The translations under genes were made by a program, and so were the position numbers. DNA of 64,000 bases from Granulicella mallensis MP5ACTX8 (GTDB taxonomy: Bacteria; Acidobacteriota; Terriglobia; Terriglobales; Acidobacteriaceae). The DNA lies in NCBI RefSeq assembly GCF_000178955.2, contig NC_016631.1, positions 1,054,001-1,118,000 of the forward strand, read 5' to 3'. Position 1 is the stretch's first letter; every line of letters starts with the position of its first letter. The notes beneath the pieces were generated by a model. That model was not told the DNA's origin. It searched no databases and was given only the letters and a program-made list of their open reading frames with translations. Shown here in pieces: positions 1 to 64,000 of this stretch.

Positions 1-767
1 CGGAATCTTCGATTGAGCGAGAGTCCGTATCCTGATGATAGACGCGACTCTGAAAAGCGGCCAATAGAAGGCGGCTTAGAACACGACCCGTCCGGTCGAG
101 ACGAGGGTGGGTCATCAAACTTCGTTCCAGGTTTAGTCAGATCGCTGCTTTGACGGGGGCCAGATCTCCGCTTTGAAAGGGCGGGGCTTCAGCCCCGCCG
201 ATGGGACAACCTCTTAAAGCGGCTTTAGCCGCGGAGGGGATGATGTCTATCCAGTCGGCGATCTGTCTCTTCGGCCTGCAGATTGAAGCCTGCCTTCTTC
301 CGAGCAGAGACCATCGTAGGTGCCCTGCAAGAGCTCTTGCATACGGGAAGTGCGGCCCTGTTCCGGAATCGTTCCCTCGGCGGCTAAAGCCACTGTAGGC
401 GGTGGGCTCTAATGGTTGGGCTGAAGCCCCGCCCCTTCAAAGCAAAGACATTGAATCCTTCTGTTTCCCCACAATTTCAAGCTCCATCTTGCATTGGCAC
501 CCGATTTGCCCTACACTCTGCTCATCGAGCCGTTCTTTAGGACCTCTCGATTCCGTTGCGGCACTCCGACGTGCCCGGCACTTAGAACACCTCGTACATT
601 CCAAGCTCCACGAAGAGCCTTGATCGTAATCAGCAATCCCTAAAGGGATCTCTGCTGTACGCACTCTGGCTTGCGCCTCTTTCCGTCGCCCTTCTCTGCG
701 ACAGGAAGAACCGCATGAATACTCCGCGCCTTTGCGCACGGACGATCGCTTCACGAGGACCTTCGGT
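1..767. other. Non-coding left edge upstream of the nitrate operon
   Basis: No convincing gene is seen here. A frame open from base 1 to a stop at 151-153 has mixed third-position composition unlike the GC-rich third positions of neighbouring genes, so I do not call it. The stretch holds the inverted-repeat element at 170-443 and a short imperfect palindrome at 636-649 (ATCCC/GGGAT). A Shine-Dalgarno-like GAGGA at 755-759 lies 8 nt before the nitrite reductase ATG at 768. The operon promoter must lie somewhere in 444-760 but I cannot place it. Confidence 0.6.
170..443. repeat. REPIN/MITE-like element with nested inverted repeats
   Basis: Bases 170-195 and 418-443 form an inverted repeat of 26 bp with one mismatch, each containing GGGGCTTCAGCCC or its complement. 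Just inside lies a second inverted pair built on GGCTTTAGCC (about 215-239 and 373-391). The core between them has no credible reading frame. Each outer arm is itself nearly palindromic (GGGCTTCAGCCC type). Paired, inverted extragenic palindromes of this kind are typical of REPIN elements mobilised by RAYT transposases; no transposase is seen in the window. Confidence 0.6.
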
Positions 768-2525
768 ATGGACACGAGCGCCATCGTCAATTCGGCTGAG
801 TTCACCAGCGAGCAGAAGGAGTACCTTCAGGGCTTCTTCGCGGGAGTAGCCCAACGCGGCCTCGCCCCTTTCGTGGGCCACACTGCGGATGGCCGCATCA
901 CCAGCGACCCGAATCAAGCCGCTGAGTCTCTCTGGTTCAATACCCCGGTTGAAGATCTCGCTCGCGAAGAACGCTGGAAGCATGAGCAGGATCCCTTCTC
1001 CCTCTGGGACAAGCTCCTGCAGTATGCGAACCGGAATGAGCCGCCTACTGACGACGATCGCTTCCGAATCAAATACTTCGGGCTCTTCTACGTCGCTCCC
1101 GCGCAGGACTCGTTTATGCTTCGCCTGCGTATCCCGGGCGGCATTCTCTTTACCCATCAACTCCGCGGGCTGGCCCAGATGGCCGAGGAGTGGGGCTCCG
1201 GCCGCGCGGACCTTACCACTCGCAGCAACCTGCAGATCCGTGAGTTTCAGCCCAAAGATATCGTTCGTGTGCTCAACCGTCTGCAGTCGCTCGGAATGAC
1301 CTCACGCGGCGCGGGCGCGGACAACATCCGCAACATCACCGCCTCGCCCACGACGGGCCTCGATCCGCAGGAGTTGCTGGACGTCGCTCCGCTGGCCGAC
1401 GCGATGCAGGCTTACATCTCGAACTCGCCGGACATGTACCTCCTGCCGCGCAAGTTCAATATCGCGTTCGATAATGGCGGGGCGATCTCCGTTGTTGCGG
1501 ACACCAACGATATCGGCTTCATCGCCGTCGAGGTCAGGGGAGACCAAAGCGTTCCGGCTGGTGTCTACTTCCGCGTGCTGCTCTGCGGCATCACCGGACA
1601 CCGCCAGTTTGCTACCGACTGCGGCCTGCTTTTGCGCCCCGATCAGACGGTAGCGGTTGCGGCTGCCATGGTCCGCGTCTTCACCCAGCACGGCGACCGT
1701 ACCGACCGTAAGGAGGCACGGCTGAAGTATCTGGTCGACCAGTGGGGCGTAGAAAAATTCCTCTCTGAGACAGAAAAGCTCCTCGCCTTTCCGCTCATCC
1801 ATGTTCCGGCCTCCGAGTGCGAACCACGTCGACCCATCGACCGCGCCGGCCACATCGGTGTCCACGCACAAGCACAGCCCGGGCTGTACTACATCGGCGT
1901 CTCCGTCCCGGTCGGCCAGCTTCCTGTCTCGCAGATGAAAGCCTTGGCCGATATCGCGGACCGCTACGGTAGCGGCGAGTTGCGTCTTACCGTTTGGCAG
2001 AACCTGCTGATTCCCAACATCTCTGGCGAATATCTTGAAGCGGCAAGGGAAGCTTTAGTTGCTGCAGGCCTGAACTACACCGCCAGCACTGTTCTTAGCG
2101 GAACGATCGCCTGCACCGGCAGCCAGGGTTGTCGCTTCGCGGCCTCCGATACCAAGACACACGCTGTCGCTCTTGCTCGGCAGCTCGACAAGAACTTTCC
2201 CTTGCTTGACCAGCCGATCAACCTTCATGTCACGGGTTGCTCTCACTCCTGCGCCCAGCACTATGTCGGCGACGTTGGCCTGATGGGCGTCAAAGTCGGT
2301 GGCGAAGAGGGCTACCAGGTTCTCCTCGGCGGCGGCACAGACCAGCAGCAGGGAATCGCTCGCGAGCTGATTCCTGCCATCAAGTTTTCGGATCTGCCTC
2401 CGGTCATGGATCGCCTCTTTCAGGCCTATATCGGCAAGAGAAATAGCGACGAGTCTTTCCTGGACTTCACCCGCCGTCACGATCTCGAAGCGCTCAAGGC
2501 CTTCTGCGTTCATGAGGAGAACTGA
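768..2525 (+). CDS. nirA: Sirohaem/[4Fe-4S] nitrite (or sulfite) reductase, NirA family
   Basis: Predicted cytoplasmic haemoprotein of 585 aa that reduces nitrite to ammonium with six electrons. It shows the duplicated ferrodoxin-like/catalytic half-domains of the nitrite/sulfite reductase family and the sirohaem-FeS ligand pattern C449-x5-C455 and C491-x3-C495 (CTGSQGC and CSHSC). The ATG at 768 is chosen because GAGGA lies 8 nt upstream; an in-frame TTG at 732 has no such signal. It is first in an operon, 4 nt before a CysJ-like flavoprotein, so NADPH through that partner is the likely electron source rather than ferredoxin. Sulfite reduction cannot be excluded from sequence alone, but the downstream nitrate reductase and nitrate transporter favour nitrite. 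Residues 11-26 resemble the start of the next protein. Confidence 0.85.
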   Translation: MDTSAIVNSAEFTSEQKEYLQGFFAGVAQRGLAPFVGHTADGRITSDPNQAAESLWFNTPVEDLAREERWKHEQDPFSLWDKLLQYANRNEPPTDDDRFRIKYFGLFYVAPAQDSFMLRLRIPGGILFTHQLRGLAQMAEEWGSGRADLTTRSNLQIREFQPKDIVRVLNRLQSLGMTSRGAGADNIRNITASPTTGLDPQELLDVAPLADAMQAYISNSPDMYLLPRKFNIAFDNGGAISVVADTNDIGFIAVEVRGDQSVPAGVYFRVLLCGITGHRQFATDCGLLLRPDQTVAVAAAMVRVFTQHGDRTDRKEARLKYLVDQWGVEKFLSETEKLLAFPLIHVPASECEPRRPIDRAGHIGVHAQAQPGLYYIGVSVPVGQLPVSQMKALADIADRYGSGELRLTVWQNLLIPNISGEYLEAAREALVAAGLNYTASTVLSGTIACTGSQGCRFAASDTKTHAVALARQLDKNFPLLDQPINLHVTGCSHSCAQHYVGDVGLMGVKVGGEEGYQVLLGGGTDQQQGIARELIPAIKFSDLPPVMDRLFQAYIGKRNSDESFLDFTRRHDLEALKAFCVHEEN

Positions 2526-2529
2526 ACGA

Positions 2530-4314
2530 ATGTCCCATCAAGTTCCATTCATTCCGGACAACGCTCCCTTCACTCCCGAGCAGCGTGGCTGGCTCAATGG
2601 CTTCCTCGCGGGCCTGTACTCCAACGCGGCGAACCAGACTGCGGACGTCCCGTCGTCGCTGAAGATTGCGGTGCTCTACGCTTCGCAGTCCGGCACCGCC
2701 GAGGGGCTGGCTCGCAAGGTCGTCAAGGACCTCAAAGCCAAGGGCCACATCGCGTCGCTCATCTCGCTGGAGGGCTATACGCCCGCAGCACTTATCGCCG
2801 AACGCTATGCCATCTTCATCGCCAGCACTTATGGCGAAGGTGACGCACCTGACGCCGTGCGTCCCTTCTTCGAGCAGCTTTGCCTCGAGCACTTTCCCTG
2901 TTGCGAGAACCTCTCCTACTCCGTGCTCGCACTGGGCGATTCCAGCTACGAACACTTCTGCAAGTTCGGTATCGATCTCGACTCCAAGCTCGCCGCACTA
3001 GGCGGCGTTCGCATCGCCAACCGCATTGATTGCGACGTCGATCTCGATGAGGCCTTCGCTCAGTGGAAGCAAGCTCTCTACTTTGGTCTTGATGACATGG
3101 CCTCCGCTCGCCCTGTTCGCTCTGCACTGTCGGCCTCGATCACCTCTGCCAGCAAGGTCGATGAGCCCGTCGCCGCTACGCACACACGCGAGAATCCTTA
3201 CCTTGCGCCTCTCGTCGATAAGCGTCCTCTCACGCAAGATGTATCCAGCAAACTCACGCTGCACTTGGCCTTCAACATCAGCGGCTCAGACGTTACGTAC
3301 GACGCCGGCGATGCCTGTGGAGTCATCCCCCAGAACGATCCCGGCCTCGTCGAAGAGATTCTCCACGCGCTCAACTTCAACGGAACGGTTCCCGTACAAC
3401 TCCCAAAATCCGGAGCTACCAATCTCTACGATGCGCTCCTCAACCATCTCCAGATCACCCGCCTGACCCGCAAGATGATCGAGGCCTACGCCACGATCGG
3501 AAAGCAGTCGGTGCAGTGCCACACGCTCACCAGCCTCCTCGTCCCCGAGCAGCAGGGATTTCTAGAAAAGTACACCTACGATCGCGGCCTCATCGACCTC
3601 ATCCACGATTACCCCCACATTCTGCACGATCCTGCCGATTTAGTAGCCATGCTGCCGCGCCTCTCCCCGCGCCTCTACTCCATCTCATCCAGTCCCTACG
3701 CCCACACCGGAGAGATTCACACTACGGTCGCCGTCGTCCGCTACCGCTCGCACAACCGCGAACGTGGCGGCGTCTGCTCGACTCTCTTCGCGGATCGTAC
3801 GGCTACGGGCGAGACTCTGCCTGTCTACATCCAACCGAATAAGCGCTTCCGTCTTCCCGCAGATTCTGCGGCACCCATCATCATGATCGGCCCTGGCACG
3901 GGGATTGCCCCGTTCCGCGCGTTTCTACATCAGCGTCGCGCTCTCGGCCACACCGGCTGCAACTGGCTTTTCTTTGGCGAACGCAGCGCCGCCACTGACT
4001 TCCTGTATCGCGATGAACTGCTTGCCATGCAGGCTGACGGCCATCTCACACGCCTCGACCTCGCCTTCTCCCGCGATCAGGAACACAAGATCTATGTCCA
4101 GGACCGCATGCTCGAGCAGGCTGCGACTTTTTACCAGTGGCTCGAAGGAGGCGCGAGTCTCTACGTCTGCGGCGATGCCTCGCGCATGGCCAAAGACGTA
4201 GACGCCACGCTGCATACCATCGTCGAGCGGCAATCCGGTTTGTCCGCGGACGCTGCTTCCGAATACATCAACGCACTCAAGGATCAGCACCGCTACCACC
4301 GCGACGTCTACTAG
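2530..4314 (+). CDS. CysJ-like diflavin reductase (flavodoxin + FAD/NADPH domains)
   Basis: 594 aa, likely the NADPH-dependent electron donor to the upstream sirohaem reductase. An N-terminal tail of about 43 aa is followed by a flavodoxin domain with FMN-loop SQSGTAE (52-58), a connecting FAD-binding domain with RLYSISSSP (381-389), and an NADP-binding domain with GPGTGIAPFRAF beginning at residue 454. The end YHRDVY is typical of the cytochrome P450 reductase/CysJ family. ATG 2530 is chosen over ATG 2512 because the sequence at 2512 is itself the purine-rich ribosome site (GAGGAG at 2514-2519). The N-terminal tail carries FTPEQRGWLNGFLAGL, strikingly like FTSEQKEYLQGFFAGV in NirA. Together the two probably form an assimilatory NADPH-nitrite reductase analogous to CysJI. 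Confidence 0.85.
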   Translation: MSHQVPFIPDNAPFTPEQRGWLNGFLAGLYSNAANQTADVPSSLKIAVLYASQSGTAEGLARKVVKDLKAKGHIASLISLEGYTPAALIAERYAIFIASTYGEGDAPDAVRPFFEQLCLEHFPCCENLSYSVLALGDSSYEHFCKFGIDLDSKLAALGGVRIANRIDCDVDLDEAFAQWKQALYFGLDDMASARPVRSALSASITSASKVDEPVAATHTRENPYLAPLVDKRPLTQDVSSKLTLHLAFNISGSDVTYDAGDACGVIPQNDPGLVEEILHALNFNGTVPVQLPKSGATNLYDALLNHLQITRLTRKMIEAYATIGKQSVQCHTLTSLLVPEQQGFLEKYTYDRGLIDLIHDYPHILHDPADLVAMLPRLSPRLYSISSSPYAHTGEIHTTVAVVRYRSHNRERGGVCSTLFADRTATGETLPVYIQPNKRFRLPADSAAPIIMIGPGTGIAPFRAFLHQRRALGHTGCNWLFFGERSAATDFLYRDELLAMQADGHLTRLDLAFSRDQEHKIYVQDRMLEQAATFYQWLEGGASLYVCGDASRMAKDVDATLHTIVERQSGLSADAASEYINALKDQHRYHRDVY

Positions 4315-4342
4315 CACCTCTGTCTGCGCTAAAGGAAATCGA

Positions 4343-5941
4343 ATGTCTCTTCCGCTGCACGAACTCGCGCACAACGATTCCACGAACTCCATCGTGCGTC
4401 TGACGGAGAATGGTATCGAGTTCTTTCCTGCGCCTACAGCGGAAGTAAAGACCAGCCTCATTCCTGCACGGCCTCTCGGACCGGGTGAGCAATATCGCTT
4501 TCACTTCGACATGACCAAGTGCATTGGCTGTCGCTCCTGCGAGGTCGCCTGCAATGAGCAGAACAACACGCCACCGGATCTACGCTGGCGGCGCATCGGC
4601 GAGATTGAAGGCGGCACCTATCCCAATACCGACCGCTTCTATCTCTCCATGGGCTGCAACCACTGCCTCAGCGCCGAATGCATCAAGGGCTGCCCGGTCG
4701 ACGCCTACACCAAAGATTCCATCACCGGCATCGTCCTGCACTCCGCCGACGCCTGCATCGGCTGCCAGTACTGCGTATGGAACTGCCCCTACTCCGTCCC
4801 GCAGTTCAACCCCGAGCGTGGCGTCGTCGGCAAATGCGATATGTGTCATGGCCGTCTTACCGACGGCCTCGAACCGGCTTGCGTCAACGCCTGCCCTGAG
4901 GCCGCTATCGAAATCGAGATCGTCGATCAACTCGAGTGGCGTAGCGACTATGCTGCCGGCAATGCACCCGGCATGCCGAATGCGGGCGTCACCATCTCGA
5001 CCACTCGTATCACTCTTCCGGAAGGCGCTCAGGCCAGCCTGGAACGTGTTGATATCGAGACCCTTCGTCCTGAGCATCCGCACTGGTCTCTCGTCTGGAT
5101 GACCTCACTCATCCAACTCTCCACTGGCACTCTCGTTGCCGCTCTGCTCTCTCATCACGACAGTCCCATCACTCTCACGCTCATCCTCGCGCTCACCGCG
5201 TTTACGTTCAACATCTCTGTGCTTCATCTTGGACGCCCCGCCTATGCCTGGCGTGCTCTCAAGATGTGGCGTCGTTCCTGGCTCTCTCGCGAGGTACTGC
5301 TCTTCGGCCTCTTCTTTGGAGCGTTAGCCACGCTCACGGCAGCCACGTGGATCGACAGCCTGCATCTGTTCTTCATTGCGCCTATCGTCCTGTTGTCACT
5401 CAAGATCTGCGCGCCTGTCTTCGGCATCGCCGGCATCCTTGCCAGCGCCTACATCTACCTCGTCCCCGCGCGCCCCGCGTGGAATATGCTTCACACTCCC
5501 ATTGATTTCCTTCTCAGCTCCGGAGTGCTCGGCTCCGCGGCAGCTCCCTTACTCCTTCGAGCCACCAACCTTCAACGGGTCATCCCGCAGCTTCACTTCA
5601 TCGCTCCATCACTCACCGCAAAATCCTTTCCCCTCTGGCCGCTGGTTCTTTGTTCTGTTCTCTGGATGCTGAACCACATCACCCGGGCGATTCGACTCCA
5701 TCACTCTGAGACCTACGAGCACCGCGCAGCCGCGTCGTTGCTCAACACGGATAGCCTGCGCGGTACCTTCCTCGTGGGCTTCGCCTTCATCGGTATTGCC
5801 ATCATGCTTTCTCTTGCCGGAATGCCCCTGCTAGCCCTGCCTGCTGCGCTCGCCGGAGTTCTTTCCGCGCGCTATCTCTTCTTCGTGTCCGTCGTGCCAC
5901 TCAACATGGCACTCACCTTCGTCAGGAGCGTCCACGCATGA
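4343..5941 (+). CDS. DmsB-DmsC fusion: ferredoxin-like subunit joined to quinol-oxidising membrane anchor
   Basis: 532 aa. Residues 55-190 form a DmsB/NrfC-type ferredoxin domain with sixteen cysteines in four groups (C60-C63-C66-C70, C105-C108-C113-C117, C138-C141-C144-C148, C165-C168-C180-C184), enough for four [4Fe-4S] clusters. From about residue 245 the protein becomes strongly hydrophobic with roughly eight membrane segments, matching the DmsC anchor family. In Escherichia coli these parts are separate DmsB and DmsC polypeptides. It overlaps the nitrate reductase start by ATGA (5938-5941), implying translational coupling and a shared complex. The likely role is to pass electrons from the quinol pool to the molybdoenzyme; no Tat motif is seen on either partner, so the catalytic side should face the cytoplasm. 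Confidence 0.85.
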   Translation: MSLPLHELAHNDSTNSIVRLTENGIEFFPAPTAEVKTSLIPARPLGPGEQYRFHFDMTKCIGCRSCEVACNEQNNTPPDLRWRRIGEIEGGTYPNTDRFYLSMGCNHCLSAECIKGCPVDAYTKDSITGIVLHSADACIGCQYCVWNCPYSVPQFNPERGVVGKCDMCHGRLTDGLEPACVNACPEAAIEIEIVDQLEWRSDYAAGNAPGMPNAGVTISTTRITLPEGAQASLERVDIETLRPEHPHWSLVWMTSLIQLSTGTLVAALLSHHDSPITLTLILALTAFTFNISVLHLGRPAYAWRALKMWRRSWLSREVLLFGLFFGALATLTAATWIDSLHLFFIAPIVLLSLKICAPVFGIAGILASAYIYLVPARPAWNMLHTPIDFLLSSGVLGSAAAPLLLRATNLQRVIPQLHFIAPSLTAKSFPLWPLVLCSVLWMLNHITRAIRLHHSETYEHRAAASLLNTDSLRGTFLVGFAFIGIAIMLSLAGMPLLALPAALAGVLSARYLFFVSVVPLNMALTFVRSVHA

Positions 5942-8199
5942 GCTCTCTCCTCACCCAGTTCAAACGCCTCGTCGGTATCGACATCCGCAGCGAGAAGTAC
6001 ACCTACGCCAAGGATGCCACCTTCGGCTACACCGCCACCTCACGAGTCCCTGACAAGTGGGTGAAGACCACCTGCGGTTACTGTTCCGTAGGCTGCGGCA
6101 TGCTCCTCGGTGTGAAGGACAATAAGGCCGTTGCCGTGCGCGGCAATCCCGATCATCCGGTCAATCGCGGAAAGCTGTGTCCTAAAGGGCTCTCCGAACA
6201 CCACATCCTCGAGAACCCCGGCCGCTCCAAACAGCCCCTCCTGCGCAAAGACGGTGTCCTTACTCCCGTCTCCTGGGATGAAGCACTCGACACGATGGTC
6301 GAGCGCTTCCGCGACATCCAGTCTCGCTACGGCAACGAGTCCCTGGGCGTCGTCGGCACTGGCCAATTACTCACGGAAGAGTTCTACACGCTTGGCAAGC
6401 TCGTCCAGCTTGGGCTTCGCACCCGCAACCATGATGGCAACACGACGCTTTGCATGGCAAGCGCTGTCTCCGGTTACAAGTTGTCTTTCGGTTCGGATGG
6501 GCCGCCGGGTTCCTACGCCGACATGGAGCAGGCCGACCTCATTCTCCTCATTGGCGCCAATATCGCCGACAACCACCCCATCCTCTGCCATCGTGTCGAT
6601 CGCAGTCCCGGCACCAAGCCGCGCAAGCTCGTCGTCGTCGATCCGCGCGTGACCAAGACTGCGATGATGGCTGACATCCATCTCGCCATCAAGCCGCGTG
6701 GAGACATCGCCCTCATCAACGGCATCGCCCATGTTCTCATCCGCGAAGGCCTCATCGATACTGAGTACATCGCCCAGCACACCAACGGCTTCGCCGAGTT
6801 CGCAGAGTTCGTCTCCACCTTTACACCCGCTCACGTATCTGTTGTGACCGGCCTTTCCGAAGCTCAGATCATCGAGACGGCGCTTCTCTACGGTCGTGCC
6901 AAAGCCGCTTTCATCGGCTGGACGATGGGCGTCAATCACTCCACTCAGGGAGCGGTCACCGTTGCCGCCATCAACAACCTCGCGCTGATCACGGGCAACA
7001 TCGGTCGCATCGGAGCCGCTCCCTTCTCCATTACCGGCCAGTGCAACGCCATGGGCACTCGTGAGAGCGGCTTCACCTCTTCACTTCCCGGGTATCGCAA
7101 GTTCGACAATCCGCAGGACCGCGAAGACCTCGCTCGCATCTGGAACATCCCTGTCGATCGCATCCCCACTGCTCGCGGTCTTGCTTATCCTGACATCATT
7201 GAAGCTGCCGTTCAGGGCCGCATCAAAGCTCTCTGGTTCATCGCGACCAACCCCGCTGTCTCTTTCCCCAACTACAAGCTGCTCGAGCAAGCACTTCGTT
7301 CTATCGAGTTCCTTGTGGTGCAGGATGGCTTCCACCCCACGCCCACCAGCGAGTTTGCGCACCTCGTTTTACCCGCCGCCATCTGGGGCGAGAAGGAAGG
7401 CACCTATACCAACTCCGAGCGGCGCGTCTCCAAGGCCAATCCCGCCGTTCGTCCTCCCGGCGAAGCTCGCCCTGACTTCGATATCTTCCTCGCCCTGGCC
7501 GAAAAGCTGGGCGTGCGTGATGAGCTTTATCCGAACTGGAAGACTCCCAGCGATGCGTACCAGGAGTGGCAGCGCGTCTCCGCGGGACGCATGTGCGACT
7601 ACAGCAAATTTTCGTGGCAGCAGATCGACGATGCCAACGGTATTCAGTGGGGAGGGGAATCGCTCTATCGCGACGGCGTCTTTCCGACCGCCGATGGCCG
7701 CGCCAAGCTGCATCTCGTCCCCTGCGAACCCTTCGTCGAGCAACCGGATGCCGAATACGACTTCATCTTGAACACCGGCCGCACCGTGGAGCACTGGCAC
7801 ACCCGCACCAAGACCGCAGAGGTAGAACTCCTCGACAACATGGTGCCCAACGCCTGGCTTGAGATTAACCCTGCCGATGCGGCGCGTCTCGACCTCAAGC
7901 CTCATGATCGAGTCACCGTCCATAGCCGCCGTGGCGCTGTCGCGGACCTCGAACTCCGCATCACCGGCATTGTCGCTCCCGGCCAGGTCTTCATGCCCTT
8001 CCACTTTGCGGAGACCAACTCCAATATCGTCACCCTTGGCGCATTCGATCCCATATCGCGCGAGCCCAACTTCAAGCAATGTGCCGTTCGCATCGAACGA
8101 ACACCCATGCGTGACCGACGCAAACAGGCCTCAAGAAGGCCAGCTCCTCCCAACCTCAACCCTCACAAGCTGCACGCATCGTCACCCAAAAATCTCTAA
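5938..8199 (+). CDS. Molybdopterin oxidoreductase, probable assimilatory nitrate reductase catalytic subunit
   Basis: 753 aa, bis-MGD oxidoreductase family. The N-terminus has the [4Fe-4S] pattern C46-x2-C49-x3-C53 and C81 followed by PKG, as in NarB/NasA/NapA. The molybdopterin domains follow, and a dinucleotide-binding domain begins near residue 600 (LNTGRTVEHWHTRTKT). There is no twin-arginine signal, so the enzyme should be cytoplasmic and assimilatory. The start overlaps the DmsBC fusion stop by four bases. The C-terminal tail of about 35 aa is basic, proline-rich and probably unstructured. Nitrate as substrate is inferred from family resemblance and from the adjacent NirA and NarK genes; formate dehydrogenase is a less likely alternative because nothing formate-related lies nearby. 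Confidence 0.8.
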   Translation: MSSLLTQFKRLVGIDIRSEKYTYAKDATFGYTATSRVPDKWVKTTCGYCSVGCGMLLGVKDNKAVAVRGNPDHPVNRGKLCPKGLSEHHILENPGRSKQPLLRKDGVLTPVSWDEALDTMVERFRDIQSRYGNESLGVVGTGQLLTEEFYTLGKLVQLGLRTRNHDGNTTLCMASAVSGYKLSFGSDGPPGSYADMEQADLILLIGANIADNHPILCHRVDRSPGTKPRKLVVVDPRVTKTAMMADIHLAIKPRGDIALINGIAHVLIREGLIDTEYIAQHTNGFAEFAEFVSTFTPAHVSVVTGLSEAQIIETALLYGRAKAAFIGWTMGVNHSTQGAVTVAAINNLALITGNIGRIGAAPFSITGQCNAMGTRESGFTSSLPGYRKFDNPQDREDLARIWNIPVDRIPTARGLAYPDIIEAAVQGRIKALWFIATNPAVSFPNYKLLEQALRSIEFLVVQDGFHPTPTSEFAHLVLPAAIWGEKEGTYTNSERRVSKANPAVRPPGEARPDFDIFLALAEKLGVRDELYPNWKTPSDAYQEWQRVSAGRMCDYSKFSWQQIDDANGIQWGGESLYRDGVFPTADGRAKLHLVPCEPFVEQPDAEYDFILNTGRTVEHWHTRTKTAEVELLDNMVPNAWLEINPADAARLDLKPHDRVTVHSRRGAVADLELRITGIVAPGQVFMPFHFAETNSNIVTLGAFDPISREPNFKQCAVRIERTPMRDRRKQASRRPAPPNLNPHKLHASSPKNL

Positions 8200-8217
8200 C
8201 GGAGCGACCCCCAAGTT

Positions 8218-9498
8218 ATGGCAAATATGAAAGCCTTCTTCAAATCGGGCCATCCCCCAACCCTCTTCGCGGCCTTTCTCTACTTCGATTTTTCTTTCGC
8301 CGTCTGGGTTCTCAACGGTGCCATGGGGCCCTTCATCTCCGAGCAGTTCCATCTCTCGCCTGCCCAGATCGGCTTGATGGTCTCCGTGCCCACTCTCGCC
8401 GGTGCCTTTATGCGCTTCCCACTCGGCGTCCTCTCTCAATACATCGGGAGAAAGAAGGCGGCCATCGTGGAGATGTCGGCCATCGTATTGGCACTCGTCT
8501 TTGGCTTCCTCTTCGTCAAGTCCTACAACGATGTGCTCGCGATGGGAGTTCTGTTGGGCATTGCGGGAGCCAGCTTCGGAGTCGCCTTATCGCTGGGCTC
8601 GGGTTGGTTCCCGAGGCAATACAAGGGCCTCGCCATGGGGATCGCCGGGGCAGGCAATAGCGGTACAGCTTTAGCCGCTCTCTTCGCTCCACGTCTCGCG
8701 ATGCACTTCGGCTGGCAGCGCGTCTACGGCTTCGCTGCCGTGATGATGCTCCTTCCGCTGATCGTCATGATCGTTCTCGCCAAAGAGCCGCCCGATATCG
8801 AGCATCAGACTCTTCGGCAGCATCTCTCCTGCCTCTTCGAGAAGGATGGCTGGGTCTTCAATCTCATCTACATCATCACGTTTGGTGGATTCCTCGGCCT
8901 CGCCACCTTCCTGCCGTCCTTCTACTATTCGCAGTTTCACGTCACCAAGGTTCAGGCCGGCAGCCTCACCGTACTCGCGACTCTTACCGGCTCGCTTACC
9001 CGCGTCGTAGGCGGCTGGTTCGCGGATCGCGTCGGAGGCATCACCACTCTCTCGGTCGTCTTCCTCATTGCGGTCGCAGGACTCTTCGGCCTCATGACCG
9101 CTCCCTCTCTTCTCGCGACAACCCTGCTCTTCATGCTCTGCTTTGCGGCTCTTGGAGCAGGCAATGGCGCCACCTTCCAACTCGTTCCGCTACGCTGGCC
9201 CCTCACCACGGCGGTCGCCGGAGGCATGATCGGCGAGATCGGAGCCCTTGGTGGCGGCATCCTGCCTAACCTCCTCGGTCAATCCAAACAACACACTGGC
9301 TCTTACCGCGCAGGGTTCATTCTGTACGCCGGCCTCGCCATCGTTGTTCTGATCGTGATGCGTCTCGTCGCCCGCGTCTGGACTCGCACCTGGGTCACGA
9401 CCGGTGGTCGCGCTATTCCATCTGCTTCGATGTTTGTCGCAGAAAGTGTGAGACATGGGGATCTGGGAGAAGCCGTCCACGCTGAAGCCATCGTGTAG
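8218..9498 (+). CDS. narK: Nitrate/nitrite MFS transporter, NarK/NasA type
   Basis: 426 aa with about twelve membrane segments; nitrate-nitrite porter branch of the major facilitator superfamily. Supporting motifs are the glycine-rich segment GIAGAGNSGTALAALFAPRL (about residues 140-160) and GGWFADRVGG in the second half, both typical of NarK/NrtP proteins. It begins 18 nt after the nitrate reductase stop and closes the operon, so it should import nitrate for the upstream reductases. ATG 8218 is used; ATG 8227 three codons later is equally possible. Confidence 0.88.
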   Translation: MANMKAFFKSGHPPTLFAAFLYFDFSFAVWVLNGAMGPFISEQFHLSPAQIGLMVSVPTLAGAFMRFPLGVLSQYIGRKKAAIVEMSAIVLALVFGFLFVKSYNDVLAMGVLLGIAGASFGVALSLGSGWFPRQYKGLAMGIAGAGNSGTALAALFAPRLAMHFGWQRVYGFAAVMMLLPLIVMIVLAKEPPDIEHQTLRQHLSCLFEKDGWVFNLIYIITFGGFLGLATFLPSFYYSQFHVTKVQAGSLTVLATLTGSLTRVVGGWFADRVGGITTLSVVFLIAVAGLFGLMTAPSLLATTLLFMLCFAALGAGNGATFQLVPLRWPLTTAVAGGMIGEIGALGGGILPNLLGQSKQHTGSYRAGFILYAGLAIVVLIVMRLVARVWTRTWVTTGGRAIPSASMFVAESVRHGDLGEAVHAEAIV

Positions 9499-9576
9499 GC
9501 AGCATCCTGGCAAAGATGAAAAGTTGCAACGCTTTCATGCTCGCGCTGGCCGGGCCAACTGCGGGGTTTCTGACCC

Positions 9577-9861
9577 TCATGGATTTAGTGAACGCTGGAC
9601 GACTCTGGAGGCCAGGCAGTTGGCGGCGACGATAGACACATGGCGCCAGTTCGGGATCGTTCCTTCCATAGGCCAATCCATAGTCTCTACCTCTTCTATC
9701 CAATCATGTGCGGCCTTTCTAGCTTCCTCTGAGCCATACCTTCCAGCAATCGCCCCATAAAAAGCTCCTAACTCTCTTTCTGCCGTCAGCAAGAGATCGG
9801 CAACCATCCCAACAGATGTTTGTTGAGCTTCAATCATTGAATTCGTTTTTTCGTCATACAT
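9577..9861 (-). CDS. Small conserved-looking soluble protein, function unknown
   Basis: 94 aa, no recognised domain, no signal or membrane segment. The sequence is rich in Glu, Ala and Trp and looks like a short helical bundle (EVETMDWPMEG, PNWRHVSIVAANCLASRV). It is supported as real by AGGAG about 10 nt before its ATG and by sensible codon use. It lies convergent to the nitrate operon and 45 nt downstream of the efflux pump start region's opposite end, that is, upstream on the minus strand comes the pump gene, so the two may be co-transcribed. No function is proposed. Confidence 0.55.
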   Translation of the reverse strand: MYDEKTNSMIEAQQTSVGMVADLLLTAERELGAFYGAIAGRYGSEEARKAAHDWIEEVETMDWPMEGTIPNWRHVSIVAANCLASRVVQRSLNP

Positions 9862-9906
9862 CGGAATCTATCTCCTAACTGGAACGGCTTCGTAACTCGT
9901 GTGTTG

Positions 9907-11499
9907 CTAGTGCATTGCTTCTCCTTTAGGAGCTCCCTCGCCGGGCTTGTTCTTACTTAGAATGAAGGCGCACGCTATCATGCCGATTGCCATCCAACAA
10001 AGCAGACGGTAGATGTCCTGATACGCCATGGCGGCGGCCTGCTGATTGAGTTCCTGATAGACCTCAGCTCGTGCCATGAGGCCGGGCCCCGGCCCTTTCC
10101 CGCTTCCGCCGAAGTAAGCGGTAAGTGCGTTGATCCGGCTGACGAAGGCAGGATTGCCAGGTTGCATGTACTCCTGCAGATGTGCCTGATGGAAGAGTGA
10201 GCGGTTGGTGACAATCGCTCCGGTGGCAGCAATGAAGATGCTGCCACCAACGTTGCGGACGAAGTTGATGATCCCCGAGACCTGGTTGCTCGCCTCTTTC
10301 GGAAGCCCGACATAGGCTGCGTTGGTGATGGCGATGAAGGCGAAAGGAATCGCGAACATCTGAAGAATTCGCAACCAGGAGGCAAAACCGAACGTCATCG
10401 TCAGCGTGAAGTGCGTTGAGGTGTAATAGAACGCACCGGCAAAACAAGCGAACCCGAACGCAGCCATGTTCCTTGCCGGGAACTTGCCGGTAGCCACTCC
10501 TGCCAGAGGCATAACGACGAGCAGGGCAACACCTCCGCCCGCGAGCGCTTCTCCAGCGCGGGTTGCCGTGTAGCCCATTAGCTGCTGCAGGAATTGCGGC
10601 TCAAGTACAGTGGCAGCATTCAAGACACCGCCGACCAGGATCATGAGCAGGCAGCAGATGGCGAAGTTCTTGTACTTGAAAAGCCTCAGATTCATGATGG
10701 GATTCTTAGCCCGCCACTGCCACCAGATGAGGCCAGCCATCCCAGCAACGAACAGCAAGCCACAGGTGAGGATTAAGTTGGAGGCAAACCAGTCGTTCTC
10801 TTCACCCTTATCGAGCATGATCTGCATGCCGGCCATGGCAACGGTCAGCAGACCCAGGCCGATGTAATCCAGTTTCCTGAGGTTGGAGCGGTCGGCTTTG
10901 ATCCAGGGTGGATCTTGAACCAGCCGGCTCACCAGAAAGAAGGCAAGAATGCCAACTGGCAGGTTGATATAGAAGATCCAACGCCACGAGTAGTTGTCCG
11001 TGATCCAACCGCCGATCGTCGGGCCGAGGGAGGGCGCAAGTACAGCGACGAGGCCGTAAAGCGCGAAGGCCTGGCCTCGTTTCTTTGGCTCAAATGAATC
11101 TGCCATGATGGCTTGCGCCATCGGCTGAAGGCCGCCACCTCCGATGCCCTGAAGAACACGTGCCAAAAGCAAGATCGGAAGTGTTGGCGCAATACCGCAG
11201 AGAAAGCTTGCGGCGGTGAAGATCGTAATGCAGAGCAGAAAGAAGTTCTTACGGCCGATGACACTCGATGCCCACGCACCAACTGGCAGAATGATTGCGT
11301 TGGAAACAAGATAGCTGGTGAGTACCCAGGTTCCCTGACTGGTGCTGGCGCCGAGGTCGCCGGCAATGTGAGGAAGGGCAACATTGGCAATGGAGGTATC
11401 GAGGACCTCCATGAAGGCAGCCAGCGCAACCGTTGCAGCGATGAGCCACGGGTTGACGTCAGGTTTCCATTGCCCGCTACTAGAGACCTCTGCTGCCAT
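9907..11499 (-). CDS. DHA2-family drug:H+ antiporter (EmrB/QacA type)
   Basis: 530 aa with about fourteen membrane segments. The motif-C-like run and motif A regions are visible: FMEVLDTSIANVALPHIAG near the N-terminus (motif D1 of 14-TMS pumps) and LGPTIGGWITDNYSWRWIFYIN (motif C and following loop). This is an inner-membrane efflux pump; no EmrA-like adaptor is adjacent. ATG 11499 is chosen because GGAAAGGA precedes it; a farther in-frame ATG at 11532 overlaps that site. The divergent genes 11692-13124 end in a TetR regulator that could control it. Confidence 0.85.
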   Translation of the reverse strand: MAAEVSSSGQWKPDVNPWLIAATVALAAFMEVLDTSIANVALPHIAGDLGASTSQGTWVLTSYLVSNAIILPVGAWASSVIGRKNFFLLCITIFTAASFLCGIAPTLPILLLARVLQGIGGGGLQPMAQAIMADSFEPKKRGQAFALYGLVAVLAPSLGPTIGGWITDNYSWRWIFYINLPVGILAFFLVSRLVQDPPWIKADRSNLRKLDYIGLGLLTVAMAGMQIMLDKGEENDWFASNLILTCGLLFVAGMAGLIWWQWRAKNPIMNLRLFKYKNFAICCLLMILVGGVLNAATVLEPQFLQQLMGYTATRAGEALAGGGVALLVVMPLAGVATGKFPARNMAAFGFACFAGAFYYTSTHFTLTMTFGFASWLRILQMFAIPFAFIAITNAAYVGLPKEASNQVSGIINFVRNVGGSIFIAATGAIVTNRSLFHQAHLQEYMQPGNPAFVSRINALTAYFGGSGKGPGPGLMARAEVYQELNQQAAAMAYQDIYRLLCWMAIGMIACAFILSKNKPGEGAPKGEAMH

Positions 11500-11691
11500 T
11501 ACATTCCTTTCCAGTGAAGCGATTTTCCGCACACCGACTATGTCCGCCGATGCCCATTCAGGCGCCTATAGATTTCGGTACCGAGATGTCGACCTTCCAT
11601 TGCAATTTCATCTGTCAACGTCATTCGTCATTCAAAGACAAACTGTATCTGAAGGCGTATTGTATGTAAAGAAGCGTCACTGGAGGGACCG

Positions 11692-12084
11692 ATGATGGCT
11701 GACTCAGGCGCAGGCGGAATATTGGCGGCCAAAGGCATTTCCACGATTCACGATGGGACCAGCAACTCTCGTGGAGCTGCCAAGGGCCTCGATCATAAGC
11801 ACACATCGAGTGCCGGACAGGGGATATGGAAGAACGGAGAGGATGAGCGAAAGGACTCCCGCTTCAAACTGATTGTTGCTATCGAGCAGTGGATCTGCCT
11901 GGTGCTGGGCATCGTCTGCATCGTCTCAGGGGTCTGGGGAACCTTCCTGGAGGCCAATCAGAATGTTTCTCTTGCATACCTTGCATGGTTGGGATCGGCT
12001 TACGTGCCGACGTTGCGGCTAACCGCAGCCGGGTGCCTCGTTATGGGATTGGTGCTCGTCCGCCGTGGAGTGACGCGGTCTTGA
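11692..12084 (+). CDS. Small membrane protein with two predicted membrane segments
   Basis: 130 aa, unrecognised. The first 55 residues are polar and Gly/Ser/Lys rich; two hydrophobic segments follow (about 60-82 and 102-125) and the tail is RRGVTRS. GGAGGG at 11682-11687 supports initiation at ATG 11692 or 11695. It heads a plus-strand run with the next small membrane protein and TetR gene, divergent from the efflux pump. The arrangement suggests an accessory or stress-related membrane role, but this is only context. Confidence 0.6.
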   Translation: MMADSGAGGILAAKGISTIHDGTSNSRGAAKGLDHKHTSSAGQGIWKNGEDERKDSRFKLIVAIEQWICLVLGIVCIVSGVWGTFLEANQNVSLAYLAWLGSAYVPTLRLTAAGCLVMGLVLVRRGVTRS

Positions 12085-12135
12085 CTCCGCTCTGCGAACA
12101 CCTTATCTGCGCAAAATGGCTAAGGAGGAAGCAGT

Positions 12136-12399
12136 ATGAAAGACGACGTTGAAGACATTCCGATGGTCTATTTGTTGTATGTACTTCTCGCGATTGCCGG
12201 GGCTGTGTGTATAGCAGCCGTTCTGGTGATGCAATTGTTTGACGCTTCCAGTCATTCGCACAGGTCCCAGGATGTGGAAGTGTATCGACGCGGCGGCATT
12301 GAATGTTCGCCCACGGAACTGGTGTTGGCGAGTGCTCTACCGATAGGCTATAAGTGTATCTGGATGCAGAGTGTTCATTCTGTCCAGACTGGAATCTGA
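12136..12399 (+). CDS. Small single-pass membrane protein, unknown
   Basis: 87 aa. One hydrophobic segment (about residues 10-33) follows an acidic N-terminus MKDDVEDIP; the remainder is soluble. AAGGAGGA at 12122-12129 is a strong ribosome site 6 nt before the ATG, the best argument that it is translated. No family recognised. It ends 96 nt before the chosen TetR start. Confidence 0.5.
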   Translation: MKDDVEDIPMVYLLYVLLAIAGAVCIAAVLVMQLFDASSHSHRSQDVEVYRRGGIECSPTELVLASALPIGYKCIWMQSVHSVQTGI

Positions 12400-12494
12400 G
12401 CGATGTGAAGGTGCTAGGACATCCGCAGTGTCCGCATATGACCTCAGAAACAGTTGATGAATTGCGGGAACAACCTGGAGGGCCAAGGAACCGA

Positions 12495-13124
12495 ATGCCT
12501 GTGAGCAGAGCAAAACCACGGAAGCGGCTCACCCGAGAGGAGAGCCAGGCACAGACCCGCGCCGCACTGATCGCCGTGGGGCGCAAGCACTTTTTGCGTT
12601 ACGGGCTTGGCGGTGCCGTGGCGGAGAAGATCGCGGAGGATGCCGGTTATTCTCGGGGCGCTCTGTATTCCAATTTCGGCGGTAAAGAGGAATTGTTTGT
12701 CGCTGTCATCCAGGAGGAGCAGGCGCATCGGCTGGATTTTTTCCGGTCTCTGCTGAAGGAGGAGCCTTCAGGGAAGAAACGGTTGAAGAAAATGCGGGAC
12801 GCCATCGCCGAACTGATGACGGACCACGATTGGATCGTACTCCGTGCTGAATTCGAGGTCGGAGCTCTTCGAAGCGAACGTATCCGGCAAAGCTTTGTTG
12901 AAGTGCATCGGCAGCAGATTCGCGACGGAGGTGATCTCATCAGAGATCTCGTGAAAGCTCCTGACGTCACTTCGAAATTGATGCCGGATGATTTCATCGC
13001 GGTTATCATCAATCTCGCTCACGGTCTGGCAGTTACCCAGAGAATCCTTGGCGCAGAACAGTCGCAGAGAAGCACACGCAACCTGATCCAGTCTCTGTTT
13101 GATCATTTGATATCGTCTGCGTGA
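12495..13124 (+). CDS. TetR/AcrR family transcriptional regulator
   Basis: 209 aa. Residues about 10-62 form the TetR helix-turn-helix (RAALIAVGRKHFLRYG ... IAEDAGYSRGALYSNFGGKEEL), followed by an all-helical ligand domain. ATG 12495 places a normal short arm before the HTH and has GGAGGG and AAGGA upstream; longer in-frame starts at 12354 and 12438 overlap the preceding gene. A plausible target is the divergent efflux pump at 9907-11499, though the genes are not immediately adjacent and no palindrome was located. Confidence 0.85.
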   Translation: MPVSRAKPRKRLTREESQAQTRAALIAVGRKHFLRYGLGGAVAEKIAEDAGYSRGALYSNFGGKEELFVAVIQEEQAHRLDFFRSLLKEEPSGKKRLKKMRDAIAELMTDHDWIVLRAEFEVGALRSERIRQSFVEVHRQQIRDGGDLIRDLVKAPDVTSKLMPDDFIAVIINLAHGLAVTQRILGAEQSQRSTRNLIQSLFDHLISSA

Positions 13125-13187
13125 TCGACTTTGCGTTTTACCGATCTGCAAGTCGAACGAGTGCAATCTTCGTCGGCTGAATGTCCT

Positions 13188-13217
13188 CGCCGAAGACCGT
13201 GGTTACGGTCTTCGGCG
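13188..13217. terminator. Bidirectional hairpin between convergent TetR and SDR genes
   Basis: CGCCGAAGACCGT (13188-13200) pairs perfectly with ACGGTCTTCGGCG (13205-13217) around a GGTT loop. The 13-bp GC-rich stem sits between two converging genes, the expected place for a shared terminator; no long T run follows. Confidence 0.7.
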
Positions 13218-13233
13218 AACTGCGGCATCCTGG

Positions 13234-14013
13234 TTAGATGGACATGCCCCCGGAGACCTCAATGCGCTGGGCGTTCACCCAACGATTGTCGTCGGAAAGC
13301 ATGGACGCGATCATTGGTCCGATGTCGTCCGGCATGCCTACACGTCCGAGCGCCGTCATCGCCGCAACCTGCTTATTGACCTCGGGATTATCGCGGACCA
13401 TACCGCCGCTGAAATCGGTAGCGACCGCTCCTGGAGCGATGCAGTTGACTGTAATTCTGCGTGGGCCTAATTCCTTCGCCATGTATTTGGTAAGAACTTC
13501 AACTGCGCCTTTCATGGATGCGTAGGCGGAGCTGCCGGGATAGATGATGCGGGTCAGGCCTGACGAGATGGTCAAAATCTTTCCACCATCCTTGATAAGC
13601 GGAAGGAGCTTCTGTGTCAGGAAGAAGACGCCTTTAAAATGCACGTTGTAGAGTCCGTCGAAATCTTCCTCTGTCACCTTGTCGAAGGCGGCGTGGTGCG
13701 AAGTGCCGGCGTTGTTGATTAGAAAGTCGAAGCTCTCCGCACCAAGCTTCGGCAGCGCGTCTTTCACGTTCAGCACGAACTGGTCGAAGGTGCCAATTTT
13801 TCCAGCGTCAAGCTGCAAGGCAATGGCCTTGGCTCCCAGCTCGCTGGCTTTGGCGACGACCTTGTCGGCTTCTGCACGATTGGAGTTGTAAGTAAAGATC
13901 GAGTGAACTCCTCGCTCGGCGAGATTGAGTACCGTATTGCGGCCGAGCCCGCGGCTTCCACCGGTTACGATAGCGATCGTTCCACTGCGAAATGAGTTGT
14001 TTTTTGTTGCCAT
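13234..14013 (-). CDS. SDR family oxidoreductase (FabG-like)
   Basis: 259 aa classical short-chain dehydrogenase. Cofactor motif TGGSRGLG (about residues 17-24), NNAG (about 100-103), catalytic Ser in TISSG and YASMK with catalytic Tyr/Lys. C-terminal NRWVNAQRIEVSGGMSI is the usual FabG-like tail. AAGGAG lies 7 nt before the ATG. Divergent from an AraC regulator 130 nt away, a frequent pairing in which the regulator controls the dehydrogenase. Substrate unknown. Confidence 0.88.
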   Translation of the reverse strand: MATKNNSFRSGTIAIVTGGSRGLGRNTVLNLAERGVHSIFTYNSNRAEADKVVAKASELGAKAIALQLDAGKIGTFDQFVLNVKDALPKLGAESFDFLINNAGTSHHAAFDKVTEEDFDGLYNVHFKGVFFLTQKLLPLIKDGGKILTISSGLTRIIYPGSSAYASMKGAVEVLTKYMAKELGPRRITVNCIAPGAVATDFSGGMVRDNPEVNKQVAAMTALGRVGMPDDIGPMIASMLSDDNRWVNAQRIEVSGGMSI

Positions 14014-14143
14014 GCTCTGCTCCTTAATGCCTTCCTGTGATTGAGGATAGGTTCAACGTGCTTAGAAGAGAATGCCGAAACTCTCCCTTTTCTTGCCTAT
14101 TCCTGCTAAGAAGCCTAGGGTTGATCCAGGAGTAAGGGCGAAC

Positions 14144-15034
14144 ATGCTTCGTGATTTGGTACAGGCGGTCAAGCATTACACGGACGCGCAGACTGGGCAG
14201 AGCCCGTTTGTTACGGAGATCGCAGGGCTTACCATTCTTCGATCGGATCACGAGAAACGTCCGAACCACCTCATCTTCAAGCCTGCTCTGTGCATCACCG
14301 TTCAAGGCGCCAAGTCCGCCATGTTTGGCGACCAGCGGTTCGATTATGCTGCCGGGCAAGCGCTGGTGGTGAGCGTCGAGATGCCGGCGTTTGGCACCGT
14401 CGTCGAAGCAAGTCCAAGCGAACCGTATCTAGGCATCATTCTTGAGTTCGACCTCGCGATCATGCGCGAGGTCATCGATGAGACAGAAGCGCCGCCAACG
14501 GCGAGTTCGAAGGTGAGTAAGGGTGTGTGTGTGGCTGACTTCGACGGACCCCTTGCGGACTGCGCTTTGCGTATGGTGCGCCTGCTTGGCACGCCGAAGG
14601 CAATTCCGATGCTCTATCCGGCAATCATGCGCGAGATCTGCTATTGGCTACTGACGGGACCACAGGGCGGTGACGTGGTAAAGATGACGCTGACCAATCC
14701 CCACACGCAACGAGTCATCAGCGCAATTCATACTTTGCGTGATCGCTTTGCGGAGCCCGTTCGCATCGAGGAGCTTGCCGCGATAGCGCGAATGAGTCCT
14801 TCTGCATTTCATCGCCAGTTCAAGGCAATCACGTCCATGACGCCGCTTCAATACCAGAAGCAGCTACGGTTACTTGAAGCGCGGCGACTGATGGTCTCCT
14901 CTGGAGCAAACGTGGAAACAGCCGCATTTCAGGTCGGCTACGAAAGTCCCTCGCAGTTCAGCCGCGAGTACTCTCGCATGTTCGCGATGCCCCCTCGTCG
15001 CGATATTGCAGCGTTCAAAGGAACTGCAGCATGA
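14144..15034 (+). CDS. AraC-family regulator with AraC-type N-terminal arm
   Basis: 296 aa from ATG 14144. The N-terminal part matches the AraC_N cupin-like domain (PALCITVQGAKSAMFGDQRFDYAAGQALVVSVEMPAFG); the last 100 residues carry two HTH motifs (RIEELAAIARMSPSAFHRQFKAITSMTPLQYQKQLRL and the Pro-rich FQVGYESPSQFSREYSRMFAMPP). The start at 14144 fits the family and has AGGAG 11 nt upstream; ATG 14072 would add 24 residues that look non-conserved. Probable regulator of the divergent SDR gene. Confidence 0.85.
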   Translation: MLRDLVQAVKHYTDAQTGQSPFVTEIAGLTILRSDHEKRPNHLIFKPALCITVQGAKSAMFGDQRFDYAAGQALVVSVEMPAFGTVVEASPSEPYLGIILEFDLAIMREVIDETEAPPTASSKVSKGVCVADFDGPLADCALRMVRLLGTPKAIPMLYPAIMREICYWLLTGPQGGDVVKMTLTNPHTQRVISAIHTLRDRFAEPVRIEELAAIARMSPSAFHRQFKAITSMTPLQYQKQLRLLEARRLMVSSGANVETAAFQVGYESPSQFSREYSRMFAMPPRRDIAAFKGTAA

Positions 15035-15063
15035 TGCTCTCAGCTCCCTTTACCTCATGCACA

Positions 15064-15861
15064 TCATCGTCTTAAACGCCGATCGACGAAGGACGGAGTA
15101 ACCTCCGAAGCCGGCTTCCCAGAAGTATCGGCGCGTCCCTCTGTGCGGTTGGCGAGTTCCGTAACAGACTCGTTGCCTTCCGCAGCTTTCAGAAACTTCA
15201 TGAGGTAGATGGCGGGGACGGAACGCAGCGCATCGTACTCCGCGAGCTTGTTCGTTTGCTCGAAGACATGACGTTCGGGTTCGGCGAAGGCGGGTTCGTT
15301 GAGTGTGAGGAGTTGGAAGCCGCGACGGCTAAAGGCGGCGATGATCTCAGTCATGGTGAGTGGGTTGGCGGGAAGCTCAATGCGCTTGCCCTCAAGATAA
15401 AAACAGCGAATCCAATGGCGCTGTGCGGCCGTTGTGGGGTGCATGTCGGAGAGGAGGAGGTGTCCGCCAACGCGGAGGATGCGAACGCACTCGCCTGCGA
15501 AGGCATCCAGATCTGCGAGGTAACTCAAGACGAAAGAGGCGAGGATAAGATCAGTCGACGCGTCGGCGACGGGCAGGGTGGTGGAGTCGCTGAGGTGGAG
15601 GGCGGTGGTGGGAGCGAGCGTGGCGCGTGCCTTCTTCAGCATCGCGTCGGAGGCGTCCGTGCCGGTGAGGGAACTGGGGGCGAGGAGTTCCATTTGCTTT
15701 AGCCAGCGCCCGGTACCGCAGCCTACGTCGAGGACATCAAGGCCTTCGATCGGCGGCATCATCGGAGGGAGAGTGCGCTGTTCGAGTAGAAGCAGGGGAT
15801 TGGGCTGAATGTCATAGACCTCAGCCCAATCATTGAAGAGCGCACGTGTGGCGGTGTTCAC
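15064..15861 (-). CDS. Class I SAM-dependent methyltransferase
   Basis: 265 aa. Motif I is VLDVGCGTGRW (about 43-53), motif II region LTGTDASDAML, and the post-motif LILASFVLSYLADLDAFAGECVRILRVGGHLLLSDMHP is typical of ubiquinone/biotin-type methyltransferases. Last gene of the radical SAM operon; its ATG overlaps the stop of the upstream radical SAM gene (15858-15861), so the two are translationally coupled. It probably modifies a small molecule made by this cluster. The C-terminal 35 residues are polar and likely disordered. Confidence 0.82.
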   Translation of the reverse strand: MNTATRALFNDWAEVYDIQPNPLLLLEQRTLPPMMPPIEGLDVLDVGCGTGRWLKQMELLAPSSLTGTDASDAMLKKARATLAPTTALHLSDSTTLPVADASTDLILASFVLSYLADLDAFAGECVRILRVGGHLLLSDMHPTTAAQRHWIRCFYLEGKRIELPANPLTMTEIIAAFSRRGFQLLTLNEPAFAEPERHVFEQTNKLAEYDALRSVPAIYLMKFLKAAEGNESVTELANRTEGRADTSGKPASEVTPSFVDRRLRR

Positions 15862-17327
15862 AGACTTTCCCGTTTTGGTCTACGCAGAGCGATGAACTGG
15901 TTAGCGAGGTGGAGCTCGAACGGAAAGCGATAGAGGTGCAGCGTATAACGCCACGCGCTCAACACTTGAAGGAAGATACGACTCCAGCGTGGCGCCCGGA
16001 TGTCCTGAACCGTGGGCCAGCGGGATGCGACGACGGTCTCGAAGTTGTCGATGAGGAGCTTGGTCTTCCGCTTGAGCCAGGGTGCGTTGGTATCGATACG
16101 AAGGGTGAAGTTCATCCACTCTTCGGTGGCCCAGCCAGCGGGGGTATCGGGGAAGGGGACCTCGATGTTGCCATACATCCCATCGCCGGCCTGATGGGGC
16201 TGAGGAGTGGGAGTGTAATGCTGGATGATGATCTCGGAGTCCGGATTGATGCGCTTGATCTTGCGAATAAAACGCAGAGTCTCGTGGGTATCGCGGTCGG
16301 GATCGTTGGGGTTGCCGATAACGAAGGAGAACTCCGGGATGATGCCAAACTGGCGGGTGCGGCGCGCGATCTCGAGAGTCTGAGCCGTGGTGATGCCTTT
16401 CTGCATCTCCTCCAGCACCCAGTCGGAGCCTGACTCCGCGCCGAAGAAGATCATCGCGCAGCCGGCGCGTTTGATGGAGGCCCATGTCTCGTCTGAATAG
16501 CGAGACATGATGTCGACGCGGGCTTCACACCACCAACGAAGGTTCAGATGGGCCATGCCGTCGCAGAGTTCGCGGGCCTTATCTTCGCGAAGGAAGAAGT
16601 TCATGTCGTAGAACTGGACGGAGTCCGCGCCGTAGTTCTTTACGAGATGGGTGAGTATGGCGACGGTGCGCTCGGGAGACTCGAACTTTTCCTTGTTGCC
16701 GTAGGCTGCGTGAACTCCACAGAAGCTGCAGTTGAAGGGGCAGCCGATGCTGGCGTGATGTACGGCTGTTCGCTTTCCGAAGAAGGATGGGCGAAGGTAT
16801 TTTTCAACGGGGAGGCGGTGGAAGGGGGACCAGGGGAACTCGTCCGGCCCCTTCATCGGACGCTCACCGTTGTCGCGGCGCAGGCCGAACATGTCTTTGT
16901 ACAGGAGCCCCTTAATGGTGTCGAGTTCGCGGTTGCCGCGAAGGGCGTCGAGGAGTTCCAGAAGGGTGTCTTCGCCCTGGCCGCGGACCACGTAGTCGAC
17001 ATAACGGGCGTTGAGGGCGGCGTCGGGATAGATAGAAGGGAAGTAGCCGCCCCAGCAGATGGGGACCTCGGGACGGAGCCGGCGGATCTCGCGAGAGGTC
17101 TCCATGGCCGCGACCATCTGGGGGCCGGGCATCGCGGAGACGCCGAGGAGCTCAACGTTGTGGGTGGAGATGAGGTCGAGGATGCGTTGGGTCGCATTGT
17201 CTTCCGCGTTGCCGTCTACGATCTCGTAGTCGACCTTACCTTCGAGAACGGCGGCGAGGGCAAGCACTGCCAGAGGCAGCCGGCTGTTGCGTGGCTTCGT
17301 GGCGCGGGGATGAAAGAGGATGATCAT
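15858..17327 (-). CDS. B12-binding radical SAM protein (cluster member 4)
   Basis: 489 aa. An N-terminal cobalamin-binding Rossmann domain (about 1-140, with GVSAMPGPQMVAAMETSREI and the conserved VRGQGEDTLLELL turn) is followed by a radical SAM barrel with C196-x3-C200-x2-C203 (CPFNCSFC). The HASIGC approach and later GAESGSDWVLEEMQKG are typical of BchE/HpnP-like proteins. Such enzymes use methylcobalamin or cobalamin plus SAM for C-methylation or radical rearrangement. ATG 17327 is chosen because it overlaps the upstream methyltransferase stop in ATGA; it also has a purine-rich GAGAAAG before it. Substrate is unknown. Confidence 0.85.
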   Translation of the reverse strand: MIILFHPRATKPRNSRLPLAVLALAAVLEGKVDYEIVDGNAEDNATQRILDLISTHNVELLGVSAMPGPQMVAAMETSREIRRLRPEVPICWGGYFPSIYPDAALNARYVDYVVRGQGEDTLLELLDALRGNRELDTIKGLLYKDMFGLRRDNGERPMKGPDEFPWSPFHRLPVEKYLRPSFFGKRTAVHHASIGCPFNCSFCGVHAAYGNKEKFESPERTVAILTHLVKNYGADSVQFYDMNFFLREDKARELCDGMAHLNLRWWCEARVDIMSRYSDETWASIKRAGCAMIFFGAESGSDWVLEEMQKGITTAQTLEIARRTRQFGIIPEFSFVIGNPNDPDRDTHETLRFIRKIKRINPDSEIIIQHYTPTPQPHQAGDGMYGNIEVPFPDTPAGWATEEWMNFTLRIDTNAPWLKRKTKLLIDNFETVVASRWPTVQDIRAPRWSRIFLQVLSAWRYTLHLYRFPFELHLANQFIALRRPKRESL

Positions 17328-18148
17328 TGCGAGACTTTCTCGAAGCACAGCAAAACGTGGTCGCCTGTAGTGCGCAGGAGCGGCACACGGGCGAGAAAAG
17401 ATTCAAGACGGCAAAGAAGCCGAAAGGCAGTCGGATGATTGCGAGCCCATGGTTCCAGGTAGGAGGGGGGCACCGCGACACCGATTCCAGTGGTGGAGCT
17501 GAGCCGGAAGTGCGGGCTGAAGCTACGAAGGATCTGCTTGAGGCTCGGATAGTAAACATCGAGCGAGACGCCGTCGATGGTGGCCTGTGTGTGACCGCTC
17601 AGTCTGCGAAGCGCTTTTTTCTTCTGGCCGAGAGCAAGGTAGTAGAAGATCTCCGTCAGACAGACGCGGGTTGAGAAGCAGAGCAGAAGCCGGTCCCCAT
17701 CCTTGACGAGAGGGGCGAGCGATGCGGCGACAGGTGCGAGGTCCTCAATGCAGTTGAGCCCGGAGAAGTTGGAGAAGACGCCGTCGAAGCGACGGGCGGG
17801 GGCAAATTCGTTGATACGCTCCGTGGGGAGATGGCAGAATACGACGGACAACGGAACGGGTTGAGCTTTGAGCCGCTGCTCGGCGTGCGTGATCATCTCT
17901 TGCGAAGCATCGCAGGACAGGACAGAGATGCCGTGCTGGGCGAGGAAAAGGGCGTCCTCGCCGGTGCCGCAGTTGAGCTCCAGGATGCTGTCGCCAGGAC
18001 GAAAGGTTTCGAGCAGGACCTTCCAGACAGAGTTGCGCTGAGCGCGGCCAATGAGAGTCTCGGTGAACTTATCGTCGTAGACGGGGGCGAGACGGTCAAA
18101 GGCGGCTCCGGCAGCATGAACCGTAGTTGAGAGAGGAGAAGCGATCAT
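17324..18148 (-). CDS. Class I SAM-dependent methyltransferase of the radical SAM operon
   Basis: 274 aa. The start MIASPLSTTVHAAGAAFDRLAPVYDDKF is typical of the family; motif I is ILELNCGTGEDALFL (Asn replaces the usual acidic/Val position before Cys), and an acidic motif II follows in VLSCDASQEM. ATG 18148 overlaps the upstream stop in ATGA, and its own stop overlaps the next start in ATGA, so it is tightly coupled between two radical SAM genes. An upstream extension of the frame is an arginine-rich shadow of the neighbouring gene. The second half, RLLLCFSTRVCLTEIFYYLALGQKKKALRR, is hydrophobic and may contact a lipid-like substrate; this is inference. Confidence 0.82.
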   Translation of the reverse strand: MIASPLSTTVHAAGAAFDRLAPVYDDKFTETLIGRAQRNSVWKVLLETFRPGDSILELNCGTGEDALFLAQHGISVLSCDASQEMITHAEQRLKAQPVPLSVVFCHLPTERINEFAPARRFDGVFSNFSGLNCIEDLAPVAASLAPLVKDGDRLLLCFSTRVCLTEIFYYLALGQKKKALRRLSGHTQATIDGVSLDVYYPSLKQILRSFSPHFRLSSTTGIGVAVPPSYLEPWARNHPTAFRLLCRLESFLARVPLLRTTGDHVLLCFEKVSQ

Positions 18149-19554
18149 GCCTCTACCTCGTACTGCGTGGCCAGAAGGCCCTGGCGTGAGGCTGTAATGC
18201 TCTGTGCGAGATTGTTGATGAGGGCTATGTCTTGCCCTCCGCCGTCTGTGAGTTTGGCGAGTTCTACTTCGTCGCGGAGAAGCTTGTCTGCGTGGGCATA
18301 ATAGGCGCGGGAATGACGACCCTTGATTTTGATCTCGCGGTCTGAACTCTTGCCCCACGGACCGAGTTGCACCAGCTTGCTCTGGATCTGCTGGTAATAG
18401 GGCGTGCCTTTGATGGGATAGGAGACGGTGGTGAAAAAGATGTCAGGTTTCGATTTGCTGACATGATGAATGGTCGCCTCGATGTCCTCCATCTCTTCGC
18501 CTTCATAACCCCACATCAAGAACATGCCGCTCTGGATGTTACGCGCGCGGGTCTGCTCGATGGCGCGTTGGACCTGTTCTACCTTTACGCCGCGGTCCAT
18601 GGAGTCGAGCAGCCGCTGCGAACCTGATTCGGACCCGATCCAAATGCGGAAGCAGCCAAGCTCTGCGAGCAGATCCAGCATCTCTTCATTGAGCCGGTCG
18701 GCTCGCGATATGCACTCGAAGGGGATGTGTATATTGCGGCGACGCATCTCGCCTGCATATTTGCGGATCCAATCGTGATTGATCGTGAAGACGTCGTCCG
18801 AGATCCAGGCGATGTCCGGTGTGTACTCATGGAGGAGGAACTCAAGTTCGTCGACGACCTTGAGCGGATCGCGGCGGCGGTGAGTCTGGCCGTAAACCTG
18901 GTGGCTGCACCAGCGGCATTTATACGGGCAGCCACGCGCGGTGATGAAGTTGACCGAACCCTGTTGGTGATGGGTTCGCCAGGTATCGACATAGCGATGA
19001 AGATCGATGGCGTGACGCGCGGGCCACGGCTGTGCGTCAAGATCCGCGATCTGGGCTCGTGGCGGATTCTGATGGTAGTGCCCGGACTCATCGAGAAAGG
19101 CTACCCCGGCGATCTTGGATCTCCAGCCGGCGTCGGTCTGGTCTGCGCGTGCGCGCAGGGCGGTCAGCAACTCCTCCATGGTCGCCTCACCTTCGCCGAA
19201 GACCACGAATTCCGCGCCAGACTCCAGGTATTCCTGCGCATAGGCTCCAGGTTCCGGACCACCGACGACGACACGCCAGCCGGCTTCGCGCGCGACTGCC
19301 ATGATCTCTACGGCGTTTGTCCGCGTCATCAGGTTGGCATAGATGCCGAGCACCGTTGGAGTCTCGGTGCGCAGGTGATGAATGAGGTCTGGCTTGCTGG
19401 AGAAGGTTGTGTCAAATACGTCGACGTCAAAACCCCGCGCGCGCAGATGGGAACATAGATAGAGAATCCCCAGTGGAGCATAGGGCTTCATGATCTGGAT
19501 CTCTTTCGGATCATCGAAGAGAAAATAACCGTGGGTAAGCAGAAGGTCCGGCAT
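18145..19554 (-). CDS. B12-binding radical SAM protein (cluster member 3)
   Basis: 469 aa. Cobalamin-binding domain in the first 150 residues (LGIYANLMTRTNAVEIMAVA, then VVGGPEPGAYA), radical SAM motif C209-x3-C213-x2-C216 (CPYKCRWC), and the conserved FRIWIGSESGSQRLLDSMDRG strand. The variant start MPDLLLTHGYFLFDDPKEIQIMKPYAPLGILYL contains the P-x-LG-x-LY motif common to B12-radical SAM enzymes. ATG 19554 has AAAGGAG 6 nt upstream; ATG 19581 overlaps that site. A decayed homologue of residues 81-106 lies at 23977-24053. Its stop overlaps the methyltransferase start. A 71-nt gap separates it from the preceding radical SAM gene, leaving room for an internal promoter. Confidence 0.85.
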   Translation of the reverse strand: MPDLLLTHGYFLFDDPKEIQIMKPYAPLGILYLCSHLRARGFDVDVFDTTFSSKPDLIHHLRTETPTVLGIYANLMTRTNAVEIMAVAREAGWRVVVGGPEPGAYAQEYLESGAEFVVFGEGEATMEELLTALRARADQTDAGWRSKIAGVAFLDESGHYHQNPPRAQIADLDAQPWPARHAIDLHRYVDTWRTHHQQGSVNFITARGCPYKCRWCSHQVYGQTHRRRDPLKVVDELEFLLHEYTPDIAWISDDVFTINHDWIRKYAGEMRRRNIHIPFECISRADRLNEEMLDLLAELGCFRIWIGSESGSQRLLDSMDRGVKVEQVQRAIEQTRARNIQSGMFLMWGYEGEEMEDIEATIHHVSKSKPDIFFTTVSYPIKGTPYYQQIQSKLVQLGPWGKSSDREIKIKGRHSRAYYAHADKLLRDEVELAKLTDGGGQDIALINNLAQSITASRQGLLATQYEVEA

Positions 19555-19625
19555 CAAGCTCTCCTTTCTATGTTTGGCCATTGCTCGATGTTATATGCGA
19601 GTGTGTGAGCAGGACGCTGACCCGG

Positions 19626-21173
19626 TCAGCAGACATTGGCCGGCTCCTGTTTCGACGCGGGCGTAAGCACTGGCAACGGCTGCCCTGTGACAAGGGAACG
19701 GCGCCTGACTAAATACTCCGAGACATGCGAAAGCCACAACTCCCAAGGGAAAGAGAACTGGGAGGAGTCGAGCCGCCAGCGTATTGGCCGGCTAACGAGG
19801 CGGGCGATACGCTTCTGTATATTGCTTACTCCAGACTTGTGGCGAACCTGATTGAGTAGAAGAAAATACTCGAGCATACGATCGAGACGTGCAAGCTCAC
19901 GTCCTCTGAGCCAAGGGAGAAAGTTAGCTCCCAGTGGCATAGTCATCCAGTCTTCGAGAGTCTGAGGCTCTACGACACCGAGTTCACGCAACTGCGGCCA
20001 GATTGGAATGCCTGGATAAGGGGTAAAGATATTTGGGGAGAAGCGTACATTCGGGAACTGCCTACCGATATCGGACATCGTTCGGAAGGTCTCGAGACGA
20101 TCTTGTTCGGTCTCACCTGGGTAACCGAGTATGAGGTTGAATGTAACGCGTATACCCGCAAGCGATGCTTTGCGCGCGGTCTCATACATCTCATCCACTC
20201 GCTGATGGCGCTTGTTCATCAATTTGAGAACAGCCTTGGAGGTAGACTCAGTGCCGAAGCCCATATAGCTGACACCACTGTCGGCAAGTAACTGCACTTC
20301 ATCCTGACTCATGCGGCAAATGAAGTCAGTGGATGCCTGAAAGGTCCAGGTGAACTTGACGCCAGAGTCGCGGATTCCCTGGGCGATAGCGATGGCGCGA
20401 CGGAGGTCAACGGGGAAGTTGGAGTCAAGCAGGGCGACATTGGAGATACGGTACTGTTTGACGAGGCCCACGAGTTCGGCGACGACGTGCTCGGCAGCGT
20501 ATGCGTTGAAGCGGCGTTTGTAGACCACCATGTCCGTGCAGTAGTTGCAAGCATAGGGGCAGCCAACGCTGGTGGCATACGCGAGTTCGCGTTTGCCGGA
20601 GATGCGTTCATAGCTGTCAAAGTCCGTGGCCTCGTAGGCCGGCGGTGCAAAGGCGTCGATGGGCTGGACGCGGCGCTCGAAGTTTTCGATGAGACGTCCG
20701 TTCTTCTTCCAGGAGATGCCCTGTATAAAATCGAGCGGGTTTCTGTCGGCGAGGGCCTTCGCTAATTCAACGATGGTAGCCTCGCCCTGCCCACGCACGA
20801 CGATATCGACATAAGACTCACGCAGGGTGGACTCTGGACAGAGCGTCGGGTGCCAACCTCCGAAGATGACGGGGACGGTGGGTGTGTGCTCCTTGACACA
20901 CTGCGCTGCTTCGATGGCGCCGCGAATCATGGGGCCCGTGAGGACTGAGATGCCGATGCAGACTGCATGCTTGCAATGTTCACGGATCTTATCGAGGTAC
21001 TTTGGCTCGATTGCAGCGTCGATCAGCACAACCTCAAAGTTGGCCTCCTTCAAGGTGCCGGCAAGCGCGAGCAGAGAGAGGGGGGCACCGAGAGGCGGCC
21101 CATCATAAGGTGGATAGAAGAGAACCACCTTGCCGCGGCTTGGAGCGACGGTTTGATCGAAGGCCTCTAGCAT
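19626..21173 (-). CDS. B12-binding radical SAM protein (cluster member 2)
   Basis: 515 aa. Cobalamin-binding domain (VVLFYPPYDGPPLGAPLSLL, then GISVLTGPMIRGAIEAA and GGWHPTLCPEST) and radical SAM motif C205-x3-C209-x2-C212 (CPYACNYC). It is clearly paralogous to the upstream gene: LTGPMIR, GGWHP, VVRGQGE and FTPYPG-P are shared in order. Its C-terminal extension of about 130 residues, ending in WRLDSSQFSFPWELWLSHV, has a counterpart in the upstream protein, so this pair shares a domain not present in the other two radical SAM proteins. Overlaps the upstream gene by 7 nt. Confidence 0.85.
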   Translation of the reverse strand: MLEAFDQTVAPSRGKVVLFYPPYDGPPLGAPLSLLALAGTLKEANFEVVLIDAAIEPKYLDKIREHCKHAVCIGISVLTGPMIRGAIEAAQCVKEHTPTVPVIFGGWHPTLCPESTLRESYVDIVVRGQGEATIVELAKALADRNPLDFIQGISWKKNGRLIENFERRVQPIDAFAPPAYEATDFDSYERISGKRELAYATSVGCPYACNYCTDMVVYKRRFNAYAAEHVVAELVGLVKQYRISNVALLDSNFPVDLRRAIAIAQGIRDSGVKFTWTFQASTDFICRMSQDEVQLLADSGVSYMGFGTESTSKAVLKLMNKRHQRVDEMYETARKASLAGIRVTFNLILGYPGETEQDRLETFRTMSDIGRQFPNVRFSPNIFTPYPGIPIWPQLRELGVVEPQTLEDWMTMPLGANFLPWLRGRELARLDRMLEYFLLLNQVRHKSGVSNIQKRIARLVSRPIRWRLDSSQFSFPWELWLSHVSEYLVRRRSLVTGQPLPVLTPASKQEPANVC

Positions 21174-22693
21174 GCGGCCTCCGCAGGTGTGTTGGCGAGG
21201 CGCTTGGCATCGACGGCGGGTTTGTGTGCCGCTGATAGGCGTTTCTTCAGCTTGTTATTGAGCCAGATCTCTACGGGGTACTTGTAGACATCATTGTCGA
21301 GGCGCCAACGGGCCGGAAGAGAGAGACTTTTTTGGGCGATGCGGGTGATGGGGCCGCGAGTGTCCGTCGCGATGGGGATACGGTCGAAGGCGATGCGGAG
21401 ATAATCCCGCGTTATCTGGAGGCGCTCGTGCTCTTTGCCCTTGAGCCAGGGAAGCTGCGTGTAGCGCGGGAAGTAGTCGGCCCATCCCTCGAGTGTCTTG
21501 GGAACTTCTATGCCCATCTCTTGGGCGCGTTTCATGATGGGTGAGCCGGGATAGGGAGTGAAGATGTTCGTCCAGAACTCCGCGCCAGGAAAGCGGCGAC
21601 AGACGTCCATCATGAAATTGATGGTTTCACGGCGTTCCGTCATACCCTCGCCTGGGAAGGCGAAGATGATATTGAAGGAGGGCCGGATGTCCGCGGCAAG
21701 GCAGCGTGCGGCACTCTCGTAGATCTGGTCGAAGTCCTGGAAGGTCTTATTCATCAACTGCAGGACCTTGGGGGAGCCGGAATCAACGCCCTGGCAGATT
21801 TGCTGCAATCCCGCACGGCGAAGCAATGTCAAATCCTCATGGGAGAGCCGGGCAACCATATTTGTCGTGGCTTGCACGCTCCACTTGAATTGCGACTTCT
21901 CGCGCACAAGGCCCTCCGCGATACCTCGTACACGGTCGAGATCGACCATGAAGTTATCGTCGACCACCCACAACATCTCCAACTGATAGCGCCGGGTGAG
22001 ATCGACTGTCTCTTCGACGAACTGTTCGGGTGGCAGGGCGTTCCACTTGCGGCCATAGACACCGGCGTTCGTGCAGTAGCCGCAGTTGAACGGGCACGCA
22101 AGGGAGGAGGTATACATGGCCCAACGTTTGCCGCAGCCGCGCTCGTAGGCGTCGAAATCAGCAATGTGATAAGCCTTGGGAGGCATATCCATGAGTGGCT
22201 TGAGGGGGCGCTCAGGCGTCATGATGAGTTTACCGCCGCGTTTGAAACCAATGCCTGCTATGAGGTCCGGGGCAGAGTGACTCTGGAGGTGCTGCACGAG
22301 CTCAAGGAGAGCATCCTCGCCCTGCCCGCGAACGACGTAGTCCACGCAGTCAGCCTGAAGAGTCTGGTCGGGAAGAAGAGAGGGATGCCATCCGCCGAGG
22401 ATAATGGGAAAATCAGGGTTCCATTCCTTAACCGCACGCGCGATCTCTACCGTCTCGCGAATCATGGGACCGGTGACGAGCGAGATGCCCAGGCAGACGG
22501 CGTCACGAACCTCTTCAAGTACACGCTGTTTGAAGTTGGGGGTGATGGTGGAGTCAATGAGAACGATGTCGAAGCCAGCTCGTATGAGCGGGGTTGCGAC
22601 AGCCAGGATCCCTAGAGGCGCCGTTGCTTCTGAACTAGCGAAGGAAGGGAAGAAGAAGACGATTTTCCTGGATGAGACGGAGTTCTTGGGCAT
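21167..22693 (-). CDS. B12-binding radical SAM protein (cluster member 1, operon leader)
   Basis: 508 aa. N-terminal cobalamin domain (IVFFFPSFASSEATAPLGIL, GISLVTGPMIRETVEIA, GGWHPSLLPDQT) and radical SAM motif C200-x3-C204-x2-C207 (CPFNCGYC). C-terminal WRLDNDVYKYPVEIWLNNKL matches the extension of the next gene. AGAGGAG precedes the ATG by about 10 nt. It is the first gene of a six-gene minus-strand operon (22693 to 15064), and the phased repeat array at 22731-22785 begins only 38 nt upstream of its start codon. Confidence 0.86.
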   Translation of the reverse strand: MPKNSVSSRKIVFFFPSFASSEATAPLGILAVATPLIRAGFDIVLIDSTITPNFKQRVLEEVRDAVCLGISLVTGPMIRETVEIARAVKEWNPDFPIILGGWHPSLLPDQTLQADCVDYVVRGQGEDALLELVQHLQSHSAPDLIAGIGFKRGGKLIMTPERPLKPLMDMPPKAYHIADFDAYERGCGKRWAMYTSSLACPFNCGYCTNAGVYGRKWNALPPEQFVEETVDLTRRYQLEMLWVVDDNFMVDLDRVRGIAEGLVREKSQFKWSVQATTNMVARLSHEDLTLLRRAGLQQICQGVDSGSPKVLQLMNKTFQDFDQIYESAARCLAADIRPSFNIIFAFPGEGMTERRETINFMMDVCRRFPGAEFWTNIFTPYPGSPIMKRAQEMGIEVPKTLEGWADYFPRYTQLPWLKGKEHERLQITRDYLRIAFDRIPIATDTRGPITRIAQKSLSLPARWRLDNDVYKYPVEIWLNNKLKKRLSAAHKPAVDAKRLANTPAEAAC

Positions 22694-22730
22694 ATAGACG
22701 ACGCTCCTCTATTGAGATCTTGCCGTTTCG

Positions 22731-22785
22731 CTGTTAAGAGCGTGTCACATCGGTGTCTATGAATTGTCAGGAGTTTGTCATTTAT
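22731..22785. promoter_or_regulatory. Five 11-bp-phased direct repeats, Pho-box-like
   Basis: Units begin at 22731 (CTGTTA), 22742 (GTGTCA), 22753 (GTGTCT), 22764 (TTGTCA) and 22775 (TTGTCA), each exactly 11 bp apart. The spacing and the (C/T/G)TGTCA core match the known PhoB box design of 7-bp CTGTCAT repeats with 4-bp spacers, and more generally sites for OmpR/PhoB-type winged-helix regulators. The array lies in the spacer shared by the radical SAM operon and the HPr-kinase-like gene. No strong sigma-70 elements could be placed beside it. Confidence 0.55.
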
Positions 22786-22962
22786 GTCCAGAGCGAGTTG
22801 AAGGCTCTTTTCCAGGAAGTTCGTTCGTGGAAATGGTGACGAAGCGCGGACAAAGTGGTGACAAACCAATCACCCATCCTTCCTACACTTTGTTAGTCAA
22901 CCGGTAATGCAGAAGATGGAAGTTTTCAGCTTCAACCAGCCAGGTGCAGGAAAGGAAAATTG

Positions 22963-23982
22963 TTGACGACCGAACTTCTTAAACACGGATCTCCTGAGGC
23001 GACTATCGCTCCAAAGCCAGTCACGGCAGAGGAGACACTCCTTTGCAATATGGAGTTGCCGCTCCGTGGCGTCTTTTATCCTCTTGGCTTTCCCGTCGAG
23101 ATCGTCACCAATGAGCAAGCCGTTCTGGACGCCGCTAACGATAGTTGGGGCTATCTTCGTCCTCGGCAGATTGATTCTGTAGTGCAGCTCCGCATCAGTG
23201 TTAGTGAAGGAGGCGGGTCCGAGTGCCCGCCCACGCCTGCTTCTCGGGCTAACCGTCACTTGTTATCGATTGTGGCGGACGCAGACAATCAGGCGATCGT
23301 CGATCTTAAAGCAGGCTTTGCCGCCGTCTGGCTGAATCAGGCGACGATACGTCACAGTCTGTATCTTCGCTATCACTTTCTTGAAGGCGCTGCGTATGTT
23401 CTTCTCTGCACGTCAGCCGTAACAGCTCTGCACGCAGCCTGTGTCAGCCGGTACGGACGAGGTATTCTTTTGTGTGGAGACTCCGGGGCGGGCAAGTCTT
23501 CTCTGTCCTATGCCTGCGCGCGTGCCGGATGGACCTATACTTCGGACGACGCCAGTTATCTTCTACACGGCACGGATGATCCCCGGGTCGTCGGCAACTC
23601 GTATCAGGTGCGTTTTCGACCGACGGCCAAGACACTCTTTCCAGAGCTGGAAGGTCGTGCACTCACTCCACGAGCAGAGGGTAAACCCTCCATTGAAGTT
23701 CCTACCTCCGAGTTGCCCGGGCTCATTACCGCGAGCGAGGCGAGAATCGACTTTATCGTCTACCTCAATCGAGGGTCGTCAGAGACGGGAGAACTGCTAC
23801 CGCTACCCGATGGCGTTGCGATAGAGCGCATTCGAGAAAATTTATATCCCATCGCCGAAATTCGTGCGATCCATGAAGAGGCGGTGCAGGTACTATCAGG
23901 CGTTCCTGCCTATGAACTGCGATACCGCGACTTCGATCACGCCATCGGACAACTCGACCGGCTGGTCCGCTCCCACGCGTAG
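22963..23982 (+). CDS. HPr-kinase/phosphorylase-like P-loop ATPase
   Basis: 339 aa. The C-terminal half has the HprK fold signature: LHAACVSRYGRG, Walker A GDSGAGKSS, then YTSDDASYL, matching the HprK His, P-loop and paired-Asp elements. The first 130 residues are not the HprK N-domain and are unrecognised. There is no ATG in this frame: TTG 22963 (6 nt after AAAGGA) or TTG 22960 are the best starts. HprK-related kinases of this kind are found in peptide and other natural-product clusters (for example lasso peptides), where they modify something other than HPr. The 3' end is odd: its TAG stop lies inside a fragment of a radical SAM gene (23977-24053). Confidence 0.75.
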   Translation: MTTELLKHGSPEATIAPKPVTAEETLLCNMELPLRGVFYPLGFPVEIVTNEQAVLDAANDSWGYLRPRQIDSVVQLRISVSEGGGSECPPTPASRANRHLLSIVADADNQAIVDLKAGFAAVWLNQATIRHSLYLRYHFLEGAAYVLLCTSAVTALHAACVSRYGRGILLCGDSGAGKSSLSYACARAGWTYTSDDASYLLHGTDDPRVVGNSYQVRFRPTAKTLFPELEGRALTPRAEGKPSIEVPTSELPGLITASEARIDFIVYLNRGSSETGELLPLPDGVAIERIRENLYPIAEIRAIHEEAVQVLSGVPAYELRYRDFDHAIGQLDRLVRSHA

Positions 23983-24053
23983 GCTCCAGGTTCTGGACCA
24001 CAGGCGAGGACACGCCAGCCGGCCTCGCGCGCGGCTGCCATGATCTCCACAGC
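23977..24053 (-). pseudogene. Remnant of a B12-radical SAM gene (cobalamin-domain fragment)
   Basis: Aligned without gaps to 19238-19314 inside cluster member 3, about 68 of 77 bases agree by hand count. On the minus strand it reads in frame as AVEIMAAAREAGWRVLACGP followed by EPGAYA, against AVEIMAVAREAGWRVVVGGP and EPGAYA in the intact gene. There is no start, no remaining domain and no FeS motif. It supplies the last codons and the TAG stop of the kinase gene on the other strand, so an insertion, duplication or deletion ended here. Confidence 0.75.
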
Positions 24054-24071
24054 CGAACGTTTATGTCAGAT

Positions 24072-24701
24072 CTAGCGCTTGCTGATTTCAGTGCCGGCCC
24101 CGTATCGCAGGCCATCAACGATCAGCTCGACCATTCTTTTCGCATAAGCGGTCCCTTCGCCGTGAGGGCCCTGACACAGCGTTGCCACGGCTCGAAGCAG
24201 CTCGCCAGCCTGGATGCCGGGGCGCACCGCTCCTGCTGTAACCGCCGCATCCAGCAAACCTTCCAGCACTGGCCTGAGGTGTTTGTCAAAGTAGGCGGGC
24301 AGCGCGCTGTAAGCCGGATCGCCTGAGTGCAGCGCTTTTGCAAGCCCTCGCTTCGTAGCAATGAAGTCGACAAAGCGTTGCATCCAGCGAGCCAACGCCT
24401 CGCCCGGCTCGTACTTTTTCGCTATGGCAACGGCCGCCTCTGCGCAGGTGTCCACCTGACTCTGAAAAACAGCCACGATGAGATCCGAGCGCTGCGGAAA
24501 ATGCCGGTAGACCGTGCCAAGGCCCACGCCCGCTTTTTCCGCGATCTCGCGGACAGGCGCGTCTACTCCTGACTCTGCAAAAACCTCCATCGCCGCCTGA
24601 AGAAGGGAACTCATCTTGCGCTGTCCATCGGCGCGCATCTGGCGAGGCTTGCCGCCATCGGGGCTCGGATGATCCGTATTTGCTGGAGTTCTTTTTGGCA
24701 T
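24072..24701 (-). CDS. TetR family repressor, likely autoregulated
   Basis: 209 aa. A basic N-terminal arm of about 28 residues precedes the HTH (LLQAAMEVFAESGVDAPVREIAEKAGVGLGTVYRHFPQRSDLI). The C-terminal domain resembles the SbtR/TetR_C group (DPAYSALPAYFDKHLRPVLEGLLDAAV). It is divergent from two SDR genes, and the spacer contains four 13-bp palindromes GGAACnnnGTTCC that are the obvious operators, two overlapping each of two duplicated promoters. Expected to repress the SDRs until an inducer, possibly an aldehyde or ketone, binds. Confidence 0.88.
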   Translation of the reverse strand: MPKRTPANTDHPSPDGGKPRQMRADGQRKMSSLLQAAMEVFAESGVDAPVREIAEKAGVGLGTVYRHFPQRSDLIVAVFQSQVDTCAEAAVAIAKKYEPGEALARWMQRFVDFIATKRGLAKALHSGDPAYSALPAYFDKHLRPVLEGLLDAAVTAGAVRPGIQAGELLRAVATLCQGPHGEGTAYAKRMVELIVDGLRYGAGTEISKR

Positions 24702-24703
24702 AA

Positions 24704-24756
24704 GTAGCGGCTTGCAAGTGGAACAATGTTCCGTTTAGTATCTGGAACGTGGTTCC
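24704..24756 (+). promoter_or_regulatory. Promoter-operator module, copy 1
   Basis: A -35 TTGCAA (24712-24717) and -10 TAGTAT (24736-24741) are separated by 18 bp. Palindromic operators GGAACAATGTTCC (24720-24732) and GGAACGTGGTTCC (24744-24756) lie in the spacer and just past the -10, the classic position for TetR repression. The whole 53-bp module is repeated 116 bp downstream. Confidence 0.75.
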
Positions 24757-24819
24757 GTCTGTGCCTTCCAGAATATCAGGGCAACCGGGCATTCCAGGCT
24801 GGCATTCGTCTTTCCATCC

Positions 24820-24872
24820 GTAGCGGCTTGCAAACGGAACCGTGTTCCGTTTAGTATCTGGAACATGGTTCC
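24820..24872 (+). promoter_or_regulatory. Promoter-operator module, copy 2
   Basis: Same layout as copy 1: TTGCAA (24828-24833), 18-bp spacer, TAGTAT (24852-24857), with operators GGAACCGTGTTCC (24836-24848) and GGAACATGGTTCC (24860-24872). It is the copy nearest the SDR operon, whose first ATG is at 24914. Confidence 0.78.
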
Positions 24873-24913
24873 GGATAGTAGGAGCTCAGCCGCAAACCGT
24901 AAAGGAGGATCAC

Positions 24914-25666
24914 ATGCAGGACAAACAGGTCGCCCTGATCACCGGGGCCAACAAGGGAATTGGACTTCAAATCGCGAAGGATCTTGCGAAACATGGCCTC
25001 ACCGTACTCGTCGGCTCGCGCAACCTCGAGAATGGCGAGAGGGCGGCAAAGAGCATTGGAGAAGGTGCCCGCGCCCTTCAGCTGGATGTCACGGATTCGG
25101 CATCGATCGTCGCTGCAGCCGATCTCATCCGGAATGAGTTCGGTCGGCTTGACGTGCTCGTAAACAATGCCGGCATCACGAGCGTGGTGCCGCCGGGTAC
25201 TTCGTTCGAGGAACGCATGAAGACGAATATTCCCAGTAGCTCGCCGCTCGACAACGTACGTGGGGTCTTTGAGACGAATGTCTTTGGCGTAATCGCTGTT
25301 ACACAGGCGATGCTGCCGCTGCTTCGCGAGGCGCCGGCGGGACGCATCGTTAACCTGGGAAGCTCGTCCGGTTCGCTGACTCTGAACTCAAATCCCAGCT
25401 ATGAATATCGTCATGTCTTCGGAGCCGCTTACAGTCCGTCGAAGACAGCCCTGCATGCGATCTCGCTGGCCTTCGCGCTTGAACTGGAAAAGACCAACAT
25501 CAAGGTCAACGTTGCCTGCCCAGGCTACACGGCGACCGATCTGAACAACTTCCGTGGCATACGCACGGTCGAACAGGGCGCTCGTGAAGCCGTACGTCTC
25601 GCGCTGCTTGGTCCGGATGGTCCAACCGGCACATTCTCGGACGAGGACGGCCCTGTGTCCTGGTAA
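24914..25666 (+). CDS. SDR family oxidoreductase, carbonyl-reductase-like (first of tandem pair)
   Basis: 250 aa. Cofactor motif TGANKGIG (about 10-17), NNAG (about 85-88), GSSSG with catalytic Ser, and YSPSKTAL with catalytic Tyr/Lys. The relatively long loop after NNAG (TSVVPPGTSFEERMKTNIPSS region) and the end DEDGPVSW are typical of plant- and fungal-like carbonyl reductase SDRs. AAAGGAGG at 24901-24908 fixes the start. Highly similar to the next gene (shared start, TNVFGVIA-TQAMLPLLREAPA and final PTGTF), so a recent tandem duplication is likely. Controlled by the two TetR-operator promoters upstream. Confidence 0.88.
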   Translation: MQDKQVALITGANKGIGLQIAKDLAKHGLTVLVGSRNLENGERAAKSIGEGARALQLDVTDSASIVAAADLIRNEFGRLDVLVNNAGITSVVPPGTSFEERMKTNIPSSSPLDNVRGVFETNVFGVIAVTQAMLPLLREAPAGRIVNLGSSSGSLTLNSNPSYEYRHVFGAAYSPSKTALHAISLAFALELEKTNIKVNVACPGYTATDLNNFRGIRTVEQGAREAVRLALLGPDGPTGTFSDEDGPVSW

Positions 25667-25688
25667 TGTATGCGGTCAGACTCTGACG

Positions 25689-25704
25689 CCCTGTGTTTAC
25701 AGGG
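25689..25704 (+). other. Intercistronic hairpin
   Basis: CCCTGT (25689-25694) and ACAGGG (25699-25704) pair around a four-base loop between the tandem SDR genes. It has no T run, so it may be an attenuator or transcript-stability element rather than a terminator. Confidence 0.4.
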
Positions 25705-25758
25705 TGATCGCAACCGCTATCTGGATGTCAACCGCGCACATCGGTAAAGGAGATGATC

Positions 25759-26514
25759 ATGCAGAACCAACCTGTCGCCCTGGTAACCGGGGCCAATCAA
25801 GGAATCGGTCTTCAAATCGCAAAGGATCTGGTGGCACACGGTTTCACTGTGCTTGTCGGGTCGCGCAATGTCGAACGCGGCGAGGCCGCAGCCAACACGA
25901 TCGACGGAGACGCCCGCGCTCTCCAACTCGACGTGACGGATCAGGCTTCGATTGCCGCGGCGGCGGAGCGCATCCGAAAGGAGTTTGGCCGCCTCGATGT
26001 ACTCATCAACAACGCGGCTATCTCGAATACAAGTAAGCTGCCCGGCATGTCCATTCAGGAGTACGCGAAGACGACCCGGCCGAGCGCTGTGTCCCTCGAT
26101 GAAATGCGTGCGGTGTGGGAGACCAATGTGTTCGGCGTCATCGCTCTTACCCAGGCGATGCTGCCGCTTCTGCGCGAGGCGCCGGCAGCCCGCATCGTCA
26201 ACGTCTCGAGCGGCGTTGGCTCGTTGACTGCGAACGCGGATCCGGCCTTCCCCTGGCGCTCGATCTTCGGTCCTGTCTACCCCGCGTCCAAGACGGCTCT
26301 CAACGCTATCACGCTCGCCTTCGCGATCGAGCTGGAGCCGACGGGAATCAAGGTCAACGCCGTCTCCCCGGGCTTCACCAAGACGAACCTCAACGGCTAT
26401 GAGGGGACGGAGACTGTCGAGCAAGGTGCCGCCGAAGCGGTGCGCGTTGCGCTGCTCGGGCCGGAGGGTCCGACGGGTACCTTCACCCGCACAGGAGGCG
26501 TGATCCCGTGGTGA
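25759..26514 (+). CDS. SDR family oxidoreductase (second of tandem pair)
   Basis: 251 aa from ATG 25759, which has AAAGGAG 6 nt upstream; ATG 25753 is too close to that site. TGANQGIG, NNAA in place of NNAG (the Gly-to-Ala change also seen in some active SDRs), SSGVGS and YPASKTAL. The end FTRTGGVIPW corresponds to FSDEDGPVSW in the first copy. Preceded by a 92-nt spacer with a small hairpin, so co-transcription is likely but a separate promoter is not excluded. Confidence 0.86.
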   Translation: MQNQPVALVTGANQGIGLQIAKDLVAHGFTVLVGSRNVERGEAAANTIDGDARALQLDVTDQASIAAAAERIRKEFGRLDVLINNAAISNTSKLPGMSIQEYAKTTRPSAVSLDEMRAVWETNVFGVIALTQAMLPLLREAPAARIVNVSSGVGSLTANADPAFPWRSIFGPVYPASKTALNAITLAFAIELEPTGIKVNAVSPGFTKTNLNGYEGTETVEQGAAEAVRVALLGPEGPTGTFTRTGGVIPW

Positions 26515-26736
26515 TGTAGTCTCAAGCGCACGGCCGAAGGGGGCCAGAAAGATTCGGCGGAAGAAACTAAGCGTTCCGATGGCCGCGCTCCTGGCGTTGA
26601 AGATCATGAGCAGGCGAGCGTCATCCTTTCTAGCGTGCCGGGGACGATCAATTGTCGGTTCGAATACAGCGCTGTCAGCATAGTGGTCTTCCATGATCGC
26701 GCGGGGGGAGGCCCGGCCTCAGAGATATCCGTAACT

Positions 26737-27261
26737 TTATGCTCTGGACTGCTCGGCAAAGGCCGAATACATCGTGCCCCCAAACCGCGATGGATGTGTC
26801 GCCAGTCTCTCCACACGCTCCACTCCTGACTCACGGAAGAGTTCGCGAAGCCTTTCGAAGTCGACCGGATAGGGTCCCCACGGATTTGGTCTGGATCGCT
26901 CATACTCCACAATCAGGAAGCGATCTGTCACGGACAAAAGCCTTCTCAAAAACAGGTGTTGCTCCTGAATGAAGTGCAGAGAGTTTGCCATGAGAACTCC
27001 ATCGACCGATGGAAGGCGGAGGCTCGGGCTCCGCAGATCTCCCAGGATCTTACGAATCTCGACTCCGTCATACTGATCCGGAATTCTCTCCAGCGCTCTC
27101 TGGTCCAGATCGACGGCATGAATCGTGCTCCCGGGAGCCAGCAACTGCGCAAGCGCGGTTGTGAACGTTCCGCTGCCGCAACCAAGATCGCACCACGATT
27201 GCGGTCGCGACCATTCGATGAGGGGTGTGCGAATCAGCGCCGTGGCCTGACTGGTCTTCAT
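26737..27261 (-). CDS. Small class I SAM-dependent methyltransferase
   Basis: 174 aa. Motif I is WCDLGCGSGTFTTALA, acidic motif II is IHAVDLDQRALERI, and GVLMANSLHFIQEQHLFLRRLL follows, as in UbiE/Methyltransf_11 proteins. GTGGAGAG lies before the ATG. It stands alone; the 222-bp gap from the SDR operon (26515-26736) shows no gene. Substrate unknown. Confidence 0.8.
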   Translation of the reverse strand: MKTSQATALIRTPLIEWSRPQSWCDLGCGSGTFTTALAQLLAPGSTIHAVDLDQRALERIPDQYDGVEIRKILGDLRSPSLRLPSVDGVLMANSLHFIQEQHLFLRRLLSVTDRFLIVEYERSRPNPWGPYPVDFERLRELFRESGVERVERLATHPSRFGGTMYSAFAEQSRA

Positions 27262-27302
27262 CTCTCCACTGTACTTTTAGCTGACGCGAGGCCGGCTTGC
27301 CG

Positions 27303-28055
27303 TTACAGTTTCAGCGTCACCACCGCGTTATCGACCACGGTGTTCCACCTGGCATCCTCGTTGCCGTAGGCGTCGTGCCAGCGCCACCACTTGTAACGAG
27401 GCGTCTTCGGATAGCCCTCGGGAGAGTCCTCCCAATCCTCTTGCCGTCCTAATGGCGTGACGTCCAGGTAGTTCCACACACTGCCCATGGCTTCATCGCC
27501 GCGATTGTTGATGAAGTATGTGCGGAAGATCTTGTCGTTCTCGTCGCGGAAGAAGACGTTGTGCCCGTGCCACTGGTCGACGCCGAAGTCCTTATCGAAG
27601 TCGTCGGTGAGGGTGTACCAGGGGATTTTGTCCCAGCCCATGCGCTGTTTCAAGCGGGCAAGGTTTTCCTGCGATCCGCGCGAGGCGTAGGCCAGCGTGG
27701 TATCCCGCGCGTGCAGGTGCGAGAGGTGCGAGACCTGGTCTGCGCCGAGCGAGCAACCAACGCAGGCGTGGTCGGGCCAGCCATAGACATTGGAATCGTA
27801 GAAGGCGCGATAGAGTACGAGTTGCCGCCGGCCGTCGAAGAGATCGAGCAGCGAGACCTTTCCTTGCGGACCTTCGAAGACGTACTCTTTCTCGACCGCG
27901 AGCCACGGCATCCGCCGCCGCGCCGCCGCCAGCACATCGTGCAAGCGGGTGTGCTCCTTCTCTTTGACCAGCATCTCCTGCCACTCCTTCTGCCACTCCT
28001 CAGCCGACACGACCGGGGGCTTCTTCATCGCTGCGATCTGCTCATTGCTGTTCAT
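27303..28055 (-). CDS. DUF899 thioredoxin-like protein
   Basis: 250 aa, DUF899 family. Recognisable features are PPVVSAEEWQKEWQEMLVKEKEHTRL, the thioredoxin-like strand LVLYRAFYD, the CxxC in ACVGCSLGADQVSHL, and the tail YKWWRWHDAYGNEDARW. The family is of uncertain function, probably thiol or redox related. Last gene of the ArsR-led operon; its ATG lies inside the end of the 47-codon gene (overlap 28042-28055). Confidence 0.88.
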   Translation of the reverse strand: MNSNEQIAAMKKPPVVSAEEWQKEWQEMLVKEKEHTRLHDVLAAARRRMPWLAVEKEYVFEGPQGKVSLLDLFDGRRQLVLYRAFYDSNVYGWPDHACVGCSLGADQVSHLSHLHARDTTLAYASRGSQENLARLKQRMGWDKIPWYTLTDDFDKDFGVDQWHGHNVFFRDENDKIFRTYFINNRGDEAMGSVWNYLDVTPLGRQEDWEDSPEGYPKTPRYKWWRWHDAYGNEDARWNTVVDNAVVTLKL

Positions 28056-28185
28056 GACTTCCTCCCTGTTCGCGCTTGCGCGCTTTCCTGTTCCAGAACT
28101 TCGTCACGGCGAGCGCGGAAACACTGCCTGTCGAGACAGCGCCCGCGGCAATCCATATCGCGATCCCTGCACAGAAGGGACACAT
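28042..28185 (-). CDS. 47-residue membrane mini-protein with CxxC N-terminus
   Basis: A short gene in the 130-nt gap between the SRPBCC and DUF899 genes. The peptide begins MCPFCAGIAIWIAAGAVSTG, one hydrophobic helix, and ends in a basic tail (KFWNRKARKREQGG). Its ATG is 3 nt after the SRPBCC stop and its TGA lies within the DUF899 start, so it is embedded in the operon. Comparable MCP-x-C mini-proteins are, to my recollection, common beside SRPBCC/ArsR genes in other bacteria. The CxxC at residues 2-5 could bind metal or act in redox exchange with the DUF899 product. Confidence 0.7.
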   Translation of the reverse strand: MCPFCAGIAIWIAAGAVSTGSVSALAVTKFWNRKARKREQGGSHEQQ

Positions 28186-28187
28186 GG

Positions 28188-28640
28188 CTACTTGCCTGCC
28201 CGCTCCGCGGCTGCTGTGCGGATACGTCCGATCAACTGGTTCCAGCCTCCGTCCACGCCGTGCTCCTGCTCGCCCACCCAGCCCATCGCGCGATGGACGA
28301 AGTGCATGCGCGTCACTCCGTCTTCTTCGGTCAGGCGATATTGAATGTTCGAGACAGCAGGGTTGGACATAAAGAGCGGCCCTGAAATTTCGAGCAGCGA
28401 TGGAGTCTTGATGGCCTGTACCGTGCCCCAGAAGTGGCCGGTATTGTTGCCCAGGTCGCGATACCAGCGCCCGCCGGGCCAGGCCTCAAGCACCATTGGC
28501 ATCGGCTTCTCTGGAGTGGAGTTCAACGGTCCCATCTGTTCGAGAATCGTCTCAAAGACGATCTCGATGGGGGCGGCGATCTCCTCTTCCTTGATGATCT
28601 CGAAGGCGTGCAATACGCCTTCCATTACGGTGGCTGCCAT
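28188..28640 (-). CDS. SRPBCC (AHSA1-like) domain protein
   Basis: 150 aa from ATG 28640. START/SRPBCC fold with EEIAAPIEIVFETILEQMG, AWPGGRWYRDLGNNTGHFWGTVQAI and a C-terminal long helix ending GWNQLIGRIRTAAAERAGK. The start overlaps the ArsR stop by one base (TAATG), a normal coupling for ArsR-SRPBCC pairs; a longer frame upstream is the shadow of ArsR. These proteins bind hydrophobic ligands; the ligand is not known. Confidence 0.86.
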   Translation of the reverse strand: MAATVMEGVLHAFEIIKEEEIAAPIEIVFETILEQMGPLNSTPEKPMPMVLEAWPGGRWYRDLGNNTGHFWGTVQAIKTPSLLEISGPLFMSNPAVSNIQYRLTEEDGVTRMHFVHRAMGWVGEQEHGVDGGWNQLIGRIRTAAAERAGK

Positions 28641-29017
28641 TATTCCTCCTCCTTTGGGTTTGAGCCCTCGTCCAGGCGAATCATTCGTTCCAGCGCCTTG
28701 CGCTCGGCGCGCTGCTTGATCTGGTCGACCTGATGCGTCCAATAGCGCTCGAAGACCTTCACCCAATCGTGCACCGGCTTCAGGCCCGCAGCGTTAAGGC
28801 GATACATGCGATGTTGCCCGCGCTTGACCACCGTCACCACGCCGGCCTTGCGCAAGGCACCCAGGTGCTTGGAAACAGCAGGCTGGGCAATCTTCATACG
28901 CAGGACGATCTCGTTGACGGCGTACTCATGGCCGTCAGACAGCACGGTGATGACCTCGCGCCGCCGTGGTTCGGCAATAGCGCTGAAGACATCCGTCGGG
29001 TAGGCCTTTCGCGTCAT
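28640..29017 (-). CDS. ArsR family winged-helix repressor
   Basis: 125 aa. Winged-helix with FSAIAEPRRREVITVLSDGHEYAVNEIVLRMKIAQPAVSKHLGALRKAGVVTVVKRGQHRMYRLNAAGL, the usual ArsR core, then a Trp-containing helical tail (VKVFERYWTHQVDQIK). No metal-binding Cys pair is seen in the recognition helix, so it belongs with the SRPBCC-associated group rather than the metal sensors. The operator at 29027-29046 overlaps its promoter region, suggesting autoregulation. Confidence 0.88.
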   Translation of the reverse strand: MTRKAYPTDVFSAIAEPRRREVITVLSDGHEYAVNEIVLRMKIAQPAVSKHLGALRKAGVVTVVKRGQHRMYRLNAAGLKPVHDWVKVFERYWTHQVDQIKQRAERKALERMIRLDEGSNPKEEE

Positions 29018-29026
29018 GGACTCAAT

Positions 29027-29046
29027 ATATTCCGATTTAGGAATAT
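29027..29046. promoter_or_regulatory. Probable ArsR operator
   Basis: Perfect inverted repeat ATATTCC-6-GGAATAT (29027-29033 and 29040-29046), starting 10 nt upstream of the arsR start codon. Position and symmetry fit an autoregulatory site. Confidence 0.65.
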
Positions 29047-29071
29047 GTCAAGGAGCAAAAAAAGGATAATT

Positions 29072-29806
29072 TCAAGGCCTTCGAGTGTGAAAGGGACAGC
29101 TTCCAGTCTCGGGCGAATTGTCATCCGGAAGTGCGTATTGCTTCCACTCACGATTGGTGGGTTGACCATAAAAGCCTATGTCTGGATGGACAGACATTTC
29201 GTCATAGGACAGCATCCGCCTGTGTATCCTGTGGCGCACTTCGGCTGCAATGGGCTGGGAGGTAGCGGGATCGATAAAGAGCCTTCGGGGCTGAAAGATA
29301 AGCACGATACCGGGGCCGAGATTTCTGCTGCGGCGTTGGATATAGGTTGGTGATGACCCTACAACAAACATCTCGCATCCCTCAAAGGAGAACTCCCAGA
29401 GTGGATCATTCGGCGTTCTCTCAAGCGCGGGGTGACGGTCATGCTCATGAAGCATCTGCAACAGTTCCCAGAAGCGATCGACAAAAGCGATGTGCGTCGT
29501 AATCTTTGGATCTGGTTCGCAGAATGCGACCAGGCTGCAACGCTCATACTCCGCTGTGTTCAGCAGCGTGACGAATTCCTGCATGTCTCTTACAAACTGT
29601 TGCGGGAGGTGTTGTGAGATGAAGGTATAGATCATCTCGCCGCGAATCTCACCTGCCTGTCCAAAGAAGCATGGGAAGTTCGCTGCTTGCAGTTTCGTTC
29701 TGTAGGATTCATACGCTTGGAGCTTCCAACTCTCCTTCGGTGTGATGCCTAAGACACCATGATGAAGAGCTCGACTTATCCATGGCGATACTTCGGGATT
29801 GATCAT
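29072..29806 (-). CDS. YqcI/YcgG family protein
   Basis: 244 aa from ATG 29806, which overlaps the fatty-acid-hydroxylase stop in ATGA (29803-29806). Family markers are FPCFFGQAGEIRGEMIYTFI near residue 45 and the downstream EFSFEGCEMFVVGSSPTYIQRRSRNLGPGIVLIFQPRRLF. The family is found across bacteria and is of uncertain biochemical role; some members accompany haem- or lipid-related enzymes. Tight coupling to a di-iron membrane hydroxylase suggests the two act together. Confidence 0.82.
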   Translation of the reverse strand: MINPEVSPWISRALHHGVLGITPKESWKLQAYESYRTKLQAANFPCFFGQAGEIRGEMIYTFISQHLPQQFVRDMQEFVTLLNTAEYERCSLVAFCEPDPKITTHIAFVDRFWELLQMLHEHDRHPALERTPNDPLWEFSFEGCEMFVVGSSPTYIQRRSRNLGPGIVLIFQPRRLFIDPATSQPIAAEVRHRIHRRMLSYDEMSVHPDIGFYGQPTNREWKQYALPDDNSPETGSCPFHTRRP

Positions 29807-30777
29807 GAGGTGACCTTTGCGGCGTCTGCTTTTCTGGCACGCCGAGCCAGCCGAACCATTCGGCGGAAGCCTGCAGCCTGCTGTTCTCCCCACGAGCCGG
29901 TAACCATCGCAGGCTCTGCCCCGGCGTCGCCGGTCTCGACGGTGCTGTCGTGGAATTTGGCTGTTCTAAACAAAATGTCCCACCAGGACAGAGCGGTACC
30001 AAAGTTACAGCTGCGCCGTCCTGCTGCCTTCAGTGCATGGTGCGTTCGGTGGAAACGAGGGGAGATAAAGATGTGGTCGCCCAGCCATCCATAGCTGATG
30101 CGTGTGTTGGAGTGCGCCATGCTCCCTACAAGTCGAAATCCAAGAATGACAAAGGGGAACTGAAAGGCCGGAACACCAATCAACAGGCCCACCACAATCA
30201 GCCATAGATAAGTGATCGTGTCTTCCAGTACATGCGATCGCTCATCCGACCAGAACGTCATCTGATCTTCGGCATGGTGCACGGAGTGGACACCGTACCA
30301 CCAGCCATACCTGTGAGACAGGCGATGCCTCCAGTAATCGGAGAGGTCGAGGATGGCGAAGTATAAGAAGAAGACTAGGAGTGGCCACGAAGCCAATGCA
30401 GGCACGAGCACAGTCAGCGACGGTGGACTGATCGAATGTGCGAGGAAGAATCGATCAAGTTGCTGTTGCAGCCAACTGTATTCAAAGAAGGCGACAAGCG
30501 GAAAGAGTACCAGGCGGACGAAAAAGGCATACGCCACATCGGCTGCAATCGGATTCCGTGGGGACCAGCTCGTAAGCGGCCAGTATCGCTCGATGGGCGT
30601 ACAGACCAAAAAGCTCAGGCAGAGTTGTAATACTCCACAACCCGCAAAGAAGAGCCAGAGGGCCACCGTATGACCGTGCTGGCTTACGCCGAGGCTACTG
30701 AGAAATGACTGAATTGAAGTCACGATCCAATCGATCGTGACTGTACCTGTCGGGGTTGCGTGGGCTATCCAGGACAT
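29803..30777 (-). CDS. Fatty acid hydroxylase / sterol desaturase superfamily membrane protein
   Basis: 324 aa with about four or five membrane segments. The eight-histidine di-iron motif is intact: HRLSH (HX3H), HSVHH (HX2HH) and, after the membrane return, HRTHH (HX2HH), with HSNTR between. Members hydroxylate or desaturate sterols, hopanoids, carotenoids or fatty chains using O2. GGAGGGG precedes the ATG. The C-terminal tail is soluble and basic (RRMVRLARRARKAD). Cotranscribed with the YqcI/YcgG protein. Confidence 0.85.
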   Translation of the reverse strand: MSWIAHATPTGTVTIDWIVTSIQSFLSSLGVSQHGHTVALWLFFAGCGVLQLCLSFLVCTPIERYWPLTSWSPRNPIAADVAYAFFVRLVLFPLVAFFEYSWLQQQLDRFFLAHSISPPSLTVLVPALASWPLLVFFLYFAILDLSDYWRHRLSHRYGWWYGVHSVHHAEDQMTFWSDERSHVLEDTITYLWLIVVGLLIGVPAFQFPFVILGFRLVGSMAHSNTRISYGWLGDHIFISPRFHRTHHALKAAGRRSCNFGTALSWWDILFRTAKFHDSTVETGDAGAEPAMVTGSWGEQQAAGFRRMVRLARRARKADAAKVTS

Positions 30778-30854
30778 CTGTCCCCTCCGCGTTCCATCAC
30801 TCTCTTCTTAGAGAAGACGGATGAAACATTCGAGAGGTTTGCAGGGAATAGGGG

Positions 30855-30870
30855 TTTTCCTGCAGGAAAA
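30855..30870. promoter_or_regulatory. 16-bp perfect palindrome upstream of the hydroxylase operon
   Basis: TTTTCCTGCAGGAAAA lies 78 nt upstream of the hydroxylase ATG (minus strand). It is symmetric and in a non-coding spacer, so an operator is likely; the regulator is unknown. Confidence 0.45.
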
Positions 30871-30931
30871 GACGTTTATTCTGCCGTCAAAGAACTAGCT
30901 GCGAGGTTCAACAGGGGAGGTTAAGGCACCT

Positions 30932-32959
30932 CTAACGTGGACTCCGGTGCGAGTAATTGGGAAGGGTCAGCCCCACCTGGTGGACAAGTGATTGAAAGCG
31001 TGGATCGTCATGAAGATTGTCGAACATAGGATTTACAGCTAGCAGGATAGCCTCGCCATCGTGCTCTGTGACGACACGCTGGAGGGACGCGATCGCTTTG
31101 TCGCGTTGACCGGTAAAGGCATACCACTCGGCGGGTTCAAAATCGTTTCCGCGACGGGTCGTTTCGGGGGACCGCTGTTCTATGGCTGCAAGACGTACCA
31201 AAGCGTAGGCCACAATCCCTTCGTGATGGTAGGCTTCACGACCACGTTCCTCCAGGGCGATGCGAGCTGAATCTTTGTCCATCTCGGCCATTCGACCCCA
31301 CTCGGCCAAGGCTTCGTCATAATGTTTGGCACAGAAATAAGCCCACCCAAGCTGGTTATGGCTTTCGGGAGAATCGGGAACCAGAGAGACATACTTCTGC
31401 GCGAAGGCGATCGCCTGGTTGTTATCGTGAGCCATGCCGGCAACATAGGTAGCCATACTGTAGACCAGAGGCCAGAGTGGATCATCTGCAACAGCGCGAT
31501 CGATCTCCGATAGTGCTTCATCGAAACGGCCTTCATAGACCAGCAACGAGGCCAGCCACGCATGATAGGTCGACTTGTGGGGGTCGAGTTCGATGGCGCG
31601 GCGCAATTCACTTTCGCCAAGAGCGAAATCCCACGCTGAGCGCAGAGCAACGTCGCCAAGAGCCGCATGGGCCTCCGCCAGCTGCGGATCGAGTTGCAAA
31701 GCCTGCTGAGCCAATTGCTTGGCTGCATTCTGGTGTTCTGTGGCATTTGAGAAGTAGCGGAGCGCGAGATGGGTGGCAGCCATGCCGGCATAGGCCTGGG
31801 CAAATCTTGGATCGCGCAGAATAGCGGTCTGATAATGACCGAGAGCCTGATGCAGAGCTGTAGGATCACGGAGCCGCGTCAGTTCGCGGCCCTGCAAATA
31901 CTCCCCATAAGCCTGGGAGTCATCCGTGCTGCCATGGATGGATTGCATGGACTTCCCCTTGCCCTGGAGATTCAGGAAGATATCGCGTTGCAGCTTATCG
32001 CGAATGCGGGCAAGTTCGTCTTTGCTGCCTTCATATTGAAACGATGCCAGATGGAGGGAATCGCGACCCCGAACAAGTTCGAACTGAACCGTGCAGCGGT
32101 TGCCCTGTACTCGTAGGGTACCGAGCAGAAGCATGTCGAGATGGAGTTTCTCGGAGATGCTGCGAATGCCGTTGTCGTCGCGGCTGATGTTGTTGAGCGA
32201 GTTCGTTGCACGGATTTGAACGATAGGAAGCTGCGAGAGAGCGTCGGCCAAATCGAGGCGAAAGCTCTCTCCCATCTCTTCCGCTCCTGGGCCTTCGGAT
32301 TGGAAAGGGGCGATTCCGAGTGAGACGACATTCGTCTCCACGACCGTCGGTTGACGCCGATGTCGATAGAGTCCAGCGATGAGAGCCACGACGATCAGCA
32401 GGGCAACGCCACCACCAAAAAGCCAGCGATATCGTCGCAGGGGGCGCCTGGATGTTTGAAGAGGCGGCAGAATGGTGATGGTCTGCTGCTGGCTTTCCGC
32501 AACGGGGAGGGAAAGAAAGGAAGCTGGCTCGACGGACGGAATCTCCATCTCCGATGCGGCAACTGCAAGTTCTTCCGGCGGAGGCTCCGCCTCAGCACTG
32601 CGAGCAGGATTGAGCAGCGGCGTTGTCACTGGGACTACGACGATTTGGGGTAGAAACCGGTATCCACGTTTGTGAACGGTTTCGATGTACTTGGGATTCT
32701 TAGGATTGTCCCGAAACACGGCACGCAAATCCGTGATCACCCGGTTGATGGCGTGCTCATGGTCTAAAAACTCGCCTTCTGGCCAGAGTAGCTCCTGAAG
32801 TTCGGCGCGAGTGACCACCGCGCCCGGACGCTCCAGAAAAATTCCCAGAAGGCGTGAGGTCTGTTTCGGTATCCGGAGCCGCTTGTCTCCACGAAGAAGA
32901 TCGCCGGAAGAAAGATCAAACTTGAAGTCCAAAAAGGACACCAACTCCAGCTTAGCCAT
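30932..32959 (-). CDS. CadC-like winged-helix transmembrane regulator with TPR sensor domain
   Basis: 675 aa from ATG 32959. Residues about 5-105 form an OmpR/CadC winged helix (KQTSRLLGIFLERPGAVVTRAELQELLWP ... ETVHKRGYRFLP). One membrane span lies near residues 179-198 (WLFGGGVALLIVVALIAGLY). A periplasmic part follows with a TolB-like segment and several tetratricopeptide repeats (about 355-640). No receiver domain, so it is a one-component membrane-anchored regulator. ATG 32959 begins the family-conserved part; ATG 33007 adds 16 hydrophobic residues and neither has a clear ribosome site. The divergent sedolisin gene is the nearest plausible target. The spacer to that gene is about 297 bp and shows no further gene. 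Confidence 0.85.
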   Translation of the reverse strand: MAKLELVSFLDFKFDLSSGDLLRGDKRLRIPKQTSRLLGIFLERPGAVVTRAELQELLWPEGEFLDHEHAINRVITDLRAVFRDNPKNPKYIETVHKRGYRFLPQIVVVPVTTPLLNPARSAEAEPPPEELAVAASEMEIPSVEPASFLSLPVAESQQQTITILPPLQTSRRPLRRYRWLFGGGVALLIVVALIAGLYRHRRQPTVVETNVVSLGIAPFQSEGPGAEEMGESFRLDLADALSQLPIVQIRATNSLNNISRDDNGIRSISEKLHLDMLLLGTLRVQGNRCTVQFELVRGRDSLHLASFQYEGSKDELARIRDKLQRDIFLNLQGKGKSMQSIHGSTDDSQAYGEYLQGRELTRLRDPTALHQALGHYQTAILRDPRFAQAYAGMAATHLALRYFSNATEHQNAAKQLAQQALQLDPQLAEAHAALGDVALRSAWDFALGESELRRAIELDPHKSTYHAWLASLLVYEGRFDEALSEIDRAVADDPLWPLVYSMATYVAGMAHDNNQAIAFAQKYVSLVPDSPESHNQLGWAYFCAKHYDEALAEWGRMAEMDKDSARIALEERGREAYHHEGIVAYALVRLAAIEQRSPETTRRGNDFEPAEWYAFTGQRDKAIASLQRVVTEHDGEAILLAVNPMFDNLHDDPRFQSLVHQVGLTLPNYSHRSPR

Positions 32960-33256
32960 AAGAAAAAACTTTACATGAATGGGATAGAAGATTTCCAAGA
33001 GTGCCATGTCACGGCCTGTATGAAGGCATGTAAATAGTTCATTACAGAAAAGTTACTTGCATATAAATTGCGAAGCTATTGATGACCTTCCAGGTATTGC
33101 ATCCTCCTTTATCCACGGCTAAACTCCACGTGTTTCCACTGATATTTTTTCGACCAGAGTCAGGAGTCTTCTCTTTTTCTGACGGAGGTTGGCCCCGACA
33201 ACGTTCGCCGAAGGACTTTGTCTTCACCCTGGCTCTCGATGCCTATAGGAATCCTC

Positions 33257-36200
33257 ATGCTGCTTAAGAAGCTCCCCTTCCGGCCTTTTCCCCTTATGGT
33301 GACTGCCTTTGTCCTGGCAATTTCCTCGCTGGCCACGGCGCAAACTTCCTCTCTGTCTGCCGAAGCGAAACCGGTGGCAAATCGGCTTACGCAGCCTATT
33401 AACGAGACCAGCCTGGTGAGCCTGCGCGGAACTGTTCATCCGCTGGCCCGTACGGCCAACGATAGTGGCGCGGCGCCGGATGGCATGCGGCTCGATCGCA
33501 TCCAGATCGTTCTGAAGCGCAGCGATGCCCAGGAGTCTGCTTTAAAGCAGTTGATTGGCGACCTTCATAAGCCGGGTACCGCCAGCTACCATCGGTGGCT
33601 TACTCCGGAGCAGTTCGGGCAGCAGTTTGGCCCCTCGGATTCCGACCTTGCCACGCTCGAGACGTGGTTGCAATCGCATGGATTCGGCGACATCAAGGTC
33701 AACCCCGGCCGCCAGACCCTGGAAGTTGCCGGTTCCGTCGCCCAGTTTCGCGAGGCCTTTCATGCGCAGATTCACAAGTACTCGGTAAAGGGCGAGACTC
33801 ACTACGCAAACGCGACCGACCCGCAGATTCCGGCAGCGATCGCACCGGTCTTCGGTGGATTTGCCTCGCTGAACAACTTTCGCCTCACGAGCCACAGCAA
33901 GGTGATGGGCAAGGCTGCCTACGACGTTAAAAGCGGAAGCGCTAAACCCCAGTGGACCATGAGCGCCAGCTACGGAAATTCGTTCGTGGTCTCTCCCGGC
34001 GACTTCGCCGTGCAGTACGACCTGAACCCGCTATACAGCGCTGGAACGAACGGCACAGGGCAGACCATTGCCATTGTCAACGAGTCGAACATCGACCTCA
34101 CCATTGCCAACAGCTTCCGTAGTCTCTTTGGTTTACCCGTCAACCCACCGCAAGTCATCATCGACGGCAACGATCCTGGAATCGATGGGATCAATAACCC
34201 CGATGGTCTTAATAATGCCTCCGGGGAAGCTTATCTCGACGTGGAGTGGGCCGGAGCCGTGGCACCGAACGCCACCATCGATCTAGTGATTGCAGCCGAT
34301 ACTACATTGAACTCTGGTCTTATTCTTGCGGCAGGCCATGCTGTATACGGCAATATCGCGCCCATCATCAGTCTCAGCTTCGGAGCTTGTGAAGCGGATC
34401 TCGGCACCGAAAATCAATATCTCAACTCCTTGTGGGAGCAGGCAGCGGCACAGGGGATCACTGTTGCGGTTTCGACCGGCGATAGCGGGTCGGCCAGTTG
34501 CGATAACCCTGATACTCAGGATTATGCAGTCAACGGTCAGGCTATAAGCGGATTTGCTTCCACGCCTTATAACGTCGCTGTTGGCGGCACAGACTTCTAT
34601 TACAGCTCGTTTCAGCAAGGCGAGACAGCGATCAACGCCCAACTCGCCACGTATTGGGATACCAAGCCGACCAACAGATCCCCTGGCGTTTCCATCAAAG
34701 GCTTCATCCCCGAGCAGGCCTGGAATAACAGTCAGTACGGTTCGAATATTCTGGTCAGCGCCACTGCCGAAACGACCATTGCGGCAGGCAGCGGAGGAGC
34801 CAGCACTCTTGGACTCGTCACTGGTCCCTATCAAAAACCAGCTTGGCAGATAGGGAACGGCGTTCCCGCAGATGGCGTTCGCGATATTCCAGACGTTTCG
34901 CTCTTTGCAGCGTCGGGATTCAATGCCAGCTTCTACCCGGTTTGCGGCGCGGATGGCGATTGCCAGCCGGTTTCCAGCGGAAGCACTGTTCAAATCGAAG
35001 GTGTTGGTGGAACCTCTGCGTCCACGCCTGCTTTCGCTGCGATGATGGCTCTCGTCAATCAGAAGTATGGACGTCAGGGGCAGGCCGACTACATCCTGTA
35101 CCCGATGGCGACACAATTTCCCGCCGTCTTCCATGATGTGGTGCAGGGAACGAACTCGGTGCCATGCGCAACAGGTTCGACAGGCTGTATCACGGTAGCA
35201 AGTCCCGTGATCGACATCGATGGTACGCGTGAGGGGCAAATTGGCACGGGCTCTGTATCTGAGTACAACGCCACAGCGGGTTACGATCTGGCCACCGGAC
35301 TCGGCTCTCTCGACGCGAACGCGCTGCTCACCAACTGGCAAAATGTTAAGTTCGCCAGCTCCACTACGACCCTCACACCTTCTTCCACCAACATTACGCA
35401 TGGCCAGACAATCACCTTTTCCGGAGCGGTGACAGCGAGCACGACGCCTACCGGTTCGGTGGCATTGATGTCCGACAGCACAGAGCCTCTGCAGGGCGGG
35501 CAAACGCTTTTCGAACTTAGCAATGGAACGTTTAGCGGTACGTACAACGCCTTGCCGGGCGGAACCTACAACATCTGGGGCCAATACAGCGGGGACGGAG
35601 TGAACGCCGCAAGCAAGTCGACGACGACTCAGATCACGGTCGTTCCTGAAGCCAGCCAGGTACAGTTCGGAATCTTCAACGTAATTGGCCAGAGCACAAA
35701 TTCAGGTGCACAGGTTCCTTATGGAACACAACTCATCCTCACTGCTCAGCCATCGCCATCATCCGGTACCGTCACCTACGGTATCCCAACAGGAAGCGTT
35801 ACGTTTGCCGATGGAGCGAGCAATCTCTCCACTGTGCAGGTCAACTCCAATGGCGAAGCTGCCTACAATGCTCCGCTCGGTATCGGCGCGCACTCTCTTG
35901 TGGCGAACTACTCCGGTGACGACAGCTACTCCAAGTCTTCTTCGCCGAAGATTGCTCTAACGGTTATAAAAGACACGCCTGAAATCGTGTTCTCCAGCAC
36001 TGCGCAGACTGGACCCACCACCTTTCAGGGAGGTGGACCGATTGTCCTCACCCTCAAGGTCGAAAATGAAGCCAATAATCAGATCGAACAGGTCTATGGG
36101 GCTTATCTCTATACTCCTGCGGCTCCACCGACAGGCACTCTGACCATAAGCGGCCTTCCCGCCGGTGTACCCACCAATGCTCCTTTACAGTCGACGCTCG

Positions 36201-37861
36201 ACCTTGGCACTGGCTTCCCCGAAGGTGTCGGCGCCATTACAGCGTCTCTCCCTGCTGGAAAGTACAACATCACGATCAGCTATCCGGGAGACGCCAACTA
36301 CAACGCCATCAGCATCTCTGCCACTATCACTGTTGTGGGCAGCAATCTCCTGGCATCAACAACAACAGCGAGCTCTTCAGGTATTTCGACCTCACCTACC
36401 GCTGCAGTGAGCATCACTACGACAGTGACAGGTCAGACCGGCAAGAGCGCTCCAACGGGGACCGTGACCTTTGGCACCTCCGGTTATGAGATCGCGCAAG
36501 TCAGCCTGGCTGCAGCCGGTGGTGATGTGTCATCAGCAGTTGCCTCATTCAATAGCGCTATGCTCTTGCCTGGACAGAACCTGCTGACGGTGCAGTACTC
36601 CGGCGACTCGGTATATCAGGCCTCGTCCACCACAATCTCAATCACCAACGGCAGCGGTCCAGGAACACAGGGCTTCGCTTTGGCTGCTACGCCTGTCAAC
36701 ATCACAACGCCGGGCTCCAGTGCGGCCTCGACCGTTACCGTTGCTCCCAGCAATGGGTTCACTGGCAACGTAGTGCTCACCTGCACGGTCACTCCATCCT
36801 CCGGCGTAACGGACGTTCCCACCTGCTCGGCTGCCTCGGTCACAGTTACAGGAGATCTGTCGGTCAACGGCACGCTCACGATCAACACCGATGCGGCATT
36901 GCCACCCGGTACGTATACCCTCAACATTCTGGGTACTTCGGGAGCTCTGACCGCCAGCACAAGTATTCCGGTGATCCTGACTGTTCCAGCGGTTCCGGGT
37001 TTTGCATTGAGCAGCAGCCCCATCACGATTGCAACGGCTGGAATGACCGGCACGTCCACCATCACGGTTAAGCCGAGTAATACTTTCACGGGCACGGTGG
37101 CTCTTACCTGTTCCGTTGCGTCCAGCACCCTGAATGATCCGCCCACGTGCTCCGTTTCAACTCCCCCGGCCATCACGGGGACCACAGCCGTAACAGCGAC
37201 ACTCACCGTTGCAACCTCCTCGGATACGGCCGCAGGAACGTACACCGTCAATGTCAGTGGAACGTCAGGCATGCTCACGCAAGGTACGAGTGTCCCTGTG
37301 ACAGTAACCGGCCCGGCCCCTGTCCCGAGCTTTGCACTCAGCGGTACTGCGATCACGAATGTCACGCCGGGAACGCCGGCGACATCGACGATCACTGTGA
37401 CACCAAGCGGAGGTTTTACAGGCGCGGTTGCACTTGCCTGCTCAATTACAGCGAGCCCGACAGGCGCAACGGAGCCCCCGACCTGCTCCGTGACGACGCC
37501 GCCCGCGATCACGGGAACAGCGGCGGTAACGGCGACACTCACCGTAAACAGTACAGCCGCGACGACAGCAGCTTTGGAAGATCATCTTCCCCGGAGCTTT
37601 GCCATTGGAAGCGGCGTCACCATCGCGTCTCTCCTCTTCCTCTTTCTTCCGGGCCGTCGTAGACGCCTGAATCTGCTGTTGAGCCTGATGGTTCTTGCCG
37701 TGTCTGCCGGACTAGTGGTTGGCTGCGGCGGCGGATCGAAGGCGTCTTTATCAACCGGCCCCGGCAATGCCGGCACGACGACAGGGAGTTACGTCATCAC
37801 CATTACTGCCACCAGCGGCACTGTTTCACAAACAACGATGGTCAACGTAAGCGTGAACTAG
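33257..37861 (+). CDS. Secreted S53 peptidase (sedolisin/pro-kumamolisin) with Ig-like repeats
   Basis: 1534 aa. Signal peptide (about 1-29, ending LATAQ), activation prodomain to about residue 200, then an S53 catalytic domain with Glu324-x3-Asp328 (GEAYLDVEW), oxyanion Asp409 (STGDSGS) and Ser587 (GGTSASTP), the full sedolisin set. The Ca-binding end GYDLATGLGSLDANALL follows. The rest is Ig-like repeats: three of the Ig_3-type with YSGD motifs, then three longer tandem repeats (GFTGAVALAC type). The extreme C-terminus has hydrophobic-GRRRR-hydrophobic and GCGGG (Cys1490) and a final Ig-like strand. Acts outside the cell at low pH. ATG 33257 is chosen for the signal peptide and nearby AGGA; earlier ATGs at 33218 and 33239 are possible. 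Confidence 0.88.
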   Translation: MLLKKLPFRPFPLMVTAFVLAISSLATAQTSSLSAEAKPVANRLTQPINETSLVSLRGTVHPLARTANDSGAAPDGMRLDRIQIVLKRSDAQESALKQLIGDLHKPGTASYHRWLTPEQFGQQFGPSDSDLATLETWLQSHGFGDIKVNPGRQTLEVAGSVAQFREAFHAQIHKYSVKGETHYANATDPQIPAAIAPVFGGFASLNNFRLTSHSKVMGKAAYDVKSGSAKPQWTMSASYGNSFVVSPGDFAVQYDLNPLYSAGTNGTGQTIAIVNESNIDLTIANSFRSLFGLPVNPPQVIIDGNDPGIDGINNPDGLNNASGEAYLDVEWAGAVAPNATIDLVIAADTTLNSGLILAAGHAVYGNIAPIISLSFGACEADLGTENQYLNSLWEQAAAQGITVAVSTGDSGSASCDNPDTQDYAVNGQAISGFASTPYNVAVGGTDFYYSSFQQGETAINAQLATYWDTKPTNRSPGVSIKGFIPEQAWNNSQYGSNILVSATAETTIAAGSGGASTLGLVTGPYQKPAWQIGNGVPADGVRDIPDVSLFAASGFNASFYPVCGADGDCQPVSSGSTVQIEGVGGTSASTPAFAAMMALVNQKYGRQGQADYILYPMATQFPAVFHDVVQGTNSVPCATGSTGCITVASPVIDIDGTREGQIGTGSVSEYNATAGYDLATGLGSLDANALLTNWQNVKFASSTTTLTPSSTNITHGQTITFSGAVTASTTPTGSVALMSDSTEPLQGGQTLFELSNGTFSGTYNALPGGTYNIWGQYSGDGVNAASKSTTTQITVVPEASQVQFGIFNVIGQSTNSGAQVPYGTQLILTAQPSPSSGTVTYGIPTGSVTFADGASNLSTVQVNSNGEAAYNAPLGIGAHSLVANYSGDDSYSKSSSPKIALTVIKDTPEIVFSSTAQTGPTTFQGGGPIVLTLKVENEANNQIEQVYGAYLYTPAAPPTGTLTISGLPAGVPTNAPLQSTLDLGTGFPEGVGAITASLPAGKYNITISYPGDANYNAISISATITVVGSNLLASTTTASSSGISTSPTAAVSITTTVTGQTGKSAPTGTVTFGTSGYEIAQVSLAAAGGDVSSAVASFNSAMLLPGQNLLTVQYSGDSVYQASSTTISITNGSGPGTQGFALAATPVNITTPGSSAASTVTVAPSNGFTGNVVLTCTVTPSSGVTDVPTCSAASVTVTGDLSVNGTLTINTDAALPPGTYTLNILGTSGALTASTSIPVILTVPAVPGFALSSSPITIATAGMTGTSTITVKPSNTFTGTVALTCSVASSTLNDPPTCSVSTPPAITGTTAVTATLTVATSSDTAAGTYTVNVSGTSGMLTQGTSVPVTVTGPAPVPSFALSGTAITNVTPGTPATSTITVTPSGGFTGAVALACSITASPTGATEPPTCSVTTPPAITGTAAVTATLTVNSTAATTAALEDHLPRSFAIGSGVTIASLLFLFLPGRRRRLNLLLSLMVLAVSAGLVVGCGGGSKASLSTGPGNAGTTTGSYVITITATSGTVSQTTMVNVSVN

Positions 37862-38161
37862 AGGTCGCTTCAATGCCGGTCGAGCCTTCAGAAAGGGGAG
37901 TGGACGTGCAGAGGACGCAAATGGCTTTCGGTATTCCGTCAAGCGTTCGTTGTCATCTGGCGATCCACGAACCCTTGCGCTAACGATCAACACTCCGTGC
38001 CTGGGAACGCAATGGCAACCGCGTGGGAGGTGCATCCCTCGCCCTTGCGGCGCTCCCGGCACTCTCACTCAGACTCAAACCCTCGCGGTCGCTGTCATTG
38101 CAGCGACTGCGCCGCAAGCAGAACTTTGTGCCATTTCACTGATTCAGGAGGCTGGAACAAG
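37862..38161 (+). other. 300-bp spacer between sedolisin and kelch genes
   Basis: No gene is supported. A frame of about 70 codons (37950-38165) has a Pro/Thr/Gln-rich translation and no ribosome site, so I read it as non-coding. AGGAGG about 9 nt before 38162 is the ribosome site of the next gene. Confidence 0.5.
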
Positions 38162-40510
38162 ATGAGAATCTGCAATAGATTAGGTGTCTTTACGTTATTC
38201 GCCACGGCGTTGATCTCCGTTGTTGGTTGCGGAGGCAAAGGCGGAGGTGGCAATTCGACTACGACTCCACCCCCACCCGCTACCTACACGATCGGCGGTA
38301 CGATCTCGGGGCTTACTGCAACAGGGTTGGTCTTGCAGGATAACGGCGGAGACAGCTTGACGGTGGGTGCAAACGCGAGCAGCTTTACCTTCGCTACTCC
38401 GATCACGAGCGGCGGCGCTTACAGTGCCACGGTGCTCACCCAGCCGGCAGGCTTGAACTGTACGGTGACCAGCGGCAGCGGTACGGCCAGTGCGAATGTC
38501 ACCACTGTGAGTATTGTCTGCGTTCAGGCGTATACGATCGGCGGTTCGGTCTTTGGGCTCAGCGGCACGGGGTTGGTGTTGCAGGATAACGGTGGCAACA
38601 ACCTGACGGTGGGCGCGAGTGCTAAGAGTTACGCCTTCGTCTTTCCCAATACGATTCCCAGCGCTGGTGTGCCCTACAGCGTCACGGTGCTCTCCGATCC
38701 CGCCGGTCAGTCTTGCACGGTCGCTGGCCCCATTGGAACAGCCAAAGCGAGTGTCACGAATGTCGATGTGTCCTGCACGGCAAACTCATCGGCCTCCTAC
38801 ATCATCAGCGGCACGGTGACAGGGCTTAAGGGGGCGGGGCTGATTCTGCAGGATCAAGCCGGTGTCAACGACAATGACCTCTTGCCGGTGGACGCAAACG
38901 GCAACTTCACCTTCGTTGATCCGATTCCCGCTGGCGGTACTTACAACGTAACGGTGCTAACCCCACCCCCAGGCCGGCACTGCGTGATCACCAATGGCAC
39001 TGGCGCACCCATTGCCGATGTGTCGAACGTGAGTGTTGTCTGCCTCGGTGAGTGGACCTGGATAGGTGGCAACAACATCGTGGGAAGCAACGGCGAGCAA
39101 CCCGGAGTGTACGGCACTTTGGGAACGCCGGATCCTGCGAACATTCCCGGAGGACGCCAGCAGGAGCTGACCTGGACCGATTCGACGGGTAAGTTCTGGC
39201 TCTTCGGTGGGTATGGCGAAGACTCGACCGGAGTCGGATTCGGCGGACAGCTCAACGACCTTTGGAGGTTCGATCCGGCACTGGGCACGGCAGGTGAGTG
39301 GACGTGGATGGGGGGCAGCAATGTGACGCCGCCCAGCACAAGCCTGGGTGCGGCCGGCGAACCCGGGTCCTACGGGACGCTCGGAGTCACCTCACCCCTG
39401 AACAATCCGGGAGGACGCGAGCAGGTCGCAAGCTGGCTCGATGCGTCGGGTAGTCTCTGGCTCTTCGGCGGGGAGGGTATTGACGAGACTGGCGGCACGG
39501 GACAGCTCAACGACCTCTGGAAGTTCGACCCGACCAAGGGGCCGACGGGGGAGTGGACGTGGCTGGGAGGAAATAGCCATGTCCCCTTCGTATTCGGAGG
39601 TCAAATCGGAGTCTATGGGGCGCCGGGAACGCCAGATCCCGCTAATATTCCTGGGGGACGATATGGCTCCATGACCTGGAAGGATGCGTCGGGTAACTTC
39701 TGGCTCTTTGGCGGACAGGGCACCGACGTGGCCGGAACGCAAGGATATCTCAACGATCTTTGGCAGTATGCTCCGAGCACGGGTGAGTGGACGTGGATGG
39801 GCGGGAGCAGCAGCATCGGGGATAGTCAGGGGCAGTCCGGAACCTACGGAACGCAGGGCACGCCAGACCCCACCAACATACCCGGCGGACGAGATGCCGG
39901 TGTTACCTGGACCGATGCGTCGGGTAACTTCTGGCTCTTTGGCGGACTTGGAATCGATGCGGCCGGGAACCTCGCCTACCTCAACGACCTTTGGAAGTAC
40001 ACTCCGAGCGCAATCGGGAATACGGGCCAGTGGACATGGATGGGCGGCGGCACCACAGCCCCCCAGGCCTACTCAGGCTTGTCCGGAGTCTACGGGGTGC
40101 AGGGCACGGCAGATCCCGCGAACATACCCGGCGGACGGTACAGCGCCATAAGCTGGACCGATGCGTCGGGTATGTTCTGGCTCTTCAGCGGAAGTGGCTA
40201 CGACTCGATTGGATTGCAAGGATCTCTTAACGACCTGTGGAAGTACACTCCAAGCGTAACCGGGGATACGGGGCAGTGGACGTGGATGGGGGGTAGCACC
40301 ATCGTTGGGCATGCCCAGGGTCAGGGGCAATCCGGAATCTACGGCATGTTGGGCATAGCCGGGAGTAACAACAATCCCGGAGGCCGATTCGGATCCGCAA
40401 GCTGGATCGATTCGACGGGCAATCTCTGGCTCTTCGGTGGGGATGGCTTCGACTCTACCTTAACCGGCATGCAAGGGAACCTCAACGACCTGTGGAAGTA
40501 TCAGCCGTAG
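38162..40510 (+). CDS. Lipoprotein with three beta-repeats and six kelch-like motifs
   Basis: 782 aa. Signal with lipobox VVGC (Cys23), then a Gly-rich linker. Three consecutive domains of about 80 residues (YTIGGTISGLTATGLVLQDNGGD-type, ending in a Cys-containing strand) are followed by six kelch-like repeats of about 80 residues, each with WTW-x-GG, PGGR, W-D-SG-FWLFGG-G and LNDLW. Predicted beta-propeller on the outer membrane or surface; it may bind carbohydrate or protein. It follows the sedolisin on the same strand, but a 300-bp gap makes co-transcription uncertain. Function unknown. Confidence 0.8.
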   Translation: MRICNRLGVFTLFATALISVVGCGGKGGGGNSTTTPPPPATYTIGGTISGLTATGLVLQDNGGDSLTVGANASSFTFATPITSGGAYSATVLTQPAGLNCTVTSGSGTASANVTTVSIVCVQAYTIGGSVFGLSGTGLVLQDNGGNNLTVGASAKSYAFVFPNTIPSAGVPYSVTVLSDPAGQSCTVAGPIGTAKASVTNVDVSCTANSSASYIISGTVTGLKGAGLILQDQAGVNDNDLLPVDANGNFTFVDPIPAGGTYNVTVLTPPPGRHCVITNGTGAPIADVSNVSVVCLGEWTWIGGNNIVGSNGEQPGVYGTLGTPDPANIPGGRQQELTWTDSTGKFWLFGGYGEDSTGVGFGGQLNDLWRFDPALGTAGEWTWMGGSNVTPPSTSLGAAGEPGSYGTLGVTSPLNNPGGREQVASWLDASGSLWLFGGEGIDETGGTGQLNDLWKFDPTKGPTGEWTWLGGNSHVPFVFGGQIGVYGAPGTPDPANIPGGRYGSMTWKDASGNFWLFGGQGTDVAGTQGYLNDLWQYAPSTGEWTWMGGSSSIGDSQGQSGTYGTQGTPDPTNIPGGRDAGVTWTDASGNFWLFGGLGIDAAGNLAYLNDLWKYTPSAIGNTGQWTWMGGGTTAPQAYSGLSGVYGVQGTADPANIPGGRYSAISWTDASGMFWLFSGSGYDSIGLQGSLNDLWKYTPSVTGDTGQWTWMGGSTIVGHAQGQGQSGIYGMLGIAGSNNNPGGRFGSASWIDSTGNLWLFGGDGFDSTLTGMQGNLNDLWKYQP

Positions 40511-40525
40511 GGAAGAGCGCTTGGA

Positions 40526-40582
40526 CGAAGCGAACGGTTTGCCGGTGCGCGGATACAACGCGCTGGCAAATCGTTCGCTTCG
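40526..40582. terminator. Long stem-loop downstream of the kelch gene
   Basis: CGAAGCGAACGGTTTGCC (40526-40543) pairs with 40565-40582 over 18 bp with one G-T pair, loop of 21 nt, then CTTTT-like T run. It sits between the plus-strand kelch gene and the minus-strand phnX, suitable for both. Confidence 0.65.
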
Positions 40583-40665
40583 ACTTTTGAAATTCTAAGC
40601 TCTGGGAAGTTGAACTTTGTGATCGTCATGAGTCGTAGCTCTATAGTCTCGTCTATTTGTTCGAG

Positions 40666-41472
40666 CTAGGTACCGGCCTGCAATCTTGCCTCGATCTGTG
40701 ACAGGATTTGATCGCAGGCCGAAAGGTCCTCTGCCACAAAGTCGGCGCCCGCCTTGAGCATCTCGGATGAGGCTTGCTTGAGGAGACTCTCTTTTTGTGC
40801 GACCGGAAGCTGGTCTAAGCCGACGGCATCGAGTCCAATCATGTTGCCCGTCCGGGTCAATCCGATCGTCCACATTCCAGCGTTTTTTCCTTCTTCAATA
40901 TCGCTGAGGGTGTCGCCGATCTTGACGCAGGAGGATGGAGGGTACACGTTGAGGAGTTGCGCGTTGCGTGCCAGCATCCAGGGAGCGGGCCTGCCGGCAC
41001 CGACCTCGTCCGGGCATACCGAAGCATCCGGGCGATATCCACCGGCAGCAGCCTGAGCAAGAACCGGCGCTAACATCTCACGGGTGTAGCCTGTGGTGCT
41101 CCCTATGAGGAGTCCACGATCCTGCCATTTCTTTACGGTGTCGATTACACCTTCGATGAGTTGTGAGTGCTGGGTGATGATATCCATCTGCACTGGGCCA
41201 AACTCCGCGAAGAGGCGTGTGACCTCTTCCATGCCAGGATGTTTTCCAAAGAGAGCATTCCACTCCGCACTGATATTGGGCAGCGCGAGAATGGCCTGGA
41301 TATGGTCACGCTTTAGCAATCCCATATCCCGTCTTGCATCCTGCATCGAAAGAGCGATTCCATGGCGTGCGAAAAGAGTGGTGAGGGCCAACACGGGAGC
41401 GACAGAACCATGGTCCACCGTTGTCCCGGCCCAGTCGAGCATGATTGCGCGGATGCGAGGAGATTGGTTCAT
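40666..41472 (-). CDS. phnX: Phosphonoacetaldehyde hydrolase (phosphonatase)
   Basis: 268 aa, HAD superfamily. It cleaves the C-P bond of phosphonoacetaldehyde to acetaldehyde and phosphate. Nucleophile motif LDWAGTTVDHG (Asp13) and the distinctive cap-domain Schiff-base lysine in GLLKRDH (Lys54), which separates PhnX from other HAD enzymes; STTGYTREM and GRPAPWM are also diagnostic. GAGGTG precedes the ATG. Last gene of the minus-strand operon regulator-transporter-phnX, which starts at 44002. phnW lies 9.5 kb away on the opposite strand, completing the two-step pathway. Confidence 0.93.
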   Translation of the reverse strand: MNQSPRIRAIMLDWAGTTVDHGSVAPVLALTTLFARHGIALSMQDARRDMGLLKRDHIQAILALPNISAEWNALFGKHPGMEEVTRLFAEFGPVQMDIITQHSQLIEGVIDTVKKWQDRGLLIGSTTGYTREMLAPVLAQAAAGGYRPDASVCPDEVGAGRPAPWMLARNAQLLNVYPPSSCVKIGDTLSDIEEGKNAGMWTIGLTRTGNMIGLDAVGLDQLPVAQKESLLKQASSEMLKAGADFVAEDLSACDQILSQIEARLQAGT

Positions 41473-41582
41473 GCCGCACCTCGGCCGGATAGAAGGTCCA
41501 GAGGCTGTGCCGTGATTCCGAGGCCTGAAGCTACGCCAGTTCCGATAAGGATGTCCGAATTTTGTTTCTGCATGTGCGGAGA

Positions 41583-42857
41583 CTACAACGGAGAACTCGC
41601 AGTCTCAAGGATTGAACGGTTAGGCCGGGACGTAAATTGCGTTTCCTTGCGGGCTCCGAACACGCAAATCGTGCCAGCCACAAGGGCAAAGAACACAAAG
41701 AGGTCGAATAGTTTCGTCCAGCCGAGATGGGAGACATAAACCGTTATGAGCAGGGGAGACAATGCCTGACCGATCGATCCGATGGCGTTAACCAGGCCAG
41801 AGGCGCGTCCATGCAGTTCGTGTGGAACGGCATCGAGGACAGCCATTCCCGACATGAGGATATCGGCTCCATGAATCAGGATGCCTGTCAGCGCAATGGA
41901 GAGTACCAGCCCCGCGCCGCCACTGCCCGCCAGCATGGGATGAATCAGGCAGATAAAGGCGAGAGCAAAGAGCATGCAGGCGCCAAGGGTCATCCTGCGC
42001 CGGCCGAAGTGGCGCTGAACGGCATATCCCACTGCCAATGGCCCGAGAAAACCGAAAAGTTCAAAGTAGGAGGCCATATGTTCCGCGGAAACAGTCCGGT
42101 AACCAAGATCTGAGATCAGGTAGTTGGGAAGCCAGAATAGAAGGGTATAGCGCGTCATCTTCAGGAAGAAATACATAGCTGCAATGAGACGAATTCTAGG
42201 ATTTGCAAGGAGTTGACGCCATGGACGGTCCTGCACTGCAGGCTCTGAGGGCTGCGGTGCAGGAGCAACTCCAAGAGGTGCGACAGGCAGGCGGGCGGTC
42301 TCTTTCAGAAAGAAACATGCCGAACACAGTAGGACCGCCGATGAAATAAGGTAAGCGGGATGAAAACCACTGTGTGTGGCCATCCCGGTATTGAGAACAA
42401 GCCACTCAGTAAGAGCGCTTGCGAGGAGACCGCCGAGGATATAGCTGGTGCTCCACCAACCAAGTACTACATCTCGTTCTCCAGCCCGGAACCAACCTCC
42501 AAGCAATTTGAGCAGGGCTGGCCAACCGAAGCCCTGGCCGAATCCATTGCCCAGCTGGAGCAAGAGGACCAGAACAGGTTGATCGCACCAGACCAATAAG
42601 ATTGTGCAGGCTATCGAGATTCCTGCGCCCATCAGGGCTGTACGCCGCGCGCCGATACGGTCTGCCAGGGAACCGCCCACTAACTGACCTACGGCGTACA
42701 TTCCTCCGAAGCACGCCAGGCTAACGGCGAGGGAAGAGATCGCGCCTTTTCCCGTACCCATATCTTTGCGGCACGCATAAAAGCCTGCATACAACGTCCA
42801 GGCTGCGATAAAGACGCGCCCTCTCCATCGCGCCCAAAAGGCCTTCTCGATGTTCAT
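41583..42857 (-). CDS. MFS organophosphate/phosphonate transporter, GlpT/PgtP family (first paralogue)
   Basis: 424 aa with about twelve membrane segments. It keeps both arginines that hold phosphate in GlpT-type antiporters: Arg30 in GFYACRKDMG (cf. Arg45 of GlpT) and Arg236 in TRYTLLFWLPNYL (cf. Arg269). ATG 42857 overlaps the stop of the upstream regulator in ATGA and has AGGAAAG before it; the longer frame is a shadow. Likely importer of phosphonate or phosphoester across the inner membrane, with phnX 110 nt downstream. Confidence 0.87.
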   Translation of the reverse strand: MNIEKAFWARWRGRVFIAAWTLYAGFYACRKDMGTGKGAISSLAVSLACFGGMYAVGQLVGGSLADRIGARRTALMGAGISIACTILLVWCDQPVLVLLLQLGNGFGQGFGWPALLKLLGGWFRAGERDVVLGWWSTSYILGGLLASALTEWLVLNTGMATHSGFHPAYLISSAVLLCSACFFLKETARLPVAPLGVAPAPQPSEPAVQDRPWRQLLANPRIRLIAAMYFFLKMTRYTLLFWLPNYLISDLGYRTVSAEHMASYFELFGFLGPLAVGYAVQRHFGRRRMTLGACMLFALAFICLIHPMLAGSGGAGLVLSIALTGILIHGADILMSGMAVLDAVPHELHGRASGLVNAIGSIGQALSPLLITVYVSHLGWTKLFDLFVFFALVAGTICVFGARKETQFTSRPNRSILETASSPL

Positions 42858-44002
42858 GGTGTCTTTCCTATAGGAGTCTGTGTCCGAGGGGGCGCATCGC
42901 GAAAGAGTATCGGCTGAGAGGATGGGCCCATGGGGAAGATGGCCTGGGTGGTAAGGGAATCTGACAAACCGTCGGCCAGACCTTCCGGAAAGGTGTCTCG
43001 TTCGCACAGCAGCTTGACCAGAGAGTCGATCGAGCTTTCATCTGTGCCGTCAATCCGTATGGAGCGAACCGGTCTGGTGGAGATCGTCAGCAACGCGGCC
43101 GAGCCTCCGGGCACGGGGTATATCTTTGACGCAATGCGATCGAAGACCCGGCGGCCGTTTGCGGTATTGACGATCGTAAACCGTTTTGAGTCAGACGATG
43201 CCGCACTATCCATCGAAGTTTGAGAACTCTTTGTGTCAGCCGGACCTTCGGCCATCGGGCCGATTGAGATTGTAGTTTCTTCTCCTCTGGCCGCAGCTTC
43301 CCCAGTAAGGTCTAACTCCCCATGAAATTGCCCGGCAAGATTAAGTAGAGGCGTCGTCGCCCGAATTTCATTGATTGCAACGAGTTCACGTCCATCATTA
43401 TTTTCTGCCGGCGGAAGATAGAGCCTGACACTATGGCCCTGAAAGACACTCTGCCAAAAAGTCGTAAAAGGATGTTCTCTAGCTATCTGCCATCGAAGGC
43501 AGACGATGCATAAGAAGAGTGCAATAAAGGTTGGTGCGGCCAATTGCTGAAGCGTGAGTGGCACTTGTACTTCGTACAGGTCAGACCTACTCTGTCCAAC
43601 CTCACTGTCCGTGTCGATCGGGGTGGATAAGGCTGCCCTCGTCAGAAAACGGGGCACATAGGAACCGGATGGCAGATCGAGAGTAAATCTATTTTCTATC
43701 TGTACCTTGTTATAGGCTCCGAGCCTTTTGCGCACATCGTTCGCGCGGACACGCACGCCCGCGTCGGAGCCTGTGTCATAGGTGGCTTCGCGGCCTAAAA
43801 GGCTCATGCCAATCAGGCGTTCTTTTAATTCATCTGTATCGCCGCTAAGAGCTCGACTGACGATATGCCGTAGGAATTCGCAACTCTTTGGGCTGGTCTT
43901 GAAGGCGGGGCTTTCACACACCGCTTGAAGAGTTTCCCGAAAGTTGGTTGCGTAGGGAGATAGCTCCGAAAGTGGAATCTCTGTGTAGCTATGCATGTCC
44001 AC
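42854..44002 (-). CDS. Membrane-anchored putative regulator with acidobacterial N-terminal domain
   Basis: 382 aa. The first ~115 residues (FRETLQAVCESPAFKTSPKSCEFLRHIV ... LKERLIGMSLLGREATYDTGSDAGVRVRANDVRKRL ... PSGSYVPRF) match a domain I recall as common in Acidobacteria, fused to varied membrane or enzymatic parts and possibly a winged-helix variant. One membrane span lies at about 150-169. The exported part has no recognised domain. It is first in the operon and coupled to the GlpT-like gene by ATGA, which suggests it senses a substrate of this locus. DNA binding has not been shown for the family to my knowledge. Confidence 0.6.
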   Translation of the reverse strand: MDMHSYTEIPLSELSPYATNFRETLQAVCESPAFKTSPKSCEFLRHIVSRALSGDTDELKERLIGMSLLGREATYDTGSDAGVRVRANDVRKRLGAYNKVQIENRFTLDLPSGSYVPRFLTRAALSTPIDTDSEVGQSRSDLYEVQVPLTLQQLAAPTFIALFLCIVCLRWQIAREHPFTTFWQSVFQGHSVRLYLPPAENNDGRELVAINEIRATTPLLNLAGQFHGELDLTGEAAARGEETTISIGPMAEGPADTKSSQTSMDSAASSDSKRFTIVNTANGRRVFDRIASKIYPVPGGSAALLTISTRPVRSIRIDGTDESSIDSLVKLLCERDTFPEGLADGLSDSLTTQAIFPMGPSSQPILFRDAPPRTQTPIGKTP

Positions 44003-44223
44003 GATCTGTCCCTATCAATATAGGTACTTTATTCGGAGCCTATTACAAGGTTGTAAAAAACATCGGAATCGCAGCGGTTTTTACTCGTCAATTGATGGTC
44101 ATTCGGGCGTAACGGTTCGCCTAACGGTAAGACGAAGCCTGCTGAACCTGCCAAACGTGTCGGGCCGGGAGGATGCATGCGACGCTTCAATGCGTAGAGC
44201 CCACCTGAAAGAAGCCAGACCTA

Positions 44224-45516
44224 ATGAGTATGACCGCCGGTCAACGAAAGACCTTTGGTGTCACCTGGATTACCTATGCGGGCTTTTATTTGTGCCGCAA
44301 AAATCTCAGCATCGTTCTCCCCCTGCTTGCCGTCGTCGCGGGGCTGCACAGCTATCAGTTAGCAAATATTGTCTTTGGCTACAGCTTTCTCTATGCAGTG
44401 GGACAGTTCGGTTTCGGATTTCTATCCGACAGAATCGGCCCGAAGCGAGTCGTCGGTGCTGGCCTGCTGACGATCGTCGTCTGCAACGTAATGATGGGGC
44501 TTCATGCCTCTGTCATCTGGCTGTTGCTGTTTGCATGCCTTAACGGGGTGGGGCAATCCACAGGATGGTCAGGTCTCGTCAAGACCATGGCCAATTGGTT
44601 CAGTTATGAGAATCGCGGGGTTGTGATGGCCTGGTGGGGAACAAATTATGTCCTTGGGGGATTTCTGGCAACGACCTTTGCGACGTGGTCGGTCTCGCCG
44701 CATTCCCCATTGCCACAGTTCGGAGGAGCCCGTGGATTTCTGTTTCCCGCGTTGCTGCTCGCCCTGATTGTTCCGGTGTTCTTCCTCAACGTCTCCGATG
44801 CGCCTGTCGATGGAGAGAAATCCTCCGGCGAGCGCGAAGTTTTACGGCGTGCAACTCTAAGCCAGACAAGCTGGACCGACCTGGGAATGCTGCTGTGCAA
44901 ACCCTCTTTGTGGACGATCGGCATCTCTTACTTCTTCCTGGAGGTTTGCCGGTATGCCCTTATGTTTTGGCTGCCCTACTACATGGTGCGGCAACTGCAC
45001 TATGGAGTACAGACTGCAGGGTACCTTTCTTCTCTGTATGAGCTGGTAGGCATCGCCGGGGCTCTTGCCGCAGGGTATATCTCGGACAAATTCAATCAGT
45101 CGCGGCGGGCTCCTGTCTCCGCCATCATGCTTGGTGGCCTGGGTTTTGTCATGCTCTGCCAGCCAATGTTTGTACATGCGGGGCTCGCTGGTATCGGGGT
45201 GGCAATCTCATTAGCCGGCTTTCTTTCTTACGGGCCAGATACCTTGCTCTCCGGAGCCGCTGCCCAGGATGTCGGTGAGACCAGAGCCGCAGCTACAGCA
45301 ACAGGGCTGATTGACGGTATCGGACATCTTGGAGCAATTGTCTCTCCCTACCTCGTCGTCTTTGTCAGTGAACGTTACGGGTGGGATCGCCTCTTTTTTA
45401 TCTTCGCGGGCACAGCTTTCCTTGCGGGCCTTGTCCTGCTTCCTCTCTGGAACCTGCGGGCTGCTACTCAGACCACTAGTCGATTTACCGAACCCGCTTT
45501 GCAGGAGATCTTCTAA
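44224..45516 (+). CDS. MFS organophosphate/phosphonate transporter, GlpT/PgtP family (second paralogue)
   Basis: 430 aa, about twelve membrane segments. It also keeps the two phosphate-binding arginines, Arg25 in GFYLCRKNLS and Arg243 in CRYALMFWLPYYM. It opens the plus-strand half of the locus (TonB receptor, amidohydrolase, phnW downstream) and is divergent from the regulator. The 221-bp spacer contains a direct repeat TAACGGT (44110-44116 and 44122-44128) and a small palindrome CCTAT/ATAGG (44011-44024) that could be regulatory. Weak ribosome site; ATG 44230 is an alternative. Confidence 0.85.
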   Translation: MSMTAGQRKTFGVTWITYAGFYLCRKNLSIVLPLLAVVAGLHSYQLANIVFGYSFLYAVGQFGFGFLSDRIGPKRVVGAGLLTIVVCNVMMGLHASVIWLLLFACLNGVGQSTGWSGLVKTMANWFSYENRGVVMAWWGTNYVLGGFLATTFATWSVSPHSPLPQFGGARGFLFPALLLALIVPVFFLNVSDAPVDGEKSSGEREVLRRATLSQTSWTDLGMLLCKPSLWTIGISYFFLEVCRYALMFWLPYYMVRQLHYGVQTAGYLSSLYELVGIAGALAAGYISDKFNQSRRAPVSAIMLGGLGFVMLCQPMFVHAGLAGIGVAISLAGFLSYGPDTLLSGAAAQDVGETRAAATATGLIDGIGHLGAIVSPYLVVFVSERYGWDRLFFIFAGTAFLAGLVLLPLWNLRAATQTTSRFTEPALQEIF

Positions 45517-45631
45517 AGGCAAACGCTCAATGTTCCCTCTTCGTCATGCAAAAGCAGTACTTGCAAAAGGTTCAGACCTGTTTCTAAACCGTTAGGGGCC
45601 CGGTAGATTCAACACCTTCATCTCGCATTGA

Positions 45632-45659
45632 TTGACAGAAACCATGGCAACGCTACTTT
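45632..45659 (+). promoter_or_regulatory. Possible sigma-70 promoter for the TonB receptor gene
   Basis: TTGACA (45632-45637) is a perfect -35 and TACTTT (45654-45659) a weak -10 with a 16-bp gap, 32 nt before the ATG at 45691. GGAGTAAGG immediately precedes the start codon. Confidence 0.4.
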
Positions 45660-45690
45660 CAACTCATCTCGGATATAAATGGAGTAAGGA

Positions 45691-48600
45691 ATGCGATATA
45701 TAAGATTCACTGGATACCTCCTCGCACTTATAGGTCTTTCTTCGCCACTTCTTGCGCAGAACGCCAGTGTCAGCGGTCAAGTCGTCGATCCTCAACATGC
45801 GGTGATAAGCGACGCGACAGTGACCTTGATGAACACTGAGACTCAGGTGCAGGCACGAACCAAAACGAATGCAAAAGGTAACTTCATTCTGCCCCCTGTT
45901 GTGCCTGGACACTATGAGGTCAAGGCCGCAGCTCAAGGGTTTACTTCTACCATCTTGAAGGGAGTTACGCTCGAGTTGGGCGAATCCAAGGTGTTGACCC
46001 TGGAGTTGAAGGTAGGTGCTGTACAGCAGACAGTAGAAGTCACGAGCACTCCGCCGGAACTGAACACGAGTAGTGCGGACCGCGGTCTTCTTATCGAACC
46101 TACTTTTGTTCAGAGCATTCCACTTAATATTCGAAATCCCTTGCAGCTTATTGACTTTGCCGCCGGTGTGACGAAGGGTGATGATGGCCTCTCCGGTCAG
46201 GACTCCACCAGCGAAAGCCGTACCAACACCTTTCGTATCAATGGTGCTAAGTCCGCAACTACGGATGTGCTGATCGATGGTGCGACCAATACCACCGCCT
46301 ACTACAACCAGGATGCAGGCATCCCGGGAGTGGAATCGGTCCAGGAGTTCCGCGTCTATACAGATGCCTACGCTCCGGAGTTCGGGCGTACCAGTGGTGG
46401 ATTAGTAAGTTATGCCCTGCGTTCGGGAACCAACCGACTGCATGGATCGGTCTTCGAGTTCTTCCGTAATGAAGATCTCGACGCGAATGGTTATAACGCG
46501 AACAACAGTGCAACTCCTACTCCGCGAGGCCATTTCAGCAGGAACCAATATGGCGCTACGCTTGGAGGCCCTGTTGTGATTCCTAAGCTCTATGACGGTC
46601 GTGACAAGACTTTCTTCTTTGTTTCGTATGAAGGATTGCGGGACACTAGCGCCGGTTCGTTCCTGGGAACTGTGCCCACAGCGCTGGAAAGAACCGGTGA
46701 TTTTTCGCAAACGAAAGATGCCAATGGCAATCAAATCGATATCTATGATCCCAGCACGACAAACACTGTAGGGCCTGGGTACTCCAGGACGAAATTAAAT
46801 GCGAACACGCCTAACGCAAATAAGATCACAACGCCTCTTAATCCAATCGGCGTCGCGATCGTCAATCTTTACCCGCTTCCTAACAGGCCTGGAACGGGTG
46901 GGAGCGATCTGGATAACTTCTTCTCCAATGCTCCAGGGACGGACGATAATAATAGCTTCGATATCAGGATCGACCATAAGTTTAGCGAGCACCAAAGCAT
47001 CTTTGGGCATATAACGGATTTCACAAACCACATCAATTACAACGATTACTTCGGCAATGGGCTTTCGCCTGAAGATGCAAATGACCGCATTCCGGGCAAG
47101 AACATCACTGTGGATCATACCTGGATCATCAAGCAGAACCTGATCTTCGAGCACCACTTTTCCTGGGCGCACAGTGAGTCGAACAGAGCAGAAACAGTGC
47201 TGAAAAGCCCAGCCTCTCTTGGATTCAACGGTAGCGTAGCTCCTGGGATTACAGCGAACCTGACACCCTCCATCAGTATCAGCGGCCCTGGGGCTGTAGG
47301 TGGCTACAGCTCGCTGGGAAATGATTATCCCTTCGAGGCGAATTTCTCTTCTGTCTACCAATATGCGGCTGCGATGACGTGGGTCAAAGGGAACCACGCG
47401 GTAAAGTTCGGCCTTGACTGGCGGCGTTACCCGACCCAACTCTGGGACCCTGAACAGATGTCAGTCAGTGGCGGAGCAGGCCTGACAGACGGGTTCACAA
47501 AAGGCACGACTACAGCGCTTACAGACTCCGGCAACGGCGTTGCGGAACTGCTCCTCGGTTATGGATCTGTAAGCTCTGGCTATGAGCCGGAGACGCAGTC
47601 TGTCCACGATTACCGTGCCGTCTATGTCCAGGATGCATTCCAGGTCAATCCTCGTCTGACGGTTACCTACGGACTCAGATACAGCTACGAGACCGGTGAT
47701 GTTGAGAAAAATAACTTATTGAATTATCTGAATACCACGGCAGTTTCACCGCTCCAGGCGCAGGTCCCCTCGTTGAAGCTTACAGGGGGTGTGGGTATCC
47801 CCGGCCTGGGAGGCACAAGCAGACAGTTACAGAATCCGGAGAAGACGAGCTTCGATCCACGCATAGGCGTTGCCTACAGGCTTAACGATAAGACAGTAAT
47901 GCATGCCGGATTTGGCATCTTCCGTCATCCTGCCGCCGCCTGGCAGCAATTCCCCAATGCAGATGGTGGAATACGTACTTCTACTTCGGTCGACACGGAA
48001 GCGGATAAAGAGACGCCTCTCCCCGGCTTCCAGCTCAGCAACCCCTTCCCTCTCGGACTTCCTGCCCCTGCTGGTAACGCGGCTGGACTTGGCATTGACG
48101 TTGGAGATTCCGTCGAAGGGCCCTTGCGGCACCAGAGTGTTCCTTACCAGGAAAACTGGTCACTCGATATCCAGCGCACTCTGCCTGGTGACTTCGTTGT
48201 GACAGCCGCCTATGTTGGGAACGAAGGCGTGCATCTTCTGGTGAACGAGCAGTTGAACCAGCTTCCTGATGCTGATTTGGCACTGGGTTCTAAGCTGCTA
48301 ACCCTTGTTCCGAACCCGCTCTACGGTCTTATCGATCCTGTCTCCAGCATCAATACACCGACAGTTCAAAATATGCAGTTGCTTCGCCCGCACCCGCAAT
48401 ATCAGAACTTCGAAGCGACCGGTGTCGGAGCAGGGCACTCTACATACCATGCCGGGCAGTTGACGGTAGAGCACCGGCTTAGGCATGGGCTTGCAGTTGT
48501 CTTCGCCTATACCTATAGCAAGGCGATAGATAACGTAGGCGAGATGACCAGCGTTGCCGGTACCATGGGCGCTGTTACGGACACGTATTGCCCGCGATGC

Positions 48601-49188
48601 GATAGATCCCGTTCCGACCAGAACGAAACTCATGTGCTTCGCTGGAGCACGCGCTATGAACTGCCTTTTGGCAGCGGAAAGGCTTTCCTGAATCAGGGCT
48701 TTGTCAAACACATCGTGGGCGGCTGGGCTTTGAGTGCCATCTACCAGATCGATACGGGACGTCCGCTGGCGGTCAGTTATACCGATGTCGCCAATACAGG
48801 CAGCTCCAGTACTCTCTCCCGTCCAAATATCGTTCCCGGAGTCTCCGACAAGGCGCCAGGAGGCCCCCAAATCAAGCTCAAAGGGATCTATTTCAATAAG
48901 GCCGCTTTCGCGGCAACGCCCACCTATTCTTTCGGCACGGCGAATCGCTACCTGCCTGATGTAAATAGCCCTACGGCCTGGGACCTCGATTCAATGCTCG
49001 AAAAGAGTACTCAGTTGTCCAATCGCTTCACGCTTTCCTTTAGAGCTGAGATGTTCAACGCTCTCAACAATGTGACCTTCTCTGGACCTACAACGAGCTT
49101 CACTTCCTCGACCTTTGGCCAGGAAGCCACTCTAAGCCAGAGCAATACACCGCGTAACGTTCAGCTCAGCATGCGCCTGGCGTTTTAG
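45691..49188 (+). CDS. TonB-dependent receptor, Oar-like, with carboxypeptidase-regulatory N-domain
   Basis: 1165 aa outer-membrane protein. Signal peptide to about residue 22 (SSPLLAQ), a CarboxypepD_reg-like beta domain (ASVSGQVVDPQHAVISDATVTLMN ... GHYEVKAAAQGFT), plug with NTFRINGAKSATTDVLIDGATN and a long barrel ending in Phe (MRLAF). This Oar-like class is abundant in Acidobacteria. Its place between a GlpT-like transporter and an exported amidohydrolase upstream of phnW suggests uptake of a phosphonate or phosphono-conjugate too large for porins. Ligand unproved. Confidence 0.87.
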   Translation: MRYIRFTGYLLALIGLSSPLLAQNASVSGQVVDPQHAVISDATVTLMNTETQVQARTKTNAKGNFILPPVVPGHYEVKAAAQGFTSTILKGVTLELGESKVLTLELKVGAVQQTVEVTSTPPELNTSSADRGLLIEPTFVQSIPLNIRNPLQLIDFAAGVTKGDDGLSGQDSTSESRTNTFRINGAKSATTDVLIDGATNTTAYYNQDAGIPGVESVQEFRVYTDAYAPEFGRTSGGLVSYALRSGTNRLHGSVFEFFRNEDLDANGYNANNSATPTPRGHFSRNQYGATLGGPVVIPKLYDGRDKTFFFVSYEGLRDTSAGSFLGTVPTALERTGDFSQTKDANGNQIDIYDPSTTNTVGPGYSRTKLNANTPNANKITTPLNPIGVAIVNLYPLPNRPGTGGSDLDNFFSNAPGTDDNNSFDIRIDHKFSEHQSIFGHITDFTNHINYNDYFGNGLSPEDANDRIPGKNITVDHTWIIKQNLIFEHHFSWAHSESNRAETVLKSPASLGFNGSVAPGITANLTPSISISGPGAVGGYSSLGNDYPFEANFSSVYQYAAAMTWVKGNHAVKFGLDWRRYPTQLWDPEQMSVSGGAGLTDGFTKGTTTALTDSGNGVAELLLGYGSVSSGYEPETQSVHDYRAVYVQDAFQVNPRLTVTYGLRYSYETGDVEKNNLLNYLNTTAVSPLQAQVPSLKLTGGVGIPGLGGTSRQLQNPEKTSFDPRIGVAYRLNDKTVMHAGFGIFRHPAAAWQQFPNADGGIRTSTSVDTEADKETPLPGFQLSNPFPLGLPAPAGNAAGLGIDVGDSVEGPLRHQSVPYQENWSLDIQRTLPGDFVVTAAYVGNEGVHLLVNEQLNQLPDADLALGSKLLTLVPNPLYGLIDPVSSINTPTVQNMQLLRPHPQYQNFEATGVGAGHSTYHAGQLTVEHRLRHGLAVVFAYTYSKAIDNVGEMTSVAGTMGAVTDTYCPRCDRSRSDQNETHVLRWSTRYELPFGSGKAFLNQGFVKHIVGGWALSAIYQIDTGRPLAVSYTDVANTGSSSTLSRPNIVPGVSDKAPGGPQIKLKGIYFNKAAFAATPTYSFGTANRYLPDVNSPTAWDLDSMLEKSTQLSNRFTLSFRAEMFNALNNVTFSGPTTSFTSSTFGQEATLSQSNTPRNVQLSMRLAF

Positions 49189-49208
49189 TACCGGGCAAAG
49201 GAGAAATT

Positions 49209-50957
49209 ATGATCAAGAAGCTATGTTTATTCCTGGCACTTATCTCGAATATCGCGTTCGCGGCCGATACGATCGTTATCAACGCCAACGTGATTACAGT
49301 GGACAAGGACCATCCTATTGCCCAGGCCTTCGCTTTCGACAATGGCCGCTTTACGTCCGTTGGGACGAATGCTGAAATCCTGAAACTTAAAGGGCCGGCA
49401 ACGAAGGTCATCGACCTCAAGGGAATGACTGTTACGCCCGGGTTCAACGATGCTCATCTGCATCCGCAAGCCATCTTTGCGGAAGGCACACCACACTACA
49501 GGGTGTGGCTAGGCGCCGACCGAGTGAAGACGATGGATGAGCTTGTCGCGGCACTCAAGCGGCAGGCCGCGGTTACGCCTCCGGGCGCGATGATCAGTGG
49601 ATATGGCTATGACGATGTTTTGCTGGGGCGTCATCCCAACCGTCATGATTTAGATAAAGTATCCACTACGCAGCCAGTTGTGATCACCCATGGTTCAGGC
49701 CATATCACCGCAGTAAATAGTTTTGTGCTGGAAGCTTCAAGCGTCACAAAAGATACCCAGGATCCATCTGGTGGCGCCCTCGACCGTGACGCCGATGGAA
49801 CGCCCAACGGTGTAATTCGTGAGAGTGCTCGTGGCCTTATCCGGCGCGGAACGGGCGGCGCTAATCGGGAAGCCATTCCGCTGGACGAAGAGCTGAAGGG
49901 GTATATGAACTGCTTTCGGCAGTACTCCGCCAAGGGAATCACCAGCGTAGGCATTGCGGGAGGCAGCCCCTCTTCCTTCCAGATCATGCAGCAGTTGCGC
50001 GATCGCGGGAATCCGGTGCGTGTTGGATTCATGTTCAGTGCGGACTCGTTCGACAAACTCCAGGGAGCCGGTATAAAGCGCGGCTTCGGCGATGATCATC
50101 TACGCATCACAGCTCTTAAGACCTACCAGGGAAACTCGTTGAGCGGCCGTACTGCATGGCTCAGCGAGGCTTACTCGGACCGTCCTGACTACTTCGGTAT
50201 CCCGCCCGCTCGTACTCAGGAGAAGCTGGATGAGGATTACCAAAAATGGTGGGATGCCGGTTGGCAGGTTGCGACGCACTCCAATGGAGATCGCGAGATC
50301 GATATGGTTCTCACCGCAATCGAACGTGCCGAAGCCAAAAATCCTCGTCCTGATGCCCGCTGGCGGATTGAGCATGCGAGCGTAATGAATCAGGCGCTAT
50401 TGGACCGTGCGAAGAAGGATGGTGTCATCCTGGTCTTTCACTCATATATGTGGGAGTACGGAGATATCCTGCTTTCTTACGGACCAAAGCGACTCTCGAT
50501 GATGCATGCCTATCGTACGGCAATTGATATGGGCATTCCCGTGGCTGGTCATTCTGACTCTCCCATCTCCGCGGCTGATCCCTTGCTCAGAATTCAGGAT
50601 ATGGTTACACGCACGAGCAATCAGGGAAGTCTTATTGGAGAAGTTCAGCGGGTCAGTGTGGACGAAGCTATTAAGGTCTGGACATTGGATGGTGCTTACG
50701 CCACCTTTGAAGAAGATACGAAGGGTTCGATCACGCCAGGGAAGTTGGCGGACTTTGTAGTTCTTCAGAAGGACCCCCACCAGGTTGCGCCGAACAAGAT
50801 CAAGGACATTCTTCTTGAAGCGACTTATCTGGGTGGACAAAAAGTGTACACAGCGCCACTTAAAACAGTTGCGATGATCCCTCCTCCGCCGATCAATTAC
50901 GGTGATGGAAATTACGGAGATGGAGACGAGGAGGAGAATCAGAATGTACCCAACTAG
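49209..50957 (+). CDS. Exported amidohydrolase family 3 (YtcJ-like)
   Basis: 582 aa. Signal peptide 1-18 (ALISNIAFA). Metal-binding HLH at His83/His85 (FNDAHLHP), later His in THSNGDREI, IEHASVMN, and Asp in GHSDSPISAADP, the usual amidohydrolase-3 arrangement. No lysine-ligand assignment could be made. It starts 20 nt after the receptor gene and overlaps phnW by 14 nt. In this context it may hydrolyse an N-acyl or similar bond to release 2-aminoethylphosphonate in the periplasm; that is inference. Acidic tail DEEENQNVPN. Confidence 0.82.
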   Translation: MIKKLCLFLALISNIAFAADTIVINANVITVDKDHPIAQAFAFDNGRFTSVGTNAEILKLKGPATKVIDLKGMTVTPGFNDAHLHPQAIFAEGTPHYRVWLGADRVKTMDELVAALKRQAAVTPPGAMISGYGYDDVLLGRHPNRHDLDKVSTTQPVVITHGSGHITAVNSFVLEASSVTKDTQDPSGGALDRDADGTPNGVIRESARGLIRRGTGGANREAIPLDEELKGYMNCFRQYSAKGITSVGIAGGSPSSFQIMQQLRDRGNPVRVGFMFSADSFDKLQGAGIKRGFGDDHLRITALKTYQGNSLSGRTAWLSEAYSDRPDYFGIPPARTQEKLDEDYQKWWDAGWQVATHSNGDREIDMVLTAIERAEAKNPRPDARWRIEHASVMNQALLDRAKKDGVILVFHSYMWEYGDILLSYGPKRLSMMHAYRTAIDMGIPVAGHSDSPISAADPLLRIQDMVTRTSNQGSLIGEVQRVSVDEAIKVWTLDGAYATFEEDTKGSITPGKLADFVVLQKDPHQVAPNKIKDILLEATYLGGQKVYTAPLKTVAMIPPPPINYGDGNYGDGDEEENQNVPN

Positions 50958-52077
50958 TCCAGATAAGTTGCTGTTTACCCCCGGCCCTTTGACCACGAGC
51001 GCTACGGTCAAAGAGGCTATGCTCAGGGACCTGGGATCATTGGATCGCGATTTTCTGGCGACTGTCCGCAATATTCGAACACGCCTGCTCGACCTGGGCC
51101 CCTACTCGCATGAAGACTATGAATGCGTCCTCATGCAGGGAAGCGGAACGTTTGTCGTTGAGTCGGTGATCTCCTCCGCGATCCCCCGCAATGGCAAACT
51201 GCTGGTTCTGGTCAACGGTGCTTATGGGAGGCGGATAGCACAGACAGCACGAGTACATGGTATCGAGCTGGATGTCTTCGAGGTAGTTGAAAATAGAAAG
51301 TTCACTTCTGAACTTGTTGCAGAATATTTGTTCTCTCGCCCCGGTATCACTCATGTGGCGGTGGTGCATTGTGAAACGACGAGCGGCATCCTGAACCAGG
51401 TGGAAGAGATCGGACACGTAGTGCATCGTGCGGGCGCGAGTTACATCGTGGACGCAATGAGCAGCTTTGGGGCGGTTCCCATCGATATGGAAGCTTCACA
51501 TATCGACTATCTGATTTCTTCTGCAAATAAATGTATTGAAGGAGTTCCTGGGTTCGGTTTTATTCTCGTCAATCGCCGAGCTCTGGAATCCGCGAAGGGA
51601 CAGGCCCGTACGCTAAGTCTCGATCTCTATGATCAATGGGCAAGTATGGAAGCGAATGGGCATTTTCGCTTCACCCCTCCGATCCAAACCCTACTGGCCT
51701 TCGAGCAGGCACTCAATGAACTCGATGAGGAGGGTGGAGTCCATGCACGTGGGGAGCGCTACAAGGCGAACCACATTGCCTTATGCCGAGGCATGAAGGA
51801 CATTGGCTTTGAGGTCTATCTCGCTGAAGAGGATCAGAGCTTCATCATCACGTCGTTCCGATACTCTACCAACCCGGCATTCCGATTTACGGATTTCTAT
51901 GAAAAGCTTTGGACCGCAGGGTTTGCAATTTATCCAGGGAAGTTGTCCCACGAATCATGTTTCCGCGTTGGAAGCATTGGAAGGATTGCGGTCGTTGAGA
52001 TAGAGGCGCTTCTTGAAGCGATTCGGCGAGTACTCCGCGATATGGGAGTTCATTGGGTGCGTGAAGAGGTGGGCTAG
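50944..52077 (+). CDS. phnW: 2-aminoethylphosphonate-pyruvate aminotransferase
   Basis: 377 aa, class V PLP aminotransferase. Converts 2-aminoethylphosphonate and pyruvate to phosphonoacetaldehyde and alanine. N-terminal LLFTPGPLTTSATVKEAMLRDLGSLDRDF is the PhnW hallmark; the PLP lysine is Lys196 in SSANKCIEGVPGFGF, and the cofactor Asp is in YIVDAMSSFGAVP. ATG 50944 has AGGAGGAG upstream and overlaps the amidohydrolase by 14 nt; a longer in-frame start at 50902 lies within that gene. Partner of phnX at 40666. Confidence 0.93.
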   Translation: MYPTSPDKLLFTPGPLTTSATVKEAMLRDLGSLDRDFLATVRNIRTRLLDLGPYSHEDYECVLMQGSGTFVVESVISSAIPRNGKLLVLVNGAYGRRIAQTARVHGIELDVFEVVENRKFTSELVAEYLFSRPGITHVAVVHCETTSGILNQVEEIGHVVHRAGASYIVDAMSSFGAVPIDMEASHIDYLISSANKCIEGVPGFGFILVNRRALESAKGQARTLSLDLYDQWASMEANGHFRFTPPIQTLLAFEQALNELDEEGGVHARGERYKANHIALCRGMKDIGFEVYLAEEDQSFIITSFRYSTNPAFRFTDFYEKLWTAGFAIYPGKLSHESCFRVGSIGRIAVVEIEALLEAIRRVLRDMGVHWVREEVG

Positions 52078-52141
52078 AGTCTGTTATGGACTTTGAACCT
52101 GCAGGGGAAGCAAGACTCTAGGGGTTATCCGAGGGATGTGA

Positions 52142-52170
52142 CGTTGGGCAGAGGCTGTATCTGCCCAACG
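52142..52170. terminator. Bidirectional terminator hairpin
   Basis: CGTTGGGCAG (52142-52151) and CTGCCCAACG (52161-52170) form a perfect 10-bp stem between convergent phnW and azoR. Confidence 0.7.
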
Positions 52171-52198
52171 ATCTGCCACCGCAACCCTGTCTCTACGA

Positions 52199-52837
52199 CT
52201 AGTTAAGAAACCACTCAACCAGTTGTTCCAAAGTCGCTTTGCCCTTCGCCAGGCTCACTTCTGATTCCTGACGATCTTGATTCCACGCGTTGTCAACAAT
52301 TACGCTCCGAAGATCTCGAACACCTACAAGCTGCAACCAAAAGTCCAAATAGGTTGCTTGGTGGTCGAATAACGAGGGCGGTATAGGAGTACCCTCCAGG
52401 AAGCGTGAACCGCGTGTATAGACGACGACTGCTTTTTCCACGTTCAAGAGAGGGCCGTACTGTTTGCCGTCGTAGGTAAACAGATAGTTTCGCTGTGCTA
52501 CGAGATCAATCAATTGCTTGAGCTTGTAAGGCAGGCCGAAGTTCCACATTGGAGTTCCGATGACGATTCGATCAGCGTTCTGAAAGCGTTGGATCAACGA
52601 TTGAATGTGCTCCCATGCTTTGGATTCTGCCTCAGTCATCGTTTCGTGCTTCACTGCTTTGTACTTCGCTCCAATGGCCTCGTAATCGAACTCCGGTAGA
52701 TGTTCATGCCAGACGTTCAACGTATCCACAACGATCGAGGTGTTGTCGGATTTGCACGCCTCGATGAACGATTGGGTGAGGCTGATTGAATCGGAAGATT
52801 CGCCTCTTGGCGAGGACTGAATTTCGAGAAGTTTCAC
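52199..52837 (-). CDS. azoR: FMN-dependent NADH-azoreductase (AzoR/AcpD family)
   Basis: 212 aa flavodoxin-like fold. SSPRGESSDSISL (FMN phosphate loop), GTPMWNFGLPYKLKQLIDL (the AzoR signature) and VYTRGSRF. It reduces quinones and azo compounds, probably for detoxification. The start is GTG at 52835-52837, with GGAGGAAG just upstream; no ATG in frame fits better. Confidence 0.9.
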   Translation of the reverse strand: MKLLEIQSSPRGESSDSISLTQSFIEACKSDNTSIVVDTLNVWHEHLPEFDYEAIGAKYKAVKHETMTEAESKAWEHIQSLIQRFQNADRIVIGTPMWNFGLPYKLKQLIDLVAQRNYLFTYDGKQYGPLLNVEKAVVVYTRGSRFLEGTPIPPSLFDHQATYLDFWLQLVGVRDLRSVIVDNAWNQDRQESEVSLAKGKATLEQLVEWFLN

Positions 52838-52876
52838 TTGCTTCCTCCGGGGCTGGGGACTTTTGCGGAGTCCGAA

Positions 52877-53653
52877 CTATTTCGAAACCGAACGTGCGGC
52901 ACTCTCAATTACATCTGCGACCTCTTTGGGATGCGAGACGTAGACTGAGTGGCTGGCGCCTGCGACTTCGACCGTGTGGCTATGAGCTCGTTTGGCATAA
53001 AAGCGTTCGAGGTCGGGATTGATCGTTCTATCCGCCCCGGCGACGACCATCCAACTCGGCTTTTCTCTCCATGCAGCCTTGGTGATGACTGCCTTGAAGT
53101 TGTCCGCAGCGTTCAGCACCTGCGAGCGCGCCATGAAAGCGGCCTGCTCCGCAGAAAGATCGGCTGCAAAGTATTCATGGAACCGAGTGGGATCGAGGTA
53201 CGTGAAACCATCTGCCGTCTTCTTGATCGCACCAGACCTGCTGAGGTCACTCGGGAAGCGCTTCCCGTCGTCCGCTTCGTTCTCTCCAGCGTCTGGCATG
53301 TGCGCTGCAACGTACACCAATCCAGCAACGGATGGATCGGTGCCCGCTTCCGTAATTACGGCTCCCCCATAGCTGTGCGCGACAAGGATGCTCGGTCCAT
53401 CTTGCAGTGCGAGGATACGCTTCACGGCGGTCACATCATCCTGGAAGGTCGTCTCCGGCTCCTGGACGATGCTGACGTTGTAGCCATCCCTGACAAGATT
53501 GTCGTAGACGCCCCTCCAACCCGAACCGTCCGCCCAGGCTCCGTGGACGAGGACAATATTTTTTACTTCGGACTTCTGAGCTTGTAAGTTTGGTGCGGTC
53601 GACAGGGCGGCAGCACATAACATTGTGGTAAATACGGCGAATCGATTGAACAT
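52877..53653 (-). CDS. Exported alpha/beta hydrolase
   Basis: 258 aa from ATG 53653 (AGGAG 6 nt upstream). Signal peptide ends near LQAQ (about 26). Catalytic features: oxyanion VLVHGAWADGSGW, nucleophile Ser in AHSYGGA, acidic residue after VVAGADRTINPDL, His in ASHSVYVSHP. Belongs to the HNL/RsbQ-like small esterase group. Forty nt from azoR, so the two may be co-transcribed, perhaps as a chemical-stress pair. Confidence 0.85.
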   Translation of the reverse strand: MFNRFAVFTTMLCAAALSTAPNLQAQKSEVKNIVLVHGAWADGSGWRGVYDNLVRDGYNVSIVQEPETTFQDDVTAVKRILALQDGPSILVAHSYGGAVITEAGTDPSVAGLVYVAAHMPDAGENEADDGKRFPSDLSRSGAIKKTADGFTYLDPTRFHEYFAADLSAEQAAFMARSQVLNAADNFKAVITKAAWREKPSWMVVAGADRTINPDLERFYAKRAHSHTVEVAGASHSVYVSHPKEVADVIESAARSVSK

Positions 53654-53892
53654 ACTAGCTCCTGTTTGCTGCTGTTGAGTCCAGCGGTGCGTTTCGAAGA
53701 CCAAGAACCGTCACTGCTGGCGCGGCTCTCATCCAGCGGATGTGCTTTTGTGCCTCACGCTACGTTGGACTCTTCACAGGTGATTCGCGATTGTTGTTTG
53801 TTCTTATGACCGTGATAGGAACGACTCATCATGGCTCCCAAGTAGTTGGCTGCACTGGATTGACGTGAATAAAATCTTCCGCTTCGTGGCAA

Positions 53893-53937
53893 AGCTCTGT
53901 TGCAGGCAGCATCGTCGATGCCGCCCGCAACAGAGCT
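53893..53937 (-). terminator. Terminator hairpin downstream of the NmrA gene
   Basis: Twenty-base arms (53893-53912 and 53918-53937) pair with two positions that become G-U on the minus-strand transcript, around a 5-nt loop. It lies 31 nt beyond the stop of the gene ending at 53968. The remaining gap to 53653 (263 bp in all) shows no gene. Confidence 0.65.
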
Positions 53938-53967
53938 GAGGGATCAGTCGAATTGAGGACCGTGGCG

Positions 53968-54840
53968 TTAACCGCGAGTCACGAGCTGAGTGATCACCTC
54001 ATGAAGCGGCGTTACTCCATCCACGTGTTCTGTTCCGGGTACGCCAAAGTGAATCCAAGTGGAATTGAATCCATCGACCATCTCCGCCCGAGGCGCCGTC
54101 CGCCCCTCCGGCATTCCCTGTGAGACCCATAGCGTCTCCCATTCCGCCCTGGGAACGGCGATTGCTTCGACGGGGTGCCCAACAGCATCCGCGAAAGCCT
54201 CTGCTATGTCGAGTGGACTGTAGCCCTCGGGGCCCGCAACTTCGATATGGCGAATTCCGGTCCAGCTTTGGGTGATCGTCTCTGCACCTACCTTGCCGAT
54301 GTCCTCAGTCGCGACCAGAGGAAACTTCCGGTCAAGCGGATGGAGCTGAAACAGGATCTTGCCTTCATCCCGCGCGCTCGCTACGTCACCGGCTGAGTTC
54401 TCAATGAACCAGGCGGCGCGCAGAAATGCATGAGAGATTGGAAGATCGCCCAGCGTCTCTTCGAGAAGATGAGAGCTCGTGATCAAACCCAATCCGCTGG
54501 CCTGTTCCGCTCCGATGGATGACAGATAAACCGCCTTCGACGGCAGAGCTCTTGAGAGTGCCTCACGCAGGACCTTCAAAGTTGCCTTGGTCTCGGCGAA
54601 GCCCGGTGTTGGTGCGAAGTTTGGAGGAACCATTACGAACGCGCCAGCGACACCGGTGAACGCTGCTGTAAGCGCATCCACGTCGTCGTAGTCGGCTTTG
54701 AAAAGCTCCACACCTTGTTTCTGCCACTCTGCTGCTTTCTCGGGATTTCTTACGATCCCTCGAACCTTTTCGCCCTTTGCAAGAAGAGTGCTCGCAACGG
54801 CGCCGCCTACCTTCCCTGTGATTCCCATGACTGCGTACAT
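53968..54840 (-). CDS. NmrA-like/atypical SDR NAD(P)-binding protein
   Basis: 290 aa from ATG 54840 (AAGGAG upstream). N-terminal MGITGKVGGAVASTLL is the G-x-x-G-x-x-G Rossmann loop of the NmrA/SDRa5 group; there is no YxxxK. The group contains quinone-reductase-like (QOR2) and redox-sensing members. Last gene of the operon SRPBCC-SDR-NmrA opposite a LysR gene. Confidence 0.83.
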   Translation of the reverse strand: MYAVMGITGKVGGAVASTLLAKGEKVRGIVRNPEKAAEWQKQGVELFKADYDDVDALTAAFTGVAGAFVMVPPNFAPTPGFAETKATLKVLREALSRALPSKAVYLSSIGAEQASGLGLITSSHLLEETLGDLPISHAFLRAAWFIENSAGDVASARDEGKILFQLHPLDRKFPLVATEDIGKVGAETITQSWTGIRHIEVAGPEGYSPLDIAEAFADAVGHPVEAIAVPRAEWETLWVSQGMPEGRTAPRAEMVDGFNSTWIHFGVPGTEHVDGVTPLHEVITQLVTRG

Positions 54841-54925
54841 GTTGATCTCCTTATTTCTATCGTTGTTATGGGTGGCATCGACCAACAGAAGCGGCGTCTG
54901 TCACCAAAGATTCGGATTAATCTTG

Positions 54926-55699
54926 CTACTCGGGCAGAGCAATGCCGCTGAGGCGTTCACAGATCGCAAGCAGCCGATCTTGCCTGGCAACGTCGTGGGC
55001 CGCTGGAAGGGTACCCCACTTTCTCAGGTGATAAAAATACTCTCCAGTTACGAGTGCCTCAAGTTGATCGCTTGCAGCCAGCCAAACCTGGGTGCGATGT
55101 GCCTCATCCAGATCATCTGTTGCCTCGGCGCCACCCATCTTCGTCGGGACCCAGCCTGGCTCTAGTGCATTCGAGAGGACTCCAGGCCAACGTCGTGCGA
55201 TGCCAAAGGCCAGGAGTACGTCATGTAGCTTCGTGTCGGAGTAGGCTTGTTCTCCGTCCCACGCGCGAGCCTTCCATGTCAGGTCCTCCAGGGTCGAATC
55301 GCCGTTCTGGTGAAGCCCGGAGCTGAGATAGACGAGTCGCTTCGGCTTCGCGATCAGGGCTGTCAGGATGTAGGGTGCAATCGTGTTGATCGCGAAGACA
55401 TGCGGGAGACCATCTTCCGTCTCGATTCGCTTCGGCTCCTTGTAGCCCACGGCAGCGTTGTGGATGACGGCGTCGAACGTGCCGAGCGCATTGACCTGCT
55501 CTGCGACCTTTCGAGTCTGGGCAATGCTGCCTAGATCGCCGATAACAACCGCCTCCGCCTGCGGGACGTTTCTCTTTGTCTCGTCGGCGCGGGACTGGCT
55601 TCGGGCGTGCAGGACGACCCTGTGACCCTGCTCAATCAGCAACTCCGCCGCCATCCTGCCGAGGCCATCAGTAGATCCGGTGATGAATATGCGTGCCAT
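54926..55699 (-). CDS. SDR family oxidoreductase
   Basis: 257 aa from ATG 55699 with AAGGAG upstream. TGSTDGLGRM cofactor loop, HNAA instead of NNAG, YLSSG with catalytic Ser, YSDTKLHD with Tyr/Lys. The His at the NNAG position is a known variant in some SDRs of the retinol-dehydrogenase-like group. Middle gene of the LysR-linked operon. Confidence 0.85.
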   Translation of the reverse strand: MARIFITGSTDGLGRMAAELLIEQGHRVVLHARSQSRADETKRNVPQAEAVVIGDLGSIAQTRKVAEQVNALGTFDAVIHNAAVGYKEPKRIETEDGLPHVFAINTIAPYILTALIAKPKRLVYLSSGLHQNGDSTLEDLTWKARAWDGEQAYSDTKLHDVLLAFGIARRWPGVLSNALEPGWVPTKMGGAEATDDLDEAHRTQVWLAASDQLEALVTGEYFYHLRKWGTLPAAHDVARQDRLLAICERLSGIALPE

Positions 55700-55740
55700 A
55701 GTCTTGCTCCTTCCTCTCTGGAAATGATTTGTTGCGAGTG

Positions 55741-56328
55741 TCAGTGCTTCTCCGACCGGTCCTTCAAGGTCGTCAGCCAAAGCTGATGCCCCTCGTGCAT
55801 GGTGTTCGGTTGCTGCTCACGGAACTGAATGGCACCAGGGCCCTTCACAACCTCTTCCGTGTCGATGTGGCACCCCTCAGGGGTTTTGGTAAGAAAGAAC
55901 GTGTGATAAGCATGGACGTCCTTACCGTCTCCGAACCATCCGAGGCGGCGATTCGGCTCAAACTCCCACACGCGGCTCTCGATGTGGAATCCGAAGGTCT
56001 CCCACGAGATTCGTGCGTTCTTCCGAAGCCGATGATCCGGTGTGTTCAAGACCTTGACGTCCTTCGAGTTCGAGTACCAGGAGGGCCAAGCCTCTGCATC
56101 GACAAGATTGGTGAAAGCGATCTTGCATCCTGCCTGGATGTCGATCTCATTGTGCGCAAAGAGGTCCGCCTGGCTGGGCTCGAACCCCTTGGGCCAATGA
56201 ATCTGGTTGTTACGCAACGCGCCGTCGCCGTTGAATGTAAGTCCCTGATGTGCCGGCACCTGCGCATGACCGCTTATGCCTAATATTGCTGCAGCGAGCA
56301 GCACCGCCCATGTCCTATGAATTGCCAT
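55741..56328 (-). CDS. Exported SRPBCC/polyketide-cyclase-like protein
   Basis: 195 aa from ATG 56328. Signal peptide (AVLLAAAILGISGHAQ) followed by a START-like fold with AWPSWYSNSKDVKVLN, FGFHIESRVWEFEPNRRLGWFGDG and a long C-terminal helix. Export of an SRPBCC domain is less usual than cytoplasmic location. First gene of the operon on the minus strand, divergent from lysR. Confidence 0.78.
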   Translation of the reverse strand: MAIHRTWAVLLAAAILGISGHAQVPAHQGLTFNGDGALRNNQIHWPKGFEPSQADLFAHNEIDIQAGCKIAFTNLVDAEAWPSWYSNSKDVKVLNTPDHRLRKNARISWETFGFHIESRVWEFEPNRRLGWFGDGKDVHAYHTFFLTKTPEGCHIDTEEVVKGPGAIQFREQQPNTMHEGHQLWLTTLKDRSEKH

Positions 56329-56405
56329 GTTCCTTACCTCTCTCTCTGTGCTTCCAACTATCTGACTCACGGGGATTGATTCGGAACTAATCTTCTCGGC
56401 ATTTC

Positions 56406-56428
56406 ACTTATAACCAATTAGCATAAGT
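56406..56428. promoter_or_regulatory. LysR-type box (T-N11-A)
   Basis: ACTTAT (56406-56411) and ATAAGT (56423-56428) flank an 11-bp spacer, the T-N11-A form expected for a LysR regulator site, in the 102-bp divergent spacer. It ends 2 nt before the lysR ATG, so binding there would also block lysR expression. Confidence 0.65.
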
Positions 56429-56430
56429 AC

Positions 56431-57366
56431 ATGAGTTTCGATGACCGACTTCTGAATGGCGTGAGCGCCCTTGCAGCCGTGGTGAGATCGGGAGGCTTCG
56501 CGGCCGCGGCGAGATCCTTGAATGTCTCCCAGCCGGGCATCAGCCGTGCAGTAGCTCGGCTCGAGGCGCAGGTTGGAATCCGGCTCCTGGAACGGACGAC
56601 GCGCTCCGTCTCCCTTACGGACGAAGGCAGGCGGTTTTACGAGACCATTGGCCCGATTGTGTCGGCGCTCGAAGACGCCACCTCCGCTCTGGCCGAAGGT
56701 AAAGTGACCGTCCGGGGGAGACTCCGCGTCAACATGGACCCTTACTTCTCGCAGCTCATTCTCGGACCGCAACTCAGTGGATTTCTCAAAGCCTATCCGG
56801 AGCTTAAGGTGGACCTGGTCACGCGGGAGGGCCTCGGAGATCTGATCTCGGATGGATACGATCTGGGAATTCGCTTCGGCGAGCCGCGCCCCTCCACGCT
56901 TGTCGCCCGAAGATTGCTGGATACGAGAGTTCTTACCGTGGCCTCGCCCGGCTACTTGAAGAAACACGGCCACCCTACCGACCCACAGCAACTGGTAGCG
57001 GAACGACATCGGATGATTGATTTTCGAGACCCGGAGACGGGCCGTTCCTTCGAGTGGGTATTCCGTAAAGGTCGAAAGGAGATCAAGGTTGAGACGGAAA
57101 GCCAGCTCATGCTGAGTGACGTCGCAACAATGCACGCTGTATGCGTGGCAGGATATGGGATCGCTCAAGTTCTCGAACTCGGTGTGGACGCCCATCTCTC
57201 GAGTGGACGACTGGTGAACCTCTTTCCGGATTGGGAGGATGAACGTTTTCCCCTGTATGCCTACTATCCCTCGCGCCAATACCTCGCACCGAAGACGCGC
57301 GCGTTTCTTGAATTTCTATCTGCGACGGTCCAGGCCTCGCACTCGCAGGCCCGAATAGCAAAATAG
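56431..57366 (+). CDS. LysR-type transcriptional regulator
   Basis: 311 aa. N-terminal HTH (LNGVSALAAVVRSGGFAAAARSLNVSQPGISRAVARLEAQVGIRLLERTTRSVSLTDEG) and LysR substrate-binding domain (RLRVNMDPYFSQLILGPQLSGFLKAYPELKVDLV). The start fits the family, but there is no ribosome site, as the LysR box sits directly upstream; translation may be leaderless. It likely controls the divergent three-gene operon 56328-53968 by a redox-active or aromatic coinducer. Confidence 0.87.
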   Translation: MSFDDRLLNGVSALAAVVRSGGFAAAARSLNVSQPGISRAVARLEAQVGIRLLERTTRSVSLTDEGRRFYETIGPIVSALEDATSALAEGKVTVRGRLRVNMDPYFSQLILGPQLSGFLKAYPELKVDLVTREGLGDLISDGYDLGIRFGEPRPSTLVARRLLDTRVLTVASPGYLKKHGHPTDPQQLVAERHRMIDFRDPETGRSFEWVFRKGRKEIKVETESQLMLSDVATMHAVCVAGYGIAQVLELGVDAHLSSGRLVNLFPDWEDERFPLYAYYPSRQYLAPKTRAFLEFLSATVQASHSQARIAK

Positions 57367-57435
57367 ATGCAGTCAGTCCTAGACTTCAATAAGGACCGAA
57401 AAGAATCATCTCAGTCCGCCCTGGAGGAACATCGA

Positions 57436-58635
57436 ATGTCTGCTCAAAATCTATTGATTATCCAGGGAGGTGGCCCTACTGCTGTCTTCAACGCCAGTCT
57501 TGCGAGCATCATCAAGGAAAGCTTTCACCAATCTCGCATTGGGGACATCTACGGAGCTCGAGCCGGTATGAAAGGCCTATCCTCCGCGGATATTGTCGGC
57601 TTGAGTCATCTGGGTCCGGGTGATCTTTTGTCGCTTCGGAACAGTCCTGGGGCTGCTCTGGGTTCATCCCGTTTCCAACCATCGGAGCTGGACCTCGAAC
57701 GCAGTGTCGAGCACCTGCAGCGATTTGGTATTCAATACCTCGTCTTTATGGGAGGCAATGGCACCATGAGGGGCGCGGATCTCTTCCGAAGATTCTGCCG
57801 GGAGCAGAATTTAGACATTCAGATCATCGGGATTCCAAAGACGATTGACAACGATATCTCCGCGACCGATCGCTGCCCAGGCTTCGCGAGCGCGGCTCGG
57901 TTTGTAGCGCAATCCACGCTCGATCTGAGTATGGATATTCGTTCGCTTCCGCAACCCGTCTCGATCTTCGAGACTCTGGGCCGGGATGTTGGTTGGCTGG
58001 CGGCGTCCTCGACGCTTGCGAGACGCGATGCGGACGATGCTCCACACCTCGTTTATATCCCGGAAACTCCATTCTCACTGGAGGCGTTCTTAAGCGATCT
58101 TGACAACGTAGTCAGCCGGATCGGCTGGGCGGTTGTCGTGATCTCCGAAGGTGTCCAGTATGCGGATGGAAGCCGCGTCTTTGAGCAGAAGAACGCTTCT
58201 CAATACAGTTCATCGAATCGTCCGTTGATTGGCGGTGTAGCGCAGTACTTGTCGGGTGTTGTGGCGGATCGCCTGGGAATCCGCTGCCGCAGCGAAAAGC
58301 CCGGACTGATCGGCAGATCCTGTACGGCACAGGTTTCCAGGCGAGACTTGGAGGACGCGGAGCTGGTTGGCCGGACAGGAGTTCGCGCTTTAGTGGCCGG
58401 TGAAACCGATAAGATGGTGGCCCTTTGCTCGCTTGATGTCCGATCTGAGCAGGCTTTCAAACTAGTACCACTGAGCGAGGCCGGAGGGTCGCATCGCGAG
58501 ATTCCCGCAGACTGGCTCAGCAGCGATACGCTGGCGGTAACAAATTCCTTCCGTGATTACCTCCGCCCGCTTGTAGGCGAACTCTCTTACTATCCGGCAC
58601 CACTCAGCACCCTCCCTCGATATGAGCCGGTGTAG
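57436..58635 (+). CDS. PfkA-superfamily kinase, probably of a phospho-hexulose
   Basis: 399 aa. Gly-rich GGGPTAVFNASL at the N-terminus, GGNGTMRGA (105-113) and PKTIDNDI (134-141), the PFK catalytic loop with Asp138 and Asp140. The position equal to E. coli PfkA Asp103 is Asn108; Gly109 follows as in ATP-PFKs, while Lys135 replaces Gly124 as in pyrophosphate-PFKs. ATG 57436 has GGAGG upstream; an earlier frame start at 57367 overlaps the lysR end. The neighbours suggest tagatose-6-phosphate or fructose-6-phosphate as substrate. Confidence 0.78.
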   Translation: MSAQNLLIIQGGGPTAVFNASLASIIKESFHQSRIGDIYGARAGMKGLSSADIVGLSHLGPGDLLSLRNSPGAALGSSRFQPSELDLERSVEHLQRFGIQYLVFMGGNGTMRGADLFRRFCREQNLDIQIIGIPKTIDNDISATDRCPGFASAARFVAQSTLDLSMDIRSLPQPVSIFETLGRDVGWLAASSTLARRDADDAPHLVYIPETPFSLEAFLSDLDNVVSRIGWAVVVISEGVQYADGSRVFEQKNASQYSSSNRPLIGGVAQYLSGVVADRLGIRCRSEKPGLIGRSCTAQVSRRDLEDAELVGRTGVRALVAGETDKMVALCSLDVRSEQAFKLVPLSEAGGSHREIPADWLSSDTLAVTNSFRDYLRPLVGELSYYPAPLSTLPRYEPV

Positions 58636-58657
58636 CTTTTGCTCCCTCCTGAAATAG

Positions 58658-59620
58658 CTAGGAGAGGGCGTGCGTGCCGAGGAACTGCGTTCGTAGCGAA
58701 ACATCACGATGTGCCTCTACGCCGCCAGGTCTCAGTGTGGAGAGCGCTCCTGTCAGGTTTCCCATGGTAGCCGCGCGCATGGGGTCTTCTCCTGCAAGCC
58801 ACGCGTTTAGAAATCCGGCATTAAAGCTGTCACCCGCGCCGATCGTGTCAACTGGTTCGACGACGAACGGAGGAACCCACTTCCGCTCTTTGCCCCGTTG
58901 CACAAGAGCACCGCGCGTGCCGCATTTGACGACAATCAAGGGCAGGCGTGGCGCCAGTTTATCGAGCGCCTGTTCTGTGGTGGCGGCGTCCGCGATCTGA
59001 AGGAGTTCGTCCTCATTGGGCAGTAGTATGTCTACCTTATCCAGTAGCTGATCGAGAACGCCATGCCAGGCGCCCGTCGGGTCGTCGTTCGTATCGAGTG
59101 ACACGGTTAACCCAGCGGACTTAAGGTCGTCGAAGAGTTGAGGCAGGCCGGGATGGAGGCCAGTCTGTAGAAACAGGGAAGAGAGATGAAAGTGGCGGGC
59201 CGAGGTCAGATAGGCGAAGTCGAGATCCTCCACCCTCAGTTCCGACATAACCCCAGGATAGGTCAGAATATGACGCTTTTTCCCATGGGGAAGCAGCAGG
59301 GTGACCCCCGTCTTCGCCCCAGCTTTTTGCCGGAAGTGTGAGAGGTCAACGCCGCTTCCTTTCAGGTAGTCCTGTGCGATGTCTCCCATAGCGTCGTTCC
59401 CGACCTCGCTGACAAAACCCACTCGAGTGCCAAGGACGGCTAGATTGTGCGTCAGGATCGAAGAGGACCCCCCTAAGGTCATTTCGAACCCGCTGCCAAG
59501 GAGCTCCCGCTCGACGGGCATCTCCTCCGGGAGTCCATAAAGGACCAGATCCAGGTTGGTTTCTCCCACGATGCAAATATCTAGCGGTTTTCGATGGTTG
59601 TTCTTGGAGTTTGCGTTCAT
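58658..59620 (-). CDS. PfkB-family carbohydrate kinase
   Basis: 320 aa from ATG 59620 (GAGGTCG upstream). PfkB motif 2 is DTIGAGDSFNAGF with the catalytic Asp; the N-terminal strand is CIVGETNLDLVLYGLP. It could be a galactosamine/N-acetylgalactosamine kinase or a tagatose-6-phosphate kinase; sequence alone does not decide. Divergent from the AgaS-like gene across a spacer with two GTTTCGAT repeats. Confidence 0.82.
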   Translation of the reverse strand: MNANSKNNHRKPLDICIVGETNLDLVLYGLPEEMPVERELLGSGFEMTLGGSSSILTHNLAVLGTRVGFVSEVGNDAMGDIAQDYLKGSGVDLSHFRQKAGAKTGVTLLLPHGKKRHILTYPGVMSELRVEDLDFAYLTSARHFHLSSLFLQTGLHPGLPQLFDDLKSAGLTVSLDTNDDPTGAWHGVLDQLLDKVDILLPNEDELLQIADAATTEQALDKLAPRLPLIVVKCGTRGALVQRGKERKWVPPFVVEPVDTIGAGDSFNAGFLNAWLAGEDPMRAATMGNLTGALSTLRPGGVEAHRDVSLRTQFLGTHALS

Positions 59621-59633
59621 TTCGACCTCTATT

Positions 59634-59690
59634 GTTTCGATGTTCTCATTCGATCCTTGCATGTTATTATTACTTAGTTTAAGTTTCGAT
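59634..59690. promoter_or_regulatory. Paired GTTTCGAT sites, possible AgaR/DeoR operators
   Basis: GTTTCGAT occurs at 59634-59641 and 59683-59690, 49 bp apart in the divergent spacer. The second runs on as TTTCGATTTCG. A related GTTTCGTT lies at 62283-62290 before the deoR-type gene. The TTTCG core resembles operators of DeoR/AgaR repressors. Confidence 0.4.
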
Positions 59691-59727
59691 TTCGCCCCTT
59701 TGGGTGTTTTATTGTGAGGTTCTGATT

Positions 59728-60909
59728 TTGACCGCTCTCTCGAGCTTTGTCGATCTACCGTTTGAACAGAAAGAAGCTCTGGGCCTGCTCTTCACTCCTG
59801 CCGAAATCGCCCAGCAGCCAAACACATGGCGAACGACACTGAGGATCTTCGAACAGCACCAGGCGCAGATTGCCGCCTTCCTGGATGGCGCTGGTGTGGG
59901 TGCCTCGGTTGAAGATCGTCCTTCCGTCGTACTCATCGGCGCTGGTACCTCGGACTATGTCGCTCAGGCCCTCGAATCTCTCCTGCGCTCCAAGTGGGGC
60001 TGCGAAGTCTCTGCGGTAGCGAGCACAGACCTGCTGCCAAACCTGGATGAGTATATTGTTCCCGGCCGCAAATACCTCTGGATATCGTTTTCGCGCTCAG
60101 GGGATTCGCCCGAGGGAGTGGCGGTTCTGGAGCAAGTGCTTCAGCGCTACCCGAGTATCTCGCACATCGTAGTTACCTGCCACGCAGAGGCGCGTATGGC
60201 AGCTCTGTGCGAGGGCGTGCCCCACGCTTATGTCATCGTCCTGGATGACGCGGTGAATGATCGCAGTCTGGCCATGACGAGTTCCTTTACGAACATGATC
60301 GTTATGGGGCAGTGCCTTGCCAACGCGTGGTCGATCGCAAGCTATAAGCCGCTGCTTGAGCAATTGGTGCTTGCCGGCGACGACCTTCTGTGGAGTGCGG
60401 CACGGCAGGCTGAAGAAATTGCTCAGCATCACTTTGCGCGTATCTGTTTCGTCGGCGGCGGGTCCCTCGCGAGTGTTGCGAAGGAGTCAGCGCTGAAGGT
60501 GCTGGAGATGACCGCAGGGCAGATCAAGACGATGTCGGAGACAGTGCTCGGTCTGCGTCACGGCCCCATGGCAGCACTGGACAAAGAAACACTGTTCGTT
60601 TGTTTTGTGTCTGGAAATACGCGCCGGGCGCAATATGCTCGCGACCTGCTGCGGGAGATTGGGGAAAAGAGCCTCGTTGCCCAGCGCATCGCTGTGGGTC
60701 CCTTGTCTGCGGAGGAGAAGTTCTCTCCTGATTGTGACTTCTATCTTCCGATCAGGGTTGACGTGGATGATGCGTATCGGCCGGTCCTGGATGTGTTCTT
60801 CGGACAGCTCCTTGGGTTGTATTGCTCGATTGCCCATCAATTGAAGCCGGACTCACCGAGCGCCGGTGGTGTCATCAATCGTGTTGTTCAGAAATTTCGT
60901 ATCTACTAG
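59728..60909 (+). CDS. agaS: SIS-domain sugar isomerase/deaminase, AgaS-like
   Basis: 393 aa from TTG 59728, which has GAGGT 8 nt upstream; GTG 59704 is possible but has no ribosome site. Tandem SIS domains: first VVLIGAGTSDYVAQALESLL with SFSRSGDSPEGV, second ICFVGGGSLASVAKESALKVLEM with ETVLGLRHGPMAAL. This matches AgaS, which deaminates and isomerises galactosamine-6-phosphate to tagatose-6-phosphate. Fructosamine- or glucosamine-6-phosphate deaminase activity is an alternative. Directly before a GatZ-like gene (9-nt gap). Confidence 0.82.
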   Translation: MTALSSFVDLPFEQKEALGLLFTPAEIAQQPNTWRTTLRIFEQHQAQIAAFLDGAGVGASVEDRPSVVLIGAGTSDYVAQALESLLRSKWGCEVSAVASTDLLPNLDEYIVPGRKYLWISFSRSGDSPEGVAVLEQVLQRYPSISHIVVTCHAEARMAALCEGVPHAYVIVLDDAVNDRSLAMTSSFTNMIVMGQCLANAWSIASYKPLLEQLVLAGDDLLWSAARQAEEIAQHHFARICFVGGGSLASVAKESALKVLEMTAGQIKTMSETVLGLRHGPMAALDKETLFVCFVSGNTRRAQYARDLLREIGEKSLVAQRIAVGPLSAEEKFSPDCDFYLPIRVDVDDAYRPVLDVFFGQLLGLYCSIAHQLKPDSPSAGGVINRVVQKFRIY

Positions 60910-60918
60910 GGGGCTCTT

Positions 60919-62193
60919 ATGTCTCGTGTTCTTCACCAGCACCTTCTGAAGCAGCGTAGCGGCGTTCCCTCTGGAATCTATTCGGTGTGCTCTGTACATC
61001 CCTGGGTGATTCGCGCAGCCGCAGAGCAGGCAGCCCACGACGACTCGCTTTTGTTGGTGGAAGCGACGAGCAATCAGGTGAACCAGTTTGGCGGTTACAG
61101 CGGGATGCGCCCCGCTGCATTCCGCGATTTTGTATTGGAGCATGTAAGAGCCGCTGGATTTAACGAAACGAAGCTTATTCTCGGCGGAGATCATCTGGGG
61201 CCTAACCCTTGGCGCAAACTGCCGGCGGCAGAGGCCATGGCTCATGCCGAGACGATGGTGGCCGAGTACGTAGCGGCAGGGTTCACGAAAATTCATCTCG
61301 ACGCCAGCATGGCTTGTAAGGACGACCCTGGCCCGCCATCAGATGAACTGGTTGCACACCGTGCCGCCGCGCTATGCAAGGCGGCTGAGTCTGCCTATGT
61401 CGCGGGAGATCATCCTGTGTACGTCATCGGTACGGAGGTGCCTGTCCCTGGCGGGGCCACGCACTCTGTGCATGATCTCCCCGCAACGTCGACCGAGGCA
61501 GCCTCCCACACTCTTGCGGTTCATAAACAGATCTTTGAGCAGCAACTCCCGGGTGTGTGGGATCGCGTCATCGCGCTTGTCGTGCAACCGGGGGTAGAGT
61601 TCGATCACGATGCTGTGGTGAACTATGACTCTACAAAGGCTGCGCAACTCACTGCATGGCTGCGCAATCAGCCGGAATCTATCGTCTTTGAGGCGCATTC
61701 AACCGACTATCAGCTCCCTCCCGCTTACCCGAAGCTTGTCGATGACGGATTCGCCATACTCAAGGTGGGGCCCGGGGTGACGTTTGCGATGCGAGAGGCG
61801 CTTGAAGCGCTTGAAGACATTGAGTGCCAGCTCATAAACGAGTCGCGGCGATCACAACTGAGCGAAGCGATCGAGCGCACCATGTTAAGCGAGCCGGACA
61901 ACTGGCTGCCTTACTATACGGGGACTCCCGAGCAGCAGAAGTTGCTTCGCCGCTATAGCTATAGTGACCGTGTCCGTTACTATTGGGGATATCCCGAGAT
62001 TGCGAACGCAGTCGACTGTCTCATGACGAATCTTGCCTCTGTGGAGATCCCTGAGAGTCTGTTGAGCCGTTATCTACCCGCGCAGTATCTGCGCCTGAGG
62101 GAGAAACAGATTTCAGGAGATCCGGAGTCGCTCGTCCTTGACCATATCCGTGATGTGCTGCGTTCCTATGCTGCAGCCTGTGCGATTCAGTAG
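60919..62193 (+). CDS. gatZ: GatZ/KbaZ-like tagatose-1,6-bisphosphate aldolase accessory subunit (or related kinase)
   Basis: 424 aa. Family markers: GIYSVCSVHPWVIRAAA, LVEATSNQVNQFGGYSGM, LGGDHLGPNPW, KIHLDASMACKDD, VIGTEVPVPGGA and YYWGYPEI. In E. coli GatZ/KbaZ supports the GatY/KbaY aldolase; no GatY-like gene is in the window. Some members of this family have been described as tagatose-6-phosphate kinases, which would also fit here. Gap of 9 nt after the SIS gene implies one operon. Confidence 0.85.
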   Translation: MSRVLHQHLLKQRSGVPSGIYSVCSVHPWVIRAAAEQAAHDDSLLLVEATSNQVNQFGGYSGMRPAAFRDFVLEHVRAAGFNETKLILGGDHLGPNPWRKLPAAEAMAHAETMVAEYVAAGFTKIHLDASMACKDDPGPPSDELVAHRAAALCKAAESAYVAGDHPVYVIGTEVPVPGGATHSVHDLPATSTEAASHTLAVHKQIFEQQLPGVWDRVIALVVQPGVEFDHDAVVNYDSTKAAQLTAWLRNQPESIVFEAHSTDYQLPPAYPKLVDDGFAILKVGPGVTFAMREALEALEDIECQLINESRRSQLSEAIERTMLSEPDNWLPYYTGTPEQQKLLRRYSYSDRVRYYWGYPEIANAVDCLMTNLASVEIPESLLSRYLPAQYLRLREKQISGDPESLVLDHIRDVLRSYAAACAIQ

Positions 62194-62243
62194 CGTTTAA
62201 AGCAAATCTCCCGTTGCTGCGAAGTTGAATTGGGCGTGCAGTA

Positions 62244-62268
62244 CCGTTTTTTTCTGGGGAAAAAACGG
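62244..62268. other. A/T-rich inverted repeat after gatZ
   Basis: CCGTTTTTT (62244-62252) and AAAAAACGG (62260-62268) pair around a short loop. It may be a terminator for the operon, but the stem is A-T rich with no following T run. Confidence 0.4.
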
Positions 62269-62312
62269 CCATAAGTGTCGTGGTTTCGTTAGACACCTAC
62301 AGGAGATTTGCT

Positions 62313-62354
62313 ATGGAATATTTCCCTTCGAATCCCCTTTCCAATTGCAATTAG
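62313..62354 (+). CDS. Possible 13-residue leader peptide
   Basis: ATG 62313 is preceded by AGGAG at 62300-62304, a strong ribosome site with 8-nt spacing. It encodes MEYFPSNPLSNCN and stops 50 nt before the deoR-type gene. The site may be a leader ORF that couples translation to the regulator, or a chance reading frame. Confidence 0.3.
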   Translation: MEYFPSNPLSNCN

Positions 62355-62404
62355 ATAAGGTGCCATGTAGTCTTCGTTGAGCAACAAGCAGAGTAGAGGC
62401 ACAT

Positions 62405-63235
62405 ATGCCGTCAAAAAAAACATCCGTTGAGGCAAGATCCGTAATGCTTCCGGGGGCCGAACGTGGTTCCGAAATGCTTATCGAAGAGCGCCGTCAATAT
62501 ATCGTAGGGTTGGCCCAGAAGCACGGCCGTGTACTTGTCGAAGAGCTCTCAGATTCCCTCGGGATTTCGCGCATCACCATTCGCAAGGATCTCGATCATC
62601 TCCAGAGTCAGGGATTGCTGCAGCGCACGCATGGCGGCGCTCTACTCCCAAGTAACGGAGCCATCTCTGATCCGTCCTTGCGGGAGAAAGAAGGGCGTCA
62701 TTCGCAGGAGAAGCTGCGTATCGCCACGGCCGCTGCCAACCTGGTTCAAGAGGGCCAGTGCATTCTGCTTGATTCCGGCACGACCACGACGGCCGTCGCC
62801 AAGGCCCTCAGGCGCTTCTCGCGTCTGACCATCATCACGAACGCAGTCAACGTTGCCAGCGAGCTCCGTGATACCGACTTTGAGGTACTGTTGACCGGAG
62901 GTTCGCTGCGTAAGAACTCGTTCTCCCTCGTTGGTCCTCTGGCGGAGGATATGCTGCACGAGATGTATGCCGATATCCTCTTCCTCGGTGTCGATGGCTT
63001 TGATCTTGAGGTCGGTCTTACGACGCCAAATGTCATGGAGTCACGCGTCAATCGTGCGATGGTGAAGGCTTCCTCGTTGGTGGTGGCCGTATGTGACTCG
63101 ACCAAGTTCAACCGGCGCAGCCTATCCAAAATCGTAGATGCCACGGCAATCCACCACATCATCACGGACTCCGGCCTGCCGTCTGCAACGGCCGATGCGC
63201 TCCGTTCGGCCGGGATCAATCTCACTCTCGTTTAG
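62405..63235 (+). CDS. DeoR-family repressor, AgaR-like
   Basis: 276 aa. DeoR HTH (MLIEERRQYIVGLAQKHGRVLVEELSDSLGISRITIRKDLDHLQSQGLLQRTHGGALL, about 24-80) and the phospho-sugar sensing DeoRC domain with LDSGTTTTAVAKAL, ITNAVNVASEL and LLTGGSLRKNSFSLVGPLAE. Initiation at ATG 62405 or at ATG 62474 (Met24) are both possible; the N-terminal 23 residues look non-conserved. Expected inducer is a phosphorylated amino-sugar or tagatose-6-phosphate; candidate sites are the TTTCG motifs at 59634-59690 and 62283-62290. Confidence 0.85.
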   Translation: MPSKKTSVEARSVMLPGAERGSEMLIEERRQYIVGLAQKHGRVLVEELSDSLGISRITIRKDLDHLQSQGLLQRTHGGALLPSNGAISDPSLREKEGRHSQEKLRIATAAANLVQEGQCILLDSGTTTTAVAKALRRFSRLTIITNAVNVASELRDTDFEVLLTGGSLRKNSFSLVGPLAEDMLHEMYADILFLGVDGFDLEVGLTTPNVMESRVNRAMVKASSLVVAVCDSTKFNRRSLSKIVDATAIHHIITDSGLPSATADALRSAGINLTLV

Positions 63236-63240
63236 GCGCA

Positions 63241-64000
63241 TTAGCGAAGCGGATCAGCCTGAAGTGTCAGTACCTCGAACGGTGCCAGCTCAACATCCAG
63301 CAGTTTGCCGTTTTGTACTGTCCGCTGCTCTCCAAAGTGTGAGTTCCTGCCGGAACTCCAGGCGTTGTGTAGCTTGTAGGCAGTCTTGCTCTTATTGGGC
63401 AGTTCAAAGGTATCCGCAAGGTTCAGGCTGTAGTGCTGGGTCTTCGTGGAGGGGTTTCGTAGCGTCACGATACCCACCTCCGGAGTCCACGCCGCCCATC
63501 CGTAGACCTCCAGCTTGTCCGGATCGCCACCAATCCAATGCGTATCTTTCAGTATTTGCGAGTGCGCCCGGCTCCAGCGTGCACCCTCCGCGAGTGTGTT
63601 CCAGTTGGCCTCGGTGAGCAGCGCAGGAGTAATGTACATCTCCTGAAGTTGCGTACCGCTTCCAAAGTAAGAGTGAACCTCGTCGGCAAAGTCATTGCCC
63701 GGATCGGTCTTCAGGTCTTTCGCCTGTTTGGCATAGATGATGCCATGCAGCATCAGCGAGTTCAGTGGGAAGAGTGGGCCTTTGACTACGATGTTCTTGT
63801 ACGTTTGGGCATCGCGATAGGTAATCCAGCGCTGGCGCGAGTCACCTACTCCGGAGAAGTCATGATCCTCGCCGCCGCGCCATATGGAGTCTGCATAGAA
63901 CAGCCAGAACGGTGAGGCGGTCGTTCCTGTCGTCAGGTTGACGAACAACTCCGGCTCCTCCTTTCGCAACCGTTCGATGAGATGAATCGCTGCGTCGAAG
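63241..64000 (-). CDS. Glycoside hydrolase-like protein, C-terminal part (cut by window edge)
   Basis: The frame is open to base 64000; it enters as FDAAIHLIERLRKEEPELFVNLTTGT. A catalytic-domain end (WPLF-like: PFWLFYADSIWRGGEDHDFSG, ITYRDAQTYKN, GPLFPLNSLMLHGIIYAKQA) is followed by a beta-sandwich (LEVYGWAAWTPEVGIVTLRNPS ... LLDVELAPFEVLTLQADP). It resembles clan GH-D/GH36-related alpha-glycosidases, often annotated as enterotoxin-like. Neighbouring AgaS/GatZ/AgaR genes suggest alpha-N-acetylgalactosamine release. Family cannot be fixed without the N-terminal part. It ends 5 nt from the repressor stop, on the opposite strand. Confidence 0.7.
   Translation of the reverse strand, partial: FDAAIHLIERLRKEEPELFVNLTTGTTASPFWLFYADSIWRGGEDHDFSGVGDSRQRWITYRDAQTYKNIVVKGPLFPLNSLMLHGIIYAKQAKDLKTDPGNDFADEVHSYFGSGTQLQEMYITPALLTEANWNTLAEGARWSRAHSQILKDTHWIGGDPDKLEVYGWAAWTPEVGIVTLRNPSTKTQHYSLNLADTFELPNKSKTAYKLHNAWSSGRNSHFGEQRTVQNGKLLDVELAPFEVLTLQADPLR

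What the first reader, a model, noticed from the sequence alone, without database searches (positions are those of the whole stretch)
15064..23982. Radical SAM (B12) x4, methyltransferase x2 and HPr-kinase-like ATPase: an uncharacterised biosynthetic locus
Six minus-strand genes are chained by 4-bp or 7-bp overlaps (one 71-nt gap), and the kinase is divergent from them. The four radical SAM proteins all have CxxxCxxC and cobalamin domains. The pair at 19626 and 21167 share a C-terminal extension the others lack. HprK-like kinases occur in natural-product and peptide-modification loci, but no PqqD-like, precursor or transporter gene is seen here. The product may be a methylated lipid, pigment or peptide.
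Basis: partly seen in the sequence, partly recalled or inferred. Interest (0 to 1): 0.75.

Follow-up and report, generated by a model that had tools for sequence, protein, structure and literature searches.

The report
Split acidobacterial B12-radical-SAM pathway
Six neighbouring genes in this soil bacterium look like part of a ten-enzyme, vitamin-B12-dependent pathway of unknown product that recurs in many Acidobacteriota; the remaining four genes lie elsewhere in the same genome behind the same type of control sequence.

Summary
The operon is real: four B12-binding radical SAM genes (RS1-RS4), two methyltransferases and a divergent HprK-like ATPase. One detail is wrong: RS4 shares the C-terminal extension with RS1 and RS2. 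The window holds part of the system. In relatives the order is RS1-(RS2)-RS5-RS3-MT1-MT3-RS4-MT2-amidohydrolase-SPASM (80 Acidobacteriota loci). Here the four missing genes form one block about 4 Mb away. RS1-family and SPASM genes co-occur in 20 of the 22 genomes that have either, of 150 sampled. Both operons carry GACA repeats with 11-bp period, exact only upstream of RS1 in the window and only upstream of RS5 in the fetched second locus; genome-wide 18 matches against 0 for the reversed control. Another site precedes a polysaccharide operon with the kinase's paralogue, NTP_transf_5 and an OmpR-type regulator. HprK-like and NTP_transf_5 matches lie in 39 and 33 of the 80 loci. I infer a multi-methylation tailoring pathway tied to a secreted glycan; the product is not shown. 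No listed NCBIfam model is reached, and nine literature searches showed no description.

The parts
15064..15861 (-). MT2, class I SAM methyltransferase; in many Acidobacteriaceae relatives the N-terminal half of a ~650-aa methyltransferase-amidohydrolase fusion
   Evidence: Pfam Methyltransf_11 E 1e-19; 52% identical to residues 17-237 of the L034 fusion
15858..17348 (-). RS4, B12-binding radical SAM enzyme (ATG at 17327); has the C-terminal extension
17324..18148 (-). MT1, class I SAM methyltransferase (ATG start with 4-bp overlap; longest ORF runs to 18358)
18145..19581 (-). RS3, B12-binding radical SAM enzyme without the C-terminal extension (alternative ATG at 19554)
19555..19625 (-). 71-nt gap where most relatives carry RS5 (extra B12-binding radical SAM gene); the RS5 of this genome is at G000:C1 about 5.059-5.060 Mb
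19626..21173 (-). RS2, B12-binding radical SAM enzyme with C-terminal Cys; match in 49 of 80 related loci
21167..22693 (-). RS1, B12-binding radical SAM enzyme, first gene of the operon; conserved tail KPxVDA...C
22743..22780 (-). operator: TGACAAACTCCTGACAATTCATAGACACCGATGTGACA, GACA direct repeats with 11-bp period, about 50 nt upstream of RS1
   Evidence: only place in the window with exact GACA-N7-GACA-N7-GACA (two overlapping matches); 18 matches vs 0 in the reversed control genome-wide
22960..23982 (+). HprK-like P-loop ATPase (Walker A GDSGAGKS), divergent from the operon
   Evidence: below curated cut-offs; HprK-like match in 39 of 80 related loci, often with NTP_transf_5

Best explanation
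The six genes are part of a conserved ten-enzyme, cobalamin-dependent tailoring pathway of Acidobacteriota: five B12-binding radical SAM enzymes (RS1-RS5), three class I SAM methyltransferases, one ATZ/TRZ-type amidohydrolase (AH) and one SPASM radical SAM enzyme. In this Granulicella the set is split over two operons (window: RS1 RS2 RS3 MT1 RS4 MT2; second locus: RS5 MT3 AH SPASM, followed by a GT87 membrane protein), tied together by the same operator of 11-bp-phased GACA repeats, most likely bound by an OmpR-type response regulator. Inferred mechanism: the B12 enzymes use SAM and methylcobalamin to methylate (or otherwise modify by radical chemistry) unactivated carbons of one scaffold in succession; the class I methyltransferases methylate O, N or carboxyl groups; AH deaminates or deacylates an intermediate; the SPASM enzyme makes a further radical modification. 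The tailored unit is then used by, or attached to, a lipid-linked secreted glycan, whose locus carries the HprK-like kinase and the NTP_transf_5 nucleotidyltransferase, which may phosphorylate or activate the unit. Shown: gene complement, conserved order, co-occurrence, shared operator, neighbourhood with glycan genes. Inferred: every reaction, the regulator and the product class. My estimates: one pathway 0.93; co-regulated with the exopolysaccharide locus 0.75; product is a glycan or lipid-linked-glycan modification 0.45.
For: Domains and motifs. Order RS1-(RS2)-RS5-RS3-MT1-MT3-RS4-MT2-AH-SPASM in Acidobacteriaceae and Bryobacterales loci. The four missing genes lie together in one second locus of the same genome. 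A second Granulicella (G460, RS1 97%) has RS5 and MT3 away from RS1 too, behind the operator, but keeps an MT2-AH fusion and SPASM next to RS4, while at its RS5 locus only the first ~93 residues of AH remain: complementary losses in the two genomes, each still having matches to all the core genes I looked for. Co-occurrence in the 150-genome sample: RS1-family hit in 21 (20 RS1 orthologues, one of them in fragments, plus G141 with an RS2-type hit only), SPASM in 21, both in 20, neither in 128. Operator: exact only upstream of RS1 in the window and only upstream of RS5 in L064; G000 strict pattern 6 vs 0 in the reversed control, loose pattern 18 at 14 places vs 0; with one mismatch 71 vs 2 in 1.35 Mb of relatives, upstream of an operon-first gene in 27 of 77 loci (27 of 117 such genes). 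Glycan link: one site precedes cupredoxin, cytochrome c, then Poly_export/SLBB, Wzi, Wzz, Polysacc_synt flippase, GT4, WecG, HprK paralogue, two MFS, GDPD-HEAT, NTP_transf_5 and an OmpR-type regulator; HprK-like match in 39 and NTP_transf_5 in 33 of 80 loci; Bac_transf, Wzy_C, MurJ-like and GT genes beside the operon in L131; GT87, HprK and RS1 in a row on one strand in L068. The RS1 model resembles TsrM, TokK, OxsB, AprD4, CysS.
Against: No reaction or product is demonstrated. In several long loci no HprK, NTP_transf_5, GT87 or flippase match was found in the fetched flanks (e.g. L069, L070, L071, L073, L074, L142). The operator also precedes genes with no obvious glycan role (TonB-plug proteins, ferritin-like, unclassified), so it may mark a broad regulon. 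All 27 loci with the operator are among the 45 with RS1 at 66% identity or more; 18 of those 45 and all 34 more distant loci lack it at 0-1 mismatches. The strict pattern had 0 matches in G072 (its RS1 promoter shows a one-mismatch form by eye). In G460 the SPASM match carries one in-frame TGA, so the set may not be fully intact there. G141 (99% complete) has no RS1 orthologue, and G111 and G073 have only one of the two marker genes. No sugar-specific enzyme was recognised inside the ten-gene core. The best NCBIfam hits of RS1, RS3 and RS5 include lipid-type B12 radical SAM models (TIGR04072, HpnJ), far below cut-off.
Confidence: 0.5

Rival explanations
1. The pathway makes a free-standing small molecule (secondary metabolite, cofactor or pigment) from a primary metabolite; the glycan genes are neighbours only because they share an extracellular-lifestyle regulon.
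For: The ten-gene core holds only tailoring enzymes; the operator also precedes TonB-plug proteins, a ferritin-like protein and a cupredoxin; the amidohydrolase is nearest to ATZ/TRZ-type deaminases; the best solved relative of the SPASM protein of L051 is BlsE of a nucleoside antibiotic.
Against: No exporter recognised in the core; repeated linkage with flippase, Wzy, GT87 and NTP_transf_5 genes in Acidobacteriaceae and Bryobacterales-type loci.
Confidence: 0.27
2. A C-methylated membrane or carrier lipid (for example polyprenyl, fatty acid or ether lipid) is the product.
For: RS1, RS3 and RS5 score best or near best with TIGR04072 'lipid biosynthesis B12-binding/radical SAM protein', HpnJ and BchE models; glycan loci use lipid carriers (recalled).
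Against: All scores are far below curated cut-offs (e.g. 121 of 360, 119 of 578 bits); HpnR reaches at most 99 of 650 bits. No lipid-synthesis gene recognised in the core. RS1-family hits in only 21 of 150 family genomes, unlike the general membrane lipids of this group (recalled).
Confidence: 0.13
3. A ribosomal peptide (RiPP): the radical SAM enzymes modify a short precursor, with HprK as peptide kinase.
For: B12 radical SAM C-methyltransferases and SPASM enzymes are common in RiPPs (recalled); HprK-like kinases occur with lasso peptides (recalled).
Against: All-against-all comparison of 3,239 short ORFs (18-130 aa) from gaps of the loci gave no family that I could read as a precursor; the one promising family (MQxFDxxETN) was the operator DNA translated. 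No PqqD, YcaO, lanthipeptide, protease or peptide exporter among the hits of the core genes.
Confidence: 0.08
4. The window copy is a decaying remnant of the full operon.
For: It lacks RS5, MT3, the amidohydrolase half of the MT2 fusion and the SPASM gene at this place.
Against: All four are present as open frames at a second locus behind the same operator.
Confidence: 0.02

Closest known systems
Cobalamin-dependent (class B) radical SAM enzymes: TsrM, TokK, CysS, OxsB, AprD4
   Same: B12-binding domain plus radical SAM barrel with CxxxCxxC; RS1 model matches these structures best, and its sequence profile hits the same ones
   Different: 13-19% identity in those structural matches; no listed NCBIfam model reached; four or five different ones in one gene set; conserved KPxVDA...C tail on RS1
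TIGR04072 ladderane-type, BchE, HpnJ/HpnR radical SAM families
   Same: Among the top NCBIfam hits, covering B12 and radical SAM domains
   Different: At best about a third of the cut-off (167 of 481 bits BchE for RS3; 121 of 360 bits TIGR04072 for RS5); no ladderane, bacteriochlorophyll or hopanoid genes recognised in the core
HprK-related kinase A/B and HprK-NTP_transf_5 pairs near polysaccharide genes
   Same: HprK-like and NTP_transf_5 genes occur together in this genome's own polysaccharide operon and beside the rSAM operon in relatives
   Different: Below cut-offs (39 of 200 bits HprK_rel_A); no PqqD partner recognised
SynChlorMet cassette (ScmC HprK-like plus ScmE/ScmF SPASM radical SAM)
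   Same: HprK-like protein with SPASM radical SAM enzymes; weak hits ScmC 24 bits, ScmE 45 bits
   Different: Far below cut-offs (125, 400); that cassette has no five B12 radical SAM enzymes (recalled)
OmpR/PhoB-family operators (11-bp phased direct repeats; recalled)
   Same: Three or four direct repeats of (T)GACA with 11-bp period upstream of the first gene; an OmpR-type regulator lies in the polysaccharide operon and beside related loci
   Different: Binding regulator not identified; no phosphate-uptake gene recognised among the ORFs called downstream

Membership tests
Class B (cobalamin-binding) radical SAM enzymes | B12-binding domain followed by radical SAM domain with CxxxCxxC | tested here: met
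   CxxxCxxC in 71/72 RS1, 38/38 RS2, 56/56 RS3, 49/49 RS4, 61/61 RS5 ORFs of relatives that passed the length filter
Class B (cobalamin-binding) radical SAM enzymes | methyl transfer with methylcobalamin | not testable with these tools
   needs enzyme assay; AprD4-like members of this fold do not methylate (recalled)
Hopanoid methylases HpnR and HpnJ | score above the equivalog cut-off | tested here: not met
   HpnR at most 99.2 of 650 bits, HpnJ at most 118.6 of 577.6; no model named HpnP among the hits listed
BchE, TIGR04072 ladderane-type | score above the equivalog cut-off | tested here: not met
   BchE at most 167.4 of 481.35; TIGR04072 at most 120.8 of 360
RiPP biosynthesis locus | conserved short precursor ORF | tested here: inconclusive
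   none found in 3,239 gap ORFs, but limited to ATG/GTG/TTG starts, 18-130 aa, BLAST clustering, and clusters judged by eye
RiPP biosynthesis locus | PqqD/RRE, protease or peptide exporter | tested here: not met
   not among Pfam/NCBIfam hits listed for the window genes or extra core genes
HPr kinase / HprK-related kinase A | curated model score | tested here: not met
   Hpr_kinase_C 27.8 of 33.3; HprK_rel_A 39.1 of 200; Walker A in 31 of 31 HprK-like ORFs of relatives
ATZ/TRZ amidohydrolases (second locus) | metal-site motifs HxH, HxxE, H, D | tested here: met
   Amidohydro_1 E 1e-17 on the L034 fusion; loose motif expressions matched in 33, 29, 36 and 38 of 38 AH ORFs
SynChlorMet cassette | ScmC and ScmE/F above cut-off | tested here: not met
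   24 of 125, 44.9 of 400 and 43.7 of 400 bits
OmpR-family regulon | 11-bp phased direct repeats in promoters | tested here: met
OmpR-family regulon | identified response regulator binding the site | not testable with these tools
   needs DNA-binding assay

The most novel reading that the evidence does not exclude
A previously undescribed acidobacterial pathway uses five cobalamin-dependent radical SAM enzymes in series to build a multiply C-methylated unit of a secreted polysaccharide (or of its lipid carrier). It is run as a two-locus regulon under a GACA-repeat operator, with an HprK-like kinase and NTP_transf_5 enzyme activating the unit. This would make cobalamin supply a determinant of exopolysaccharide structure in a dominant soil phylum.
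Probability: 0.38. Interest if true: 0.82.

Novelty: new variant of a known kind. Interest (0 to 1): 0.62.

Why it matters
Acidobacteriota are among the commonest soil bacteria, and few of their products are known (recalled). An RS1-family match in 64 of 399 class genomes sampled (59 of them at 61% identity or more) marks an unassigned multi-step B12-dependent pathway. The shared operator turns an 'unknown cluster' into a defined regulon with two operons, a candidate regulator class and a candidate product class. Five different B12 radical SAM enzymes in one gene set would be a good system for learning how such enzymes divide up modification sites, and the conserved KPxVDA...Cys tail of RS1 is a feature to test.

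Tried and rejected
RiPP precursor search: 3,239 short ORFs compared all against all; by eye the clusters were antisense or shadow frames, true cupredoxins, or the operator translated. A 19-aa ORF (22909-22968, +) just upstream of the kinase was first taken for a precursor, then for a remnant of an older kinase start; it did not appear in any cluster printed, and its DNA is nearly unchanged in the close relative X5P3 (by eye). It is left unexplained and minor.

Decaying-remnant reading: rejected once the four missing genes were found at one second locus.

The check showed that only RS5 and MT3 do; AH is a ~93-residue remnant there, followed by a GT87 start, and a full MT2-AH fusion with SPASM lies next to RS4 on another contig.

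Hopanoid, ladderane, BchE and SynChlorMet filing: tested by curated cut-offs and not met. PMC5462960 (passages seen) reports hpnP and hpnR in 'Ca. Koribacter versatilis' and their absence in the other acidobacterial genomes examined.

Kinase as chance neighbour: weakened, since HprK-like matches lie in 39 of 80 loci; but the window's kinase is only 27-30% identical to those of L043, L044, L045, L046 and L053, and 35-51% to the other listed ones apart from its X5P3 orthologue (94%).

Literature: (listings and starts of abstracts seen; only PMC5462960 opened, passages) gave no paper recognisable as describing this operon; most subscription papers are outside that library.

Strict operator pattern in two more genomes: G315 had 2 sites (RS1, and a gene 66% identical to one that also has a site in G000), G072 had none.

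RS1 structure: mean pLDDT 70, tail disordered, so the C-terminal extension is only roughly modelled as helices. The genome-contig scan used two short peptide patterns and kept the best 80 of 93 confirmed places, so more distant relatives may be missed.
Full report
What is there. Searches confirm a six-gene minus-strand operon, RS1 (21167-22693), RS2 (19626-21173), RS3 (18145-19581), MT1 (17324-18148), RS4 (15858-17348) and MT2 (15064-15861), with a divergent HprK-like ATPase (22960-23982). Each RS protein has a B12-binding and a radical SAM domain with CxxxCxxC. RS1, RS2 and RS4 share a C-terminal extension that RS3 and RS5 lack, so the statement that only RS1 and RS2 have it is wrong. The AlphaFold model of RS1 (mean pLDDT 70, pTM 0.70) matches TsrM, TokK, OxsB, AprD4 and CysS best; its sequence profile hits the same enzymes.

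It is part of a larger gene set. A search of 150 genomes of the family found RS1-family matches in 21: 20 RS1 orthologues at 66% identity or more (G137 in fragments), and G141 with only an RS2-type match. Regions around them showed further conserved genes: a fifth B12 radical SAM enzyme (RS5) between RS2 and RS3, a third methyltransferase (MT3, with a zinc-ribbon-like N-terminus by eye) between MT1 and RS4, an amidohydrolase (AH) fused to or following MT2, and a SPASM radical SAM enzyme. A scan of species genomes with two peptide patterns of RS1 gave 93 confirmed places, of which the best 80 were kept; their titles name Acidobacteriota (Granulicella, Edaphobacter, Terriglobus, Bryobacterales, Ca. 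Solibacter, unnamed Acidobacteria or Terriglobia). In these 80, tblastn found RS1 in 80, RS5 66, RS3 65, RS4 61, MT1 55, MT2 53, RS2 49, MT3 46, SPASM 46 (two of them, L133 and L137, only a 25-26% match), AH 40, HprK-like 39 and NTP_transf_5 33; the commonest neighbour pairs give the order RS1-RS2-RS5-RS3-MT1-MT3-RS4-MT2-AH-SPASM. Many loci are cut by contig ends or by the fetched length; in the 48 loci of 18 kb or more the counts are RS1 48, RS4 46, MT2 45, RS3 44, RS5 43, MT1 42, SPASM 39, MT3 34, AH 34, RS2 29.

The missing genes. In the window's own genome AH (47% to the L034 fusion) and the SPASM enzyme (45% to that of L051) are neighbours at 5.055-5.058 Mb on the single 6.24-Mb contig. 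That stretch carries, on one strand, RS5, MT3, AH, SPASM and a GT87 membrane protein. The window operon holds exactly the other six of the ten core genes. In G460, a congener with RS1 97% identical, RS5 (84%) and MT3 (77%) also lie on another contig than RS1, 154 bp behind an exact operator; but there AH is reduced to about its first 93 residues, directly followed by a GT87 start, while RS4, an MT2-AH fusion and SPASM lie together on a third contig. The two genomes thus appear to have lost AH and SPASM at opposite places. The SPASM match of G460 carries one in-frame TGA; I did not pursue whether it is a real defect. In the 150-genome sample SPASM is present in 21 genomes and RS1-family matches in 21; 20 have both and 128 neither, as far as the listed handles show. 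The exceptions, G111 (RS1 only) and G073 (SPASM only), are assemblies of 85% and 68% completeness.

A shared operator. While testing apparent short peptides upstream of RS1 and RS4 I found that they were translations of conserved DNA: (T)GACA repeated every 11 bp. GACA-N7-GACA-N7-GACA occurs exactly in the window only upstream of RS1 (22743-22779, minus, two overlapping matches) and in the fetched L064 only upstream of RS5; L065 and L003 have none. In the whole genome the strict form has 6 matches and the reversed control 0; the loose form has 18 matches at 14 places and the control 0. In 1.35 Mb of related loci, allowing one mismatch, there are 71 sites against 2 in the reversed control; 27 of 117 operon-first core genes, in 27 of 77 loci, have one upstream. 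All 27 are among the 45 loci with RS1 at 66% identity or more; the other 18 of those and all 34 more distant loci lack it at that stringency. Phased direct repeats are typical of OmpR-family response regulators (recalled); which regulator binds is not shown.

What else has the operator. Of the 14 places, one precedes a CuA-type cupredoxin, a cytochrome c and, on the same strand (about 320 bp between the two fetched stretches not seen), a polysaccharide operon with Poly_export/SLBB, Wzi, Wzz, Polysacc_synt, GT4 and WecG proteins, a kinase paralogue (44% identical to the window's), two MFS proteins, a GDPD-HEAT protein, NTP_transf_5 and an OmpR-type regulator. Another precedes a protein 57% identical to one that flanks the operon in L041. 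Others precede TonB-plug proteins, a ferritin-like protein, a pectate-lyase-like protein and unclassified proteins; at two places no ORF was called downstream (L159, L167). The regulon is therefore broader than glycan assembly.

Neighbourhood. By ORF clustering, HprK-like genes lie in 28 and NTP_transf_5 genes in 27 of the 80 loci (tblastn gave 39 and 33). Clusters whose members I take as GT4-type, Wzz, sugar-transferase, Wzy_C, GT87, histidine kinase and OmpR-type regulator genes recur in 13, 11, 10, 8, 11, 9 and 7 loci (representatives or close look-alikes typed). In L131 (RS1 62%, record title Terriglobia bacterium) Bac_transf, Wzy_C, a glycosyltransferase and a MurJ-like flippase stand between RS1 and HprK/NTP_transf_5. 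In L068 a GT87 gene, HprK and RS1 follow one another on one strand, with an operator before HprK and before RS1. The window's kinase is closest to that of X5P3 (94%), then L068 (46%) and its own paralogue (44%) by BLAST score.

RS1 tail. RS1 ends in a conserved tail after a variable linker, KPxVDA(K/Q/H)...C. A Cys lies in the last three residues in 66 of 72 RS1 ORFs and 25 of 38 RS2 ORFs; the RS4 tails displayed end in RKPKRESL or close to it, RS3 tails often in EVEA or EVEQ. The tail is disordered in the model. It may be a redox or docking element; this is inference.

How it most likely works. No scaffold-making enzyme (PKS, NRPS, terpene synthase, peptide cyclase) is among the hits of the core, so it probably tailors a ready-made substrate. 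Five B12 radical SAM enzymes suggest several methylations of unactivated carbons, although this fold also includes non-methylating enzymes such as AprD4 (recalled). The nearest solved relative of the SPASM enzyme of L051 is BlsE, cytosylglucuronate decarboxylase (E 3e-13 over residues 34-157 only). AH is nearest to ATZ/TRZ-type deaminases. With the glycan neighbourhood and shared operator I favour a sugar or lipid-linked-saccharide substrate, at about 0.45. Nothing here identifies the product.

Known or not. The NCBIfam models listed (best 25 per protein) are missed by a wide margin for the core proteins, and my searches of open papers showed no description. The enzymes are known kinds; the ten-gene set, its split and its operator are, as far as I could test, undescribed. 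Hence 'new variant of a known kind'.

Noticed in passing
G000:C1:2009155 (L158, L003): The genome's polysaccharide operon begins with a CuA-type cupredoxin (C-x3-C-x3-H-x2-M) and a cytochrome c behind the same operator; cupredoxin-like ORFs also flank the rSAM operon in L085, L086, L088, L122 and L145.
   Followed up: partly
window 21167-21220 (-): RS1 ends in a conserved KPxVDA...C tail after a variable linker; Cys within the last 3 residues in 66 of 72 RS1 and 25 of 38 RS2 ORFs.
   Followed up: partly
window 22909-22968 (+): A 19-aa ORF (MQKMEVFSFNQPGAGKENC) whose stop overlaps the TTG start of the kinase; not in any cluster printed. The kinase's true start is uncertain (ATG at residue 31 possible).
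   Followed up: partly
L066 (Granulicella mallensis X5P3): RS2 is missing between RS1 and RS3 in a near relative; no RS2 match in 31 of 80 loci (some truncated), so RS2 looks optional.
   Followed up: no
L034, L069-L071 and other Acidobacteriaceae loci: MT2 and the amidohydrolase are fused into one ~650-aa protein; separate in the window's genome and in Bryobacterales-type loci.
   Followed up: partly
L105, L107, L051: A carbamoyltransferase (Carbam_trans_N E 2e-84 in L107), a GDSL-like protein (below cut-off) and, in L107, a polysaccharide flippase sit next to RS1 in a subgroup where the operon is broken into divergent parts.
   Followed up: partly
   Followed up: no
G000:C1:4509569 (L164) and G315:C1:4523737 (L171): Two proteins 66% identical to each other (TIGR03118-like by recall) have the operator upstream in both genomes, so they may be a conserved regulon member.
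   Followed up: partly
G460:C1 and G460:C4 (L172, L173, L176): In this congener AH at the RS5 locus is a remnant while AH and SPASM persist beside RS4; the reverse of the window's genome. The SPASM match has one in-frame TGA.
   Followed up: partly
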